In this document: piece by piece, positions 1 to 64,000 of the stretch
How positions within the stretch are numbered: position 1 is the first letter of the stretch
How the letters are laid out: every line of letters starts with the position of its first letter
Source: Ramlibacter lithotrophicus
Lineage (GTDB): Bacteria; Pseudomonadota; Gammaproteobacteria; Burkholderiales; Burkholderiaceae_C
Length of the DNA: 64,000 nucleotides
NCBI RefSeq assembly: GCF_012184415.1
Contig: NZ_VTOX01000002.1
Coordinates: forward strand, 434,001-498,000
Reading direction: 5' to 3'
The notes under the pieces: model-generated
What the model was told of the DNA's origin: nothing
The model's database searches: none
The model's input: only the letters and a program-made list of their open reading frames with translations
Position numbers and translations under genes: made by a program

Positions 1-1386
1 CCCACCGCGACCTGGTACGAGAAGAACGACCTCAACACCAGCGACATGCATCCCTTCATCCACCCGCTCTCGACGGCGGTGGACCCGGCCTGGCAGGCCA
101 GGAGCGACTGGGAGATCTACAAGGGCTTCGCGAAGAAGTTCAGCGAGCTGTGCCCCGGGCACCTCGGCGTGGAGAAGGAAGTGGTGCTCTCGCCGCTGAT
201 GCACGACACGCCGGCCGAGCTGGCGCAGCCCTTCGGCGTCGCCGACTGGAAGCGCGGCGACTGCGACTTGATTCCCGGCAAGACGGCGCCGAACATCGCG
301 GTGGTCGAGCGCGACTACCCCAACGTGTACAAGCGCTTCACGGCGCTCGGCCCGCTGATGGACAAGGCAGGCAACGGCGGCAAGGGCATCGCCTGGAACA
401 CGCAGACCGAGGTCGAGCAGCTGGGCCAGTTGAACGGCACCGTCAAGGACAGGGGCCCGACCAAGGGCCGGCCGTCCATAGACACCGACATCGACGCCTG
501 CGAGGTGATCCTGCAGCTGGCCCCCGAGACCAACGGGCATGTGGCCGTGAAGGCCTGGGAGGCGCTGGGCAAGCAGACGGGCATCGACCACGCGCACCTC
601 GCGCTGCACCGCGAGGACGAGAAGATCCGCTTCCGCGACGTGCAGGCGCAGCCGCGCAAGATCATCTCGTCGCCGACCTGGAGCGGGCTGGAAAGCGAGA
701 AGGTCTCGTACAACGCCGGCTACACCAACGTGCACGAGTTGATCCCATGGCGCACCTTGACGGGACGCCAGCAGTTCTTCCTGGACCACCCGTGGATGGC
801 GGCGTTCGGCGAGCAGTTCTCCAGCTACCGGCCGCCGGTGGACCTGAAGACCACGGGCTCGATCGAGAAGATCAAGGGCAACGGCAACACCGAGATCCTG
901 CTGAACTTCATCACGCCGCACCAGAAGTGGGGCATCCACTCGACCTACAGCGACAACCTGCTGATGCTCACCCTCAACCGGGGCGGCCCGGTGATCTGGC
1001 TGTCGGAGGAGGACGCCAAGCGGGCCGGCATCGCCGACAACGACTGGGTCGAGCTGTTCAACGTCAACGGCGCGATCGCCGCCCGCGCGGTGGTCAGCCA
1101 GCGGGTCAACCCGGGCATGGTGCTGATGTACCACGCCCAGGAGAAGATCATCAACACCCCCGGCTCCGAGATCACCGGCCAGCGCGGCGGCATCCACAAC
1201 TCGGTCACCCGGATCGTGCTCAAGCCCACGCACATGATCGGCGGCTACGCGCAGTTCAGCTACGGCTTCAACTACTACGGGACGATCGGCACCAACCGCG
1301 ACGAATTCGTGGTGGTGCGCAAGATGAACAAGGTGGACTGGCTCGACGAGGTCGCCGCCCCTGCCACGACGGGAGAACACGCATGA
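1..1386 (+). CDS. narG: Respiratory nitrate reductase alpha subunit, 3' part
   Basis: This is the C-terminal 461 residues of the molybdenum-bis-MGD catalytic subunit that reduces nitrate to nitrite on the cytoplasmic face of the membrane. The reading frame is open from base 1, so the gene starts outside the window; the full protein is usually about 1,250 residues. The visible part matches NarG almost throughout, for example PTATWYEK, TSDMHPFIHPLS, IRFRDVQAQPRKIISSPTW, NLLMLTLNRGGPVIWLS and GGIHNSVTRI. The iron-sulfur N-terminus is not present here. The stop overlaps the narH start (ATGA), as is usual in narGHJI operons. Family assignment is very secure; completeness cannot be judged. Confidence 0.97.
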   Translation, partial: PTATWYEKNDLNTSDMHPFIHPLSTAVDPAWQARSDWEIYKGFAKKFSELCPGHLGVEKEVVLSPLMHDTPAELAQPFGVADWKRGDCDLIPGKTAPNIAVVERDYPNVYKRFTALGPLMDKAGNGGKGIAWNTQTEVEQLGQLNGTVKDRGPTKGRPSIDTDIDACEVILQLAPETNGHVAVKAWEALGKQTGIDHAHLALHREDEKIRFRDVQAQPRKIISSPTWSGLESEKVSYNAGYTNVHELIPWRTLTGRQQFFLDHPWMAAFGEQFSSYRPPVDLKTTGSIEKIKGNGNTEILLNFITPHQKWGIHSTYSDNLLMLTLNRGGPVIWLSEEDAKRAGIADNDWVELFNVNGAIAARAVVSQRVNPGMVLMYHAQEKIINTPGSEITGQRGGIHNSVTRIVLKPTHMIGGYAQFSYGFNYYGTIGTNRDEFVVVRKMNKVDWLDEVAAPATTGEHA

Positions 1387-2915
1387 AAGTCCGCGCACAG
1401 ATCGGCATGGTCCTCAACCTGGACAAGTGCATCGGCTGCCATACCTGCTCGGTCACCTGCAAGAACGTCTGGACCAGCCGCCCCGGCATGGAATACGCCT
1501 GGTTCAACAACGTCGAGAGCAAGCCGGGCATCGGCTACCCCAAGGAGTGGGAAAACCAGGGCAAGTGGAACGGCGGCTGGGTGCGCAACGCCGACGGTTC
1601 GATCCAGCCGCGCCAGGGCAACAAGTGGCAGCTGCTGATGAAGATCTTCAGCAACCCCAACCTGCCGCAGATCGACGACTACTACGAGCCGTTCACGTAC
1701 GACTACGAGCACCTGCAGACGGCGCCGGAGATGAAGGCGGCGCCCACGGCACGTCCCCGCAGCCTGATCACCGGCCAGCGCATGGAGAAGATCGAGTGGG
1801 GTCCCAACTGGGAGGAGATCCTGGGCGGCGAATTCGCCAAGCGCGGCAAGGACGCCAACCTGGCGGATTTCGACAAGGTGCAAAAGGAGATGGTGGGCCA
1901 GTTCGAGAACACCTTCATGATGTACCTGCCGCGGTTGTGCGAGCACTGCCTGAATCCGGCCTGCGTCGCATCGTGCCCGTCCGGCTCGATCTACAAGCGC
2001 GAGGAGGACGGCATCGTCCTGATCGACCAGGACAAGTGCCGCGGCTGGCGCATGTGCGTCTCGGGCTGCCCCTACAAGAAGATCTACTACAACTGGCAGT
2101 CGGGCAAGGCCGAGAAATGCATCTTCTGCTACCCGCGCATCGAGGCCGGCCAGCCGACCGTCTGCTCCGAAACCTGCGTCGGCCGCATCCGCTACCTCGG
2201 CGTCGTGCTGTATGACGCCGACCGCATCGAGCAGGCGGCGAGCGTCGAGAACGAGAAGGACCTCTACCAGGCCCAGCTCGACATCTTCCTCGACCCGAAC
2301 GATCCGAAGGTCATCGAGCAGGCACGCATCGACGGCATCCCGGACGCCTGGATGGAAGCCGCGCGCACCAGCCCCGTATACAAGATGGCGATCGACTGGA
2401 AGGTCGCCCTGCCGCTGCACCCGGAGTACCGCACGCTGCCGATGGTGTGGTACGTGCCGCCGCTGTCGCCGATCGCGTCGGCGGCGCATGCCGGCCACCT
2501 CGGCGCCAACGGCGAGATCCCGGACGTGCAGCAGATGCGCATCCCGGTGCAGTACCTGGCCAACCTGCTCACCGCCGGCGAGACCGGGCCGGTGGTCCGG
2601 TCGCTCGAGCGGATGCTGGCCATGCGCGCCTTCCAGCGCGGCAAGCACGTGGACGGCGTGGAGAACGCGGCCGTGCTCGACCAGGTCGGTCTTACGCAGG
2701 CGCAGGTCGAGGAGATGTACCAGGTGATGGCGATCGCCAACTACGAAGACCGGTTCGTCATCCCGAGCACGCACCGCGAGTACGCCGAGAACACCTTCGA
2801 CATGAAGGGCGGCTGCGGCTTCTCGTTCGGCAACGGCTGCTCCGAGGGGCAGTCGGAGACCAGCCTGTTCGGCGGCAAGAAGCCCCGCACCATTCCGATC
2901 AAGTCCGTCGTGTAG
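1383..2915 (+). CDS. narH: Respiratory nitrate reductase beta subunit (Fe-S electron transfer)
   Basis: NarH carries four Fe-S clusters that pass electrons from the NarI hemes to NarG. The 510-residue length is typical. The first cysteine group is C16, C19, C22 and C26 (CIGCHTCSVTC). Later groups are CEHCLNPACVASC, CRGWRMCVSGC (the Trp-containing group that gives the 3Fe-4S cluster in NarH) and CIFC...CSETC. The start at 1383 overlaps the narG stop by four bases. A much longer open frame runs upstream in the same register, but it lies over narG and is not coding. The next gene, narJ, starts 8 bases after the stop, so this is one transcription unit. Confidence 0.97.
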   Translation: MKVRAQIGMVLNLDKCIGCHTCSVTCKNVWTSRPGMEYAWFNNVESKPGIGYPKEWENQGKWNGGWVRNADGSIQPRQGNKWQLLMKIFSNPNLPQIDDYYEPFTYDYEHLQTAPEMKAAPTARPRSLITGQRMEKIEWGPNWEEILGGEFAKRGKDANLADFDKVQKEMVGQFENTFMMYLPRLCEHCLNPACVASCPSGSIYKREEDGIVLIDQDKCRGWRMCVSGCPYKKIYYNWQSGKAEKCIFCYPRIEAGQPTVCSETCVGRIRYLGVVLYDADRIEQAASVENEKDLYQAQLDIFLDPNDPKVIEQARIDGIPDAWMEAARTSPVYKMAIDWKVALPLHPEYRTLPMVWYVPPLSPIASAAHAGHLGANGEIPDVQQMRIPVQYLANLLTAGETGPVVRSLERMLAMRAFQRGKHVDGVENAAVLDQVGLTQAQVEEMYQVMAIANYEDRFVIPSTHREYAENTFDMKGGCGFSFGNGCSEGQSETSLFGGKKPRTIPIKSVV

Positions 2916-2923
2916 AGGCCGCC

Positions 2924-3601
2924 ATGAAGAAGAACCGCCACACCTTGCGCGCCCTGGCCTTGCTGCTGGGCTATCCCGACGCGCGGCTGCGCGAAGTGCT
3001 GCCGCAACTGTCCGACGCGATCGATGCCGAGGCCGCGCTGCCGAAAGCGCGCCGGGCCGAGCTGCGCGCCTTCGCCGCCGAGATGCAGCGCATCGACCCC
3101 ATCGACCTGGAATCGCGCTATGTCGAACTGTTCGACCGCGGCCGGGCGACGTCGCTGCACCTGTTCGAACACGTGCACGGCGACTCGCGCGATCGCGGGC
3201 CGGCCATGATCGACCTCACGCAGACCTACGAGAAGGCCGGCCTGTTCCTGGGTCCGCACGAGTTGCCGGACCACCTGTGCGTGGTGCTCGAGTTCGCGTC
3301 CACGCAGCCACCGGCCGTCGCGCGCGAGTTCCTCGGCGAGATGGCGCACATCCTCAACTCGATCTTCAGCGCGCTGCGCAAGCGCGACAGCCGCTATGCC
3401 AGCGTGCTGGCCGCGGTGCTGGAGCTCGCGGGCCAGAAGGCGGAGGCGGTGCCGGTCGTCGACGACGCGCCGATCGACGAGAGCTGGGCCGAGCCCGAGG
3501 CCTTCGGCGGCTGCGACAGCAAGGGCCAGGCCGCGCCGGGCCAGCCGCAACCCATCCACATCGTCCGCAAGAACACGCCGGCGCAGGGAGCACGCGCATG
3601 A
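2924..3601 (+). CDS. narJ: Nitrate reductase molybdenum cofactor assembly chaperone
   Basis: NarJ is a cytoplasmic chaperone that holds apo-NarGH until the molybdenum cofactor is inserted and the complex docks on NarI; it is not part of the final enzyme. The 225-residue protein has the family's helical core with LLGYPD near the N-terminus, RYVELFDRGRATSLHLFEHVHGDSRDRG, and LPDHLCVVLEF. A C-terminal tail of about 45 residues rich in Ala, Pro and Gln is less conserved. It sits between narH and narI, the canonical position, and its stop overlaps the narI start (ATGA). Confidence 0.96.
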   Translation: MKKNRHTLRALALLLGYPDARLREVLPQLSDAIDAEAALPKARRAELRAFAAEMQRIDPIDLESRYVELFDRGRATSLHLFEHVHGDSRDRGPAMIDLTQTYEKAGLFLGPHELPDHLCVVLEFASTQPPAVAREFLGEMAHILNSIFSALRKRDSRYASVLAAVLELAGQKAEAVPVVDDAPIDESWAEPEAFGGCDSKGQAAPGQPQPIHIVRKNTPAQGARA

Positions 3602-4377
3602 CCTACCTCAATCAGTTCCTGTTCGGGGTCTACCCGTACATCTGCCTGACGATCTTCCTGCTGGGCAGCCTGGTCCGCTTCGACCGCGACCAGTACACCT
3701 GGAAGAGCGACTCGTCGCAGTTGCTGCGCCATGGCCAGCTGCGCTGGGGCAGCAACCTGTTCCACGTCGGCATCCTGTTCCTGCTCGCGGGGCACGGCGC
3801 CGGCCTGCTGACGCCGCACTTCCTGTACGAGCCCTTCATTTCCGCCGGCAACAAGCAGCTGATGGCGATGGTCTCCGGCGGCCTGTTCGGCGTGCTCGGT
3901 TTCATCGGCGTGACGATCCTGCTGAACCGGCGGCTGACCGACCCGCGGATCCGCGCCACCTCGCGGGCCAGCGACATCATGCTGCTCGGGCTGCTGTGGG
4001 TGCAGTTCGCCCTGGGCCTGCTGACGATCCCGCTGTCCGCGCAGCACATGGATGGCAGCATGATGATGAAGCTGGCCGAATGGGCCCAGCGCATCGTCAC
4101 CTTCCGCGGCGGCGCCGCCGACCTGCTGGCCGACGCCGGCTGGGTGTTCAAGGCGCACATGTTCCTCGGCATGACGCTGTTCCTGGTGTTTCCGTTCACG
4201 CGGCTGGTCCACGTCTGGAGCGGCTTCGGCACCCTCGCCTACTTCGTGCGTCCGTACCAGGTGGTGCGCACACGCCGGCTGCTCAAGCGCGCCCCCGCCG
4301 CCGCCGCGGCACCGTCTCGCGCGCCGGAAGCCCCGGCGCTGCCGGAACTGGTGCTCGAACCCGGGAAGACGGCATGA
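3598..4377 (+). CDS. narI: Respiratory nitrate reductase gamma subunit (cytochrome b)
   Basis: NarI is the membrane cytochrome b that oxidises quinol and feeds electrons to NarH. Five hydrophobic segments are visible over the first 220 residues. Candidate heme ligands are histidines in the segment after LLRHGQL (LFHVGI, then AGHGAGL) and in the last membrane segment (AHMFLGM and TRLVHVWSG), matching the paired ligands known for the family. At 259 residues it is somewhat longer than the usual 225-230, because of an Ala/Pro-rich tail after the last helix (RAPAAAAAPSRAPEAP), probably an unstructured cytoplasmic extension. The stop overlaps the next start by four bases. Confidence 0.96.
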   Translation: MTYLNQFLFGVYPYICLTIFLLGSLVRFDRDQYTWKSDSSQLLRHGQLRWGSNLFHVGILFLLAGHGAGLLTPHFLYEPFISAGNKQLMAMVSGGLFGVLGFIGVTILLNRRLTDPRIRATSRASDIMLLGLLWVQFALGLLTIPLSAQHMDGSMMMKLAEWAQRIVTFRGGAADLLADAGWVFKAHMFLGMTLFLVFPFTRLVHVWSGFGTLAYFVRPYQVVRTRRLLKRAPAAAAAPSRAPEAPALPELVLEPGKTA

Positions 4378-5207
4378 GCGCGGGTCACGACGGATGCGGC
4401 AGCGGCGGTTGCGGCTGCGGCGGCCACGCGGCGCCGGCCGCCCCGGCTTCGGTCAACGGCATCAACCTGCTGGCCGAGGGCGAGCGCCTGGCCGAAGACG
4501 CCTTGCGCGAGCGCGCCTGGAGCGAACTGCTGCGCCAAGAGGCGGCACGCCAGGGGCTGCTGCCACCGCACGGCGACGACGAAGCGCCCGTCCTGTCCGC
4601 CGGCGACCAGCAGGTGATCCAGGCCATGCTCGAACGGCTGGTGCCGGTGCCGCCGCCCACCGACGAGGAGTGCCGGCGTTACTACGACTCGCACCAGTCC
4701 CGGTACGTCCAGGGTGCGCAGGTTCACGCCAGGCACATCCTCTTTGCCGTCACGCCGGCCGTGGACGTGCACAAGCTGGTGGTCCGCGCCGAGCAGGCCC
4801 TGCTGGACTTGAGCGGCAAGGACGTGCCCGCCAGCCGCTTTGCCGAACTGGCGCGCGAACTGTCGAACTGCCCGACCGGCGCGCAGGGCGGCGACCTCGG
4901 CTGGTTCGGACCGCACGAGTGCGCGGACGAGCTCGCGAACGAGTTCTTCCACCAGAAGAACCCCTTGCGCGGGATCGGGCTGCGCCCCAGGCTGGTGCAC
5001 AGCCGATACGGCTTTCACATCGTCGAGGTGCTGGGACGGCGGCAGGGCCGGCAGGCCTCGTTCGACGAGGTCCGCGACCGCATCGCCGTGGAACTGTCGC
5101 AGCAGTCGCGCGCCCGCGCGCTGCACCAATACATGCAGTTGCTCGCCGGCCGGGCCACGGTCCTCGGCGTGGAACTCGCCGCCGCCGACTCGCCGCTGGT
5201 GCAATAG
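4374..5207 (+). CDS. Parvulin-type peptidyl-prolyl isomerase attached to the nar operon
   Basis: This 277-residue protein has a parvulin (PpiC/rotamase) domain at roughly residues 115-215, seen as VHARHILFAV, NCPTGAQGGDLGWFG, ELANEFF and SRYGFHIVEVLGRR. It is expected to speed cis/trans proline isomerisation. There is no signal peptide, so it should act in the cytoplasm, plausibly on nitrate reductase subunits. The N-terminus is unusual: a Gly/Cys/His-rich stretch in the first 20 residues (HDGCGSGGCGCGGH) that could bind a metal. The start overlaps the narI stop (ATGA), so it is translationally coupled. A PPIase as the fifth nar gene is seen in other proteobacteria; its exact client is not known from sequence. 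Confidence 0.88.
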   Translation: MSAGHDGCGSGGCGCGGHAAPAAPASVNGINLLAEGERLAEDALRERAWSELLRQEAARQGLLPPHGDDEAPVLSAGDQQVIQAMLERLVPVPPPTDEECRRYYDSHQSRYVQGAQVHARHILFAVTPAVDVHKLVVRAEQALLDLSGKDVPASRFAELARELSNCPTGAQGGDLGWFGPHECADELANEFFHQKNPLRGIGLRPRLVHSRYGFHIVEVLGRRQGRQASFDEVRDRIAVELSQQSRARALHQYMQLLAGRATVLGVELAAADSPLVQ

Positions 5208-5223
5208 GCCAGCCGCCGGCGGT

Positions 5224-5257
5224 CGCAGGGGCGAATGGCAGCGCCAATGCCCCTGCG
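5224..5257 (+). terminator. Hairpin after the nar operon
   Basis: A 9-bp perfect inverted repeat (CGCAGGGGC with GCCCCTGCG) surrounds a smaller TGGC/GCCA stem. It begins 16 bases after the parvulin gene stop. There is no U-run, so it may be an mRNA 3'-end stabiliser or a weak or Rho-assisted terminator. It separates the nar transcript from the promoter region of the next unit. Confidence 0.5.
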
Positions 5258-5328
5258 CGGCATAGCCCTGTCCACCGGCCGCCCGATGGGGAACCTGCCT
5301 GTGTAGCGGGAACCAGAAATCCCTGTCT

Positions 5329-5342
5329 TTGACGCATAGCAA
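5329..5342 (+). promoter_or_regulatory. FNR/Anr/Dnr-like box upstream of the nitronate monooxygenase unit
   Basis: The sequence TTGAC-GCAT-AGCAA matches the FNR/Dnr consensus TTGAT-N4-ATCAA at 8 of 10 defined bases. Its centre lies about 77 bases before the GTG start of the monooxygenase. A weak -10-like GATAGC sits at 5363-5368, which would put the box near -41 of a start around 5375, the spacing of a class II activated promoter. The genes downstream (B12-type ribonucleotide reductase, NnrS) are ones often controlled by FNR or NO-responsive Dnr/NnrR regulators. Binding is inferred, not shown. Confidence 0.5.
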
Positions 5343-5412
5343 GAAAACCGCCTGCGGGCTCCGATAGCCTCCACCGGTGGAGCTGGTCCATCTTCGAATA
5401 TCTGGAGCACGA

Positions 5413-6729
5413 GTGGAAAAAGAGTTGACCGATGACCCCGGGGCCAATCCCTGCATCGGAGCGGTGGCAGCCGCGGAACTGCAGGCGATCGCGGCGACCT
5501 CGGGGCTTCGGCCGTGGCAGGTCGGGGGCAGGAGCCTGCTGCCCATCGTGCAAGGCGGCATGGGGGTGGGCGTTTCGGCCGGCGGCCTCGCCGGCACGGT
5601 GGCGGGACTGGGCGGGGTAGGCACGATTTCGTCGGTCGACCTGCGCCGGCACCACCCGGACCTGATGGCACGGACGGCCGACGTGGCCCGCCAGCCCGAC
5701 GCCAAGGCGCGGGTGGACGCCGCCAACCTGGAGGCGCTCGGGCGCGAGATCGCGCGGGCCCGCAAGCTGGCCGGCGGGCGCGGCCTGCTCGCGATCAACG
5801 TCATGAAGGCCGTGATGGAGTACGAACACTACGTGCGCCATTCGCTGGCCTGCGGCATCGACGCCGTGGTGGTGGGCGCCGGGCTGCCGCTGGACCTGCC
5901 CGAGCTCGCCCGCGATTACCCCAAGGCGGCGCTGATCCCCATCCTGTCCGACGCCCGCGGCGTGCAACTGCTGGTGCGCAAGTGGGAGAAGAAGGGCCGG
6001 CTGCCGGACGCCATCGTGATCGAGCACCCCCGGCTGGCCGGCGGCCACCTGGGCGCCTCGAAGATCGCCGACCTGGGCGATCGCCGGTTCGACTTCGACG
6101 TGGTGCTGCCGGAAGCGACCGCGTTCCTGCGCTCGGCCGGCCTCGAGGGCCGCGTCCCGCTGATTCCGGCCGGCGGCATTTCCTGCCTGCAGGACATCCA
6201 GCGCCTGCAGGCGCTCGGCGCCGCCGCGGTGCAGCTCGGCACGGCCTTCGCGGTGACGAAGGAATGCGACGCCCACCCGGAATTCAAGCGCATCCTGGCC
6301 GGCGCGACGCCGCAGGACATCGTCGAGTTCACCAGCGTGGCCGGCCTGCCGGCGCGCGCGGTGCGCACTCCCTGGCTGGACAAGTACCTGCGCCAGGAAG
6401 CCAAGCTCAGGGACAAGGCGCACGAGCAGCGCTGCAACCAGTGGTTCGACTGCCTGGCCCACTGCGGGCTGCGCGACGGCAACGCCGCCTGGGGACAGTT
6501 CTGCATCGACAAGTACCTTGGCCACGCGCTGGCGGGCCAGGTCAACCTGGGGCTGTTCTTCCGCGGTGCGGGGCGTGTACCCTTCGGGACGCAGATCCGT
6601 TCCGTGCAGGAACTGATGCGATGGCTGCTCGGCGGCATCCTGCCGGCGGGCGTGAAGGAAAACGAGGTCGACGGGTGGCCCGTCCTGGAGCAGGCCGAGG
6701 CCCTCGCCGCCGCCGAACAAGAGGCGTGA
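5413..6729 (+). CDS. Nitronate monooxygenase family flavoprotein
   Basis: FMN-dependent TIM-barrel enzymes of this family oxidise nitronates such as propionate-3-nitronate. The 438-residue protein shows the FMN-binding features: IVQGGMGVGVS near the N-terminus, GISCLQDIQRLQALGAAAVQLGTAF in the second half, and HPRLAGGHLG in the middle, where the family keeps its active-site His. I chose the GTG at 5413 because GGAG lies 5 bases upstream; an in-frame GTG at 5377 would add 12 residues but has no ribosome site. The stop is 4 bases before nrdJ, so the two are cotranscribed. In this anaerobic context an alternative role, such as another flavin-dependent reduction, is possible. Confidence 0.85.
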   Translation: MEKELTDDPGANPCIGAVAAAELQAIAATSGLRPWQVGGRSLLPIVQGGMGVGVSAGGLAGTVAGLGGVGTISSVDLRRHHPDLMARTADVARQPDAKARVDAANLEALGREIARARKLAGGRGLLAINVMKAVMEYEHYVRHSLACGIDAVVVGAGLPLDLPELARDYPKAALIPILSDARGVQLLVRKWEKKGRLPDAIVIEHPRLAGGHLGASKIADLGDRRFDFDVVLPEATAFLRSAGLEGRVPLIPAGGISCLQDIQRLQALGAAAVQLGTAFAVTKECDAHPEFKRILAGATPQDIVEFTSVAGLPARAVRTPWLDKYLRQEAKLRDKAHEQRCNQWFDCLAHCGLRDGNAAWGQFCIDKYLGHALAGQVNLGLFFRGAGRVPFGTQIRSVQELMRWLLGGILPAGVKENEVDGWPVLEQAEALAAAEQEA

Positions 6730-6733
6730 AAGC

Positions 6734-9139
6734 ATGAAGCGTGAGGCCGCCCGCGGGCTGCTCGCGGTGCAGCCGATCACCCGCGACGTGCTCCAGGAAA
6801 AGTACCTGAAGGAGGGCGAGCAGGACGTCGAGGACCTGTTCGCCCGCGTCGCGCGCGCCCTCGCGTCGGTCGAGGCCGAAGACCGGCGCGACGCGTGGCA
6901 GGCGAAATTCCACGAGAACCTGGGCCGGGGCGCGATCGGCGCCGGCCGCATCATGAGCGCCGCCGGCACCGACTTGCACGCGACGCTGATCAACTGCTTC
7001 GTGCAGCCAGTGGGCGACTGCATCCAGGGGCAGGACGCGGGCGGCTATCCCGGCATCTACGAGGCCCTGCGCGAGGCGGCCGAGACCATGCGCCGCGGCG
7101 GCGGCGTCGGCTATGACTTCTCGCGGATCCGCCCGCGCGGCGCCGAGGTGAAGGCGACGGCATCCGTCGCCTCCGGCCCGTGCAGCTACATCGACGTCTT
7201 CGACCACTCCTGCGCCACCGTGGAGAGCGCGGGCGCGCGCCGCGGCGCCCAGATGGGCGTGCTGCGCATCGACCACCCCGACGTGATGGAGTTCATCACC
7301 GCCAAGCGCACCCCGGGCCGCTGGAACAACTTCAACGTGTCGGTCGCCGTGACCGAGGCGTTCATGCGGGCGCTGGAGGCGGGCGAGGACTGGCCGCTGG
7401 CGCACGTCGCGCGCCCGGGCGCGGCGCTGCTGGCGCAAGGCGCGCACCAGCGCGCGGACGGTGCCTGGGTGTACCGCACCCTGCCCGCGGCGCAACTCTG
7501 GGACACCGTCATGAAGTCGGCGTACGACTTCGCCGAGCCCGGCATCCTGTTCCCGGACACGATCAACCGCGACAACAACCTGCGCTACTGCGAGCAGATC
7601 GCCGCGACCAACCCGTGCGGCGAGCAGCCGCTGCCGCCGTACGGCTGCTGCGACCTGGGCCCGGTGATCCTCACGCGCTTCGTGCGGAATCCGTTCGGCT
7701 TCACGGGAACGCCGCGGTTCGACTTCGAGGGTTTCGCGGCGGCCGTGGCCGTGCAGGTGCGCGCGCTGGACAACGTGCTGGACCTCACCTGGTGGCCGCT
7801 GCCCCAGCAGCAGGCCGAAGCCGCGTCCAAGCGCCGCATCGGCGTCGGCTTCACCGGCATGGGCGACACGCTGGCCATGCTGCGGCTGCGCTACGACGAG
7901 GAAGACGGCCGCGCGATGGCGGCGCGGATCGCGCGCTGCATGCGCGACGCCGCCTACCAGGCCTCGGTGGAACTCGCCAGGGAGAAGGGAGCGTTCCCGG
8001 CGTTCCGGGCCGACGGCTACCTGGAGGCCGGCACCTTCGCCAGCCGGCTGGACGAGCCGCTGAAGGCGGCCATCCGCGAGCACGGCATCCGCAACAGCCA
8101 CCTGCTGTCGATCGCGCCCACCGGCACCGTCAGCCTCGCCTTCGCCGACAACGCCTCGAACGGGATCGAGCCGGCGTTCTCGTGGACCTACCGCCGCCGC
8201 AAGCGCGAGGGCGACGGCAGCACCACCGAGTACGACGTCGAGGACCATGCGTGGCGCCTGTTCCGCGCGCTGGGCGGCGACACCTCCAGGCTGCCGCCTT
8301 GGTTCGTGTCGGCGCTGGCAATGCCGGCGGCCGGGCACATCGCGATGATGGAGGCGGTGCAGCCGTTCGTCGACACGGCGATCTCCAAGACCGTCAACGT
8401 GCCGGTGGACTATCCGTACGAGGACTTCAAGAACCTGTACCGCGAGGCCTGGCGCGCCGGCCTGAAGGGTCTCGCGACCTACCGTCCCAACGCCATCATC
8501 GGCGCCGTGCTGCAGACGGATGCGCCCCACCAGCCCGCGGCCGCGGCCGTCGCGCCGCCGGATCCTATGTACGAGGTGATCGCCAGCCGGCCCAAGGGCA
8601 CATTGCCGGCGGTGGCCGAGAAGATCGAGTACTGGACCCAGCAGGGCAGGCAGCACCTGTACCTGGTGGTCTCGTTCCTGCCGCTGCCCGACGGCCGCGA
8701 GCGCGCCATCGAGTTCTTCATGCCGGTCGGCCAGACCGGCGAGTCGCAGCAGTGGGTGACTTCCAGCATGCGCCTGCTCTCGCTGGCGGCGCGCGGCGGG
8801 TTCCTGAACCGGGCGCTGGCCGACATGCGCAAGGTCGCCTGGGACCGCGGGCCGGTGCGGCTGGGCATGTACACCAAGGCCGACGGCACCCAGGTGGCCA
8901 TGTGGCACGACTCGGAAGTGGCCGCCCTCGCCTACGCCCTGCAGAACATCATCGCCGGCCGCCGCGGCGAGGCGAAGGCGATGGACGCGCTGGCGGCCGG
9001 CACGCCGGGCGAAGTGGCCGCCGAGACCGTCGCCCCGATGAGCGGCCGCAAGTGCCCCGAATGCGGCGCGTACGCCACGATCCGCAAGGACGGGTGCGAC
9101 TATTGCACGCACTGCGGCCACATCGGCGCGTGCGGGTAA
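6734..9139 (+). CDS. nrdJ: Adenosylcobalamin-dependent (class II) ribonucleotide reductase
   Basis: Class II enzymes make deoxyribonucleotides using B12 as radical source, so they need neither oxygen nor a second subunit. The 801-residue protein has the family's conserved parts: INCFVQP with Cys88, RRGGGVGYDFS, the active-site NPCGEQ at residues 293-298, and IAPTGTVSLAF. The last 30 residues form a two-pair cysteine cluster (CPECG...CDYCTHCGHIGACG) that acts as the redox or zinc tail. There is no recognisable N-terminal ATP-cone. Its place between nitronate monooxygenase and nnrS suggests it supports DNA synthesis during nitrate-based growth; cobalamin would then be required. Confidence 0.93.
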   Translation: MKREAARGLLAVQPITRDVLQEKYLKEGEQDVEDLFARVARALASVEAEDRRDAWQAKFHENLGRGAIGAGRIMSAAGTDLHATLINCFVQPVGDCIQGQDAGGYPGIYEALREAAETMRRGGGVGYDFSRIRPRGAEVKATASVASGPCSYIDVFDHSCATVESAGARRGAQMGVLRIDHPDVMEFITAKRTPGRWNNFNVSVAVTEAFMRALEAGEDWPLAHVARPGAALLAQGAHQRADGAWVYRTLPAAQLWDTVMKSAYDFAEPGILFPDTINRDNNLRYCEQIAATNPCGEQPLPPYGCCDLGPVILTRFVRNPFGFTGTPRFDFEGFAAAVAVQVRALDNVLDLTWWPLPQQQAEAASKRRIGVGFTGMGDTLAMLRLRYDEEDGRAMAARIARCMRDAAYQASVELAREKGAFPAFRADGYLEAGTFASRLDEPLKAAIREHGIRNSHLLSIAPTGTVSLAFADNASNGIEPAFSWTYRRRKREGDGSTTEYDVEDHAWRLFRALGGDTSRLPPWFVSALAMPAAGHIAMMEAVQPFVDTAISKTVNVPVDYPYEDFKNLYREAWRAGLKGLATYRPNAIIGAVLQTDAPHQPAAAAVAPPDPMYEVIASRPKGTLPAVAEKIEYWTQQGRQHLYLVVSFLPLPDGRERAIEFFMPVGQTGESQQWVTSSMRLLSLAARGGFLNRALADMRKVAWDRGPVRLGMYTKADGTQVAMWHDSEVAALAYALQNIIAGRRGEAKAMDALAAGTPGEVAAETVAPMSGRKCPECGAYATIRKDGCDYCTHCGHIGACG

Positions 9140-9153
9140 GGCGGGGCCGTTGC

Positions 9154-10410
9154 ATGACCGACCCCGACGCCGAAGGAAGCTGGCGCTGGCGCCACCTCCT
9201 GGCCGCCCCGCACCGCCCCGGCTTCTTCCTGGCCATGGTCGTGCTGGGCGCCTCCGCGCTCTGGTGGGCCGCCGTGCAACTGCAGCGGACCGGTCTGCTG
9301 CCCACGGTGCCGATGGCGCTGCCGCCGTCGCTGGTGCATGGCGCGGTGATGACCTTCGGCTTCTTTCCCCTCTTCTTTTGCGGCTTCCTGTTCACGGCGG
9401 GCCCACGCTGGCTCGGCGTGCGCCCGCCGGCCGTGCCGCGCCTGCTGCCGGCCCTCGCGGTGCAGGCGGCCGGCTGGCTGGTGTGGCTGGCGGGCAGCCA
9501 CGTCCACGCGGGGCTCGCGGCCGCCGGCCTGGTCCTCGCCGCCTCCGGCCTGCTGCGCGCGACGCTCCTGTTCTGGTCCCTGGTGCGGGCCAGCAGGGAG
9601 CACGACCGCGTCCATCCGCGACTGGCGGGCCTGGCGCTGGGCATCGGCTGCGCCGCGCTGGCAGCGCTGGCGGCGGCGGTCTGGGCCGGGGCCGTGTCGA
9701 CCGCGCACACGCTGGTGGCGTCAGCGCTGTGGGGCTTCGTGGCGCTGATGTTCGTCGCCGTCGGCCACCGGATGATTCCTTTCTTCGGTCCGCCGGGCGG
9801 CACGCGGCTCGCCGCGGCCGGCGAGTGGTCGGTGCTGTGGCTGCTGGCCGGAACGATGCTGTTCGAGGCGCTGGCCGCCTGGCTGCAGGCGTGGCTCACG
9901 GCGACACCGCTCTGGCAACTGGCCCGGGCCGTGCTCGAACTCGCCGCCGGCTCCGTGCTGCTGTGGCTGGCGGCCGCCTGGATCCGCGCGAGCAACCTCA
10001 GGATCCGGCTGCTCGCCATGCTGCACGCCGGCCTGGTGTGGATCGCGCTCGCGCTGCTGCTGCAGGCGGGAGCCGCGCTGCGCTCCTGGTCTTCGGGGGA
10101 CGCGGCGCTGCCGCTGGCCGGACTGCACGCGCTGGCGATGGGCGGACTCGGGTCGCTGATGCTGGCCATGGTCACGCGCGTGTCGGCGGCCCATGCGGGC
10201 CGGCCGCAAGTCGCCGACAACCTCGTGTGGACCCTGTTCTGGCTGCTGCAGGCGGCCACCATCATGCGCGTTGCGGCGACGCTGCCGCTGATGCCGGCGC
10301 AGCCCTTGCTCACGGCCGCCTCGGCGGTGTGGGCGGCAGTGGTGCTGGCCTGGGGAGTCCGCTATGGTTCGGGATATGGACGCATTGCCACTGCCGCCCG
10401 CCAGCGCTGA
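9154..10410 (+). CDS. nnrS: NnrS family multi-pass membrane protein
   Basis: NnrS is a heme- and copper-containing inner-membrane protein, found with denitrification genes, that protects cells under nitrosative stress. The 418-residue protein is almost entirely hydrophobic, with about twelve membrane segments. Family features include HRPGFFLAMVVLGASALWW at the start, LVHGAVMTFGFFPLFFCGFLFTAGPRW, GHRMIPFF near the middle, and LHALAMGGLGSLMLAMVTRV near the end; the conserved histidines in these are likely heme or metal ligands. The start is 14 bases after the nrdJ stop. The 3' end overlaps the next gene. Confidence 0.9.
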   Translation: MTDPDAEGSWRWRHLLAAPHRPGFFLAMVVLGASALWWAAVQLQRTGLLPTVPMALPPSLVHGAVMTFGFFPLFFCGFLFTAGPRWLGVRPPAVPRLLPALAVQAAGWLVWLAGSHVHAGLAAAGLVLAASGLLRATLLFWSLVRASREHDRVHPRLAGLALGIGCAALAALAAAVWAGAVSTAHTLVASALWGFVALMFVAVGHRMIPFFGPPGGTRLAAAGEWSVLWLLAGTMLFEALAAWLQAWLTATPLWQLARAVLELAAGSVLLWLAAAWIRASNLRIRLLAMLHAGLVWIALALLLQAGAALRSWSSGDAALPLAGLHALAMGGLGSLMLAMVTRVSAAHAGRPQVADNLVWTLFWLLQAATIMRVAATLPLMPAQPLLTAASAVWAAVVLAWGVRYGSGYGRIATAARQR

Positions 10411-10993
10411 ACCTGCCGCCTGCGCACAGTGGGTCTCGGCGCTCATCCAGCATCGGCAGACCATCCTGCCCAAGCGCCTGGGTGAGCCCGGGCCCGACGA
10501 CCGGCAGCTCGAACTGATCCTGCAGGCCGCGGCCGCCGCGCCCGACCACGGCGAGCTGTTGCCCTGGCGCTTCGTGCTCATACCCGCCGCGGCGCGGGCG
10601 CGCCTGGCGGAGGTGTTCGCCGCGGCACTGCTCGAACGCGATCCGGCCGCGGCGCAGGAGCAGGTGGCGCGAGCCCGCGAAAAGGCCTTCCGCGCCCCGG
10701 TGCTCATGCTGGCCATCGTGCGCATGGGTGCGCCCGGCGACGACGTTCCGCCGCCCGAACGGGTGCTCTCGGCCGGCTGCGCCATCCAGAACATGCTGCT
10801 GATGGCGACGGCACTGGGCTTCGGCTCGGCGCTGACCAGCGGCAAGGCCTTGCACGCGGCAGGGCTGCGCGCGCTCTTCGGGCTGGCGGACGAGGAGCAG
10901 GCAGTATGCTTCCTGAGCGTCGGCACCGCGGTGCGGCGCAAGCCGGGCCGCCAGCGCCCCGATCCCGCCCAGTTCGTCTCCACACTCCCATGA
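10364..10993 (+). CDS. Nitroreductase family protein
   Basis: The 209-residue protein is a compact FMN-dependent nitroreductase similar in layout to YdjA/RutE-type enzymes. Visible features are RQTILPKRL near the N-terminus (phosphate contacts to FMN), AAAAAPDHGELLPWRFVLI, and AIQNMLLMATALGFGSALTSG in the C-terminal half. The substrate is unknown; the family reduces nitro groups, quinones or unsaturated bonds. It starts 47 bases inside nnrS; an alternative ATG at 10376 would still overlap by 35. Coupling to nnrS and to nitrate genes suggests handling of nitro or nitroso by-products, but that is inference. Confidence 0.85.
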   Translation: MVRDMDALPLPPASAEPAACAQWVSALIQHRQTILPKRLGEPGPDDRQLELILQAAAAAPDHGELLPWRFVLIPAAARARLAEVFAAALLERDPAAAQEQVARAREKAFRAPVLMLAIVRMGAPGDDVPPPERVLSAGCAIQNMLLMATALGFGSALTSGKALHAAGLRALFGLADEEQAVCFLSVGTAVRRKPGRQRPDPAQFVSTLP

Positions 10994-11538
10994 CCCAGCC
11001 CATTCGCATGTCGTCCCTGCTGCCGGGACCGGCGCCCGGCTTCGAGCAGCCGTTCGAGATGCTCGAGGCCTGCCACGAGCGCGTGCACCGCATGTTGGAC
11101 CTGCTGGAGCGGCTGCGCGGCTACCTGCCCGACCATGGCGCCGACAGCAGCGCCCGCGACGCCGCCCGCGACGTGATGCGCTACTTCGACCAGGCGGCGC
11201 CGAACCACCACCGGGACGAGGAACTGCACGTGTTCCCGCCGCTGCTGGCGGGCGGCGATGCCGACACCGCGGCGCTGGTGCGGCGGCTGCAGCAGGACCA
11301 TGTGCAGATGGAGTCCTCGTGGCAGGCCGCGCGCGCGGTGCTCGCCCGCATCGAAGCCGGCGTACTGGCGGTGCTGGCGCCGGCCGACGAAGCCGCGCTG
11401 GAAGCCTTCGCCGGCCTCTACGACGGCCACATCGAAGCCGAGGAGGCGATCGTCTATCCCGCCGCAGCGGCCTTGCTCGACGAGCCGGCCCAGGCGGCGA
11501 TGGGCGAGGAGATGATGCGCCGCCGCGGCGTGAGATAG
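10990..11538 (+). CDS. Hemerythrin HHE-domain protein
   Basis: The 182-residue protein has a four-helix hemerythrin fold that binds a di-iron site. The ligand pattern is readable: HERVH in helix 1, NHHRDEELHVFPPL in helix 2, QQDHVQME in helix 3 and DGHIEAEEAIVYP in helix 4. Proteins of this class bind oxygen or NO, or help repair iron centres. Its ATG overlaps the nitroreductase stop by four bases; an in-frame extension upstream to 10906 lies over the nitroreductase gene and is disregarded. It closes a plus-strand unit that begins with nitronate monooxygenase and converges on the next gene with an 11-base gap. Confidence 0.88.
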   Translation: MTQPIRMSSLLPGPAPGFEQPFEMLEACHERVHRMLDLLERLRGYLPDHGADSSARDAARDVMRYFDQAAPNHHRDEELHVFPPLLAGGDADTAALVRRLQQDHVQMESSWQAARAVLARIEAGVLAVLAPADEAALEAFAGLYDGHIEAEEAIVYPAAAALLDEPAQAAMGEEMMRRRGVR

Positions 11539-11549
11539 GGAGCGCGCCT

Positions 11550-12833
11550 TCAGCGGATGCGCGGCGGCGCTTCCAGCTGCTCAGGCGTCGTGAAATAGGC
11601 GGCCGACGATCCCTGCCGCTCGCGCGCGAGCGACAGTTCCTGGCGCGCGATCGTGCGCAGGTGCACCTCGTCGGGCCCGTCCAGGAAGCGCATCGCCCGG
11701 CCCCAGGTCCACAGCCAGGCCAGCGGCGTGTCCGGCGACATGCCCATCGCGCCGAAGATCTGCATCGCGCGGTCCGCCACCCGCGTCTGCAGCCGGGCCG
11801 CCACCACCTTGATCGCGGCGACCTCGGCACGCAACGCACGCGAAGGCAGGCCCTCGCGCTGGTCGAGGCTCCAGGCGGCGTGCAGCACCAGCAGGCGGGC
11901 CTGGTCGATCTCCAGCCGCGACTCGGCGATCCAGTCCTGCACGTTGGCCTGGTCCGCCAGGTACTTGCCGAACGCGCGCCGCTCCAGGGCGCGGTCGCAC
12001 GCGAGCTCCAGCGCCAGTTCGCACTGGCCGATGGTGCGCATGCAGTGGTGCACCCGGCCCGGTCCGAGGCGCGCCTGCGCCATCGCGAACCCCTGGCCCC
12101 ACGCGCCCAGCAGGTTCTCGGCCGGCACGCGCACGTTGCGCAGCAGCAGTTCGCAATGGCCCTCGGGCGAGCGGTGCTGCATGATCGGGATGTTGCGCAC
12201 GACCTCGACGCCCTTGGTGTCGAGCGGCACCAGCACCATGCTGTGGCCGTCGTGGCCGGCCGCCGGCTCCTCGCCCTCGTTGCGGCACATCACGATCAGC
12301 AGCCGGCACTGCGGATGGGCGACGCCGGTGATGAACCACTTGCGGCCGTTGAGCACCAGCTTGTCGCCTTCCTTCCGGACCGAAGTCTGCAGGTTGGTCG
12401 GGTCCGACGACGCGACGTCGGGCTCCGACATCGCGAACGCCGAACGGATGCGGCCTTCCAGCAGCGGCATCAGCCACTGCAGCCGCTGCGGCTCCGTCGC
12501 GTTCTGCTGCAGCAGCTCCATGTTGCCGCTGTCGGGCGCGCTGCAGTTGAAAACTTCCGCCGACCAGGGCAGCCGCCCCATCGCCTGCGCCAGCGGCGCG
12601 TAGTCCAGGTTGGACAGCCGGGTGCCGGGCTCGTCGTCGCGCAGCCCCGGCAGGCACAGGTTCCACAGTCCCTCGGCCCGGGCCAGGTCCTTCAGGTCCT
12701 GCAGGAATGGCGGCGGCACGCCCTCGGCCGCGCAGCGGTGCCAGGCGGCGTTGTACGGCAGCACGAAGCGGTCGATGAACGCCTCCAGCTGCTGCAGCCA
12801 GGCGCGCGCTTTCGGGGACGGCTCGAAATCCAT
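11550..12833 (-). CDS. Acyl-CoA dehydrogenase family protein
   Basis: This 427-residue flavoenzyme has the full acyl-CoA dehydrogenase architecture and most resembles the ACAD10/11-like branch. Seen are LEGRIRSAFAMSEPDVASSD (FAD/substrate loop), LNGRKWFITG, GPGRVHHCMRTIG, RAFGKYLADQANVQ and AMQIFGAMGMS. The C-terminus has GPDEVHLRTIARQEL. The substrate cannot be read from sequence. It is the last gene on the minus strand after malonyl-CoA synthetase, separated by 112 bases, so it may belong to the malonate operon or be independent. Confidence 0.9.
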   Translation of the reverse strand: MDFEPSPKARAWLQQLEAFIDRFVLPYNAAWHRCAAEGVPPPFLQDLKDLARAEGLWNLCLPGLRDDEPGTRLSNLDYAPLAQAMGRLPWSAEVFNCSAPDSGNMELLQQNATEPQRLQWLMPLLEGRIRSAFAMSEPDVASSDPTNLQTSVRKEGDKLVLNGRKWFITGVAHPQCRLLIVMCRNEGEEPAAGHDGHSMVLVPLDTKGVEVVRNIPIMQHRSPEGHCELLLRNVRVPAENLLGAWGQGFAMAQARLGPGRVHHCMRTIGQCELALELACDRALERRAFGKYLADQANVQDWIAESRLEIDQARLLVLHAAWSLDQREGLPSRALRAEVAAIKVVAARLQTRVADRAMQIFGAMGMSPDTPLAWLWTWGRAMRFLDGPDEVHLRTIARQELSLARERQGSSAAYFTTPEQLEAPPRIR

Positions 12834-12945
12834 CGGGGCAGCTTAGGGGGCGCCGCCGGCACGCCGGATGACATCCGTCAAGGTTTGCGGCGCGCAGTTG
12901 TCGCCTAGGCTACAACCAGCGCGCCCGCAGGCGTCCTGGGAGCCT

Positions 12946-14472
12946 TCAGGCGAACAACTGCTTGTGCTGCTCGCGCAGGAGGTTCTTCTGCACCTTGCCC
13001 ATGGTGTTGCGCGGCAGTTCGTCGACGACGAAACAGCGCTTGGGGATCTTGAAGTTGGCCAGTTGCGACTTGAGCTTCGCGAGGATTTCCTCGCCGTCGA
13101 GCCTCATCCCCGGCCTGGGAATCACCACGGCCACGCCGACCTCGCCGAAGTCCGGATGGGGCACGCCCACCAGCGCGCTTTCCGCGACGCCCGGCAGCTC
13201 GTTGATGTAGCCCTCGACCTCGGCCGGGTACACGTTGTAGCCGCCGCTGATGATCAGGTCCTTGCTGCGCCCGACGATGGTCACATAGCCGTCGCGGTCG
13301 ATCCTGCCGACGTCGCCGGTCCTGAACCACCCGTCGTGGGTGAACTCCTCCTTCGTCTTCTCGGGCATGCGCCAGTAGCCCTTGAACACGTTCGGCCCGG
13401 TGACCTGGATGCCGCCGATCTCGCCCGCAGGAACGTCCTGGCCGGCCTCGTCGCGCACACGCACGCCCACGCCGGGCAACGGAAAGCCGACGGTGCCGGC
13501 GCGCCGCTCGCCTTGCGCGGCGTCGTACGGATTCGAGGTCAGCATGATCGTCTCGCTCATGCCGTAGCGCTCCAGGATCGTGTGGCCGGTGCGCTCCTTC
13601 CAGGCATTGAAGGTCTCGGGCAGCAGAGGCGCCGAGCCGGAGATGAACAGGCGCATGTTCCGGCACACCACCTTGTTCAGGCGCGCCTCGGCCAGCATGC
13701 GCGTATAGAGCGTGGGAACGCCCATGAACACGGTGGCGTCGGGGAGGCGCTCGATCACCCGCTTCGGGTCGAACTTGCCGAACCAGATCATCCTGCTGCC
13801 GTTCAGCAGCGCGCCGTGGATGGCAACGAACAGGCCGTGCACGTGGAAGATCGGGAGGGCGTGGATCAGCACGTCGCCCTGCTGCCAGCCCCAATAGTCC
13901 TTGAGCACCTGCGCGTTCGACAGCATGTTGCCGTGCGTCAGCATTGCGCCCTTGCTGCGGCCGGTCGTACCGCTGGTGTAGACGATGCACGCGAGATCGT
14001 CGGCGCCCGCCGGCGCGATCTCGTGCCGGTCGCCGCAATGCGCCGCCCGCTCCAGCAGCGAGCCGGTCCGGTCGTCGTCGAGCGTGAACACGTGGTGCGT
14101 GCCGGCCTTGAACGCGAGCTTGCTGACCCAGCCGAAATTCCTGCTGGTGCACACCACCACCGCCGGCTCCGCGTTGCCGATGAAGTACTCGATCTCGGCG
14201 CTCTGGTAGGCGGTGTTGAGCGGCAGGAACACATGGCCGGCCCGCAAGGTGCCCAGGTACAGCATCATCGCTTCGACCGACTTCTCGACCTGCACCGCGA
14301 TGCGCGACGCCGGCGGAAGTTGGAGCGACTGCAGCAGGTTGGCGATCATCGCCGTCGCACGGTCGAGGTCGCGCCAGGAGTAGACGAGCCCGGCGTCGGT
14401 CTCGACGGCCGCCGCGTCGAGGTCCGCGGGGAACGCGGCGCGCAGCGCGGCGAAGAGGTTCTCTTGCTTCAT
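12946..14472 (-). CDS. matB: Malonyl-CoA synthetase (malonate-CoA ligase)
   Basis: The 508-residue AMP-forming ligase joins malonate to CoA. The AMP-binding P-loop YTSGTTGRSKGAMLTHGN is at about residues 165-182, followed by SGSAPLLPETFNAW, ERYGMSETIM, GWFRTGDVGRID and the C-terminal catalytic lysine region PRNTMGKVQKNLLR. The malonate assignment rests on overall similarity to MatB and on the adjacent malonyl-CoA decarboxylase and GntR regulator. The start at 14472 gives the usual MatB N-terminus; the frame stays open 14 codons further upstream without a good ribosome site. A related fatty-acyl ligase function is the main alternative. Confidence 0.88.
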   Translation of the reverse strand: MKQENLFAALRAAFPADLDAAAVETDAGLVYSWRDLDRATAMIANLLQSLQLPPASRIAVQVEKSVEAMMLYLGTLRAGHVFLPLNTAYQSAEIEYFIGNAEPAVVVCTSRNFGWVSKLAFKAGTHHVFTLDDDRTGSLLERAAHCGDRHEIAPAGADDLACIVYTSGTTGRSKGAMLTHGNMLSNAQVLKDYWGWQQGDVLIHALPIFHVHGLFVAIHGALLNGSRMIWFGKFDPKRVIERLPDATVFMGVPTLYTRMLAEARLNKVVCRNMRLFISGSAPLLPETFNAWKERTGHTILERYGMSETIMLTSNPYDAAQGERRAGTVGFPLPGVGVRVRDEAGQDVPAGEIGGIQVTGPNVFKGYWRMPEKTKEEFTHDGWFRTGDVGRIDRDGYVTIVGRSKDLIISGGYNVYPAEVEGYINELPGVAESALVGVPHPDFGEVGVAVVIPRPGMRLDGEEILAKLKSQLANFKIPKRCFVVDELPRNTMGKVQKNLLREQHKQLFA

Positions 14473-14596
14473 CGTGACATTTCTTCGAAAGGGGCGCGGC
14501 ACGCCGGCCCGCACGACCGGCGGCGCGCCCGGTGGCCGCCCTGTTTTCCCTGTTGTCCGGCCGCGACCCGCCCCGAGCGGGTGCCGCAGCGCGCCG

Positions 14597-15580
14597 TCAA
14601 TCGATGCGTGCGCCCGACACCTTCACCACGTTGGCCCAGCGCTTGATCTCGCCGTTCACGAGCGCGGCAAACTGCTGCTGGCCGAGGTTCGGGAACTCGG
14701 CGCCCTGGTTGGCCCAGACCGCCTTCAATTCATCCGATTGCACCGCCTTGCGAACCTCGTCGATGATGCGCGCCTGCGCGTCCGCGGGCGTGCCCTTGGG
14801 CGCCCACAGTCCGTACCAGGTCGTGACGGTGTAGTCGGGAAGGCCGACTTCGGCCGCGCAAGGCACGTCCGGCAGGGCCGGGTTGCGCTTGGCGCCGGAG
14901 ACCATCAAGGCCCTGGTTCGGCCGCCCTTGATGTGGCCCGCCGACGAGCCCAAACCGTCGAACATCATGTCGACGTTGCCGGCGATGAGGTCCTGCAGCG
15001 CGGGACCGGCGCCGCGGTACGGGATGTGCGTGATGAACGTCTTCGTCTGCTGCTTGAACAGCTCGCCGGCGAGGTGGTGCGACGTGCCGCTCCCGGCGGA
15101 ACCGTAGTTGTACTTGCCCGGGTTGCGCCGCAGCATCTCGACGAATGCCTTGAAGTCGGCCGCAGCCACCCGCTTGGGGTTGACGACGACGACCTGCGGC
15201 ACCGTCGCGACGACGGTGAGCGGCACGAAGTCCTTCTCCAGGTCGTAGTCCAGCTTCGGATACATCGACGGGGCGATCGTGTGGTGCACGGCCCCCATGA
15301 ACAGCGAGTAACCGTCGTTCGGAAGTCGCGCCGCCAGGCTCGCGCCCACGGTGCCGCCGGCCCCGCCCCGGTTGTCGATGATCAGCTGCTTGCCGGTCTG
15401 CTTCGCGAACTGCGCCGCCAGCGGACGCGCGAACGCATCGGTCCCGCCGCCGGCGGGGAACGGAACGACCACCGTCACCGGCTTGGCCGGCCAGGACTGC
15501 GCGCGAGCGATGGGCAGCAGCGAGGCGGCGCCCGCAACTCCCGCCGCACGCAGGACCGCGCGACGTGAAATCCAGTTCAT
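14597..15580 (-). CDS. Bug/TctC-family periplasmic substrate-binding protein (orphan receptor)
   Basis: The 327-residue receptor has a twin-arginine-like leader (SRRAVLRAAG) ending near residue 28, then the Bug fold: ITVVVPFPAGGGTD-like start (KPVTVVVPFPAGGGTD), NRGGAGGTVG, PDGYSLFMG-like (PNDGYSLFMG) and YGSAGSGTSHHLAGELF. Bug proteins bind carboxylates in the periplasm for tripartite tricarboxylate transporters. No matching TctA/TctB genes lie next to it. Because it sits between malonyl-CoA decarboxylase and malonyl-CoA synthetase, malonate or another dicarboxylate is the likely ligand. It may use membrane partners encoded elsewhere. Confidence 0.9.
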   Translation of the reverse strand: MNWISRRAVLRAAGVAGAASLLPIARAQSWPAKPVTVVVPFPAGGGTDAFARPLAAQFAKQTGKQLIIDNRGGAGGTVGASLAARLPNDGYSLFMGAVHHTIAPSMYPKLDYDLEKDFVPLTVVATVPQVVVVNPKRVAAADFKAFVEMLRRNPGKYNYGSAGSGTSHHLAGELFKQQTKTFITHIPYRGAGPALQDLIAGNVDMMFDGLGSSAGHIKGGRTRALMVSGAKRNPALPDVPCAAEVGLPDYTVTTWYGLWAPKGTPADAQARIIDEVRKAVQSDELKAVWANQGAEFPNLGQQQFAALVNGEIKRWANVVKVSGARID

Positions 15581-15619
15581 GACTTGTCTCCCTTGGGTTT
15601 TTCGATGGAACGGACGCGA

Positions 15620-17062
15620 CTATAAATACAAGTCCTCGACGGCGCCCGAAACCGGGATTTCGCCGCCGGCCAGCATGGCGCGGTGCTTGTCCAGCCGCTT
15701 GAGGTCGTACAGGTAATTGACCATCAGCCCGTACGACTGCTTCACGCCCTTGGACGAAGGATCGCCGCCCCAGTTGAGGCGCTCGACGCGGGCGCCATTG
15801 CCCAGGTGGAAACGCGCCACCGGATCCACCGGCTTGCCGTCCTGCCACTGGTGGCCCAGGTATTCCGCGGCACAGCGCATCAGCATCCCCCGTACCGGCG
15901 ACTTCGCTTCGAGGGCAAGCGGCTTGTCCCAGGCCGCCAGCAATTGCTGCGCCGTGAGCTCGCCGCCCAGGACCCTGGCCAGCTCCGCGCGCGGCCGGGG
16001 CTCCAGGCGCTCCAGCAGCGTGCCGATGTTGCGGCTCAGCCATGCGCGCAGGCCCGGGACCGGCGAGAGGGTGGCGAAGGTCTTGAGGCGCGGAAACTCT
16101 TCCTTCAGCGTTTCCACCACGCGCTTGATCAGCGAGTCGCCGAAGCTCACGCCGCGCAGCCCGGGCTGCGTGCTGCTGATCGAATAGAAGATGGCCGTGG
16201 TCGCGCGGCCCAGGTCGCTCGGCGCGGCGGACTCGTCCAGCAGCGGCGTGATGCAGCCGGACAGCCCATCGGCCAGCGCGACTTCCACGAAGATCAGCGG
16301 CTCCCCGTCCAGCCGCGGATGGAAGAAGCCGTAGCAGCGGCGGTCGCTGTCCAGGCGGTTCTTCATGTCGGCCCACCCGCGCACGTCGTGCACCGCCTCG
16401 TACCTGATCAGTTTCTCGATCAGCGACGCCGGCGAGTCCCAGCTGATGCGCCGCAGTTCCAGGAAGGCGACGTCGAACCAGGTCGAGAACAGGTTCTCCA
16501 GTTCCGCGTCCAGCGGCGCCAGCCGCTTGTCGGCCTTCAGGTGCGGCAGCAGCTCGGCGCGCAGGTCGACCAGGAAACGCATGCCTTCGGGGAACACGGC
16601 GAAGCGCTGCAGGAGCCGGGTCCGCGGCGAGACCAGCGCCTTGCGCAGGCGGATCTCGGCCTGCCCTTCCTCGGGCGTGCCTTGCGCCGCCTCGTACTGG
16701 TCGCGCACCGCCTTGAGCTTGCGGGCATCGGGCGCGAACTGCTCGCTCATGAGCAGCCAGCCGTCGCGCCGCGCCTCCAGCGGCGCCTGCGCGTACCACT
16801 CGGCAAAGGCCCTGGCGAGGCGGCCCGCCTCCACTTCGCTCACCTGCGGATCGACGATGGCCTGCAACTCGGTGAGCGTGCGGCGCAGCACCCGTGGCGA
16901 CAGCGCCTCCTGGCGCCGGCGCAGCGTCGCCTGCAGGCGCTCGCGCGTGGTCCGCTGCGGGGCCTTGGCCTCGCCCGGCACCCGCGGCGACGCCGCCGCC
17001 GTGGTTTCGAGGGTCGGCCGCAGCAGCGCCACGCTGCGCGCCAGCCAGTCGGTCGCGTTCAT
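15620..17062 (-). CDS. Malonyl-CoA decarboxylase
   Basis: The 480-residue enzyme converts malonyl-CoA to acetyl-CoA and CO2. The N-terminal half is helical; the C-terminal catalytic half shows FFHPRLDGEPLIFVEVAL, YSISSTQPGLRGVSFG, FATLSPVPGL, FHLGNGARVERLNW and QSYGLMVNYLYDL, all hallmarks of the family. The ATG at 17062 is preceded by GGAGAG at a good distance; a GTG two codons earlier touches that site. With matB it forms the classic malonate assimilation pair: malonate to malonyl-CoA to acetyl-CoA. It is 70 bases downstream of the gntR gene in the same direction. Confidence 0.94.
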   Translation of the reverse strand: MNATDWLARSVALLRPTLETTAAASPRVPGEAKAPQRTTRERLQATLRRRQEALSPRVLRRTLTELQAIVDPQVSEVEAGRLARAFAEWYAQAPLEARRDGWLLMSEQFAPDARKLKAVRDQYEAAQGTPEEGQAEIRLRKALVSPRTRLLQRFAVFPEGMRFLVDLRAELLPHLKADKRLAPLDAELENLFSTWFDVAFLELRRISWDSPASLIEKLIRYEAVHDVRGWADMKNRLDSDRRCYGFFHPRLDGEPLIFVEVALADGLSGCITPLLDESAAPSDLGRATTAIFYSISSTQPGLRGVSFGDSLIKRVVETLKEEFPRLKTFATLSPVPGLRAWLSRNIGTLLERLEPRPRAELARVLGGELTAQQLLAAWDKPLALEAKSPVRGMLMRCAAEYLGHQWQDGKPVDPVARFHLGNGARVERLNWGGDPSSKGVKQSYGLMVNYLYDLKRLDKHRAMLAGGEIPVSGAVEDLYL

Positions 17063-17132
17063 TCGCACCTCTCCGGTTCACTATGGAGCAATGCACGCGG
17101 CCTTGCCCGGACCTCTTGCACGAAGCCGCGCT

Positions 17133-17816
17133 TCATTGGACGCGCCTTCCCAGCCGGTTGCGCGCGAGCTCGCGCAGCGCCTCGCGCTGGCGCTCCAGGT
17201 GGACCCGCATGGCGGCCTCGGCGGCGGCCGCATCGCGCGTCCGCAGCGCGGCGAACACCGCCTGGTGCTCGGCGAGGCTCTCCTCGAGCCGCCCCGGGGC
17301 ATGCAGTTGCTGCAGGCGGGCGAGCTTGACGATCTTGCGCAGGTCGCCGATCACCTGGGCCAGCCAGCGGTTGCCGGCCAGGCTGATGATGGCCTCGTGG
17401 ATCGCGTAGTTCGCGGCGTAGTAGTCGTTGATGCGGCGCGCCCTGGCATGCCGTGCCAGCTTGTCGTGCAGCGCCTCCAGCGCCTGCAGGTCGGCGTCGC
17501 TCGCATGCAGCGCCGCCTCGAACGCGCAACGCCCTTCCAGCATGGTGAGCACGGGGAAGATCTCGTCCAGGTCCTGCTCGGTGACCTCGTTGACGAAGCA
17601 GCCGCGGCGCGGCTCGTGCCGCACCAGCCCTTCCGCGGTCAGCACCTTCAGCGCCTCGCGCAGCGGGGTGCGCGAAATGTCCATCTGCTCGGCCAGCGCG
17701 GGCTCGTCCAGGAAGCTGCCCGGCGTCAGTTCGCCCGAGAAGATGCGCTCGCGCAGCTGCTGCGCCACTTCGTCGTGGAGCGAGCTGGAGATCAGGCGCA
17801 TGGTCGTGGGGGCCAT
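17133..17816 (-). CDS. GntR-family (FadR/FCD subgroup) regulator of the malonate genes
   Basis: The 227-residue repressor has an N-terminal winged helix (HDEVAQQLRERIFSGELTPG, then PALAEQMDISRTPLREALKV at about residues 39-58) and a C-terminal helical FCD effector domain with the metal-ligand pattern NYAIHEAI, EEHQAVF-like (AEHQAVFAAL) and AMRVHLERQ. It heads the minus-strand operon that continues with malonyl-CoA decarboxylase, so it most likely is the MatR-type sensor of malonate or malonyl-CoA. The start codon touches a 28-bp palindrome that also covers the likely -10 box, indicating autoregulation. An ATG five codons later is a possible alternative start. Confidence 0.9.
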   Translation of the reverse strand: MAPTTMRLISSSLHDEVAQQLRERIFSGELTPGSFLDEPALAEQMDISRTPLREALKVLTAEGLVRHEPRRGCFVNEVTEQDLDEIFPVLTMLEGRCAFEAALHASDADLQALEALHDKLARHARARRINDYYAANYAIHEAIISLAGNRWLAQVIGDLRKIVKLARLQQLHAPGRLEESLAEHQAVFAALRTRDAAAAEAAMRVHLERQREALRELARNRLGRRVQ

Positions 17817-17842
17817 AATTTCGCGTAATTACGGGAAATTAT
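17815..17842 (-). promoter_or_regulatory. Near-perfect palindromic operator over the gntR/malonate promoter
   Basis: Arms ATAATTTC (17815-17822) and GAAATTAT (17835-17842) flank the 10-bp self-complementary core CGTAATTACG; only one symmetric pair mismatches over 28 bases. A -10-like CATAAT on the minus strand (17838-17843) overlaps one arm, so bound protein would block the promoter. AT-rich palindromes of this kind are typical GntR targets; binding by the adjacent regulator is inferred. Confidence 0.65.
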
Positions 17843-17912
17843 GGGTCGACCGCCGCGGTCCGTGGGCCGGGCGCGGGAAACTACCTACCCGAATCGGCGC
17901 GACCGGCGGGCG

Positions 17913-18737
17913 TCACCTCGCCGGAACTGGCGCCGGCCGCCGGTCGAACCACAGCCACAGCGCCACGCCGGCCAGCGCCATCGGCAGGCTCAGCCACTGC
18001 CCCATGCTGAAGCCGAGTGACAGCAGCCCGAGGTGGCTGTCTGGCTCGCGGAAATACTCGGCCACGAAGCGCAGCACGCCGTAGCCGATCAGGAACGCGG
18101 CGGCGACCTGCCCCTGCCGGCGCGGCTTGCGTGCATAGAGCCACAGCAGCACGAACAGCAGCAGGCCTTCGAGCAGGAACTGGTAGACCTGCGACGGATG
18201 GCGCGGGATCATGGACCCGCTTTGCGGGAACACCATGGCCCAGGGCAGCGACGGGTCGGCCGCCCTTCCCCACAGTTCGCCGTTGATGAAGTTGCCGACC
18301 CGTCCGGCCGCCAGCCCCGGCGGGACGCACGGCGCGATGAAGTCCATCAGCTGCCAGAACGGCTTGCCGCGCGAGTGCGCGAACCACCACTGGGAAACGA
18401 TCACGCCGAGCATGCCGCCGTGGAAGCTCATGCCGCCTTGCCAGACGTACAGGATCTCGAGCGGGTGGGCCAGGTAGTAGCCGGGCTTGTAGAACAGGCA
18501 ATAGCCCAGCCGGCCGCCGACGACGACCCCCAGCACGCCGAGGAACAACATGTCCTCGACGTCCTTGCGGGTCCAGGCGCCGGGGCCCCTCACGGAAGCA
18601 AACGGCTCGTGGTGCAGCCGGCGGTACGCGAGCAGCATGAACAGCGCGAACGCGGCCAGGTACGTCAGTCCGTACCAGTGGATGGCGATGGGCCCCAGCC
18701 GCAGCGCGACGGGGTCGATGTTCGGATACGTGAGCAT
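17913..18737 (-). CDS. lgt: Prolipoprotein diacylglyceryl transferase
   Basis: Lgt moves a diacylglyceryl group from phosphatidylglycerol onto the lipobox cysteine of prolipoproteins in the inner membrane. The 274-residue protein has seven or so membrane segments and the family motifs [19 protein letters not shown] (conserved His) and the signature [26 protein letters not shown] and FREPD complete the pattern. The start at 18737 gives the normal N-terminus MLTYPNIDP; the open frame further upstream overlaps the shared intergenic region with ilvD. It is divergent from ilvD and upstream of gntR with a 96-base gap. Confidence 0.96.
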
Positions 18738-18888
18738 CCGCTGATTGTGCGGCAAGGGTCGCCGGCGCGGGCGCCGCGCGGCCCGGCGCTGTCCCGCGGG
18801 CGCCTGGGGCCATCCCCGGCGACCCGGGCGGGCTGGGGCATACTTCCCTGCTCGAGCGGTCGCCACCGCGCACTGACACCGACCCACC

Positions 18889-20583
18889 ATGGAAATCAAG
18901 ACCATCCAGATCAACCGTCGCAGCAAGAACATCACCGAGGGCAAGTCGCGGGCGCCCAACCGCTCGATGTACTACGCCATGGGCTACGAGGAGTCGGATT
19001 TCCGCAAGCCGATGGTGGGCGTCGCGAACGGCCACAGCACGATCACCCCGTGCAACAGCGGGCTGCAGAAGCTCGCCGACGCCGCGATCGCCGGCATCGA
19101 GGAAGCCGGCGGCAACGCCCAGGTGTTCGGCACCCCGACCATCTCGGACGGCATGGCGATGGGCACCGAGGGCATGAAGTACTCGCTGGTGAGCCGCGAG
19201 GTGATCTCCGACTGCATCGAGACCTGCGTCCAGGGCCAGTGGATGGACGGCGTGCTGGTGGTCGGCGGCTGCGACAAGAACATGCCGGGCGGCATGATGG
19301 GGATGCTGCGCGCCAACGTGCCGGCGATCTACGTCTACGGCGGCACCATCCTGCCGGGCCGCTGGAAGGACCAGGACCTCAACATCGTCAGCGTGTTCGA
19401 GGCGGTCGGCCAGAACGCGGCCGGCAACCTGAGCGACGCCGACCTGCGCGAGATCGAGATGCGCGCCATTCCCGGCTCGGGCTCCTGCGGCGGCATGTAC
19501 ACGGCCAACACGATGTCGTCGGCGTTCGAGGCGATGGGCATGTCGCTGCCGTACTCGTCGACGATGGCGAATCCGCACGACGAGAAGGAAAACTCGGCTC
19601 GCGAGTCAGCCAAGGTGCTGATCGAGGCGATCCGCCGCGACCTCAAGCCCCGTGACATCGTCACGAAGAAGGCGATCGAGAACGCGGTGGCCGTGATCAT
19701 GGCAATCGGCGGCTCGACCAACGCGGTGCTGCACTTCCTGGCGATCGCGCACGCCGCCGAGGTCGAGTGGACCATCGACGACTTCGAGCGCATCCGCCAG
19801 CGCACGCCTGTGATCTGCGACCTCAAGCCCAGCGGCCGCTACCTGGCCGTCGACCTGCACCGCGCCGGCGGCATCCCGCAGGTGATGAAGGTCCTGCTGA
19901 AGGCGGGCCTGCTGCACGGCGATTGCATGACGATCACCGGCAAGACCATCGAGGAGACGCTGAAGGACATTCCCGATGCGCCGCGCGCCGACCAGGACGT
20001 GATCCGCACGGTCGCCGACCCGATGTACCAGCACGGGCACCTGGCGATCCTCAAGGGCAATCTGTCGCCCGAAGGCTCGGTGGCCAAGATCACCGGCCTG
20101 AAGAACCCGGTCATCACCGGCCCGGCCCGCGTGTTCGACGACGAGCAGTCGGCGCTGCAGGCGATCCTGGACGGGAAGATCAAGGCCGGCGACGTGATGG
20201 TGCTGCGCTACCTGGGCCCGAAGGGCGGTCCGGGCATGCCGGAGATGCTGGCTCCCACCGGCGCCCTGATCGGCGCCGGGTTGGGCGAGAGCGTCGGCCT
20301 GATCACCGACGGCCGCTTCTCGGGTGGCACCTGGGGCATGGTCGTGGGCCACGTGGCACCGGAGGCGGCGGCCGGCGGCAACATCGCGCTCGTCAACGAA
20401 GGCGACTCGATCACGATCGACGCGCACCAGCTCAAGCTCGAGCTGAACGTGCCGGAGGCCGAATTGGCGAAGCGGCGCAGCGCGTGGAAAGCGCCGGCGC
20501 CGCGCTATCGCCGCGGGGTGCTCGCCAAGTTCGCATTCAACGCCTGCAGCGCCAGCCAGGGCGCCGTGCTCGACAACTATTGA
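18889..20583 (+). CDS. ilvD: Dihydroxy-acid dehydratase
   Basis: IlvD makes the 2-keto acid precursors of valine, leucine and isoleucine by dehydrating dihydroxy acids in the cytoplasm. The 564-residue protein is a full-length member. Three cysteines that hold the Fe-S cluster are in their expected contexts: TPCNSG (C55), GGCDKNMPG (C128) and [14 protein letters not shown] (C200). The C-terminal half has GGPGMPEM and [10 protein letters not shown]. It stands alone between lgt (divergent) and a flavoprotein, with a hairpin after its stop. Confidence 0.97.
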
Positions 20584-20589
20584 GCGCCT

Positions 20590-20614
20590 GCCACGGCCGC
20601 GCGGCTGTGGCTTT
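20590..20614 (+). terminator. Putative terminator after ilvD
   Basis: A 10-bp stem (GCCACGGCCG with CGGCTGTGGC, one G-T pair) with a two-base loop begins 7 bases after the ilvD stop and is followed by TTTCGT. The stem is strong but the U-tract is short, so termination may be partial. Confidence 0.55.
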
Positions 20615-20677
20615 CGTCCTACGACCCGGCCCCACCGGGCCCCCTAGCATGGCCGATCCGCAGAAGGAGAACGAGCC

Positions 20678-22174
20678 ATGGACACCACTTCGGTGTGGCG
20701 CGCCACCGCGCCGGGGACCGCCTACGCGGCGCTGCAGGGAGACCTCGCGACCGACGTCCTGGTCATCGGCGGCGGCATCACCGGCGTGACGACGGCGCTG
20801 CTGCTCGCCCGGCAGGGGCGCTCCGTCGTGCTGCTGGAGGCCCGGCAGCTCGGCAGCGGCAGTACCGCGAATTCCACCGGCAACCTGTACGTGACCCTGG
20901 CCGACGGGCTGTCGACCATGGCCCAGCGCTGGGGCGAAGACGCAGCCCGGCAGGTGGTCGAGCAGCGGCGAGAGGCCATCGCCTTCATCGAACGCCTCGC
21001 GGCGCACGGTGACACCGGCTTTCGGCGCTGCGCCCACCTGACCTGGGCCATCGACGAGCAGCAGCGCGAGCAGGTCGCGCGCGAGTTCCACGCGCTGTCG
21101 AAGGCGGGCGCCAGCGTCCGCCTGGACAGCAGCGTGCCGGCCCCGCTGCCCGCGCCGCTTGGCGACGTGCTGGTGCTGCAGGACCAGGCGCAGTTCCAGC
21201 CGCAGGCTTACGTGAACCACGTCGCCCAACTGGCGGTCCAGGCCGGCGTGCGCATCCACGAGCAGTCGTGCGTGGTCGAGCTGGACCACAAGGCCAGGCG
21301 CGTAGCCACGGCGAACGGCAGCGTCCGGGCCCAGGAGATCGTGCTGGCCACGCATTCGCCCAAGGGCTTCCACCTGGTGCAGGCGGAAATGCCGGTGCAT
21401 CGCGAGTACGGCATCGCGCGGCCGCTCACCGGCGCGGACCCCGGTCCCGGCACGTTCTGGATCCGCGGCGCCGAGGGGCTGTCCGTGCGCACGCTCGAGG
21501 CCGGCGGGAGCCGCTACCTGGTCTGCATCGGCCAGGAGCACAAGGTCGGCATCCACAACGCCAGGGCGAGCCTGATGGTCGTCGAAGCGGCCGCCGGGAA
21601 GCACTTCGGGCCCGGGCCGACCAGCCATCGCTGGTCGGCGCAGAACTATCGCTCGGCCGATGGGCTGCCGTACGTCGGCCGCGATGCGAGCGGCTGTTTC
21701 GTCGCCACCGGCTTCGCCACCGACGGGCTCACCTGGGGCACCGTCTGCGCAACCGTCGTCTCCGAGCAGATCATGGGGCGGTCACCGCCGTTCGGCGAAC
21801 TGTGCAAGGCCTCGCGCTTCTCCCCGGTCAAGGGGGCGAAGGGGATGATCGAGGAGAACGTCACGACGGTGAAACAGCTGGTGAAGGACTACCTGACGCA
21901 CCGCCAGGCCCAGCATCTGGCCAGCCTCGCGCCCGGCGACAGTGCCCACGTGGAGGCCGAGGGCGAGACCTTCGCGGCCTGGCGCAGCCCGGACGGGGAG
22001 CTGTTCGCCGTGTCGCCGGTGTGCACCCACCTGGGCTGCAAGGTGCACTGGAACAGCGTGGAAACGAGCTGGGACTGCCCGTGTCACGGCAGCCGGTTCC
22101 GGGTGGACGGCACCGTGATCGAAGGTCCCGCCATCGCGCCCCTGCGGCGCAAGCACCTGGACGTCGGCTCGTGA
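20678..22174 (+). CDS. FAD-dependent oxidoreductase fused to a C-terminal Rieske domain
   Basis: The first 390 residues are a DAO/DadA-like flavoprotein: the dinucleotide fold VLVIGGGITGVTTALLLARQG starts near residue 27, followed by LEARQLGSGSTANSTGN and near its end YVGRDASGCFVATGFATDGLTWG. The last 90 residues are a Rieske [2Fe-2S] domain with CTHLGC (449-454) and CPCHGSRF (467-474), supplying two Cys and two His ligands. No signal peptide is present. This domain pair is known in bacteria, but the substrate is not established; the likely role is oxidation of an amine or amino acid with electrons passed through the Rieske centre. GAAGGAG-like bases (agaaggag) lie just upstream. Confidence 0.88.
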   Translation: MDTTSVWRATAPGTAYAALQGDLATDVLVIGGGITGVTTALLLARQGRSVVLLEARQLGSGSTANSTGNLYVTLADGLSTMAQRWGEDAARQVVEQRREAIAFIERLAAHGDTGFRRCAHLTWAIDEQQREQVAREFHALSKAGASVRLDSSVPAPLPAPLGDVLVLQDQAQFQPQAYVNHVAQLAVQAGVRIHEQSCVVELDHKARRVATANGSVRAQEIVLATHSPKGFHLVQAEMPVHREYGIARPLTGADPGPGTFWIRGAEGLSVRTLEAGGSRYLVCIGQEHKVGIHNARASLMVVEAAAGKHFGPGPTSHRWSAQNYRSADGLPYVGRDASGCFVATGFATDGLTWGTVCATVVSEQIMGRSPPFGELCKASRFSPVKGAKGMIEENVTTVKQLVKDYLTHRQAQHLASLAPGDSAHVEAEGETFAAWRSPDGELFAVSPVCTHLGCKVHWNSVETSWDCPCHGSRFRVDGTVIEGPAIAPLRRKHLDVGS

Positions 22175-22198
22175 AGGCGCGGGGAGCGCGGGCCTCTT

Positions 22199-22438
22199 CT
22201 AGCGCTTCTTGGGCTTGATCCCCAGAGATTCGCGGCTCTTGTCGATCCGCGCCTGCTTGCGGGCGTCTTCCTTCTGCATCGCCTTCTTCTTGGTGTAGCC
22301 CGACCAGTCGGCCCAGGCCCACCATGCAACGGCCGCGGCGAAGGGGGACAGGACCCACCACCACTCCCACGCCGCCACCGGCCCGATCTCGAGGTATTTC
22401 AGGGCCAGCAGCAGGACTCCCAATCCCAGAAGATACAT
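22199..22438 (-). CDS. Small Trp-rich membrane protein
   Basis: This 79-residue protein has two hydrophobic helices (MYLLGLGVLLLALKYLEIG and a second unusually rich in tryptophan, with EWWWVLSPF and AWWAWADW) and a basic tail (KKKAMQKEDARKQARIDKSR ... KPKKR). It matches the description of a small Trp-rich protein family common in Burkholderiales; no function is known. The start at 22438 has GGAG seven bases upstream. It is transcribed away from the cytochrome c gene with a 109-base shared upstream region. Confidence 0.75.
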   Translation of the reverse strand: MYLLGLGVLLLALKYLEIGPVAAWEWWWVLSPFAAAVAWWAWADWSGYTKKKAMQKEDARKQARIDKSRESLGIKPKKR

Positions 22439-22547
22439 TACATTCTCCGAATATGTGCCTTGAACCCGTGGGGAGATCCCGACCCTGTCAACGGCCATCA
22501 CTACAATTGCGTTCAGCAATGTAACCCAACCTTTGAGGACTCTCCCA

Positions 22548-22850
22548 ATGAAGCGTGCCCTGTTTGTCCTGTTCGCCGCCGCGGCGTGCCTGCCCGCCAT
22601 GGCCGACCAGGCGCTTGCCACCTCCAAGAACTGCATGGCCTGCCATGCGGTCGACAAGAAGCTGGTCGGCCCGTCGTACAAGGACGTCGCCGCCAAGTAC
22701 GCCGGCCAGAAGGACGCCGCGGACAAGCTGGCCGACAAGATCGTGAAAGGCGGCTCCGGCGTGTGGGGCCCCGTCCCGATGCCGGCCAACCCGCAGGTCA
22801 GCGCCGCCGAAGCCAAGAAGCTGGCAGCCTGGGTCCTCGCCACCAAGTAA
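22548..22850 (+). CDS. Short periplasmic class I cytochrome c (c551/c552-like)
   Basis: The 100-residue precursor has a signal peptide (MKRALFVLFAAAACLPAMA) with cleavage expected after residue 19. The heme motif is CMACH (C29, C32, H33) and the axial ligand is probably M78 in GPVPMPA. The size and GPSYKDVAAKY pattern fit the small c551/c552 electron carriers that donate to terminal oxidases or nitrite reductases. The ATG at 22548 has a GAGG ribosome site nine bases upstream; an earlier in-frame ATG/alternative start at 22533 lies over that site. It ends in a strong terminator. Confidence 0.92.
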   Translation: MKRALFVLFAAAACLPAMADQALATSKNCMACHAVDKKLVGPSYKDVAAKYAGQKDAADKLADKIVKGGSGVWGPVPMPANPQVSAAEAKKLAAWVLATK

Positions 22851-22883
22851 CGCCCGACGCCTTGCGGACCTGGTCCGCGAACG

Positions 22884-22910
22884 AAAAAGCCCCGCATCGC
22901 GGGGCTTTTT
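22884..22910. terminator. Bidirectional rho-independent terminator
   Basis: A 12-bp perfect stem (AAAAAGCCCCGC with GCGGGGCTTTTT) around the three-base loop ATC lies between the convergent cytochrome c and acs genes. It has a T-run on each strand, so it can end both transcripts. Confidence 0.9.
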
Positions 22911-22924
22911 CTTGCCGGGGCCGA

Positions 22925-24910
<1,986 letters not shown>

Positions 24911-25060
24911 ACTTGTCTCCGGAAGTGGTGAATTCTCGCCGCGGACTGTCCGCGCCCGCACTTACAGGGCACTGACGGCCGGCCAGCGCCAAATCTACCG
25001 CGATCCCGCCCCCCGGCGCCGGAAATCTACAATCGCCCCCATCCGTAAAAACCCCTCCCG

Positions 25061-25678
25061 ATGGCCGACCCCAATCCCCTTCAAAGCACCAGATCGCCGC
25101 TGCGTCCGCTGCCCGGCCTGATCTTCGCCAGCCGCTGGCTGCAACTGCCCCTGTACCTGGGCCTCATCGCGGCGCAGGCCGTCTACGTGTTCCACTTCTG
25201 GGTGGAACTGGTGCACCTGCTGGAAGCCGCGTTCGGCAGCCAGACCGCGCTGCAGCAGCTGATCACGAGCATCGGCTACAAGCAGACGGCGCCGATCACG
25301 TCGCTCAACGAGACCGTGATCATGCTGGTGGTGCTGGCACTGATCGACGTGGTGATGATCTCGAACCTGCTGATCATGGTGATCGTCGGCGGCTACGAGA
25401 CCTTCGTCAGCCGCATGAACCTCGAGGGCCATCCCGACCAGCCCGAGTGGCTCAGTCACGTGAACGCCTCGGTGCTCAAGGTGAAGCTGGCGACGGCGAT
25501 CATCGGGATCTCGTCGATCCACCTGCTGAAGACCTTCATCAACGCCGACAACTACACCGACCGGGTGCTGATCGCGCAGACGGCGATCCACATCACGTTC
25601 CTGCTGTCGGCGATGGCGATTGCGTACACCGACAAGCTGATGGCGGGACCGGTGCCGGCCGGGGCGAAGGGGCACTGA
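25061..25678 (+). CDS. UPF0114/YqhA family inner-membrane protein
   Basis: The 205-residue protein has four hydrophobic segments, including [39 protein letters not shown] and [16 protein letters not shown]. The stretch [13 protein letters not shown] and the SWL-like [25 protein letters not shown] are characteristic of the YqhA family. Its function is unknown; a role in membrane stress has been suggested for relatives. A -10-like TACAAT at 25028-25033 sits ahead of it but no convincing -35 is seen. Confidence 0.85.
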
Positions 25679-25699
25679 GGCGCGACAGCCTCCCGACTT

Positions 25700-27085
25700 T
25701 CAGCGCCCCACCATCTTCTCCGGCCGCACCCACTCGTCGAACTGCGCCGCCGTCACGTGCCCGGACGCCAGCGCCGCCTCGCGCAGGCTGGTGCCTTCGC
25801 GGTGTGCCTGCTTCGCGATCTGCGCCGCCTTGTCGTAGCCGATGTGCGGATTGAGCGCCGTCACCAGCATCAGCGACCGGTCCACCAGTTCCGCGATGCG
25901 CTCGCGATTCGGCTCTATGCCCACCGCGCAGTGGTCGTTGAAGCTGGCCATGCCGTCGGCCAGCAGCCGCACGCTCTGCAGGAAGTTGTGGGCGATCATC
26001 GGGCGGAACACGTTCAGCTCGAAGTTGCCGGACGCACCGCCGAAGTTGAGCGCCACGTCGTTGCCGAACACCTGGCAGCACAACATGGTCACCGCCTCGC
26101 TCTGGGTCGGGTTGACCTTGCCCGGCATGATCGAGGAACCCGGCTCGTTCTCGGGGATCGTGATCTCGCCGATGCCGCTGCGCGGACCGCTCGCGAGCCA
26201 GCGGATGTCGTTGGCGATCTTCATGAGGCTGGCGGCCAGCGTCTTGAGTGCCCCGTGGGCATGCACCAGCGCGTCGGCCGCCGCCATCACCTCGAACTTG
26301 TTGGCGGCCGTCACGAACGGCAGCCCGGTGAGGCGCGCCAGTTCCGCGGCCACCCGCTCGGCGTAGCCCGGCGGCGCATTGAGGCCGGTGCCGACCGCGG
26401 TGCCGCCCAGCGCCAGCTCGCACAGGTGCGGCAGCGCGCCGTGCAGGTGCCGGTCCGCCTGCTCCAGCTGGGCGACATAGCCGGAGAACTCCTGCCCCAG
26501 CGTCAAGGGCGTCGCGTCCTGCAGGTGCGTGCGTCCGATCTTGACGATGTGGTCGAACGCCTGCGCCTTGGCCGCGAGGGTCGCCTTCAGCTTCATCAGC
26601 GAAGGCTGCAGCCGGTTGCGGATCGCATCCACCGCGGCGACGTGCATCGCCGTCGGGAAGACGTCGTTGGACGACTGGCTCTTGTTCACGTCGTCGTTGG
26701 GATGGATCAGCCGTCCTTCCCCGCGCGGCCCGCCGAGCAGTTCGCTGGCGCGGTTGGCGAGCACCTCGTTCACGTTCATGTTGGTCTGCGTGCCGGAACC
26801 GGTCTGCCACACCACCAGCGGAAACTCGTCGTCGTGCCGGCCGGCCAGCACCTCGTCGGCGGCCGCGATGATGGCCGAGGCCTTGTCCTGGGACAGCAGG
26901 CCCATCAGGTGGTTCACCACGGCCGCCGAGCGCTTGACCTGAACCAGCGCGCGGATGATTTCGCGCGGCTGGCGCTCACCGGAGATGTCGAAGTTGAGCA
27001 GCGAGCGCTGCGTCTGCGCGCCCCACAGGCGGGCGGCCGGGACCTCGACCGGGCCGAAGGTGTCGTGTTCGATTCGCATTTTCAT
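25700..27085 (-). CDS. fumC: Class II fumarate hydratase (iron-independent)
   Basis: FumC interconverts fumarate and malate without an Fe-S cluster and so resists oxygen. The 461-residue enzyme shows [51 protein letters not shown] and the superfamily signature [17 protein letters not shown]. The start codon at 27085 gives [11 protein letters not shown]; a second ATG two codons later is equally possible. A longer in-frame extension to 27319 overlaps the next gene and is not coding. It is convergent with the YqhA-like gene (21-base gap). Confidence 0.95.
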
Positions 27086-27155
27086 GGCGGCGGCGGGATG
27101 CGGTGAAGCAACGTTCACCGTATCAGAGTTGGGAACGCTTGTGTGCCGTGGCCGC

Positions 27156-27524
27156 TCACGGCGGGCCGGCCGAGATCCAGTCGATCGCCTCGTCGAGGCT
27201 GGTGAATGTGCGCAGTCGCAAGCCGAGCCGCTGCGCCGCCTTTTCGCTGGTGCCTTTCCGGTTGGCGGGCGTGACCACCGTGGCGACCTGCTCGAGCCGG
27301 CCGAACCGCTCGGCGACATAGGCGCCGAGCGTCAGGTGGTTGGTGAAGCTGAGCGACGAAATGTCAGTGGCCAGCAGGTCGATCAGCGCACGCCGGTACC
27401 CCGCGCGAGCGGCAATCGTGGCGACGAGGTCGGCCAGGCCGCACAGGTCCGTCAGCGATGCCGGACCGCCGGCCGCCACCAGCAGGTGCGGCAGGCCGTG
27501 GTGCACGGTGACGTTGAACGGCAT
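27156..27524 (-). CDS. Small STAS/SpoIIAA-like protein of unknown function
   Basis: The 122-residue soluble protein has alternating beta strands and helices in the order expected of a STAS or SpoIIAA-like fold, for example [40 protein letters not shown] and [20 protein letters not shown], ending in [10 protein letters not shown]. Similar small proteins occur widely in Burkholderiales, without a known task. It lies between the two fumarase genes and is transcribed in the fumC direction, 70 bases upstream of fumC, so it may be cotranscribed with it. Confidence 0.65.
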
Positions 27525-27677
27525 CGCTGCAGTCTAGCGCGCGGCGCGCCCGCGCAGGTGGCGGGACGCCCGACGTTTGCGAAAGCGTTACCTGATCCAC
27601 CTCAATGCGCACCCGGGTCCCGCTCGGCAGCGGGTGGGATAATTGCATAGTCTCCGCTAACACTGCCCGAGCCCACC

Positions 27678-29231
27678 ATGAGCACCAGCATCAAGCAAGC
27701 CGACCTGATCGAATCCGTCGCGGCGGCGCTGCAGTACATCAGCTACTACCATCCGGCGGATTACATCGCGCACCTCGCCCGCGCGTACGAGCGCGAGCAA
27801 AGCCCCGCGGCCAAGGACGCGATCGCGCAGATCCTCACCAACAGCAAGATGAGCGCGATGGGGCACCGCCCGATCTGCCAGGACACCGGCATCGTCAACG
27901 TGTTCCTGAAGATCGGCATGGACTGCCGGCTCGATGGCTTCACCGGCAGCCTGGAAGACGCCGTCAACGAAGGCGTGCGCCGCGGCTACCTGCACCCGGA
28001 CAACACGCTGCGCGCCTCGGTGGTGGCCGACCCGCAGTTCGAGCGCAAGAACACCAAGGACAACACGCCGGCCGTCGTCAACGTCGAACTGGTGCCGGGC
28101 AACACGGTGGAAGTGACCGTCGCGGCCAAGGGCGGCGGCAGCGAGAACAAGAGCAAGATGGTCATGCTCAACCCGAGCGACTCGATCGTCGACTGGGTGC
28201 TCAAGACGGTGCCGACGATGGGCGCCGGCTGGTGCCCGCCCGGCATGCTGGGGATCGGCATCGGCGGCACCGCCGAGAAGGCGGTGTTGCTGGCCAAGGA
28301 AGCGCTGATGGAAGACCTCGACATGTACGAGCTTCAGGCCAAGGCCGCGCGCCGCGAGAAGCTGTCGAAGGTGGAGGAGATGCGCCTGGAGCTGATGGAG
28401 AAGGTCAACGCGCTGGGCATAGGCGCGCAGGGCCTGGGCGGCCTCACGACGGTGCTGGACGTCAAGATCAGGATGTTCCCGTGCCATGCCGCCGGCAAGC
28501 CGGTGGCCATGATCCCGAACTGCGCCGCCACGCGCCACGCGCACTTCGTGATGGACGGCTCCGGCCCGGTCTACCTCGATGCACCGAGCCTCGACCTGTG
28601 GCCCAAGGTGGAATGGGCGCCGGACACGCAAAAGAGCAAGCGCGTCAACCTCGACACGCTGACCAAGGAAGAAATCGCCACCTGGAAGGCGGGCCAGACG
28701 CTGTTGCTGAACGGCAGGATGCTCACGGGCCGCGACGCCGCGCACAAGCGCATCCAGGACATGCTGGCCAAGGGCGAGCCGCTACCGGTGGACTTCACCA
28801 ACCGGGTGATCTACTACGTCGGCCCGGTGGATCCGGTGCGCGACGAGGTGGTGGGACCGGCCGGCCCCACGACGTCGACGCGCATGGACAAGTTCACCGA
28901 CATGATGCTCGCGAAGACCGGCCTCATCGGGATGATCGGCAAGTCGGAGCGCGGTCCCGAGGCCATCGAGTCGATCCGCAAGCACAAGGCAGCGTACCTG
29001 ATGGCGGTCGGCGGTGCAGCCTACCTGGTCTCGAAGGCGATCAGGAAGTCCAGGGTGGTCGGCTTCGGCGACCTCGGCATGGAAGCGATCTACGAATTCG
29101 AGGTGGTCGACATGCCGGTCACCGTGGCCGTGGACGCCGGCGGCACCAGCGTGCACACGACCGGCCCGGTCGAGTGGTCCAGGCGCATCGCCACCGGCGA
29201 ATTCAGGAACATTCCGGTCGCGGCGGCCTGA
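27678..29231 (+). CDS. Class I fumarate hydratase (4Fe-4S)
   Basis: This 517-residue iron-sulfur fumarase performs the same reaction as FumC but is oxygen sensitive. The N-terminal catalytic domain has MGHRPICQDTGIVNVFL (first cluster cysteine), WCPPGMLGIGIGGTAEK and IPNCAATRHAHFVMDGSG (the other cluster cysteines in their expected contexts). The C-terminal part has GPTTSTRMDKF and GKSERGP, typical of the beta domain of single-chain class I enzymes. A GATAAT -10-like box lies at 27638-27643. FumA/FumB-type names would fit, but the specific paralog cannot be told. Confidence 0.93.
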   Translation: MSTSIKQADLIESVAAALQYISYYHPADYIAHLARAYEREQSPAAKDAIAQILTNSKMSAMGHRPICQDTGIVNVFLKIGMDCRLDGFTGSLEDAVNEGVRRGYLHPDNTLRASVVADPQFERKNTKDNTPAVVNVELVPGNTVEVTVAAKGGGSENKSKMVMLNPSDSIVDWVLKTVPTMGAGWCPPGMLGIGIGGTAEKAVLLAKEALMEDLDMYELQAKAARREKLSKVEEMRLELMEKVNALGIGAQGLGGLTTVLDVKIRMFPCHAAGKPVAMIPNCAATRHAHFVMDGSGPVYLDAPSLDLWPKVEWAPDTQKSKRVNLDTLTKEEIATWKAGQTLLLNGRMLTGRDAAHKRIQDMLAKGEPLPVDFTNRVIYYVGPVDPVRDEVVGPAGPTTSTRMDKFTDMMLAKTGLIGMIGKSERGPEAIESIRKHKAAYLMAVGGAAYLVSKAIRKSRVVGFGDLGMEAIYEFEVVDMPVTVAVDAGGTSVHTTGPVEWSRRIATGEFRNIPVAAA

Positions 29232-29274
29232 GGCCGGCCGGCGGGGCGGGCGCGCGCCGGAAGGGACCGCGTCC

Positions 29275-29303
29275 TTGCCGCTCGCGGGGCGGCTTGGTAT
29301 AAG
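29275..29303 (+). promoter_or_regulatory. Sigma-70 promoter of the AMP-ligase gene
   Basis: TTGCCG (29275-29280) and TATAAG (29298-29303) are separated by exactly 17 bases, matching 4 and 5 of the 6 consensus positions. The predicted start is about 20 bases ahead of the ATG at 29331. Confidence 0.6.
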
Positions 29304-29330
29304 TTGCCACGCCCTCCTCCGGTTCCGCCC

Positions 29331-30827
29331 ATGTCCACTTCCCGCGGCTTCACCTCGTTCACCGACGCGATCGCGTTCCAGGCGCGGCTGGATCCGCATT
29401 CGGTGGCGGTGCGCCTGAGCTCGCGCGAGATCGGCTATGCCGCCTTCTGGAACGACATCTGCAAGGTGACGGGCCACCTGCAGGCGCATGGCCTGCCGCG
29501 CGGCACGCGAGTGGCCGTGCACGTGCAGCACCTGTACCTGCGCTGGCTGGCGATCCTGGCGCTGGCGCGGCTCGGGCTGGTGTCGGCGTCGCTGTCCGAC
29601 GCGCCGCAGGAGTTCGAGCTGGTGGCGCCGCAGGTGGTGATCAGCGACACCACCTTCACCGCGCCGGGCGCGACCGTGATCCAGGCCGGCGACCACTGGC
29701 TCGAGGGCGAGCACGACCCCACGTTCGAGCGGCGCGACACCGATGCCGACCCCGACGCGCCTTGCCGCCTGGTCGTCTCGTCCGGCACGACGGGCACGCC
29801 CAAGAAGGCCGTGCTGACCGGGCGCGACGTGTGCGAGCGCCTGCGCGCGAACGCGCGCACCTACGGGCTGCATCCGGGCGCGAGCCTCGCCACCACCATG
29901 AGTCCGCAGGCGATCGGCGGCTTCACGATGCCGCTCTCCTGCTGGGCGTCCGGCGGCGCCGTCGTGATGGCCTCGGTGCCGGCGAGCCAGGCGCTGCTGC
30001 ATCTGCTGCGACTGCGACCGCAGGTGCTGTTCCTGTCCGTCGTGCAGCTGGCGGAATTGATGCAGACGCTGCCGCCCGACTACCAGCCGGCGTACCAGCC
30101 GCGGATCTATGTCGCCGGCAGCGCGATCCCCCCGCCGCTGGCCCGGTCGGTCCGGCTGCGGGTGACCCAGTCGCTGTTCGTGGTGTACGGCTCCACCGAG
30201 GCCGGCACGGTGACGGCTGCCCACGCGGCACGCGCGGAAGAACGGCCCGGTTTCACCGGCCACGTCGTTCCCGGTGCGCAGGTGGAGATCGTCGACCAAC
30301 GCCACCGGGTCGTCCCCGCCGGGCAGCCCGGCGAGGTGCGCATCCGCGCGGAGGGAATGATTCGCCGCTACGAGGACGACGCCGGCGCGGCCGCGAGCTT
30401 TCGCAAGGGCTGGTTCTATCCCGGCGATGCCGGCATCCTGGACGAGAGCGGCGGGCTCACCATCATCGGCCGCACCCGCGAGGTGATGAACTTCGGCGGC
30501 GTGAAGCTCGCCCCGGAAGCGTTGGAACACGCGCTGCACGAGTGCCCCGGCGTGGTCGAACTCGCGGCGTTCGCGCTGGTGGCCGGCGGCCGGCAATTGC
30601 CATGGGTGGCGGTGGTCGCCGGCGAAGACTTCCGCAACGAGGCCCTGGCCGGCCGCTTCGGCGCGGCGTTTCCGGGGCTGCCGGCGCTGTCCATCGTCCG
30701 CCTCGAACAGCTGCCGCGCAACGCGATGGGCAAGGTCATGCGCGGCCAGCTGGCGGCGATGGTGGGCGCCGCGCTCGCCGGCAACGACGCCGGGTCTCAG
30801 CCGGCGCGGCCCCGATCGTCCGCCTGA
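29331..30827 (+). CDS. AMP-dependent acyl-CoA synthetase/ligase, substrate unknown
   Basis: The 498-residue protein belongs to the acyl-adenylate-forming superfamily. It has a shortened N-terminal region, the AMP loop VVSSGTTGTPKKAVLTG, VVYGSTEAGTVTAAHAAR, GWFYPGDAGILDESGGLTI, and the C-terminal MNFGGVKLAPEALE and PRNAMGKVMRGQLAAM with the catalytic lysine. No carrier (PP-binding) or condensation domain follows, so it is a stand-alone ligase. Neighbours give no pathway. Its 3' end overlaps the convergent MFS gene by 31 bases. The start at 29331 follows a good promoter but has no clear Shine-Dalgarno. Confidence 0.82.
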   Translation: MSTSRGFTSFTDAIAFQARLDPHSVAVRLSSREIGYAAFWNDICKVTGHLQAHGLPRGTRVAVHVQHLYLRWLAILALARLGLVSASLSDAPQEFELVAPQVVISDTTFTAPGATVIQAGDHWLEGEHDPTFERRDTDADPDAPCRLVVSSGTTGTPKKAVLTGRDVCERLRANARTYGLHPGASLATTMSPQAIGGFTMPLSCWASGGAVVMASVPASQALLHLLRLRPQVLFLSVVQLAELMQTLPPDYQPAYQPRIYVAGSAIPPPLARSVRLRVTQSLFVVYGSTEAGTVTAAHAARAEERPGFTGHVVPGAQVEIVDQRHRVVPAGQPGEVRIRAEGMIRRYEDDAGAAASFRKGWFYPGDAGILDESGGLTIIGRTREVMNFGGVKLAPEALEHALHECPGVVELAAFALVAGGRQLPWVAVVAGEDFRNEALAGRFGAAFPGLPALSIVRLEQLPRNAMGKVMRGQLAAMVGAALAGNDAGSQPARPRSSA

Positions 30828-32116
30828 AGCGCCGCCGTGCGGCCACGCTGCACGTCGATCGGCAGCAGGAGCGCGAGCCCCGCGACGAACAGCGCCGTCG
30901 TCGACAGGATGGCCAGCCGCTGGTTGCCGCCGGTGGCCCAGGTGATCGCGCCGTAGCTGAGCGGACCAATGATGCTGGCCAGCCGGATGGCGAAGGTCCA
31001 CAGGCCGTAGAACTCGGCGAGCTGGCGCGGCGGCGCGAACATGCCCGCCAACGCGCGTCCCGCCGACTGGCTCGACCCCATGCACAGTCCGGCGATGGCG
31101 GCGGCCCACCAGAAGCCGCCCTTGGTCGTGGTGAGCGCCGCGATGACGCAGGTGGCGACCCAGCCCACCAGCGTGCTGCCCAGCGCCAGCTTGTGGCCCA
31201 CGCGATCCTGTAGGTAGCCCCACGCGAAGGCGCCAGCCGCCGCCGCGAGGTTCAGCACGAAGATCAGCACCATCGTTTCCTGCTGCCGGAAGCCGATCAC
31301 GGTTTCGGCATAGATCGCCGCGAGCGTGACGGCCACGGCCACGCCGCCCTGGTAGCAGACCGCGCAGGCCATCAACCACATGAAGTCGCGGAACTGCCGC
31401 GCGTGCGCGAAGGTGCGGTGCAACTGGCGCAGCGACGCCTTCAAGCCGCCCTGGCGCAGCGCCTGGGGGTTGGGCTGCGCCCGCTCGCGCAGCAGGCGGA
31501 ACGTCACCAGCGCCGCCGCGCCGTACAGCACCGCCGTGATCACCATCGTGACCGGCACGAACTGCGCCGCGGCGATGCCCTGCCCCTGCGCCCAGATGAC
31601 GTACCCCAGGCACAGTCCCAGCGCCAGCATGCCGCCGAAATAGCCGAAGCCCCAGCCCCAGCCGCTCACTTTCCCGAGCGAATGCTCCCGCGCCAGTTCC
31701 GGCAGGAAGGCCGCGGTGAGCGACTCGCCGTAGGAGTAGAAGGTGTTCGAGACGACGATCAGCAGCATCGCCAGCGCCACGCTGCCCGGGCGCGCGAGCG
31801 CGAGGGCGGCCGTCGAGACCACGCAGGCGGCCGTGAACAGCGCCAGCAACCGCTTCTTGGCCGCGCGCAGGTCGGCGTAGGCACCGATGCTGGGCATGGT
31901 CAGCATGACGATCGCGTACGAGACGCTGAGCGCCGCCGTCCACGCGAAGGTGGCCCACGCCGCCTTGCCGGCGATGCCGCCGACGAAGTACGCGGCGAAG
32001 ACCGCCGTGAGCACCACCGTCGTGTACCCGGAGTTCGCGAAGTCGTACATCGCCCAGCCGAACACCTCGCGCTTGCGCACGCCGGGGTTCAGCGCGTCCT
32101 GCGAAAACACTGCCAT
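30797..32116 (-). CDS. MFS transporter, UMF1-like
   Basis: The 439-residue integral membrane protein has about twelve helices and the opening typical of the UMF1 (Atg22-like) subfamily: REVFGWAMYDFANSGYTTVVLTAVFAAYFV. Other matches are MPSIGAYADLRAAKKRLL, GWGFGYFGGMLALGLCLG and GSSQSAGRALAGMFAPPRQLAEFYGLW. The transported compound is unknown; amino acid or peptide export has been proposed for the group. It overlaps the 3' end of the AMP-ligase gene tail to tail. Confidence 0.85.
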   Translation of the reverse strand: MAVFSQDALNPGVRKREVFGWAMYDFANSGYTTVVLTAVFAAYFVGGIAGKAAWATFAWTAALSVSYAIVMLTMPSIGAYADLRAAKKRLLALFTAACVVSTAALALARPGSVALAMLLIVVSNTFYSYGESLTAAFLPELAREHSLGKVSGWGWGFGYFGGMLALGLCLGYVIWAQGQGIAAAQFVPVTMVITAVLYGAAALVTFRLLRERAQPNPQALRQGGLKASLRQLHRTFAHARQFRDFMWLMACAVCYQGGVAVAVTLAAIYAETVIGFRQQETMVLIFVLNLAAAAGAFAWGYLQDRVGHKLALGSTLVGWVATCVIAALTTTKGGFWWAAAIAGLCMGSSQSAGRALAGMFAPPRQLAEFYGLWTFAIRLASIIGPLSYGAITWATGGNQRLAILSTTALFVAGLALLLPIDVQRGRTAALQADDRGRAG

Positions 32117-32193
32117 GGGCGACCCTCCAGCGGCGGATTGTGGAGCAGCGCGCCGCCGCCTTCGAAAAGGCCCGCTGCGCGGGCCCGGTTCAC

Positions 32194-32811
32194 CTAATGC
32201 AGCCGCCGCGGCCGGCGGCCGCCGGCGTGGCCCGAACCGCCGCCGCGTGGCGGCTTGCCGATCTCCAGCGAGTTCACGAGGGCGTCGAAGCGCTGGCTGA
32301 ACAGCTTGTCGATCTCGGCGACGACCCCGCCCAGCTCGGCGCCGTCGAAGTGGCGCTCCATGAGGTTCACGACGTCCTCGACCAGCAGGTCGCGCTGCAC
32401 CTGCATGATCGCCGCCGGCGTCGGTCCCACGAACAGCATCAGGAAGTCGTCTCGCGCCTCTGCTTCCGGCGGCTCCTCTTCCTCGTCGAACTCGGCGTCG
32501 TAGAACGTCACCTCGATCGCGGCGCCTTCCTGCGACAACTCGTTGAGGCTCATGCACATCTCGTCGAGCGACTGGCGGAAGTCCTCGTCGCCGGGCACCG
32601 TCCAGCACATGCGAAGCACGTGCTCGGGTGCATCGAACTTGATGCCGGGTTCTTCCTCGTAGGCGCTCTCGGCGCCGTCGGCCAGCGAGCGCGCGCCGGC
32701 GTACGTCCACAGCGGCTTGAGCGCGTCCTGCAACTGGGCATAGGTCACGTCGGCGCGCAGTGGCACATCGCCATGGACATGGATTTCGAACGGAGCGTTG
32801 TAGCGTGACAT
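32194..32811 (-). CDS. Uncharacterised acidic protein
   Basis: The 205-residue soluble protein starts MSRYNAPFEIHVHGDVPL and contains a well-formed alpha/beta body (YAQLQDALKPLWTYAGARSL, HVLRMCWTVPGDEDFRQSL) followed by an acidic loop (FDEEEEPPEAEA) and a helical region (VQRDLLVEDVVNLMERHFDG). The last 20 residues are Gly/Arg rich (GGGSGHAGGRRPRRLH) and look disordered. No known domain was recognised. It stands alone between the MFS gene and the tRNA repeat region. The start at 32811 is chosen from the conserved-looking N-terminus; the frame remains open into the repeat array upstream. Confidence 0.6.
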   Translation of the reverse strand: MSRYNAPFEIHVHGDVPLRADVTYAQLQDALKPLWTYAGARSLADGAESAYEEEPGIKFDAPEHVLRMCWTVPGDEDFRQSLDEMCMSLNELSQEGAAIEVTFYDAEFDEEEEPPEAEARDDFLMLFVGPTPAAIMQVQRDLLVEDVVNLMERHFDGAELGGVVAEIDKLFSQRFDALVNSLEIGKPPRGGGSGHAGGRRPRRLH

Positions 32812-32968
32812 GGGATCGGATTGTCTCCCGTTGGCAAGGCACTGCTCCGGGCGCCCCGGTACAGCTCGCGCGGGGCGGACTCTTGGGCAAGATTGTGCCA
32901 CCGCCGCGGCGGCGAGGAATGCCACGCCGCCGCGCGTCTGCGCCAGCCGGTAACGCGTGGCGGGCGCC

Positions 32969-33324
32969 GTGGTGCGTCGACCCGGGATCGAACCCGGCGC
33001 GCTCGCGCGCCTTTCATGACGGCCGAGGCGGCGTGCCGGTTCGATGCCGTGCAAGACGTGGTGCCTCGACCCGGGATCGAACCCGGCGCGCTCGCGCGCC
33101 TTTCATGACGGCCGAGGCGGCGTGCCGGTTCGATGCCGCGCAAGACGTGGTGCCTCGACCCGGGAGCGAACCCGGCGCGCTCGCGCGCCTTTCATGACGG
33201 CCGAGGCGGCGTGCCGGTTCGATGCCGCGCAAGACGTGGTGCCTCGACCCAGGATCGAACCCGGCGCGCTCGCGCGCCTTTCATGACGGCCGAGGCGGCG
33301 TGCCGGTTCGATGCCGCGCAAGGC
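32969..33324 (-). repeat. Tandem 89-bp repeats (4 copies) derived from the 3' end of tRNA-Leu
   Basis: Four head-to-tail units start at 32969, 33058, 33147 and 33236, exactly 89 bases apart, with no spacers and only scattered substitutions. A fifth unit start at 33325 is the real tRNA-Leu gene. In minus-strand sense each unit ends with about 26 bases of the tRNA (T-loop, acceptor strand and CCA). It also holds a GGCGCGC/GCGCGCC hairpin and an inverted T-arm-like block (GCCGGTTCGATGCC on the plus strand). The array lies directly downstream of the tRNA, as the rtT repeats do behind E. coli tyrT. The interval 32812-32968 between it and the uncharacterised gene holds no feature I can support. Confidence 0.9.
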
Positions 33325-33325
33325 G

Positions 33326-33418
33326 TGGTGCCTCGACCCGGGATCGAACCGGGACGCCGCCTTTCGGCTGAGCGGCGGATTTTAAGTCCGCTGTGTCTAC
33401 CTGTTTCACCATCGAGGC
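33326..33418 (-). tRNA. tRNA-Leu (anticodon TAA)
   Basis: The acceptor strands GCCTCGA and TCGAGGC pair perfectly and CCA is encoded. The anticodon loop reads CTTAAAA with anticodon TAA, and a long variable arm (class II tRNA) is present, together with a T-loop TTCGATC. Total length is 93 bases with CCA. It is the upstream neighbour of the 89-bp repeats that copy its 3' end. Confidence 0.93.
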
Positions 33419-33478
33419 CGCAGGCGATTGTGATTCAAAACGGAATCAGCTTCGGCGCGGCAGCGGCGCGCAAGGCAA

Positions 33479-33509
33479 ACAGCCCCGGCACTTGTGGTGC
33501 CGGGGCTGT
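33479..33509 (-). terminator. Hairpin downstream of tRNA-Cys
   Basis: A 13-bp perfect stem (ACAGCCCCGGCAC with GTGCCGGGGCTGT) has a five-base loop, 5 bases past the tRNA-Cys 3' end in its direction of transcription. Only TTT follows, so it is a strong hairpin with a weak U-tract. Confidence 0.65.
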
Positions 33510-33513
33510 CATC

Positions 33514-33587
33514 TGGAGGCGCGACCCGGAGTCGAACCGAGCTGAACGGATTTGCAATCCGCTGCATAACCGCTTTGCTATCGCGCC
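33514..33587 (-). tRNA. tRNA-Cys (anticodon GCA)
   Basis: The acceptor GGCGCGA pairs with TCGCGCC and CCA is encoded. The anticodon stem-loop GGATTGCAAATCC carries GCA. The 74-base length is normal. Its 5' end lies one base from the U-run of an upstream terminator-like hairpin. Confidence 0.95.
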
Positions 33588-33617
33588 GAAAAAAAGGGAA
33601 GCGCGAGCTTCCCTTTT
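33588..33617 (-). terminator. Rho-independent terminator between tRNA-Gly and tRNA-Cys
   Basis: In minus-strand sense, AAAAGGGAAGC and GCTTCCCTTTT form an 11-bp stem with a four-base loop, followed at once by a run of T. The run ends one base before tRNA-Cys. Confidence 0.7.
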
Positions 33618-33636
33618 GCCGACCTTGTCGGAAAAT

Positions 33637-33681
33637 GCAGCGCTGCTGCTTTTTCCAACCGTCGAAAAGCAGCATCGCTGC
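33637..33681 (-). terminator. Long imperfect hairpin after tRNA-Gly
   Basis: The arms GCAGCGCTGCTGCTTTTTC and GAAAAGCAGCATCGCTGC pair over about 18 bases with one mismatch and an eight-base loop. It lies 11 bases past the tRNA-Gly 3' end, and the minus strand continues with ATTTTCC. It is probably the first transcription stop for tRNA-Gly. Confidence 0.5.
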
Positions 33682-33692
33682 CTTTCTGAAAT

Positions 33693-33768
33693 TGGAGCGG
33701 GCAAAGAGTCTCGAACTCTCGACCTCAACCTTGGCAAGGTTGCGCTCTACCAACTGAGCTATGCCCGC
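33693..33768 (-). tRNA. tRNA-Gly (anticodon GCC)
   Basis: The acceptor GCGGGCA pairs with TGCCCGC and CCA is encoded. The anticodon arm CAACCTTGCCAAGGTTG carries GCC, and the D-arm and T-loop (TTCGAGA) are canonical. Total length is 76 bases. It follows lon by 49 bases and has its own promoter. Confidence 0.96.
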
Positions 33769-33780
33769 ATCGAGCCTCGA

Positions 33781-33810
33781 ATTATAGCGTAGTTTTTCCG
33801 CCGTCCGCAA
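33781..33810 (-). promoter_or_regulatory. Sigma-70 promoter of tRNA-Gly
   Basis: On the minus strand, TTGCGG (33805-33810) and a perfect TATAAT (33781-33786) are 18 bases apart. The predicted start is about 6 bases ahead of the mature tRNA-Gly. The whole promoter fits in the 49-base gap after lon. Confidence 0.7.
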
Positions 33811-33817
33811 CAGCGCT

Positions 33818-36256
<2,439 letters not shown>

Positions 36257-36282
36257 GGGCGAATCCTCAGGTTATCCGGTCG

Positions 36283-36312
36283 AATATGGGACCGGGAAGA
36301 CGGATTTTCAAC
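36283..36312 (-). promoter_or_regulatory. Sigma-32-type heat-shock promoter of lon
   Basis: On the minus strand GTTGAAA (36306-36312) and CCCATATT (36283-36290) are 15 bases apart, close to the RpoH consensus CTTGAAA / CCCCATNT. It lies 27 bases upstream of the lon ATG. Confidence 0.6.
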
Positions 36313-36434
36313 CCAGGGCCATGGGTATGGGGCCGTGAGGGTTGTATTCGTCGGAAATTCATTGTCGCCGCCGCGGCGATCCGCAGCCCGGGATACGGCG
36401 GGCGTGTGCCGGCGGCGGCGCGGGCCGGAATGGC

Positions 36435-37700
<1,266 letters not shown>

Positions 37701-37875
37701 GGATGTGCCTGCAGTAGCTTGAGATTCAATGATAACCACGAAGCGCGGCACCGGCGCCGGAGCGCGGGAGCCCGCCTTGTAGGGCGCGGCCGCAAAACAA
37801 CAGGGGCTGGCGGCCGGCGGCAGGCCGTGGAGCCGGCAGGTTCGACTGCGCGGCCGCCGCGAGGTTCCGCCCGCG

Positions 37876-38484
37876 TCAGGGGCGCTTGGCGATCACCTGG
37901 TCGACCAGGCCGTAATCCTTGGCTTCGTCCGCCGACAGGAAATAGTCACGCTCCGTGTCGCGGGCGATCTTCTCCAGCGGCTGGCCGGTGCGCTCGGCGA
38001 GGATCCGGTTCAGGACCTCGCGCGTCTTGAGGATGTCGCGGGCGTGGATCTCGATGTCCGTCGCCTGTCCCTGCATGCCACCCAGCGGCTGGTGGATCAT
38101 CACCTTCGAATGCGGCAGCGAGAACCGCTTGCCCTTCGCGCCGGCGGCGAGCAGGAAGGCCCCCATGCTGGCGGCCATACCGGTGCACAGCGTGGAGACG
38201 TCCGGCTTGATGAAGTTCATCGTGTCGTAGATCGCCATGCCGGCGCTGACGCTGCCCCCGGGGGAATTGATGTAGAACGAAATGTCCTTGTCGGGATTCT
38301 CGCTCTCGAGGAACAGCAGCTGCGCCACGACCAGGTTCGCGGTCTGGTCGTTCACGGGGCCGACCAGGAACACCACGCGCTCGCGCAGCAGGCGCGAATA
38401 GATGTCGTAGGACCGTTCGCCGCGGCCGGACTGCTCGATGACGATCGGCACCATGCCGAGGGCCTGGGTGTCAAGTGAACTCAT
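37876..38484 (-). CDS. clpP: ATP-dependent Clp protease proteolytic subunit
   Basis: ClpP forms the two-ring proteolytic chamber used by ClpX. The 202-residue protein has [33 protein letters not shown], the catalytic serine in [13 protein letters not shown], the catalytic histidine in [10 protein letters not shown], and the aspartate in the [19 protein letters not shown] region. The start at 38484 gives the normal N-terminus; upstream in-frame sequence is the promoter region. It follows tig, the standard tig-clpP-clpX-lon order. Confidence 0.98.
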
Positions 38485-38547
38485 GGGGAAAAGACTCCGT
38501 GTGCTGTGCTGTCTTGCGCTGTTCGTCGGTACTGTATCGCCAAACTG

Positions 38548-38575
38548 ACATGGGGTTGCCTGGCGCGACTGCAAG
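38548..38575 (-). promoter_or_regulatory. Sigma-32-type heat-shock promoter of clpP
   Basis: On the minus strand CTTGCAG (38569-38575) and CCCCATGT (38548-38555) are 13 bases apart. The -10 element matches the RpoH consensus CCCCATNT fully and the -35 matches five of seven bases. The leader to the clpP ATG would be about 55 bases. Confidence 0.65.
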
Positions 38576-38664
38576 CCCGCACGGGGGACGCAGCGTCCGG
38601 CCCCGCATAGCCCCCGCGCAGGCGGGGCGGGCAAGGCCGGGCGCGGAGCCCGGCGGCAACAGCA

Positions 38665-39978
38665 TCAGCCCTGCTGGCCCATCAGCTCGTCGAACGACAC
38701 CTGCTTTTCCACGACCTTGGCCTTGGACAGCACGAAGTCGGTGACATTGTTCTCCACCACGATCGCCTCGACGTCGGCCAGGCGGCGGTTGTCGCTGTAG
38801 TACCAGCGCACCACCTCCGCCGGCTTTTCGTAGCTGGCGGCCAGTTCTTCCACGTGCGCCTTGATCTGCTCGGGCCGGGCCTGCAGGTTGTTGGCACGCA
38901 CCAGCTCGGCGACCACCAGGCCCAGGCGCACGCGGCGCTCGGCCTGCGGGCGGAAGATGTCCTCGGGGATCGGCGCCTTGTCGGCGTCCTTGATGCCGCG
39001 CTGCTTCAGGTCGGCACGAGCGCCCTCGATCATGCGGTCGAGCTCGGCCTGGACGATCGACTTCGGCAGGTCCAGCTCGGCCTTGGCGACGAGCGCGTCC
39101 ATCACGGCCTGCTTGTTGCGGGCCAGCAGGCGGAACTTGACTTCGCGCTCGAGGTTCTTGCGGATGTCGCCCCGCAGGCCGTCCACCGTGGCGTCCTCGA
39201 TGCCCAGGGACTTGGCCAGCGCATCGTTGACTTCCGGCAGGTGGGCGGCCTCGACCTTCTTGACGGTGACCATGAAGTCGGCCGTCTTGCCGGCCACGTC
39301 CTTGCCGTGGTAGTCCTCGGGGAAGGCCAGCGGGAAGGTCTTGCTCTCGCCGGTCTTCATGCCGCGCACGGCATCCTCGAATTCCTTGAGCATCTGGCCG
39401 TCGCCCACGATGAACTGGAAGTCGTCGGCCTTGCCGCCCTGGAACGGCTCGCCGTCGATCTTGCCTTCGAAGTCCACCGTGACCCGGTCGCCGTCCTGCA
39501 CGGCCGCGTCGTGCGCCCGCTGGGCGAAGGTGCGGCGCTGCTTGCGCAGGATGTCGAGCGTGCGGTCGATCGCCGCCTCGGTCACCTCGGTGCCGGTCTT
39601 CTCGACCTCGGCATCGGCCAGGTCGGCGATCTTGACTTCCGGATACACCTCGAAGACGGCATCGAAGGCCAGTTGGCCATCCGGCGCGCCTTCCTTCTCG
39701 GTGATCCTGGGCTGGCCGGCCACGCGCAGCTTGGCTTCATTGGCGGCCTGGGCAAACGCCTCGCCGACCTTGTCGTTCATGACCTCGTAGTGCACCGAGT
39801 AGCCGTAGCGCTGCGCCACGACCGTCATCGGCACCTTCCCCGGGCGGAAGCCGTCCATGCGGACGGTGCGCGCGAGCCGCTTGAGGCGGCTGTCGACCTC
39901 GGACTTGATGACGTCGACCGGCAGGGTCAGCGTCATCTTGCGCTCCAGCTTGTCGAGGGTTTCTACGTTCACGGCCAT
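38665..39978 (-). CDS. tig: Trigger factor
   Basis: Trigger factor is the ribosome-bound chaperone that meets nascent chains. The 437-residue protein has the ribosome-binding signature within RTVRMDGFRPGKVPMTVVAQ, a central FKBP-type PPIase domain (QDGDRVTVDFEGKIDGEPF ... PLAFPEDYHGKDVAGK) and the C-terminal helical arms (LDLPKSIVQAELDRMIEG). It follows tRNA-Leu(TAG) by 35 bases and may be read from the same transcript. Confidence 0.98.
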   Translation of the reverse strand: MAVNVETLDKLERKMTLTLPVDVIKSEVDSRLKRLARTVRMDGFRPGKVPMTVVAQRYGYSVHYEVMNDKVGEAFAQAANEAKLRVAGQPRITEKEGAPDGQLAFDAVFEVYPEVKIADLADAEVEKTGTEVTEAAIDRTLDILRKQRRTFAQRAHDAAVQDGDRVTVDFEGKIDGEPFQGGKADDFQFIVGDGQMLKEFEDAVRGMKTGESKTFPLAFPEDYHGKDVAGKTADFMVTVKKVEAAHLPEVNDALAKSLGIEDATVDGLRGDIRKNLEREVKFRLLARNKQAVMDALVAKAELDLPKSIVQAELDRMIEGARADLKQRGIKDADKAPIPEDIFRPQAERRVRLGLVVAELVRANNLQARPEQIKAHVEELAASYEKPAEVVRWYYSDNRRLADVEAIVVENNVTDFVLSKAKVVEKQVSFDELMGQQG

Positions 39979-40013
39979 GTTGCTCTCTCTTCAACTGTCT
40001 TGAAAAAGGTGTC

Positions 40014-40100
40014 TGGTGCGCGGGGCCGGACTCGAACCGGCACGCCATCGCTGGCGTCAGGACCTAAACCTGGTGCGTCTACCAATTTCGCCACCCGCGC
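40014..40100 (-). tRNA. tRNA-Leu (anticodon TAG)
   Basis: The acceptor GCGCGGG pairs with CCCGCGC on the plus strand copy and CCA is encoded. The anticodon loop reads TTTAGGT with TAG. A class II variable arm (TGACGCCAGCGATGGCGT) and T-loop TTCGAGT are present; length 87 bases. It is 35 bases upstream of tig. A GCGGGCG/CGCCCGC inverted repeat (40116-40144) lies in its upstream region. Confidence 0.95.
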
Positions 40101-40262
40101 GGTGAGAACGAGAAAGCGGGCGCCCAGCATGCCTGAACGCCCGCCCGTTCGGTCAACCTTTGATTTTACCCGGGAAGCGCGAGGGCCCGGAGGGCGGGCG
40201 CGCCGGGGCGGTCCTGATCGCGGCGATGCTGCCCGCTGCGGAGCACCAGCGACAATCCCCGC

Positions 40263-41114
40263 GTGAAAGCCCCCGCCCTGCCCGACGTCCGCACGCCCGA
40301 GGAGAACTTTCCGGTCGCCTCGTGGCTGTGCCCGGCGCGGCTGCGGCCGCCGATCGCCGCGATCTACTGGTTCGCTCGCACCGCCGACGACCTTGCCGAC
40401 GAAGGCACGGCTCCTGCAACCCAGAGGCTGGCCGACCTCGACGCCTACCGGGCCGACCTGGCCGCCTGCTTCGCCGGCGACCCGGTCTCGGCACGCTGGC
40501 GCCCGGTCTTCGAGCGCCTGGCCCTGGCCGTGCGCCAGTTCGCGCTGCCGCAGGCGCCGCTGGCGGCGCTGCTCAGCGCCTTCCGCCAGGACGTCGTCAA
40601 GACGGCCGGCGGCACCGGCTATGCCGACCGCGCCGAACTGCTGGATTACTGCTGCCGCTCGGCCAACCCTGTCGGCCGGCTGCTGCTGCACCTCTACGGC
40701 GTGACCGAGCCGCGCGCGCTGGCGTGCAGCGACAGCATCTGCACCGCCTTGCAGCTCACCAACTTCTGGCAGGACCTCGGCGTCGACGTGCCGCGCGGGC
40801 GGCTGTACGTCCCGGCGCAGGACTGCCACCGACACGGGCTGGAACCGGATCGTCCCGGCACCTGGGCCGGCGATCCGGCCACGCCACGCCTGGTCGCGAA
40901 CCTCGTGCAATGGGCCAGGCAGACGATGGAGGAAGGCGCTCCGCTGGTGCACATGGTGCCGGGACGCGCCGGGTGGGAACTGCGCCTGGTGGTGCAAGGC
41001 GGCCTGCGCATCCTGGACCGGATCGAGGCGGGCGGCTTCAATCCGTTCCGCGTCCGCCCCCGCCTGCGGCGCCGCGACTTCGGACCGCTGCTGTGGCGCG
41101 CGGCGCAGATGTGA
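40263..41114 (+). CDS. hpnC: Squalene synthase HpnC
   Basis: HpnC works in the three-enzyme HpnCDE route from farnesyl diphosphate to squalene, releasing diphosphate to form hydroxysqualene. The 283-residue protein has the two Asp-rich squalene/phytoene synthase motifs, WFARTADDLADEG near residue 35-47 and NFWQDLGVDVPRGRLYVP near 165-182. The start is GTG. A GACAAT -10-like element ends 7 bases before it, so the mRNA may be leaderless. hpnD follows 10 bases after the stop. Confidence 0.94.
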   Translation: MKAPALPDVRTPEENFPVASWLCPARLRPPIAAIYWFARTADDLADEGTAPATQRLADLDAYRADLAACFAGDPVSARWRPVFERLALAVRQFALPQAPLAALLSAFRQDVVKTAGGTGYADRAELLDYCCRSANPVGRLLLHLYGVTEPRALACSDSICTALQLTNFWQDLGVDVPRGRLYVPAQDCHRHGLEPDRPGTWAGDPATPRLVANLVQWARQTMEEGAPLVHMVPGRAGWELRLVVQGGLRILDRIEAGGFNPFRVRPRLRRRDFGPLLWRAAQM

Positions 41115-41124
41115 CAATCGCCCG

Positions 41125-41964
41125 GTGAATTCCGACGAATACGTCCGCGAACAGGCGATCGCCTCGGGCAGCAGCTTCTACTACGCCTTCCTGTTCCTGC
41201 CGCCGGAGCGCCGCGAAGCGATCACGGCCTTCTACGCCTTCTGCCGCGCCGTCGACGACGTGGTGGACGAGGTCACCGATCCGGGCGTCGCCGCGACGAA
41301 GCTTGCCTGGTGGGAGACCGAGGTCGGCCGCACCTTTGCCGGCGCACCGACCCACCCGGTGACGAGGGCGCTGGCGCCGCGAACGGCCACGTTCGGCATC
41401 GAGCAGGACCAGTTGCTGGCCGTGATCGAAGGCTGCCGCATGGACCTGCAGCAGACCCGCTACCTGGACTTCCAGGGCCTGCAGCGCTATTGCCACCTGG
41501 TGGCCGGGGTCGTCGGCGAAGTGTCGGCCCGCATCTTCGGCCAGAGCGATCCGGGCACGACCGAGTACGCCCACCGGTTGGGGCTGGCCTTCCAGCTCAC
41601 CAACATCATCCGGGACGTCGGCGAGGACGCGATGCGCGGCCGGATCTACCTGCCGATGAACGAGCTGCAGCAGTTCGACGTCAAGGCGCACGAGATCCTG
41701 AACCGCCAGTACTCGGATCGGTTCACGGCCCTGATGCGCTTCCAGGCTGAACGCGCGCACCGCCTCTATGACGAAGCGCTGGCGCTGCTGCCGCCGGCCG
41801 ACCGCCGCAGCCAGAAGCCGGGCCTGATGATGGCCAACATCTACCGCACGCTGCTGCGCGAGATCGAGCGCCACGACTTCCAGGTGCTGCACCAGCGCGT
41901 GAGCCTGACCCCGCTGCGCAAGTTCTGGCTGGCGTGGAAGGTGCAGGCGCTCGGCCGGCTGTGA
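41125..41964 (+). CDS. hpnD: Presqualene diphosphate synthase HpnD
   Basis: HpnD condenses two farnesyl diphosphates into presqualene diphosphate, the first step of the HpnCDE path. The 279-residue protein has FYAFCRAVDDVVDEV (first Asp-rich motif) and LTNIIRDVGEDAMRGRIYLP (second). The start is GTG, preceded by another GACAAT exactly 7 bases upstream that overlaps the hpnC stop. hpnE starts 4 bases after the stop. Confidence 0.95.
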   Translation: MNSDEYVREQAIASGSSFYYAFLFLPPERREAITAFYAFCRAVDDVVDEVTDPGVAATKLAWWETEVGRTFAGAPTHPVTRALAPRTATFGIEQDQLLAVIEGCRMDLQQTRYLDFQGLQRYCHLVAGVVGEVSARIFGQSDPGTTEYAHRLGLAFQLTNIIRDVGEDAMRGRIYLPMNELQQFDVKAHEILNRQYSDRFTALMRFQAERAHRLYDEALALLPPADRRSQKPGLMMANIYRTLLREIERHDFQVLHQRVSLTPLRKFWLAWKVQALGRL

Positions 41965-41968
41965 CCGC

Positions 41969-43243
41969 ATGAAAGTGGCCGTCATCGGCGGCGGCTGGGC
42001 CGGGATGGCGGCGGCCGTCGCTGCCATCCAGGCCGGACATCGGCCCACCGTCCTCGAAGCCGCGCCGCAACTCGGCGGCCGCGCCCGCGCGCTGCCGGTC
42101 CGCGGGCCGGACGGCGGCGCGCTGCGACTGGACAACGGACAGCACATCCTGGCCGGCGCGTACCGCGAAACCCTGCGCCTGATGCGCAGCGTCGGCGTGG
42201 CGCCGAAAGACGCGTTGCTGCGAATGCCGCTCACGCTGCGCTTTCCCGATGGCGGCGGACTGGCCCTGCCGCCGTGGCCGGCGCCGGTCGATGCCGCCGC
42301 CGGCATCGCCATGGCGCGCGGATGGAGCGCCGCCGACAAATGGTCGCTGGCACGGACGGCCTGGCAATGGCGCGCAGCGGGCTTCGAATGCGGCGCGGCC
42401 GCATCGGTCGCCGACCTGTGCCACGGCCTGACGCCCAACGTGCTGGCGGAACTGGTCGAGCCCTTGTGCGTGTCGGCGCTCAACACGCCGGCGGCCCGTG
42501 CGAGCGGCCAGGTCTTCCTGCGGGTCATGCGCGATACCTTGTTCGAGCCGGCCGGCTCCAACCTCCTGCTGCCGCGCACCGACCTCGGCAGCCTGTTCCC
42601 GGAAGCGGCCGCGCGCTGGCTGGCCGGACGCGGCGGCGAGGTGGCGACCGGCCAGCGCGTGCGGGAGCTGGCCCCCCGGTCGCGGGGCTGGCGGGTCGAC
42701 GGCCGCGATTTCGACGCGGTGCTGCTCGCGTGTCCGCCGCAGGAGGCGGCCCGCCTCGCCGAAGGCAGCGGCGCCGCGGCGCCGTCGTGGCCGGCGCTGG
42801 CCCGCGGACTGCAGCACGAGGCCATCGCCACCGTGTACACCAGCGGCGGCCCGCGCCTGCCACTGCCGATGCTCGCGCTGCGCACGGGACCGCAGGGGCC
42901 GGCGCAGTTCGTGTTCGACCGGTCCCGCCTGGGCGGCCCGCCGGGGCTGCTCGCGTTCGTCGTCAGCGCCTGCACGTCCGACCGGGAGCAAGCCGAGCAC
43001 GAGGTGGTGCGGCAGGCCCACGCCCTGGGGTGGACCGCGGTGCGGCCGCTGCAGACGGTGGTCGAGAAGCGCGCCACCTTCGCCTGCACGCCCGGCCTGC
43101 AACGGCCGCCGCAGCAGGTCGCCCCCGGACTGCTGGCCTGCGGCGACTACGTGGAAGGCCCTTACCCCGCGACGCTGGAAGGCGCGGTGCGCTCGGCACT
43201 GCAGGCGGTCGCGGCGCTGGCGCCCGCCGGCACGGTCACCTGA
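41969..43243 (+). CDS. hpnE: Hydroxysqualene dehydroxylase HpnE
   Basis: This FAD enzyme of the amine oxidase/phytoene desaturase class reduces hydroxysqualene to squalene. The 424-residue protein begins with the dinucleotide fold VAVIGGGWAGMAAAVAAIQAG, then LEAAPQLGGRARAL and DNGQHILAGAYRETLRLM, and ends with the flavin motif LLACGDYVEGPYPATLEGAVRSA. Squalene from hpnCDE usually feeds hopanoid synthesis; no cyclase gene is in the window. It overlaps the convergent HAD gene by 8 bases. Confidence 0.95.
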   Translation: MKVAVIGGGWAGMAAAVAAIQAGHRPTVLEAAPQLGGRARALPVRGPDGGALRLDNGQHILAGAYRETLRLMRSVGVAPKDALLRMPLTLRFPDGGGLALPPWPAPVDAAAGIAMARGWSAADKWSLARTAWQWRAAGFECGAAASVADLCHGLTPNVLAELVEPLCVSALNTPAARASGQVFLRVMRDTLFEPAGSNLLLPRTDLGSLFPEAAARWLAGRGGEVATGQRVRELAPRSRGWRVDGRDFDAVLLACPPQEAARLAEGSGAAAPSWPALARGLQHEAIATVYTSGGPRLPLPMLALRTGPQGPAQFVFDRSRLGGPPGLLAFVVSACTSDREQAEHEVVRQAHALGWTAVRPLQTVVEKRATFACTPGLQRPPQQVAPGLLACGDYVEGPYPATLEGAVRSALQAVAALAPAGTVT

Positions 43244-43928
43244 AGAGGGCGCAGAGTTCGTCCAGGCTCGCCAGCGTCACGTGCGGCTCGGCCTGGTGCG
43301 GCCACAGCTGCTCGGACCGGTTGACCCACGCGGCCTGCATGCCGGCGTTGAGCGCGCCCAGCGCGTCGAGCGTGGCGTCGTCGCCGACGTGCAGCACCTG
43401 TTCCACGTTCAGGTCCAGCGCGCCCGCGGCCGCGTGGAAGATGCGCGGATCGGGCTTGCCGATGCCGAACTCGCGCGCCGAAATCGAGGCGCGGAAGAAC
43501 GAGCCGAGTCCGACGCGGCCCACGTCGGCATTGCCGTTGGAGATGCATGCCAGCGGGAAGCGCGCCGAGAGGAATTCCAGCGCCGGCCTGGCGTCGTCGA
43601 ACAGCGTGACGCGCTGGCGTTCGGCGAAGAACACCTCGAACGCCTCGTCGGCCAGCAGCGGATTCTCGCCGGCCCGGTACAGCGCCAGCCGGATCGATTC
43701 GCGGCGGATCGCGCTCAGGTCGTGCTTGAGTTCCGGCCGGTTCGCCTTCATGTGGTCGCGGATCTCCTGCAGCGCCTGCGGGCTCGAAAAGAGCGCGGCG
43801 GACATCGGTGCCCGCTCCACCAGCCAGCCGTGCAGGACCTTCTCGGCGCGCTCGATCGTGGGCAGGACCGGCCACAGCGTGTCGTCCAGGTCCAGCGAAA
43901 TGCCCTTGATTCTCGTGAGGTCCAGCAT
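43236..43928 (-). CDS. HAD-superfamily hydrolase (phosphatase-like)
   Basis: The 230-residue protein has the HAD motifs: GISLDLDDTLWP (nucleophile and general acid Asp) near the N-terminus, CISNGNAD (motif II Ser/Thr-type), the lysine in FGIGKPDPRIF and the acidic motif VLHVGDDATLDALGALNAG. An alpha-helical cap sits after motif I. The substrate is unknown. Its start codon is the first base group of a dispersed repeat element that provides GGAG six bases upstream, inside a predicted hairpin. Confidence 0.9.
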   Translation of the reverse strand: MLDLTRIKGISLDLDDTLWPVLPTIERAEKVLHGWLVERAPMSAALFSSPQALQEIRDHMKANRPELKHDLSAIRRESIRLALYRAGENPLLADEAFEVFFAERQRVTLFDDARPALEFLSARFPLACISNGNADVGRVGLGSFFRASISAREFGIGKPDPRIFHAAAGALDLNVEQVLHVGDDATLDALGALNAGMQAAWVNRSEQLWPHQAEPHVTLASLDELCALFR

Positions 43929-44168
43929 GTCAGTCTCCGCCGAGCCGCCTCAAGGAGACTGAAGCCCCCTTGGGGGGCAGCGAACGCCAGTGAGCGTGGG
44001 GGCACACATTCTTCCGCCGAGCCGCCTCAAGGAGACTGAAGCCCCCTTGGGGGGCAGCGAACGCCAGTGAGCGTGGGGGCACACATTCTTCCGCCGAGCC
44101 GCCTCAAGGAGACTGAGGCCCCCTCGGGGGGCAGGGAACGCCAGTGAGCGTGGGGGCACATGTCAGTC
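43926..44168 (-). repeat. Array of three 77-bp dispersed repeat elements with SD-bearing hairpin
   Basis: Units start at 43936, 44013 and 44090 (77-base period; the third is slightly divergent). The array is bounded by a direct CATGTCAGTC (43926-43935 and 44159-44168). Each unit has a GCCCCC/GGGGGC hairpin. The first unit also forms a perfect 9-bp stem TCAGTCTCC/GGAGACTGA (43930-43938 with 43954-43962). In minus-strand sense the second arm contains the Shine-Dalgarno GGAG of the HAD gene, and CAT at 43926-43928 is its start codon. A further copy lies at 58646-58722. The rest of the gap to hemH (44169-44182) holds the hemH ribosome site. Confidence 0.85.
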
Positions 44169-44182
44169 GGGGAGAATACCCC

Positions 44183-45286
44183 ATGCGCTCATCATCCCCT
44201 TTCGCCGCGGAACCGCCCTTGCCGCACGGCCGGCCCTCGCTCACTGCCGTGCTGTACTGCAACCTGGGCACGCCGGACGAACCCACCGCCGCTGCGGTGC
44301 GGCAATACCTGGCCGAATTCCTGAGCGACCCGCGGGTCGTCGAGATTCCGGCGGTGGTGTGGCAACCGCTCCTGCGCGGCGCCATCCTGCCGCTGCGCTC
44401 GGCGAAGTCGGCCGCGAAGTACGCGAGCATCTGGACGGCCGAGGGTTCGCCGCTGAAGGTCTGGACCGAGAAGCAGGCCAGGCTGCTGCAGGGTTGGCTC
44501 GGCGAACGGGGCCACCGCGTCATCGTGCGTCCCGCGATGCGCTACGGCAACCCGTCCATCGCTTCGCAGCTCGACGCGCTCAAGGCCGAGGGCGCGACCC
44601 GGATCCTGGTGCTGCCGGCGTACCCTCAGTACTCGGGGACGACGACGGCCAGCATCGTCGACGCCGTCGCGGCGTGGAGCCAGCGCCAGCGCAGCCTCCC
44701 GGAACTGCGCTTCGTCAACCGCTATCACGACCAGCACGGCTACATCAAGGCACTGGCCGCGCGCATTGGCCGCCACTGGCTCGACCACGGCCGGCCGGAC
44801 CACCTGGTCATGAGTTTTCACGGTGTGCCCGAACGCACGCGCGACCTGGGCGACCCCTATTTCTGCGAATGCCAGAAGACGGCGCGGCTCCTGGCGGGCC
44901 AGCTCGGCCTGCTGCCGGAGCACTACAGCGTCACGTTCCAGTCGCGCTTCGGCAAGGCGAAGTGGCTGGAGCCCTACACCGAGCCGAGCGTGCGTGCGCT
45001 GGCGCAGCGCGGCGTCGGCCGCGTCGACGTGGTCTGTCCCGGGTTCACCGCCGACTGCCTGGAAACGCTGGAGGAAATCGGGCAGGAGGTGCGCGACGCC
45101 TTCCTCGGCGCCGGCGGCAAGGAGTTTCACTACATCCCGTGCCTGAACGACGATGGGCCGTGGATCGCCGCGCTCGGCGCGCTGGCCGAGCAGCACCTCG
45201 CCGGCTGGCCGACGCAGGAGCCGGCGAAGCCGGACGCGCTCGCGGCCACGCGCGAGCGCGCGCTGGCTATGGGTGCGAAGCAGTAG
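44183..45286 (+). CDS. hemH: Ferrochelatase
   Basis: HemH inserts ferrous iron into protoporphyrin IX, the last step of heme b synthesis. The 367-residue protein has [14 protein letters not shown] near the N-terminus, [12 protein letters not shown], the metal-ligand His in [19 protein letters not shown], and the active-site Glu in [18 protein letters not shown]. The start at 44183 has GGGGAGA eight bases upstream; an in-frame ATG at 44144 lies inside the repeat element and is not preferred. It overlaps the next, convergent gene by 20 bases. Confidence 0.96.
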
Positions 45287-46160
45287 CGAGCGCCTCGTTC
45301 TGCTCGATGAAGGACGCGACCAGCTCCAGCTGATCCGGAACGTTCAGGGCCGGCGCGTGGCCGCAGCCGGGCACCTCGACGATCCGCGTGAGGCCGCGCA
45401 GGCCGGGGCCACGCCGGAGCATCTGCCCGGTGGTCTCGCGCAGCACCAGGTCGGACTCGGCGCCCCGCAGGCACAGCACGGGCACCTCGATCGCGTCGTA
45501 GTGCTCCCACACGTCGTAGTCGTGGGGATGGTCGGTGAACTGGCGCACCATCGCCGGGTCGTAGTGCGGCGTCACGCGACCGTCCGGCAGCCGCCGCACC
45601 GAAGTCTCCGTCAGCCGCCGCCACTGGGCGTCGCTCAGCCAGCCATACGGCTTGTAGACCTGGCGGAAGAACGCCTCGAGCTCCGCGATGGTGGTGAACG
45701 CCGGCGGATTGCCGGCGTAGGCGCGAATGCGCTCGATCGCCGGTTCCGCCAGCTGCGGCGCGTTGTCGTTCAGCACCAGGCTCGCGATGCGCGCCTTGGC
45801 GCGAGGCTGCAGCCGCCCGCCGGCGCAGGCCATCCCGATCGCGCCGCCCATCGACGTGCCGACCCAGTGCGCGCGCTCGATCCCGAGCCCTTCGATCAGT
45901 TCGGCGGCCAGGCGCGCGTAGAACGCCAGCGTGTACTCGCTGCCCGGATCGGGGCTCCACTGGCTCAGGCCGCGCCCGATGGTGTCGGGGCAGACCACGC
46001 GAAAGCCGCGGCCCGCGAGGTGTTCGGCCAGCTCATCCATGTCCCGGCCGGTCCGCGCGAGGCCGTGCCAGGCGATGACCGTGGGTCCCTGGCCCGCGCC
46101 CCACTCGGTGTAGTGGATCTCGCGACCGGCGCAGGTCGCGTAACAGGAGTTCGATGGCAT
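45267..46160 (-). CDS. Alpha/beta hydrolase
   Basis: The 297-residue protein has a standard alpha/beta hydrolase fold: the oxyanion region [15 protein letters not shown], the nucleophile elbow [12 protein letters not shown], the acid in [15 protein letters not shown] and the catalytic His in [13 protein letters not shown]. The substrate is unknown; ester or lactone hydrolysis is the default expectation. It lies 32 bases after livM in the same direction and so may be the last gene of the transporter operon. Its 3' end overlaps hemH. Confidence 0.9.
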
Positions 46161-46192
46161 GGCGGAGACCTCCGTGGGCGGTCGGGGCGCGG

Positions 46193-47260
46193 TCAGGCGT
46201 TGCTGCGCAGCGCGCGCAGCCGGCCGACCACCCCTGCGGGGAAGTAGTAGACGGACAGGACGAACAGCAGGCCGAGCCAGAGCAGCCAGCGGTCGGGCGA
46301 GAGCAGCGCGGCAAGCCAGGGCCACCCCGCGGCGCCTTCGCTGGCCAGGCGCAGCAGGTCCTGCAGGTAGCTCTGGGCGACGAGGAAGATCCCCGAGCCG
46401 ACGGCGGCGCCGTACATGGTGCCCATGCCGCCGATCACCACGATCAGCAGCACGTCGAGCATCAGCTCGAACGACAGCGAGGTGTCGGGCCCGTTGTAGC
46501 GCAGCCAGAGCGCCAGCATGGCGCCGGCCAGCGTCGCGAACAGCGCCGACAGGATGCTGGACGTCGTGCGGTACACCACCACCCGGTAGCCGATCGCCTC
46601 GGCCCGGAACTCGTTTTCCCGGATCGCCTGGAGCACGCGCCCGAACGGCGAGTTGACGATGCGCAGCATCGCCAGCAGCGAGATCAGCGCGACGGCGAAC
46701 AGCAGGTAATAGGCGAGCAGCCGGCCATCCAGGCTCGCGCCGAGGAACGGCGTCTCCGACCACTCGAAGCTCGGCGACAGCACCTCCGGCACCTTGAAGC
46801 TGAGACCGTCCTCGCCGCCGGTGATCTCGGACAGCTGGGAGGCCAGCGTCTGGAACGCCGCGGCAACGGCCAGCGTGATCATCGAGAAGAAGATCGCCCG
46901 CACCCGCAGCGAGAACAGGCCGATCGCCAGCGCCAGCACGAAAGACAGCAGGAGCGCGGCTGCGAGGCCGGCGCCGACCGCGGGCCAGCCAGGGCCCATG
47001 CGCGTGCTGGCGATGGCGATGCCGTACGCGCCGATGCCGAAGAACATCGTATGGGCAAAACTGACGATGCCGGTGTAGCCGAGCAGCAGGTCGTAGCTGG
47101 CGACCAGCACCACGAACACCAGGATCTTGGCCGCGACGTTCAGCGCCTTGACGCCGGGAAAGGCGAACGGCACGAGCGCCAGCGCCACCAGCATCGCGAA
47201 CAGCAGCACGGCCAGCAGCCGGCTGCGCGGAAAATCGGCGGAGAGGATGCGCGCGAGCAT
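46193..47260 (-). CDS. livM: Branched-chain amino acid-type ABC permease LivM
   Basis: The 355-residue inner-membrane permease has about ten helices and the family's ABC-contact region ALIGYRVVVYRT-like (RAEAIGYRVVVYRTTSSILSA) after NSPFGRVLQAIRENE. Early matches are VASYDLLLGYTGIVSFAHTMFFGIGAYG. It pairs with LivH to form the channel. It starts 10 bases after livH ends. The substrate is not fixed by sequence; the class moves branched-chain amino acids, amides or urea. Confidence 0.93.
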   Translation of the reverse strand: MLARILSADFPRSRLLAVLLFAMLVALALVPFAFPGVKALNVAAKILVFVVLVASYDLLLGYTGIVSFAHTMFFGIGAYGIAIASTRMGPGWPAVGAGLAAALLLSFVLALAIGLFSLRVRAIFFSMITLAVAAAFQTLASQLSEITGGEDGLSFKVPEVLSPSFEWSETPFLGASLDGRLLAYYLLFAVALISLLAMLRIVNSPFGRVLQAIRENEFRAEAIGYRVVVYRTTSSILSALFATLAGAMLALWLRYNGPDTSLSFELMLDVLLIVVIGGMGTMYGAAVGSGIFLVAQSYLQDLLRLASEGAAGWPWLAALLSPDRWLLWLGLLFVLSVYYFPAGVVGRLRALRSNA

Positions 47261-47270
47261 GGCCCTGCCT

Positions 47271-48245
47271 TCAGCGGCTCGCGCCGTAGACGCCCTGCGG
47301 CCGCCACAGCAGGATGGCCATCATCAGCGCGATGTTGGAGAACAGCGCCGCCTTGGGCACCAGGAAGCCGGTGTAATTGGCCATCAACCCCACCAGGAGG
47401 GCGCCGATCAGCGCGCCCGTCGTCGAGCCCAGGCCGCCGATGATCAGCACGATGAAGATCAGCACGTTGACGTGGGCGCCCATCTGCGGCACGACGCTCT
47501 GCTGGTACAGGCCCCACATGACGCCGCCCAGCCCGGCGAGCGCGCTGCCGACCATGAACACGCCGATGAACAGCGTGCGGATGCGGTAGCCGAGCGCCTC
47601 CACCATTTCGCGGTCCTGGACCCCGGCGCGCACCAGCAGGCCGACCTTGGTGCGAGTCAGCACCCACAGCAGCGCACCGAAGACCGCCAGGCCGATGATG
47701 ACCGCCAGCAGCCGGTACTTCTCGACGGCGGCGTCGCCGAACAGCAAGGCGCCGCGCATGCCTTCCGGCAGCGGCAAGGGGATCTGCAGCGGCCCCCAGA
47801 TCACCTTGATCAGCTCCTCGCCGATGATCATGCCGCCCATCGTGATCAGGATCTGCTTGAGGTGGTTGCCGTAGACCGGCCGCACGATGAAGCGCTCGAA
47901 GGCCAGGCCGACGGCGCCCGCGACCAGCATCGCCACCAGCATGGCCGGGAACACCGCCAGCAGGTTGGTCCACAGGCTCGCCGACGCCGTGTAGTCGGCC
48001 ATGCTGCCCAGCACGCTCGTTGCAACGAACGCGCCCAGCGCGATGAACACGCCATGCCCGAAGTTCAGGACGTCCATCAGCCCGAACACCAGCGTCAGGC
48101 CGGACGCGATGATGAACACGATCATCCCCATCGCCAGCCCGGCCACGGTGAGCGTGACCCAGGTCGAAACGGAACCGATGAACGGCAGCACCAGCAAGGC
48201 CAGCAGCGGCACCAGCGCCAGCGGCTTCCAGTCGAGGTCTCTCAT
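47271..48245 (-). CDS. livH: Branched-chain amino acid-type ABC permease LivH
   Basis: The 324-residue permease has about eight helices. It shows SGLTLVFGLMDVLNFGHGVFIALGAF near the N-terminus and the ABC-contact EALGYRIRTLFIGVFMVGSALAGLGGVMWG, both typical of LivH. GGLGSTTGALIGALLVGL completes the pattern. The start overlaps the livF stop (ATGA), so the longer open frame upstream is not used. Partner of LivM. Confidence 0.94.
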   Translation of the reverse strand: MRDLDWKPLALVPLLALLVLPFIGSVSTWVTLTVAGLAMGMIVFIIASGLTLVFGLMDVLNFGHGVFIALGAFVATSVLGSMADYTASASLWTNLLAVFPAMLVAMLVAGAVGLAFERFIVRPVYGNHLKQILITMGGMIIGEELIKVIWGPLQIPLPLPEGMRGALLFGDAAVEKYRLLAVIIGLAVFGALLWVLTRTKVGLLVRAGVQDREMVEALGYRIRTLFIGVFMVGSALAGLGGVMWGLYQQSVVPQMGAHVNVLIFIVLIIGGLGSTTGALIGALLVGLMANYTGFLVPKAALFSNIALMMAILLWRPQGVYGASR

Positions 48246-48967
48246 ATCGCCAACCCCAGCAGCGAGCGCTGCAGGGCCTCGTCCTCGGCCAGCGCGCGCA
48301 TCGTCCCGGTGTGCGCCACGGCACCGTTGTCCATCACGGCCACCGTGTCGCCCAGGCGCTTCGCGAAATTGATGTTCTGCTCCACGAGCAGGATCGTCAC
48401 GCCGCTCGCCTTCAGTTGCTGGAAGGCGTCGATCATGTTGTTGATGATGGCCGGCGCCAGCCCCTTGCTCGGCTCGTCGACGATCAGCAGCTGGCGCGGC
48501 TCCACGATCGCCCGGGCGACGGCGAGCATCTGCTTCTGCCCGCCCGAGAGCTTGCCGGCCGGGTGGTTCCAGAACTTCTCCACCGCGGGAAACAGGTGGA
48601 AGATCCACTGCAGTCGCTGCCGGTCCATGTGCGCGGCCGTGCGCGCACCACGCGCCGCCAGCAACATGTTCTCCTTCACGGTGAGGTCGGCGAAGATCCC
48701 CATGTTCTCGGGGACGTAGGCGACGTCGAGGGAAGCGATCTTCTGCGTGTCGAGGCGGGTGATGTCGCGCCCGTCGAAGGTGATGCGGCCGGCCGACGCG
48801 CGCCACAGTCCCATGACGGTGCGCAGCGTCGTCGTCTTGCCCGCGCCGTTGCGCCCCAGCAGCAGCGTCAGTTGCCCGCGCGGCACGACGAAGTCGACGC
48901 CATGCAGGATGTGGTACGCGCCGATGTGCGTGTGCACGCCTTCGAGCGTGAGGAGTGCGTCGCTCAT
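48242..48967 (-). CDS. livF: Branched-chain amino acid-type ABC ATPase LivF
   Basis: The 241-residue ATPase powers the transporter from the cytoplasmic side. It has Walker A LLLGRNGAGKTTTLRTVMGL, the ABC signature KLSGGQKQMLAVARA, Walker B LLIVDEPSKGLAP and the switch His region-like LVEQNINFA. It overlaps livG by four bases at its start and livH by four at its end. Confidence 0.95.
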   Translation of the reverse strand: MSDALLTLEGVHTHIGAYHILHGVDFVVPRGQLTLLLGRNGAGKTTTLRTVMGLWRASAGRITFDGRDITRLDTQKIASLDVAYVPENMGIFADLTVKENMLLAARGARTAAHMDRQRLQWIFHLFPAVEKFWNHPAGKLSGGQKQMLAVARAIVEPRQLLIVDEPSKGLAPAIINNMIDAFQQLKASGVTILLVEQNINFAKRLGDTVAVMDNGAVAHTGTMRALAEDEALQRSLLGLAI

Positions 48968-49851
48968 GGCTTTTCAACCCGGCCGGCGCGCGTGTCTTCG
49001 GCCCCTCCCCCTCGAGGGGGAGGGTTGGGGTGGGGGGGAGCGTCATCAGGGCGACCGGCGGAGCCGGAGGCGTCCTGGGCGTCGCGCCCCGCGGGCGCCA
49101 CGCCCAGGTAAGCCTCCTGGACGATCGGCGACGCAATGACCTCCGCCGGCTCGCCGTCCGCCACCAGCTGCCCGTTGTGCAGCACGATGATCCGGTCGGC
49201 CAGTTCCCGCACCACGTCCATCTTGTGCTCCACCAGCAGGATCGTCTTGCTGCGGTCGGCCTTGAGCTGCCGGATCAGGTCGAGGATCACCGGCGCTTCG
49301 GCGGCGTTCATGCCGGCGGTGGGCTCGTCGAACATGAACACGGACGGCTCGAGCGCCATCAGCAGGGCCACTTCCAGCTTGCGCTGGTCGCCGTGCGGCA
49401 GGCTGGCGACCAGTTCGTGCTCCTTGGCCTTCATGTCGACCGCCGCGAGGATCTCGTCGGCTCGGGCCAGCAGGCCGGCGTGGTCGCTCCAGATGCTCCA
49501 CAGGTTGAAGCCGCGCCGGTGTGCCCCGTCGCGCGTGGCCTGTACCGCCAGCCGCACGTTCTCCAGCACCGTCAGGCGCGGGAACAGGTTGGTGAGCTGG
49601 AACGCACGGCCGAGGCCGGCCCGCGTGCGCTCCGACGCCGAGAGTCCCGAGACGTCGCGGCCATCGAGCGTCACCTCGCCGGCCGACGCCTTGAGCTGAC
49701 CCGAGATCAGGTTGAAGTAGGTGGTCTTGCCCGCGCCGTTCGGGCCGACGATCGCCGTCAACGTGCCCGGCTCGAACGAGCAGGTCACGCGGTCGACGGC
49801 GACGTGGCCGCCGAAGCGCACGGTGAGGTCACGGGTGGCGAGCAGGCTCAT
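48964..49851 (-). CDS. livG: Branched-chain amino acid-type ABC ATPase LivG, with repeat-encoded tail
   Basis: The 295-residue second ATPase has Walker A IVGPNGAGKTTYFNLISGQ, the signature LPHGDQRKLEVALLMA, Walker B VFMFDEPTAGMNAAE and LVEHKMDVV. LivG proteins usually stop soon after the GEPAEV...YLG segment at about residue 255. Here about 38 more residues follow, including PHPNPPPRGGG, which is the translation of a dispersed C/G-rich repeat. The start at 49851 is chosen because the family N-terminus begins there. Confidence 0.94.
   Translation of the reverse strand: MSLLATRDLTVRFGGHVAVDRVTCSFEPGTLTAIVGPNGAGKTTYFNLISGQLKASAGEVTLDGRDVSGLSASERTRAGLGRAFQLTNLFPRLTVLENVRLAVQATRDGAHRRGFNLWSIWSDHAGLLARADEILAAVDMKAKEHELVASLPHGDQRKLEVALLMALEPSVFMFDEPTAGMNAAEAPVILDLIRQLKADRSKTILLVEHKMDVVRELADRIIVLHNGQLVADGEPAEVIASPIVQEAYLGVAPAGRDAQDASGSAGRPDDAPPHPNPPPRGGGAEDTRAGRVEKP
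49002..49038. repeat. Dispersed C/G-rich palindromic repeat inside livG
   Basis: CCCCTCCCCCTCGAGGGGGAG followed by GGTTGGGGTGGGGG lies within the last 25 or so codons of livG. The first part is a palindrome centred on CTCGAG. The sequence and its translation (PHPNPPPRGGG) recur in many proteobacterial genomes as a small interspersed repeat. Here it seems to have extended the reading frame. Confidence 0.6.
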
Positions 49852-49942
49852 GATGGATTGGTCGTCGCCGCGAGCGGCCTCCGCCTCGCGGGGGCCGCGA
49901 GGTCCAGGACCGCGCGGAACAACGTGCAGCGCGGTCTCCCTT

Positions 49943-49976
49943 GCATGGAGGATCCGGCTTCGCCGGTCCTCCATGC
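49943..49976 (-). other. Intercistronic hairpin between receptor gene and livG (second)
   Basis: The arms at 49943-49958 and 49962-49976 (GCATGGAGGA...CCGGC with GCCGG...TCCTCCATGC) pair with one bulged base and a TTC loop. With the hairpin just upstream in the transcript it probably stabilises or trims the receptor mRNA, keeping receptor levels above permease levels. Confidence 0.6.
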
Positions 49977-49987
49977 GCTGATCAGGG

Positions 49988-50018
49988 CACTGGAAAATCG
50001 CGCGGCGATTTTTCAGTG
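49988..50018 (-). terminator. Hairpin just after the ABC receptor gene
   Basis: CACTGGAAAATCGC and GCGATTTTTCAGTG pair over 14 bases with one G-T pair and a three-base loop, starting 2 bases after the receptor stop. There is no U-tail, so partial termination or mRNA end protection is more likely than full termination. Confidence 0.55.
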
Positions 50019-50020
50019 AA

Positions 50021-51211
50021 TCAGCGCTTGTTGCGGATCGGGACCTGCATCTCTTCCGGCTTGATCTCGCGCACCAGCTCCGGCACGCCCCACGCGAACG
50101 CCGGGTCGGCCTTGATCTTGAAGTGGTACATGCTCTGCATCGCCTGGTGGTCCTCCTTGCGGAAGGTCATCCTGCCCTTGGGCGTGTCGAAGCTCATGCC
50201 CTCCATGGCGGCGATCAGCTTGTTCGCGGCCGTGTCGCCGTTCGTCTTCTTCAGCGCGGTCACCACGGCCATCGCGGCGGAGAAGCCGCCGGCCGTGAAG
50301 AAGTCCGGCGGACTCTTGAACTGCTTGTAGTGGCTGGCCACCAGCGCCTCGTTCACAGGGTTCTTCGGGATGCCGAAGTAGTAGTAGGTCGCCCCTTCCA
50401 TCCCGGGGAACTGCTTGTAGGAGGCCATCGCCGGCAGGATGTTGCCGCCGGTGGCGATTTCGATGCCGTAGCGCTTCAGGTCCAGGTCGGCGATCTTGAA
50501 CGGGTTGCCGGCGCCGGCCCACACGATCCAGATCACCTTGCGGCCCGGCACGTCCTTCAGCTTGTCGATCAGGCGCTGCGCGCCGGCCGTGAAGTCGGTG
50601 GTGTTCGCGGGCAGGTATTCCTCGTGGACGATCCTGGCCTTCTTGACCGACTCCTTGAACGCCTTCACGCCGTCGCGCCCGAACGCGTAGTCCTGCGCCA
50701 GCGTGGCGATGGTCACGCCCGGCTTGTCCAGCGCCACGGCGTTGGAGATCGCGTCCTGCGAGCTGTTGCGGCCGGTGCGGAAGATGTACTTGTTCCACTT
50801 GTCGCCGGTGATGGAATCCGCGACCGCGGGTTCCACCAGCAGGATCTTCTTGTATTCCTCGGCGACGGGCAGCATCGCCAGCGCGACGCCCGACGACGTC
50901 GGACCGATCGCGAGGTCGGCCTTGTCGTCGGAATAGGCGGTCGCGAGGAGCGACTTGCCCAGGTCGGGCTTGCCCTGGTCGTCCTTCTCGATCACGACGA
51001 TCTTGCGGCCGTTGACGGTCATGGTCCCGCCCGTGGCGTAGTCCAGGCCCATCATCAGTCCGGTCTGCGTCTGCTTGCCGTACGCCTCCAGCGGGCCGGT
51101 GCGGCTGTAGACGTGGGCGATCCTGATCTCCTTGGCCTGGGCCAGGACGACCGGGGCGGCGAAGGTGGAGGCGGCGAGTGCGGCGAGCGCGACCCAGGTG
51201 CGGCGTTGCAT
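50021..51211 (-). CDS. ABC transporter periplasmic receptor, leucine/amide type
   Basis: The 396-residue precursor has a signal peptide (MQRRTWVALAALAASTFAAPVVLAQA) cut near residue 24. It has a two-lobed receptor of the LivK/AmiC class: EIRIAHVYSRTGPLEAYGKQ, IGPTSSGVALAML and DYAFGRDGVKAFKE. It heads the minus-strand livGFHM set, with stem-loops between it and livG. A consensus sigma-54 promoter lies just upstream. The ligand is unknown; branched-chain amino acids or other small amides fit. Confidence 0.92.
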   Translation of the reverse strand: MQRRTWVALAALAASTFAAPVVLAQAKEIRIAHVYSRTGPLEAYGKQTQTGLMMGLDYATGGTMTVNGRKIVVIEKDDQGKPDLGKSLLATAYSDDKADLAIGPTSSGVALAMLPVAEEYKKILLVEPAVADSITGDKWNKYIFRTGRNSSQDAISNAVALDKPGVTIATLAQDYAFGRDGVKAFKESVKKARIVHEEYLPANTTDFTAGAQRLIDKLKDVPGRKVIWIVWAGAGNPFKIADLDLKRYGIEIATGGNILPAMASYKQFPGMEGATYYYFGIPKNPVNEALVASHYKQFKSPPDFFTAGGFSAAMAVVTALKKTNGDTAANKLIAAMEGMSFDTPKGRMTFRKEDHQAMQSMYHFKIKADPAFAWGVPELVREIKPEEMQVPIRNKR

Positions 51212-51251
51212 GTGTGTCTCCTGTTGGACTGCAGATTTGGATAAACCGGAA

Positions 51252-51267
51252 CGCACGGTCCGTGCCA
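51252..51267 (-). promoter_or_regulatory. Sigma-54 promoter of the receptor/liv operon
   Basis: On the minus strand TGGCACG-GACC-GTGCG matches the RpoN consensus TGGCACG-N4-TTGC at the -24 block (7 of 7) and keeps the essential GC at -12. The start would be near 51241, about 30 bases before the receptor ATG, which has GGAG as ribosome site. Confidence 0.75.
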
Positions 51268-51300
51268 GGTCGCGGGCCGTTGATTCCAAAGGAAATTTGC

Positions 51301-52839
<1,539 letters not shown>

Positions 52840-52871
52840 GGCGGGATGTACGGCGGGCCGGCACGGCCGGG

Positions 52872-53615
52872 TCAGTGGCCGAGGATCTTCGACAGGAAGT
52901 CCCGGCTGCGTTCGCTCTTCGGATTGTTGAAGAACTCGTGCGGCGGACTGCTCTCGACGATCTGTCCCTCGTCCATGAAGATGACGCAGTCGGCGACCGC
53001 CTTGGCGAAGCCCATCTCGTGCGTCACGCACAGCATGGTGATGCCCTGGTCGGCCAGTTCGATCATCACGTCCAGCACCTCCTTGATCATCTCCGGGTCG
53101 AGCGCGGAGGTCGGCTCGTCGAACAGCATGATCTTCGGCGTGAGGCACAGCGCCCGGGCGATCGCCACGCGCTGCTGCTGGCCGCCCGAAAGCTGCAGCG
53201 GATACTTGCCGGCCTGGTCGGCGATGCGCACGCGCTCCAGCTGCTGCATCGCCTTCTCCACGGCTTCCTTGCGCGGCAGCTTGCCGACCCACATCGGCGA
53301 CAGCGTCAGGTTGTCCAGCACGGTGAGGTGCGGGAACAGGTTGAACTGCTGGAACACCATGCCCACCTTCTTGCGCACCTCGTCGACGGCCTTGACGTCG
53401 TCGCTCAGCTCCACGCCGTCGACGACGAGGCGCCCCTCCTGGTGCTCCTCCAGCCGGTTGATGCAGCGGATCAGCGTGGACTTGCCCGAGCCCGACGGAC
53501 CGCAGATGACGATCTTCTCGCCCCGCGCCACGTTGAGGTCGATGTCGCGCAGCACGTGGAAATTGTTCCCGTACCACTTGTTGACTTTTTCGAAGCGGAT
53601 GATCGATTCGGCCAT
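52872..53615 (-). CDS. Polar amino acid ABC transporter ATPase (AapP/GlnQ type)
   Basis: The 247-residue ATPase has Walker A ICGPSGSGKSTLIRCINRLE, the Q-loop VFQQFNLFPHLTVLDNL, the signature QLSGGQQQRVAIARAL, Walker B IMLFDEPTSALDPE and the switch His in LCVTHEMGFA. It energises the two permeases encoded just upstream. The start at 53615 gives the typical N-terminus and lies 10 bases after the permease stop. Confidence 0.95.
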   Translation of the reverse strand: MAESIIRFEKVNKWYGNNFHVLRDIDLNVARGEKIVICGPSGSGKSTLIRCINRLEEHQEGRLVVDGVELSDDVKAVDEVRKKVGMVFQQFNLFPHLTVLDNLTLSPMWVGKLPRKEAVEKAMQQLERVRIADQAGKYPLQLSGGQQQRVAIARALCLTPKIMLFDEPTSALDPEMIKEVLDVMIELADQGITMLCVTHEMGFAKAVADCVIFMDEGQIVESSPPHEFFNNPKSERSRDFLSKILGH

Positions 53616-53625
53616 GGAGTCCCGG

Positions 53626-54747
53626 TCAGCGGCGCCTGCCCGCGTTGAGCTGCCTTTCCACCCACTGGCTGTAGCGGGACATGGCAAAGCAGAAGAGGAA
53701 ATAGATCAGGGCGATGAAGAAGTAGCCCTGCAGCTTGAACGGCTTCCAGTTCGCGTCGGCGTTCACGGCGAGGTCGAGCGCGCCCGTGAGCTCGTACAGG
53801 CTCACGATGCTGACCAGCGAGGTGTCCTTGAAGATGGAGATGAAGCTGTTGACGATGCTCGGCACCACCATCGCCAGCGCCTGCGGCAGCACGATCTTGC
53901 GCTGCGTCTGCCAGTAGGACAGGCCCAGCGTCGCCGCCGCCTCCACCTGCCCCTTGGGCACCGCCTGCAGGCCGCCGCGGATCACCTCGGCCAGGTAGGC
54001 CGCCGCGAACAGGGTGATGCCCACCAGCACCCGGATCAGGACGTCGATCGTCAAGCCCGGGGGCATGAACAGCGGAAACATGAACGAGGCCATGAACAGC
54101 ACCGAGATCAGCGGCACGCCCCGGATCAGTTCGACGTAGATGGTGCAGAACGCGCGGATCGCCGGCAGGTTGGAACGCCGCCCCAGCGCCACCAGCAGCG
54201 CGATCGGGAAGGCCATCACGATCGACAGCGACGACAGCAGGATCGTCAGCGGCAGGCCGCCCCAGCGGTCGGTCTCGACCTTCGACAGGCCGAGGACCCC
54301 GCCGAGCATCAGAACGAAGAAGACCGCCAGCACCGCCGCCCATGCCAGCACGAGCCAGCGTTTCCAGAACGGGCGGGTGCAGCTTGCCACGAGCATCGCC
54401 ACCATCAGCACGGTCGCCGCCAGCGGCCGCCACTGCTCCTCGTACGGGTAGCGCCCGAAGATGATGATGCGGTACTTCTCGGCGACGACGCCCCAGCAGG
54501 CGCCCATGCCTTCCATCGCCTTGCACGCCGCCAGGTCGGGCGTCCAGACGGCGCGCAGCAGCGCCCAGTCAACGAGTTTCGGCAGCACCCAGAGCAGCAC
54601 GGCTCCGAGCACGAACGTGGCGAACGTCGTCTGCCAGCTGCCGAACAGGTTCGCGCGCATCCAGGGCAGCACGCCCTCGGTCGCGCGCGGTGCGGGGCGG
54701 GCCGGGACCGGACGAAAGCCGCTGGCGCCGGGGCTGGTGCCGTCCAT
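53626..54747 (-). CDS. Polar amino acid ABC permease (AapM/BztC type)
   Basis: The 373-residue permease has an extended N-terminal part with several helices and a C-terminal HisM-like module: SLSIVMAFPIALLVALGRRS, YVELIRGVPLISVLFM and the ABC-contact EVIRGGLQAVPKGQVEAAATLGLSYWQTQ. The ending FAMSRYSQWVERQL is typical. The long N-terminal extension is characteristic of Aap/Bzt systems for acidic or general L-amino acids. Its ATG overlaps the preceding permease stop by one base. Confidence 0.92.
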   Translation of the reverse strand: MDGTSPGASGFRPVPARPAPRATEGVLPWMRANLFGSWQTTFATFVLGAVLLWVLPKLVDWALLRAVWTPDLAACKAMEGMGACWGVVAEKYRIIIFGRYPYEEQWRPLAATVLMVAMLVASCTRPFWKRWLVLAWAAVLAVFFVLMLGGVLGLSKVETDRWGGLPLTILLSSLSIVMAFPIALLVALGRRSNLPAIRAFCTIYVELIRGVPLISVLFMASFMFPLFMPPGLTIDVLIRVLVGITLFAAAYLAEVIRGGLQAVPKGQVEAAATLGLSYWQTQRKIVLPQALAMVVPSIVNSFISIFKDTSLVSIVSLYELTGALDLAVNADANWKPFKLQGYFFIALIYFLFCFAMSRYSQWVERQLNAGRRR

Positions 54748-55922
54748 CACCGCTCCTTGATCGCCACGCGGGCGTTGTACCAGTTCATGCCGGCCGACGT
54801 CAGCAGCGACAGCGTGAGATACACCGACATCAGGATGGCGATGCATTCCACCGCCCGGCCGGTCTGGTTCATGGCGGTGTTGGCGATCGACACGATGTCG
54901 GGGTAGCCGATGGCGACCGCCAGCGAGGAATTCTTGGTCAGGTTCAGGTACTGGTTGGTGAGCGGCGGGATGATGACGCGCAGCGCCTGCGGCAGCAGGA
55001 TCAGGCGGATCTCCAGGCGGCGGTCCAGGCCCAGCGCCGCCGCGGCCTCGGCCTGCCCGCCGGGCACCGAAGCGATGCCCGACCGCACCACCTCGGCGAT
55101 GAAGGCCGCCGTGTACATGGTCAGGCCCAGCAGCAGGGCCATGAATTCCGGCGTCAGCGCGCCGCCGTGCTCCACCGCGAACTCGCCTTTCCTCGGGTAG
55201 TCGAGCACGGTGGACGCGCCGCCCGCCACCCAGCCGGCGAACGCGAGCGCCAGCACCAGCAGCAGCGGCAACCAGAACATGCTCCTGGCGTGGCCGGTGA
55301 GCTCGAAGTGCCGGCGCGCCCAGCGCCGGTAGAACCATGCGGCGACGAGCCCGCCCAGCAGGCCCAGGCCCACCCAAGCTTCACCCGGACCCCAGACCGG
55401 GGCGGGGAAGTTCATGCCGCCCTTGCTGAGGAAGAAGGGCCCCACCTTCCATGCGTCCTGGATGGCCGGCAGGACTTCCGTGAGCACCAGGTACCAGACC
55501 AGCAACTGCAGCAGCACCGGCACGTTGCGGAACAGTTCAACGTACGCCGAGCACAGCCCGCGCACCAGCCCGTTGCGCGAGAAGCGGCCGATGCCGATCA
55601 GCGTTCCGAGCAAGGTGGCGAGCACGATGCCGGCGATCGCGACGCGCAAGGTGTTGGTCAGGCCGACCCCGAAAGCGCGCAGGTACGACTCCGCGGAATC
55701 AAACGCATAGAGGCTTTCGCCGATCGAGAAACCGGCGGGCTGCGTCAGGAAATCGAAGCCGCTCTGGATCCCGCGCACGCGCATGTTGGTGAGCGTGTTC
55801 GACCAGAGGAACCAGGCCGCGAGCCCGATGACGGCGAGCGCCACGAGCTGGTACACGAGCCCCCGGAAGGCGCGGCTGCGCCAGGACCAGGGACTCTTGG
55901 AAGGCGGGCTCTTTGACTGCAT
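54747..55922 (-). CDS. Polar amino acid ABC permease (AapQ/BztB type)
   Basis: The 391-residue permease is the partner of the next one. It has AIAGIVLATLLGTLIGIGRFS, YVELFRNVPVLLQLLVWYLV, a long insert with a periplasmic loop (the Aap/Bzt hallmark), and the ABC-contact EVVRSGIASVPGGQAEAAAALGLDRRLE. The start follows the receptor gene by 73 bases. The stop overlaps the next start (TGATG). Confidence 0.92.
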   Translation of the reverse strand: MQSKSPPSKSPWSWRSRAFRGLVYQLVALAVIGLAAWFLWSNTLTNMRVRGIQSGFDFLTQPAGFSIGESLYAFDSAESYLRAFGVGLTNTLRVAIAGIVLATLLGTLIGIGRFSRNGLVRGLCSAYVELFRNVPVLLQLLVWYLVLTEVLPAIQDAWKVGPFFLSKGGMNFPAPVWGPGEAWVGLGLLGGLVAAWFYRRWARRHFELTGHARSMFWLPLLLVLALAFAGWVAGGASTVLDYPRKGEFAVEHGGALTPEFMALLLGLTMYTAAFIAEVVRSGIASVPGGQAEAAAALGLDRRLEIRLILLPQALRVIIPPLTNQYLNLTKNSSLAVAIGYPDIVSIANTAMNQTGRAVECIAILMSVYLTLSLLTSAGMNWYNARVAIKER

Positions 55923-55995
55923 GCGGGTCAGGAAGACGCCGCCGGGCGCGCGACACCGGCGCCGGCGGGCAAGAGCGTCAACGTTCGGCCGTCAA

Positions 55996-57030
55996 TCAGC
56001 GCATCGGCGGGGCGTACATCAGCCCGCCCTTGTTCCACTGGTTGTTGATGCCCCGCGGCAGGCCCAGCGTCGACTTGGGGCCGACGTTGCGCTCGAAGAT
56101 CTCGCCGTAGTTGCCGACGGCCTTGATCGCGCGGGCCATCCAGTCCTTGTCCAGGCCGACCAGCTTGCCCATGTCCTCGCCGGTGCCCAGGATGCGCTTG
56201 ACGACCGGGTCCTGGCTCGAGCCCTTCAGCTGGTCCACGCTGGCCTGCGTGATGCCGTACTCCTCGGCCTCGATCAGGCCGTAGATCGTCCACTTGACGA
56301 TGGCGAACCACTCGTCGTCGCCGCGGCGCACCAGCGGCCCCAGCGGCTCCTTGGAGATCAGCTCAGGCAGGATGACGTGGTCGGCGGGGTTCTGCGCCAC
56401 CTTGTTGCGGATCGACGCCAGGCCCGACGCGTCAGTCGTGTACGAGATGCAGCGCCCTGAGAAGTAGGCGGCGGTCGCCGCTTCCTCCTTCTCGAACACC
56501 ACGGTCTTGATGTTCAGGTTGTTGGCCTTGGAATAGTCGGTCAGGTTCTTTTCGGTCGTCGTGCCGGACTGCACGCACACGGTCTGGTTCTTGAACTGCT
56601 TGGCGCTCTTGATGTTGCTCTTCTTCGGCACGATGAAGCCCTGGCCGTCGTAGTAGGTCACCACCGTCTGGTTCAGGCCCAGGGAGGCGTCTCGGGTCAG
56701 GGTGAACGTCGTGTTGCGCGACAGCAGGTCGATTTCGCCGGACTGCAGCGCCGTGAAGCGCTGCTGGGCCGTCAGCGGCACGTATTTCACCTTCTCGGCG
56801 TCGCCCAGCACGGCGGCCGCCACGGCCTTGCACATGTCGACGTCGAGGCCGGACCACTTGCCGGTCGAATCGGCGGCGGAGAACCCGGCCAGGCCGGTGT
56901 GCACACCGCAGACCAGCTGGCCACGCGACTTCACGCCGTCCAGCGTCTTGCCGGCCATCGCGGCCGGTGCGCTGACCAGCGTGCCGAGTGCCACGGCCAG
57001 CGGCAGCCAATGCTTGGTGAGTTTGCTCAT
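55996..57030 (-). CDS. Polar amino acid ABC receptor (AapJ/BztA type)
   Basis: The 344-residue precursor has a signal peptide (MSKLTKHWLPLAVALGTLVSAPAAMA) cut near residue 26. The mature part starts GKTLDGVKSRGQLVCGVHTG and continues with KWSGLDVDMCKAVAAAVLGD, DLLSRNTTFTLTRD and GINNQWNKGGLMYAPP, which match AapJ-type general L-amino acid receptors. It is the first gene of the four-gene transporter plus activator operon. The start at 57030 has AGGAGA upstream. Confidence 0.93.
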   Translation of the reverse strand: MSKLTKHWLPLAVALGTLVSAPAAMAGKTLDGVKSRGQLVCGVHTGLAGFSAADSTGKWSGLDVDMCKAVAAAVLGDAEKVKYVPLTAQQRFTALQSGEIDLLSRNTTFTLTRDASLGLNQTVVTYYDGQGFIVPKKSNIKSAKQFKNQTVCVQSGTTTEKNLTDYSKANNLNIKTVVFEKEEAATAAYFSGRCISYTTDASGLASIRNKVAQNPADHVILPELISKEPLGPLVRRGDDEWFAIVKWTIYGLIEAEEYGITQASVDQLKGSSQDPVVKRILGTGEDMGKLVGLDKDWMARAIKAVGNYGEIFERNVGPKSTLGLPRGINNQWNKGGLMYAPPMR

Positions 57031-57136
57031 GGATCGTTCTCCTGTTGCTGAAGACTTGTTGGTTGCCCCGGCCCTCGCCGCGCGAATCCGGGGGCGAAAA
57101 GAGGATAGCCGAACTCGGCCGTTCCGCGGCTTGGCG

Positions 57137-58648
57137 TCAACCCGCATCCGCGGCGCTTTCTCGCCGGAAGGTGGCACGGAGGATCCGGGGCAGCAGCAGC
57201 ACCGCCAGGATGAGCGCGATCATCACGAGCGACATCGGGCGCTGCAGGAACACCATGAAACTGCCTTCCCCGATGGAGACCGCATTGCGCATCTGCGCTT
57301 CGGCCAGCGGCCCCAGGATCATGCCCACGACCACCGGCGCCGTCGGGAAGTCGAACCGCCGCATCAGCACGCCCACCACGCCGATGCCATACAGCAGCAC
57401 GAGGTCGAAGGCGCTCTGGCGCATGCCGTAGGCGCCCACGGTGGCGAAGATCAGGATGCCGGCATACAGCTGCGGCTTGGGGATCTTCAGCAGCTTGACC
57501 CACAACCCCACCATCGGCAGGTTCAGCACCAGCAGCATCACGTTGCCGATGTACAGCGACGCGATCAGGGCCCACACCAGCGCCGCCGAGGTCGTGAACA
57601 GCTGCGGCCCGGGATTGATGCCGTAGTTCTGGAACGCGCCCAGCAGGATCGCCGTGGTGTTGGACGTCGGAATGCCCAGTGTCAGCAGCGGGATCAGCGC
57701 CGTGGTGACGGTGGCATTGTTGGCGGCCTCTGGACCGGCCACGCCCTCGATGGCGCCCTGGTGGCCGAACTCGGCGAGGTTCTCGTCCTTGGCCAGCTTC
57801 TTCTCGGCCGCATAGCTGAGGAACGTGGGAATCTCGGTGCCGCCGGCCGGAATGCACCCGAACGGCGCGCCGATGGCGGTGCCGCGCAGCCACGCCGGGA
57901 TCGAGCGCTTCCAGTCGCGGCGGGTCATGTGCACGCGCGAAAGCCGGTTCTGCGATTCCTTCACCCGGCCCTCGTACATCGCCGCGTACAGCACCTCCGC
58001 CACGGCGAACAGGCCGACCGCGACCAGCACGATCTCGATGCCGTCCAGCAGCTCCGGGACGCCATAGGTGTAGCGTGCCTGGCCCGAGATCTGGTCCAGG
58101 CCGATCAGGCCGACCGCGAGCCCGACCAGCAGCGCCGTCATGCCGCGCAGCGTGCTCTGCCCCAGCACCGCGCTCACGGTGGTGAACGCCAGCACCATCA
58201 GCAGGAAATACTCCGGCGGCCCGAGCTTGACCGCGAACTCGGCGACCGAGGGCGCGAAGAGCGTCACGATCACCGTGGCCACGGTGCCGGCGACGAAGGA
58301 TCCGATCGCCGCGGTCGCCAGCGCGGCGCCGGCGCGCCCGCTCTTGGCCATCCTGTTGCCTTCCATGGCCGTGACCATGGTGGCCGTCTCTCCCGGCGTG
58401 TTCAGCAGGATGGAGGTGGTCGAACCGCCGTACATCGCGCCGTAGTAGATGCCGGCGAAGAAGATCATCGACGCGGTGACTTCGACCTTGGCGGTGATCG
58501 GCAGCAGCATCGCCACCGCGACGGCCGGGCCGATGCCGGGGAGCACGCCGACGGCGGTGCCAAGCGCACAACCGACCAGCGCCCATACCAGGTTGGCCGG
58601 CGAGATCGCGGTCGCGAAGCCCTGCATCAGGGCGTTGAGAATCTCCAT
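57137..58648 (-). CDS. tctA: Tripartite tricarboxylate transporter large membrane subunit
   Basis: TctA is the main channel of the TctABC system, which takes up citrate or related acids using a periplasmic receptor. The 503-residue protein has about twelve helices, [18 protein letters not shown] and [22 protein letters not shown] near the N-terminus, and [25 protein letters not shown] in the middle, all diagnostic. Its start codon lies at the edge of a dispersed repeat that provides the ribosome site within a hairpin. Confidence 0.96.
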
Positions 58649-58722
58649 GTCAGTCTCCGCCGAGCCGCCTCAAGGAGACTGAAGCCCCCTCGGGGGGCAG
58701 CGAACGCAAGTGAGCGTGGGGG
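58646..58722 (-). repeat. Dispersed repeat element forming the tctA leader
   Basis: The element fills the whole gap between tctB and tctA and is nearly identical to the first unit at 43926. In minus-strand sense it has a GCCCCCC/GGGGGC hairpin (58684-58698). Next comes a perfect 9-bp stem UCAGUCUCC/GGAGACUGA (58674-58682 with 58650-58658) around a 15-base loop, then ACAUG. The tctA Shine-Dalgarno GGAG is therefore in the stem, six bases from the start codon. Confidence 0.85.
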
Positions 58723-58728
58723 TCCATT

Positions 58729-59241
58729 TCAGAGCCACCCGGTGCCGGTGATCCCGGGCAGGTTGATGGCGAGGAACTGGGTGAAGGTCCAGAACACCGG
58801 TGCGGCGATCGCGATGCCCGTGGTCAGGTCCACCGCCAGCGTCCGCGGCCGCATGGCCGGCTGCCCGGCGGCGCCGCGCAGGCCCTGCACCGCCAGCAGG
58901 TAGCACAGCCCGCAGCTCAGGATGAATCCGATGGTGGTGATCAGGGCGGCGTTCGCGAGCAGGCCCGCCGACACCCACACGAAAGCGATCCAGTCGGCGC
59001 GCGCCGCGCCGGAAGGGGCCTCCATGTTCCGGAAGCCCCCGGTGCGCGCCTCGCGGACGATCAGGATGCCGCACACCGCCAGGCCGCCCGCCACCGCCCA
59101 CGGCAGGAAGTTGGGCCCGACGCCGCCATAGCCGGCGCCGGAGGGAATCGAGACCGCCCCGGCGCCGAGCGCCAGTGCGATCAGCACCACGGCCGAGCCG
59201 ACCAGGGTCTGCAGCCAGCGGGGATCGCGAGCCTGTGTCAT
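58729..59241 (-). CDS. tctB: Tripartite tricarboxylate transporter small membrane subunit
   Basis: The 170-residue protein has four hydrophobic segments and the TctB pattern: ALALGAGAVSIPSGAGYGGVGPNFLPWAVAGGL, FVWVSAGLLANAALITTIGFILSCGLCY and the final FTQFLAINLP. It is the small partner of TctA. It lies between tctC and tctA, in the order expected for tctCBA. Confidence 0.9.
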   Translation of the reverse strand: MTQARDPRWLQTLVGSAVVLIALALGAGAVSIPSGAGYGGVGPNFLPWAVAGGLAVCGILIVREARTGGFRNMEAPSGAARADWIAFVWVSAGLLANAALITTIGFILSCGLCYLLAVQGLRGAAGQPAMRPRTLAVDLTTGIAIAAPVFWTFTQFLAINLPGITGTGWL

Positions 59242-59266
59242 TGCTGTATCCTCCGGGTCAACAAGA

Positions 59267-59287
59267 ACGCCCGGCTCGGCCGGGCGT
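59267..59287 (-). other. Hairpin between tctC and tctB
   Basis: ACGCCCGGC and GCCGGGCGT form a perfect 9-bp stem with a TCG loop in the 72-base gap. No U-run follows. It may limit read-through so the receptor is made in excess over the membrane parts. Confidence 0.5.
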
Positions 59288-59313
59288 CGCTGGTCGCTCG
59301 CGGCAACCGGGCT

Positions 59314-60273
59314 TCAGATCATCCCGGACTTGACCATCGTCGCGCGCAGGCTGGCGAATTCGTCGTCGACGAACTTCTCGAAGGCCGGACCGGCCAGGAC
59401 CGCGGGCGTCCAGTTGTTCTTTTCGAGCGACTCGGCCCACGACCTGGTCTTCAGCGCCGCGAGCACCATGTCGGTGAGCGCCTTGCGCTGCGCCGGGTTG
59501 ATGCCGGGAGCGCCGTAGACGCCGCGCCAGTTGCCGATCTCGACGTTGATGCCCTGCTCCTTGAGCGTCGGCACGTTGATGCCCTTGAGGCGGGTACCCG
59601 AAGTGACGCCGATCGCCTTCATCTTGCCCGCCGCGATGTACTCCGCGAACTCGCTGTAGCCGCTGCCGCCCACCGTGACGTTGCCGCCGAGGATGGCGGC
59701 GACAGCCTCGCCGCCTCCCCGGAAGGCGACGTAGTTGATCTTCGCCGGATCGGCGCCCACCTCGCGCGCGATCATCGCGGCGGCGATGTGCTCGGTGGAC
59801 CCGCGCGAGCCGCCCGCCCATTTCACGCTGCCGGGGTCCTTCTTCAGCTGCGCGACGACGTCGGCCATCGTCTTGTGCGGCGAGTTGGCCGGCAGGACGA
59901 AGACGTTGTACTCGCTCGTCAGGCGCGCGATCGGCGTCGCCTGCGTCAGGCTCACCGGAGGCTTGCCGGTGATGATGCCGCCCAGCATCACGGCACCCAT
60001 GACCATCAGCGCGTTGGGGTCGCCCTTGCTGGCGTTGACGAACTGCGCCAGGCCCAGCGCGCCGGCGGCGCCGCCCTTGTTCTCGTAGCTGACGCTGTCG
60101 GCCACCTTGGCTTCCTGCAGCGCCTTGCCGAGCGCCCGGCCCGTCGTGTCCCAGCCGCCGCCCGGGTTGGCCGGGATCATCATCTTGATGCTGGCGGCCG
60201 CGGCAGCGGGCAGCGGCAGCGCGCCGGCGGCGGCCAGCGCGGCCAGCGACTTGAGGAAGGTATCACGACGCAT
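59314..60273 (-). CDS. tctC: Tripartite tricarboxylate transporter receptor
   Basis: The 319-residue precursor has a signal peptide (MRRDTFLKSLAALAAAGALPLPAAAA). The mature Bug fold follows: KMMIPANPGGGWDTTGRALGKAL, NKGGAAGALGLAQF, WAGGSRGSTEHIAAAMIAREVG and WRGVYGAPGINPAQR. This is the TctC branch associated with citrate and other tricarboxylates. It starts the minus-strand tctCBA operon and is divergent from tctD with a 123-base shared control region. Confidence 0.94.
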   Translation of the reverse strand: MRRDTFLKSLAALAAAGALPLPAAAAASIKMMIPANPGGGWDTTGRALGKALQEAKVADSVSYENKGGAAGALGLAQFVNASKGDPNALMVMGAVMLGGIITGKPPVSLTQATPIARLTSEYNVFVLPANSPHKTMADVVAQLKKDPGSVKWAGGSRGSTEHIAAAMIAREVGADPAKINYVAFRGGGEAVAAILGGNVTVGGSGYSEFAEYIAAGKMKAIGVTSGTRLKGINVPTLKEQGINVEIGNWRGVYGAPGINPAQRKALTDMVLAALKTRSWAESLEKNNWTPAVLAGPAFEKFVDDEFASLRATMVKSGMI

Positions 60274-60396
60274 CGGTTGCTCCTTGGGTGTTTGTCCGGT
60301 CGACGCCGGGATGATGCGCCCGCTGCCTGTCAAACGGCTGTCCTCGGGATTGGGGAAACTACTACAGTCCAGGACAAAATCCGCTGGCTCAACCCG

Positions 60397-61071
60397 ATGA
60401 AGATCCTGCTGGTCGAAGACGATCCCGCGATGCGCAGCACCCTGGAGCGCGCCCTCGCCCGCCGCGGCATGCAGGTGGAAGGCTGCGGCGACGGCCTGCG
60501 CGCACTCGCCGCATGGCAAGCGGGCGGCCCGGACGTGGTGGTGCTGGACCTGACCCTGCCGGGCCTGGACGGATTGCAGGTGCTCGAAGCGGCACGCCAG
60601 CGCGGGCTGGCGACTCCGGTGCTGGTGCTCACGGCGCGCGGGACCGTGGGCGATCGCATCATCGGCCTCAACAGCGGCGCCGACGACTACCTGCCCAAGC
60701 CCTTCGACCTGGACGAACTGGAGGCACGGCTGCACGCCCTCGCCCGGCGCCGCGGCGACGCCGCGCCGGCGAACGGCGGCGGCTCGCGCGTGGGGGCGCT
60801 GCGGCACGACCGTGGCAGCGGCGCGTTCTACGTGCGCGACGAGGTGCTGGAGCTCACGCCGCGCGAAGCCGCCCTGCTGCAGGCGCTGATGGCGCGTCCG
60901 GGGCATGCGGTGGCCAAGGAAAAGCTGTTCGAGCTGGTGTTCCCGGGCCAGGCCGACGTGCAGTACGAAGCGATCGAGGTGGTGGTCTACCGGCTGCGCA
61001 AGAAGCTCGCCCACACCGGCACCGTGCTGATGACCCTGCGCGGGCTGGGCTACCTGCTGAAGGCCGCATGA
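60397..61071 (+). CDS. tctD: Response regulator TctD
   Basis: The 224-residue OmpR-type regulator has a receiver domain (LLVEDD at 5-10, phosphoacceptor D51 in VVVLDLTLPG, and the lysine in DDYLPKPFDLDELEARL) and a winged-helix DNA-binding domain (LTPREAALLQALMARPG ... EVVVYRLRKKLAHTG). It is divergent from tctCBA, and TctD homologues switch on that operon when citrate is present. Its stop overlaps the tctE start (ATGA). Confidence 0.93.
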   Translation: MKILLVEDDPAMRSTLERALARRGMQVEGCGDGLRALAAWQAGGPDVVVLDLTLPGLDGLQVLEAARQRGLATPVLVLTARGTVGDRIIGLNSGADDYLPKPFDLDELEARLHALARRRGDAAPANGGGSRVGALRHDRGSGAFYVRDEVLELTPREAALLQALMARPGHAVAKEKLFELVFPGQADVQYEAIEVVVYRLRKKLAHTGTVLMTLRGLGYLLKAA

Positions 61072-62495
61072 AGGCGCCGCGCTCGTTGCGCCGCTACCTG
61101 CTGGCGGGGATCCTGGTGCCGGTGCTGGGGCTGATCGCCCTCAACACCGCCAGCCTGTATTCGCAGGCGCTGGCGGCGGCGAACACGGCGTACGACCGCA
61201 CCTTGCTCGCCTCGGCGAAGGTGATCGGCGAGCAGCTCGACGTGGAAGGCTACGACGACTTGGCTCGCGTCCGTGCCACGGTGCCTTATTCCGCGCTGGA
61301 AGCCTTCGAGGCCGACAATCGCAGCCGCCTCTTCTATCGCGTGTCGAGCCTGGACGGCGAGATGATCTCCGGCTTCGCCGAGCTGCCGTTCTGGCGCGGC
61401 CAGCTGCCGCAGCGTCCGCCGTACGCGGCCCTGGTCGACTTCTACGATGCCCGGATGGGCGAGGAAGAGGTGCGCGTGGCAATCCTGCTGCAGCCGGTGG
61501 TCAGCGTCGCCGGCCGCGGCATGGCGGTGGTGCAGGTCGCGGAAACGCTGCAGCTGCGCCGCGCGCTCGCCCGCCAGATCCTGGTCGACACGGCCTGGCG
61601 ACAGGCCGTGCTGGTGGCCGTGATTGCGCTGGTGGTGGTGATCGTCGTTCAGGCCGGCATGCGGCCGGTGCGGCGGCTCAGCACCGAGCTCGAAGGGCGT
61701 GCCGAGAACGACCTGACCCCGATCGGTGCCCCCGACGCGCCGCGCGAGGTGCTGCCGCTGCTCGACGCCACCAACCACGTCATGGCCAGGCTCGCGCACC
61801 TGCTGGACAACCAGAAGCGGTTCGTGCGCGACACGGCGCACCAGCTGCGCACGCCGCTTGCGGTATTGAAGACCCAGGTCCAGTCCGCGCTGCATGGCGA
61901 CGTCGAGCCGCGCCAGGCGCTCCTCGAGATCAACGACACGGTCGACCGCGCGACCGCGCTGGCGAACCAGATGCTGGCGCTGGCCAAGGTCGAGCAGCTG
62001 CGCCAGCAGCGCGACGCCCCTGTGCTCGACCTGGCCGAGGTGGTGCGCACGGTGGCGCTCGAGCTGTCGCCGCTGGTCGCCGGCAAGGACCTCGATTTCG
62101 AGCTCGCCACTGCGCCGGCGCCGGTACGCTCGCACGAATGGATGCTGCGCGAGCTCACGCGCAACCTGCTGCACAACGCGATCCGGCACTCGCCGGACGG
62201 CGGCCCGCTGTCGGTGTGGGTGGCGGCCGAGGCGGGCGCCGCCGTGCTCCGCCTGCGCGACAGCGGACCCGGCATCGCCGCCGAGCTGCGGCCCCGCCTG
62301 TTCCAGCCGTTCTCCCCGGGCGACCCGCGCACCGGGTCGGGGCTGGGGCTGGCGATCTCGCACGAAGTGGTGGCCGCCCTGGGCGGCACCATCAGCCTGG
62401 ACAACCGCGAAATGCCCGCCCCCGAGGGCGAGGCCGGCCGCGTCGCGGGCCTTGATACAACAGTGCGACTGCCGCTGGCGGAGAATCCGTCCTGA
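61068..62495 (+). CDS. tctE: Sensor histidine kinase TctE
   Basis: The 475-residue kinase has an N-terminal membrane helix (YLLAGILVPVLGLIALNTASL), a periplasmic sensor domain of about 130 residues, a second helix (AVLVAVIALVVVIVVQAG), a HAMP-like linker, the phosphorylated H258 in FVRDTAHQLRTPLAVLK, and the ATP-binding domain (NLLHNAIRHSPDGG, LRDSGPGIA, GSGLGLAISHEVV). It is expected to sense tricarboxylates and phosphorylate TctD. Its stop overlaps the next start by one base. Confidence 0.93.
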   Translation: MKAPRSLRRYLLAGILVPVLGLIALNTASLYSQALAAANTAYDRTLLASAKVIGEQLDVEGYDDLARVRATVPYSALEAFEADNRSRLFYRVSSLDGEMISGFAELPFWRGQLPQRPPYAALVDFYDARMGEEEVRVAILLQPVVSVAGRGMAVVQVAETLQLRRALARQILVDTAWRQAVLVAVIALVVVIVVQAGMRPVRRLSTELEGRAENDLTPIGAPDAPREVLPLLDATNHVMARLAHLLDNQKRFVRDTAHQLRTPLAVLKTQVQSALHGDVEPRQALLEINDTVDRATALANQMLALAKVEQLRQQRDAPVLDLAEVVRTVALELSPLVAGKDLDFELATAPAPVRSHEWMLRELTRNLLHNAIRHSPDGGPLSVWVAAEAGAAVLRLRDSGPGIAAELRPRLFQPFSPGDPRTGSGLGLAISHEVVAALGGTISLDNREMPAPEGEAGRVAGLDTTVRLPLAENPS

Positions 62496-62917
62496 TGGAC
62501 AAGCTTCGGATCGACAAGTGGCTGTGGGCCGCGCGGTTCTACAAGACGCGGACCCTGGCCAGCGAGGAAATCGCCCGCGGGCGCGTCGAGGTCAACGGCC
62601 AGGAGGTCAAGCCGGCGCGCGAAGTCAAGATCGGCGACACCGTCGGGCTGCGCCAGGGCCCCGTCACGCGCACCGTGGTGGTGAAAGGCCTGTCCGGCAC
62701 GCGGGGCCCGGCGCCGGTGGCCCAGCAGCTGTACGAGGAAACGCCCGACAGCATCAAGGCGCGGGAGCAGGCCGCCGAGCGGCGGCGCCTCGCGCCCGAG
62801 CCCGCCCTGGCCATCGAACAGGGGCGCCCCACCAAGCGCGGACGGCGCGAACTCGACGACGCGCAGCGCGGCTGGGGCGACCGCTGGAGCGCGTCGCTCG
62901 ACGACAAGGAATCCTGA
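62495..62917 (+). CDS. hslR: S4-domain RNA-binding protein, Hsp15 (HslR)-like
   Basis: The 140-residue basic protein has an S4 domain at the N-terminus (LRIDKWLWAARFYKTRTLAS, GRVEVNGQEVKPAREVKIGD). It has a charged tail (KRGRRELDDAQRGWGDRWSAS) typical of Hsp15, which rescues stalled 50S subunits carrying nascent chains after heat shock. It is coupled to tctE by a TGATG overlap, which is probably incidental to function. It is convergent with the TRAP gene (9-base gap). Confidence 0.87.
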   Translation: MDKLRIDKWLWAARFYKTRTLASEEIARGRVEVNGQEVKPAREVKIGDTVGLRQGPVTRTVVVKGLSGTRGPAPVAQQLYEETPDSIKAREQAAERRRLAPEPALAIEQGRPTKRGRRELDDAQRGWGDRWSASLDDKES

Positions 62918-62926
62918 CCGGCGCGT

Positions 62927-64000
62927 TCAGGCCAGCGCCGACCGGGGGCGCAGCCGCAGCCCCTGGGCGAACCACACCAGCGCGATCAGCGCCAGCGCGG
63001 GCAGGTAGAACCAGTGCGGGCTCGGCCGGTCGGTCGGCACCTTGATCGCCTGCACGTCCCAGCCCTGCTCCACGCCCGCCTTCTTGGCGCGCGAGCCGAA
63101 CTTCACGGCGCCGATCTGCATCTGGTCGCCCAGCGGCATCAACTGGATGCCGGCGTCCGACAGCCGCTTGCGGCCGTCGGGACCGGCCGCGCCAAGCCGC
63201 ACGGCCACGGTCTTGACCTTGTCTTCGCCTTCGAGGGTCAAGCCCTTGATGACCATGACCATGCGCCCATCGGCCGGCTCGTTCTTCGCGATCTCATAGA
63301 TCTGCGAGGGCGGCGCATCGCGGTACTCCGGCGTGATCTGGTCCATGAAGAAGTCAGGACGGAACAGGAGCGCGACCGCGATCGCCAGCAGGCCGGCTTC
63401 CCACCACCGCATCTTCACCCGGAACCAGAACATCGTCAGCGCCGAGAACACCAGCATGGCAATGGTGGACGCGACGATCACCCGCACCAGTTCGGCGGTC
63501 CCCGCCACGTCCAGCAGCAGCAACTGCGGGTTGAAGATCCAGATGAAGGGCAGGATGACCGTGCGCAAGGCATACAGGGCGCCCTGGATGCCGGTCTGGA
63601 TGGCGTCCTCGCCGGAGATCGCTGCCGCCGCGAAGGTGGCCAGTCCCACCGGCGGCGTGATGTCGCCCATGATCCCGTAATAGAAGACGAACAGGTGCAC
63701 GCCGATCAGGGGAATGATCAGGCCCGACTGCGCGCCGAGTTCGACGACGACCGGCGCCATCAAGGTGGCCACCAGCACATAGTTGGCCGTGGTCGGCACG
63801 CCCAGCCCCAGCACCAGGCAGACGAACGCGATGAACAGCAGCATCACGAACACGTTCCCCTGCGAGACGAACTCGACGAAGTCGGTCATGCGCAGGCCCA
63901 GCCCCGTGAGCGTGATCCCGCCGACGATGATGCCGGCGGTCGCCGTCGCGATGCCGATCCCGATCATGTTGCGCGAGCCGTCGTGGAAGCCCTGCACGAC
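62927..64000 (-). CDS. TRAP transporter fused permease, C-terminal part
   Basis: This is the C-terminal 357 residues of a fused 4TM/12TM TRAP permease; the frame runs out of the window at base 64000 with no start. It has VCLVLGLGVPTTANYVLVATL, VHLFVFYYGIMGDITPPVGLATFAAAAISG and LRTVILPFIWIFNPQLLL, typical of the DctM part. The last 170 residues are the extra C-terminal domain found in this fused subfamily, with a small periplasmic or PDZ-like section (SDAGIQLMPLGDQMQIGAVKF) and a last helix (FYLPALALIALVWFAQGL). The substrate cannot be told; the receptor gene is not in the window. Confidence 0.92.
   Translation of the reverse strand, partial: VVQGFHDGSRNMIGIGIATATAGIIVGGITLTGLGLRMTDFVEFVSQGNVFVMLLFIAFVCLVLGLGVPTTANYVLVATLMAPVVVELGAQSGLIIPLIGVHLFVFYYGIMGDITPPVGLATFAAAAISGEDAIQTGIQGALYALRTVILPFIWIFNPQLLLLDVAGTAELVRVIVASTIAMLVFSALTMFWFRVKMRWWEAGLLAIAVALLFRPDFFMDQITPEYRDAPPSQIYEIAKNEPADGRMVMVIKGLTLEGEDKVKTVAVRLGAAGPDGRKRLSDAGIQLMPLGDQMQIGAVKFGSRAKKAGVEQGWDVQAIKVPTDRPSPHWFYLPALALIALVWFAQGLRLRPRSALA

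Follow-up and report, generated by a model that had tools for sequence, protein, structure and literature searches.

What are the four near-identical units that follow a tRNA-Leu(TAA) gene in Ramlibacter lithotrophicus, and do they represent a passive repeat or a source of small RNAs? The locus lies in a 64,000-nucleotide stretch of one contig; this stretch is called the window here. A sequence-only reading of the window had described an array resembling the rtT repeats of Escherichia coli. Predictions from TRF and ARAGORN bear out that the array is real, with four units of exactly 89 nt located directly 3' of the tRNA gene. The relevant features are given below in the order of transcription.

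33693..33768, minus strand: tRNA-Gly(GCC), first in the tRNA cluster (ARAGORN)
33514..33587, minus strand: tRNA-Cys(GCA) (ARAGORN)
33326..33418, minus strand: tRNA-Leu(TAA), origin of the repeated tail (ARAGORN; Rfam tRNA, 53.6 bits)
33237..33325, minus strand: unit 1, 89 nt; inverted arm 33293-33316, GC hairpin 33263-33278, tail copy with one mismatch in the last 25 nt
33148..33236, minus strand: unit 2, 89 nt; inverted arm 33204-33227, GC hairpin 33174-33189, tail copy exact over 18 nt
33059..33147, minus strand: unit 3, 89 nt; inverted arm 33115-33138, GC hairpin 33085-33100, last 25 nt identical to the tRNA
32970..33058, minus strand: unit 4, 89 nt; inverted arm 33026-33049, GC hairpin 32996-33011, tail copy with one mismatch at position 7 from the end
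32812..32969, minus strand: gap of 158 nt between the array and the next gene
32194..32811, minus strand: DUF6806 gene (205 aa plus stop; Pfam PF20621, E 2.4e-87), directly 3' of the gap

TRF reports a single array at 32968-33350 (period 89, 4.3 copies, 97% matches), and its score of 695 rules out a chance repeat. The units abut without spacing, the first beginning at the base right after the CCA of the tRNA, and any two of them differ at 1-4 of 89 positions. In the direction of the transcript each unit consists of an inverted arm, a GC hairpin (GGCGCGCGAGCGCGCC) and, copied in direct orientation, the CCA-bearing 3' end of the tRNA. The earlier figure of about 26 tRNA bases per unit, CCA included, is right to within a base, given single mismatches in the last 25 nt of units 1, 2 and 4; counted from the 3' end of the unit, identity to the tRNA is unbroken for 25 nt (unit 3), 18 nt (unit 2), 14 nt (unit 1) and 6 nt (unit 4). 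The statement that each unit starts with the tRNA tail is true of the plus strand only, as in the direction of the transcript the tail is the end of the unit. Absent from that description was the inverted copy of the variable arm/T-arm region, found in every unit (24 nt, 92% complementary to the tRNA), by which a unit can fold on itself. The window also holds a second tandem array of a different kind at 43936-44160 (period 77, 2.9 copies, 97% matches; CCCCTTGGGGGGCAGCGAACGC).

When the 43 tRNAs of the same genome are compared with the 150 nt downstream of each, Leu(TAA) ranks first (direct score 23, inverted 19; shuffled 95% level 9.5). For inverted copies, Leu(TAA) at 19 and Ser(CGA) at 18 stand out from the next best tRNA at 9, with shuffled 95% levels of 7.5-10. 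A query with the whole array found no second place in this genome, and in a plasmid search (13 records) the best places among the matches listed fall within the first 98 query bases, i.e., the tRNA.

Minimum folding energies for units 1-4 are -49.0, -44.2, -48.5, and -42.8 kcal/mol, with z-scores against shuffled sequences of -2.6, -1.1, -2.5, and -1.8, units 2 and 4 thus folding only weakly better than their shuffles. The minimum-energy folds of units 1-3 pair the copied acceptor strand and leave ACCA free. When the tRNA is folded together with unit 1, the minimum-energy structure pairs the inverted arm with the T-arm of the tRNA itself. This raises the possibility of a switch in the pre-tRNA, in which the arm of unit 1 would delay folding of the tRNA and so tune the supply of tRNA-Leu(UAA) or the DUF6806 mRNA. 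The extent of complementarity given above suits such a role, as does the retention of an inverted copy without a direct one at 5 of 46 tRNA-Leu loci in the genus, but units 2-4 each carry an arm and copy of their own that a switch would not need, and energy folding is blind to co-transcriptional order and tRNA modification. We regard this explanation as very improbable.

The sequence-only reading had treated rtT as a lone case linked to the stringent response. According to the excerpts of PMC8144298 (2021) used here, rtT is one of 22 tRNA-linked repeats (TLRs) found at ten E. coli loci, in which 18-19 bp at the 3' end exactly match that of the tRNA or rRNA lying upstream (Egan and Landy 1978 and Rudd 1999, as cited there), and the claim linking the tyrT-tyrV repeat to amino acid starvation was retracted in 1994. 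The same excerpts describe TLRs, a kind known since 1978, as having no known function until three rRNA-linked ones, RrA, RrB, and RrF, were found to bind Hfq and CsrA; these are processed RNAs of E. coli rRNA operons, located between two terminators, with RNase E suggested for RrB. They also note that the inter-terminator stretch of rrnB is widely used on cloning plasmids. RtT is also mentioned in the portions of PMC4986893 and PMC2965389 consulted.

The window units share with TLRs their position directly 3' of a tRNA, their tandem arrangement and a 3' end copied from that of the upstream tRNA. Immediate placement downstream of a tRNA or rRNA gene in the same operon applies to the array, and the 18-19 bp identity is present, strictly so in 2 of the 4 units (units 2 and 3). 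They differ in that the body is shorter and of another sequence, the copied tail starts 5' of the T-loop, and the loop itself is uninterrupted. With the RtT family of Rfam (RF00391) they have in common an inverted T-arm copy and a direct CCA tail copy in each unit, which upholds the earlier description of the anatomy as rtT-like, but the repeat unit there is 178 bp rather than 89. There is no RtT match in 32500-34000 at E up to 1, the 45-bit cut-off not being reached, nor in ten further loci with units of this Leu type at E up to 0.1. As judged from its make-up, then, the window array is a short TLR-like variant with a body different from that of rtT. On whether it formed independently of rtT the evidence points both ways: its body is unmatched by either Rfam RtT or our own rtT-type model (R1, described below; best score 13.2 bits, on the other strand), whereas its plan and placement are the same.

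RrA, RrB, and RrF, which are shown to be transcribed and processed, likewise repeat the 3' end of an upstream stable RNA, but they lie behind 5S rRNA. We found no mirrored arm behind E. coli rrnB (best inverted match score 6.5) and no R1 match there. The stretch between its terminators (L382, 537-650) includes a core whose sequence is of the rtT type, along with 13 nt copied from the 5S 3' end.

To what extent are such units found in relatives? Within the genus we scanned 46 tRNA-Leu loci, comprising 43 for TAA, fragments included, and 3 for CAA, and excluding L001 as a duplicate and L037, L039, L040, and L041, which have no usable tRNA-Leu end. A direct copy (score >=20) is present in 7: the window, L003 (2 units), L018, L030, L032, L033, and L035 (2 units, behind Leu(CAA)). 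The other 39 have none, which makes the array dispensable. Inverted copies reach p <=0.013 (300 shuffles each) at 12 of the loci. The comparison of copy number across relatives that the sequence-only reading had suggested thus yields 0, 1, 2, or 4 units. A gene-based search returned 544 relatives of the DUF6806 protein, of which 80 were kept, 64 of these with tRNA-Leu(TAA) upstream; 4 of the 64 have a direct copy, namely two genus genomes already counted, L108 (Curvibacter sp.), and L129.

A second model, R2, built from nine Leu-type units, matched 22 of 399 genomes of the family at 1e-4, our own genome among them. One locus was viewed in each of 15 of the 21 other genomes, giving 10 units, 3 unrelated-looking matches without a tRNA, and 2 tRNA-Leu genes with a long insertion. 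Two of the ten new units are behind Leu(TAA), including L306 (three units at 104 bp plus a fourth, weaker one); the other eight are behind Leu(CAA). Altogether, Leu-type units are present in 18 genomes besides the window, behind Leu(TAA) or Leu(CAA), in 1-4 copies. The order-wide R2 count (90 of 349 genomes at E 0.01) was set aside: among 33 loci returned, 10 of 16 checked for tRNAs were tRNA-Leu genes, and none of 8 viewed in detail (six of them overlapping the 16) was a unit.

Insertions into tRNA-Leu(TAA) itself were also seen. L324, L326, L248, and L040 are such genes or parts of genes with a long insertion in the anticodon region that resembles a group I intron, although Rfam at gathering score calls no intron at these places. 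The gene is split near anticodon position 41-42 by inserted DNA in L041 with L033 (G048:C64) and in L040 with L030 (G026); the two parts in G048 are ~16 kb apart, with an intact tRNA-Leu(TAA) near the inner end.

An alternative to an RNA role is that the units are passive, produced by tail duplication and an inverted copy through template switching at the tRNA, and kept close to the tRNA in sequence by recombination. Their patchy occurrence in the genus and their near identity within the array agree with this, as do the loci with inverted but no direct copies. Against it, the GC hairpin, which is not tRNA-derived, keeps its pairing through two-sided changes in 5 of 6 pairs, and units of the same plan are met again behind two Leu tRNAs across several genera. 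We consider passive duplication unlikely on balance, although it deserves to be taken seriously.

Pairing between the arms was assessed across loci. For 28 Leu-type matches, one of which is a tRNA gene, pairing amounts to 95.3% vs. 87.0% in shuffled data, and pairs changed on both sides number 7 vs. 2.7, slid versions reaching 12-51%, all counted on an alignment that had been fitted to the structure. At 19 Leu-type loci, both the direct and the inverted arm fit their own tRNA better than permuted tRNAs (0 of 20000 each). Within Leu(TAA) this is true of the inverted (p 0.0002) and direct arm (0 of 5000); within Leu(CAA) it is true of the direct arm (p 0.0078), the inverted arm not reaching significance (p 0.108). 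L307 and L129 have a decayed tail copy that other tRNAs fit equally well. For the rtT type, the P1/P2 pairs of 46 units are 93.0% paired vs. 82.7% shuffled, with 9 vs. 5.1 pairs changed on both sides and slid versions at 39-64%. Across the loci compared, the two arms are shown to be complementary to each other and to follow in sequence the tRNA they sit behind, and each arm is apparently kept fitted to its partner by selection or by copying. An excess of G.U over A.C cells is expected where RNA is the form under selection. Counted once per locus, the rtT type has 21 against 9 and the Leu type only 6 against 4; together these lean weakly toward RNA, the small Leu-type margin telling against an RNA role for the window array.

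The E. coli tyrT/tyrV repeats are built on the same plan: an inverted arm (GGGGAAGGATGAGAA..), a copy of the T-stem, a core, and then AATCC..CCA. The model R1 was made from two E. coli Tyr units and four Ramlibacter Ser units. Class-wide it matched 54 of 369 genomes; within the genus the figure was 2 of 60, and across the phylum 20 of 339. Ten of the phylum genomes, all of family f245 outside the class, give candidate matches at 36-55 bits. RF00391 matched 60 of 340 class genomes at 0.001, with 20 above the cut-off, gave no match in our own genome, and among 14 named controls recognized E. coli only. These searches rule out a single E. coli oddity with one analogue, as the kind is widespread. 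A search of a phage collection with the consensus core returned 5 records, of Salmonella and Escherichia.

Both models mostly place units behind tRNAs. R1 identified 46 units in 34 chosen sources, 42 of which have a same-strand tRNA upstream, and 38 of the 42 fit that tRNA best; among 30 RF00391 loci, partly the same places as those of R1, a tRNA is upstream in 25 and fits best in 23 of these. When 105 units from 48 genomes are reduced to a single entry for each combination of genome and tRNA (78 loci, with one place entered twice under none), the upstream tRNA is Ser in 35, Gln in 17, Tyr in 9, Arg in 3, Val in 1, and none in 13. Among the Arg cases, L349 has the tail of its own tRNA at its end, whereas the other two do not seem to. 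Nearly all tRNAs upstream of the rtT type are Ser, Gln, or Tyr, those of the short type being Leu. Repetition of the trailer after the unit is seen at many rtT-type loci, and a terminator was flagged before the unit in 11 of 34 by a simple scan with no chance control. Body similarity between E. coli rtT and the Ramlibacter Ser units is not significant in 5 of 6 cross pairs, and their link consequently rests on the plan, the arm motif and the finding that RF00391 matches 17 of 18 third loci (E 0.1), six above its cut-off.

Two rtT-type arrays are present in our own genome. One is behind Ser(CGA) (L076 = G000:C5, minus strand, ~1497-1113; ~176 bp x 2.2, TRF 91% matches). The other has Ser(GGA) ends (L205 1694-2040 = G000:C1 ~361.2-361.5 kb; 163 bp x 2, TRF 96% matches) and lies ~15 kb from the Ser(GGA) gene at 346.3 kb. 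Between that gene and the array is a phage-type integrase (PF00589, PF22022, PF13356; L205 253-1599, minus strand), and the 15-kb stretch at G000:C1 ~346.4-361.2 kb looks like an integrated island.

Attachment sites of islands that target tRNA genes run from the T-arm to the CCA. The copies described here span the same part of the tRNA, and the units might accordingly be minimal integrative elements of DNA that use the tail copies as attachment sites. Their movement or amplification would depend on a tyrosine recombinase provided in trans, which might work on folded single strands. Consistent with insertion, the sequence 3' of the unit in L033 and L030 closely matches that 3' of the tRNA in the unit-less L012 and L026, and both the island between Ser(GGA) and its array and the clustering of rtT-type cores by genome (see below) would fit mobility. 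However, units occur almost only right behind tRNAs on the same strand (42 of 46), their targets are mainly Ser, Gln, and Tyr, the repeated trailer in many rtT-type loci fits tandem duplication, and the G.U excess in the rtT type leans to RNA. An 89-nt unit is too short to encode a recombinase, and none was tied to the units in this analysis. We therefore judge a DNA element of this sort to be quite improbable.

Core similarity was compared among 59 rtT-type loci of 42 genomes. The 21 same-genome pairs average 0.311 vs. 0.152 for all pairs, a value reached in 0 of 2000 label shuffles, in contrast to pairs sharing an amino acid (0.140; 1820 of 2000) or an anticodon (0.148; 1282 of 2000); these shuffles left out loci without an assigned tRNA, as well as L283 and L367. 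When the letters of each core are shuffled, the excess is near zero (mean 0.008, max 0.027, vs. 0.159 observed), and composition is thus not the cause. Same-genome pairs range from 0.89, for Gln(TTG)/Val(GAC) of G074, down to 0.01, with 9 of 21 under 0.25; the two G074 units have nearly one core, each with its own tRNA tail. A first core extraction (29 loci, 4 same-genome pairs) had shown nothing, and the extraction rule was then loosened, after which 14 of 105 units were still without a core.

Across Gammaproteobacteria, likeness of cores by genome and not by tRNA suggests that cores spread or undergo conversion inside a genome while their ends are adapted to the tRNA in question; either gene conversion between units or copying of a core with refitted ends would yield such clustering. 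One tentative extension, which we hold possible but at well under even chances, is that a TLR is a two-part element, in which a self-copying structured core would pass between tRNA genes of one genome and the arms, tail and mirror, would be rebuilt from the new host tRNA. The Leu array of the window would then be a second design of the same plan.

For the window array, the explanation we prefer, giving it somewhat better than an even chance, is that four short TLRs in the 3' trailer of the Gly-Cys-Leu cluster are co-transcribed, folded, and cut at their tRNA-like 3' ends to release RNAs of ~89 nt. The array would be transcribed together with the tRNAs, because no intrinsic terminator was found before or after it in a consensus scan of the minus strand over 32500-34000. 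Each unit would form a hairpin ending in CCA. Its tRNA-like 3' end may be recognized by trailer-processing enzymes of the tRNA pathway (perhaps RNase E), and RNAs of unit size would come off as do RrA, RrB, and RrF. Release of small RNAs at each CCA, as the sequence-only reading had envisaged, is plausible given those processed counterparts. The fit of both arms to their own tRNA, the two-sided pair changes and the ten new family loci speak for this explanation; the weak folds of units 2 and 4, the inverted arms behind Leu(CAA), the decayed tails of L307 and L129 and the dispensability of the array speak against it. Unequal recombination between tail copies would allow the array to grow and shrink. 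The terminators flagged ahead of rtT-type units are reminiscent of the arrangement T1-repeat-T2 in rrnB, in which the RNA would be supplied by read-through.

A trailer with a role of its own has been described for the E. coli glyW-cysT-leuZ operon, whose 3'ETS-leuZ acts as a sponge (PMC7154689, in the part consulted). The window cluster has the same Gly-Cys-Leu(TAA) order of tRNAs in an operon, again with the feature in the 3' trailer of the last tRNA. The E. coli leuZ trailer is short and is not known to carry repeats. Searches of the open-licence literature returned no report of Leu-type units, of a mirrored arm that tracks its tRNA, or of the clustering of cores by genome.

What is new is a second TLR design, located behind Leu tRNAs, together with comparative evidence suggesting that the sharing of rtT-type cores follows the genome rather than the kind of tRNA. 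TLRs as a kind gain a testable rule, namely that their arms complement each other and follow the host tRNA, and the origin and spread of these repeats become directly testable.
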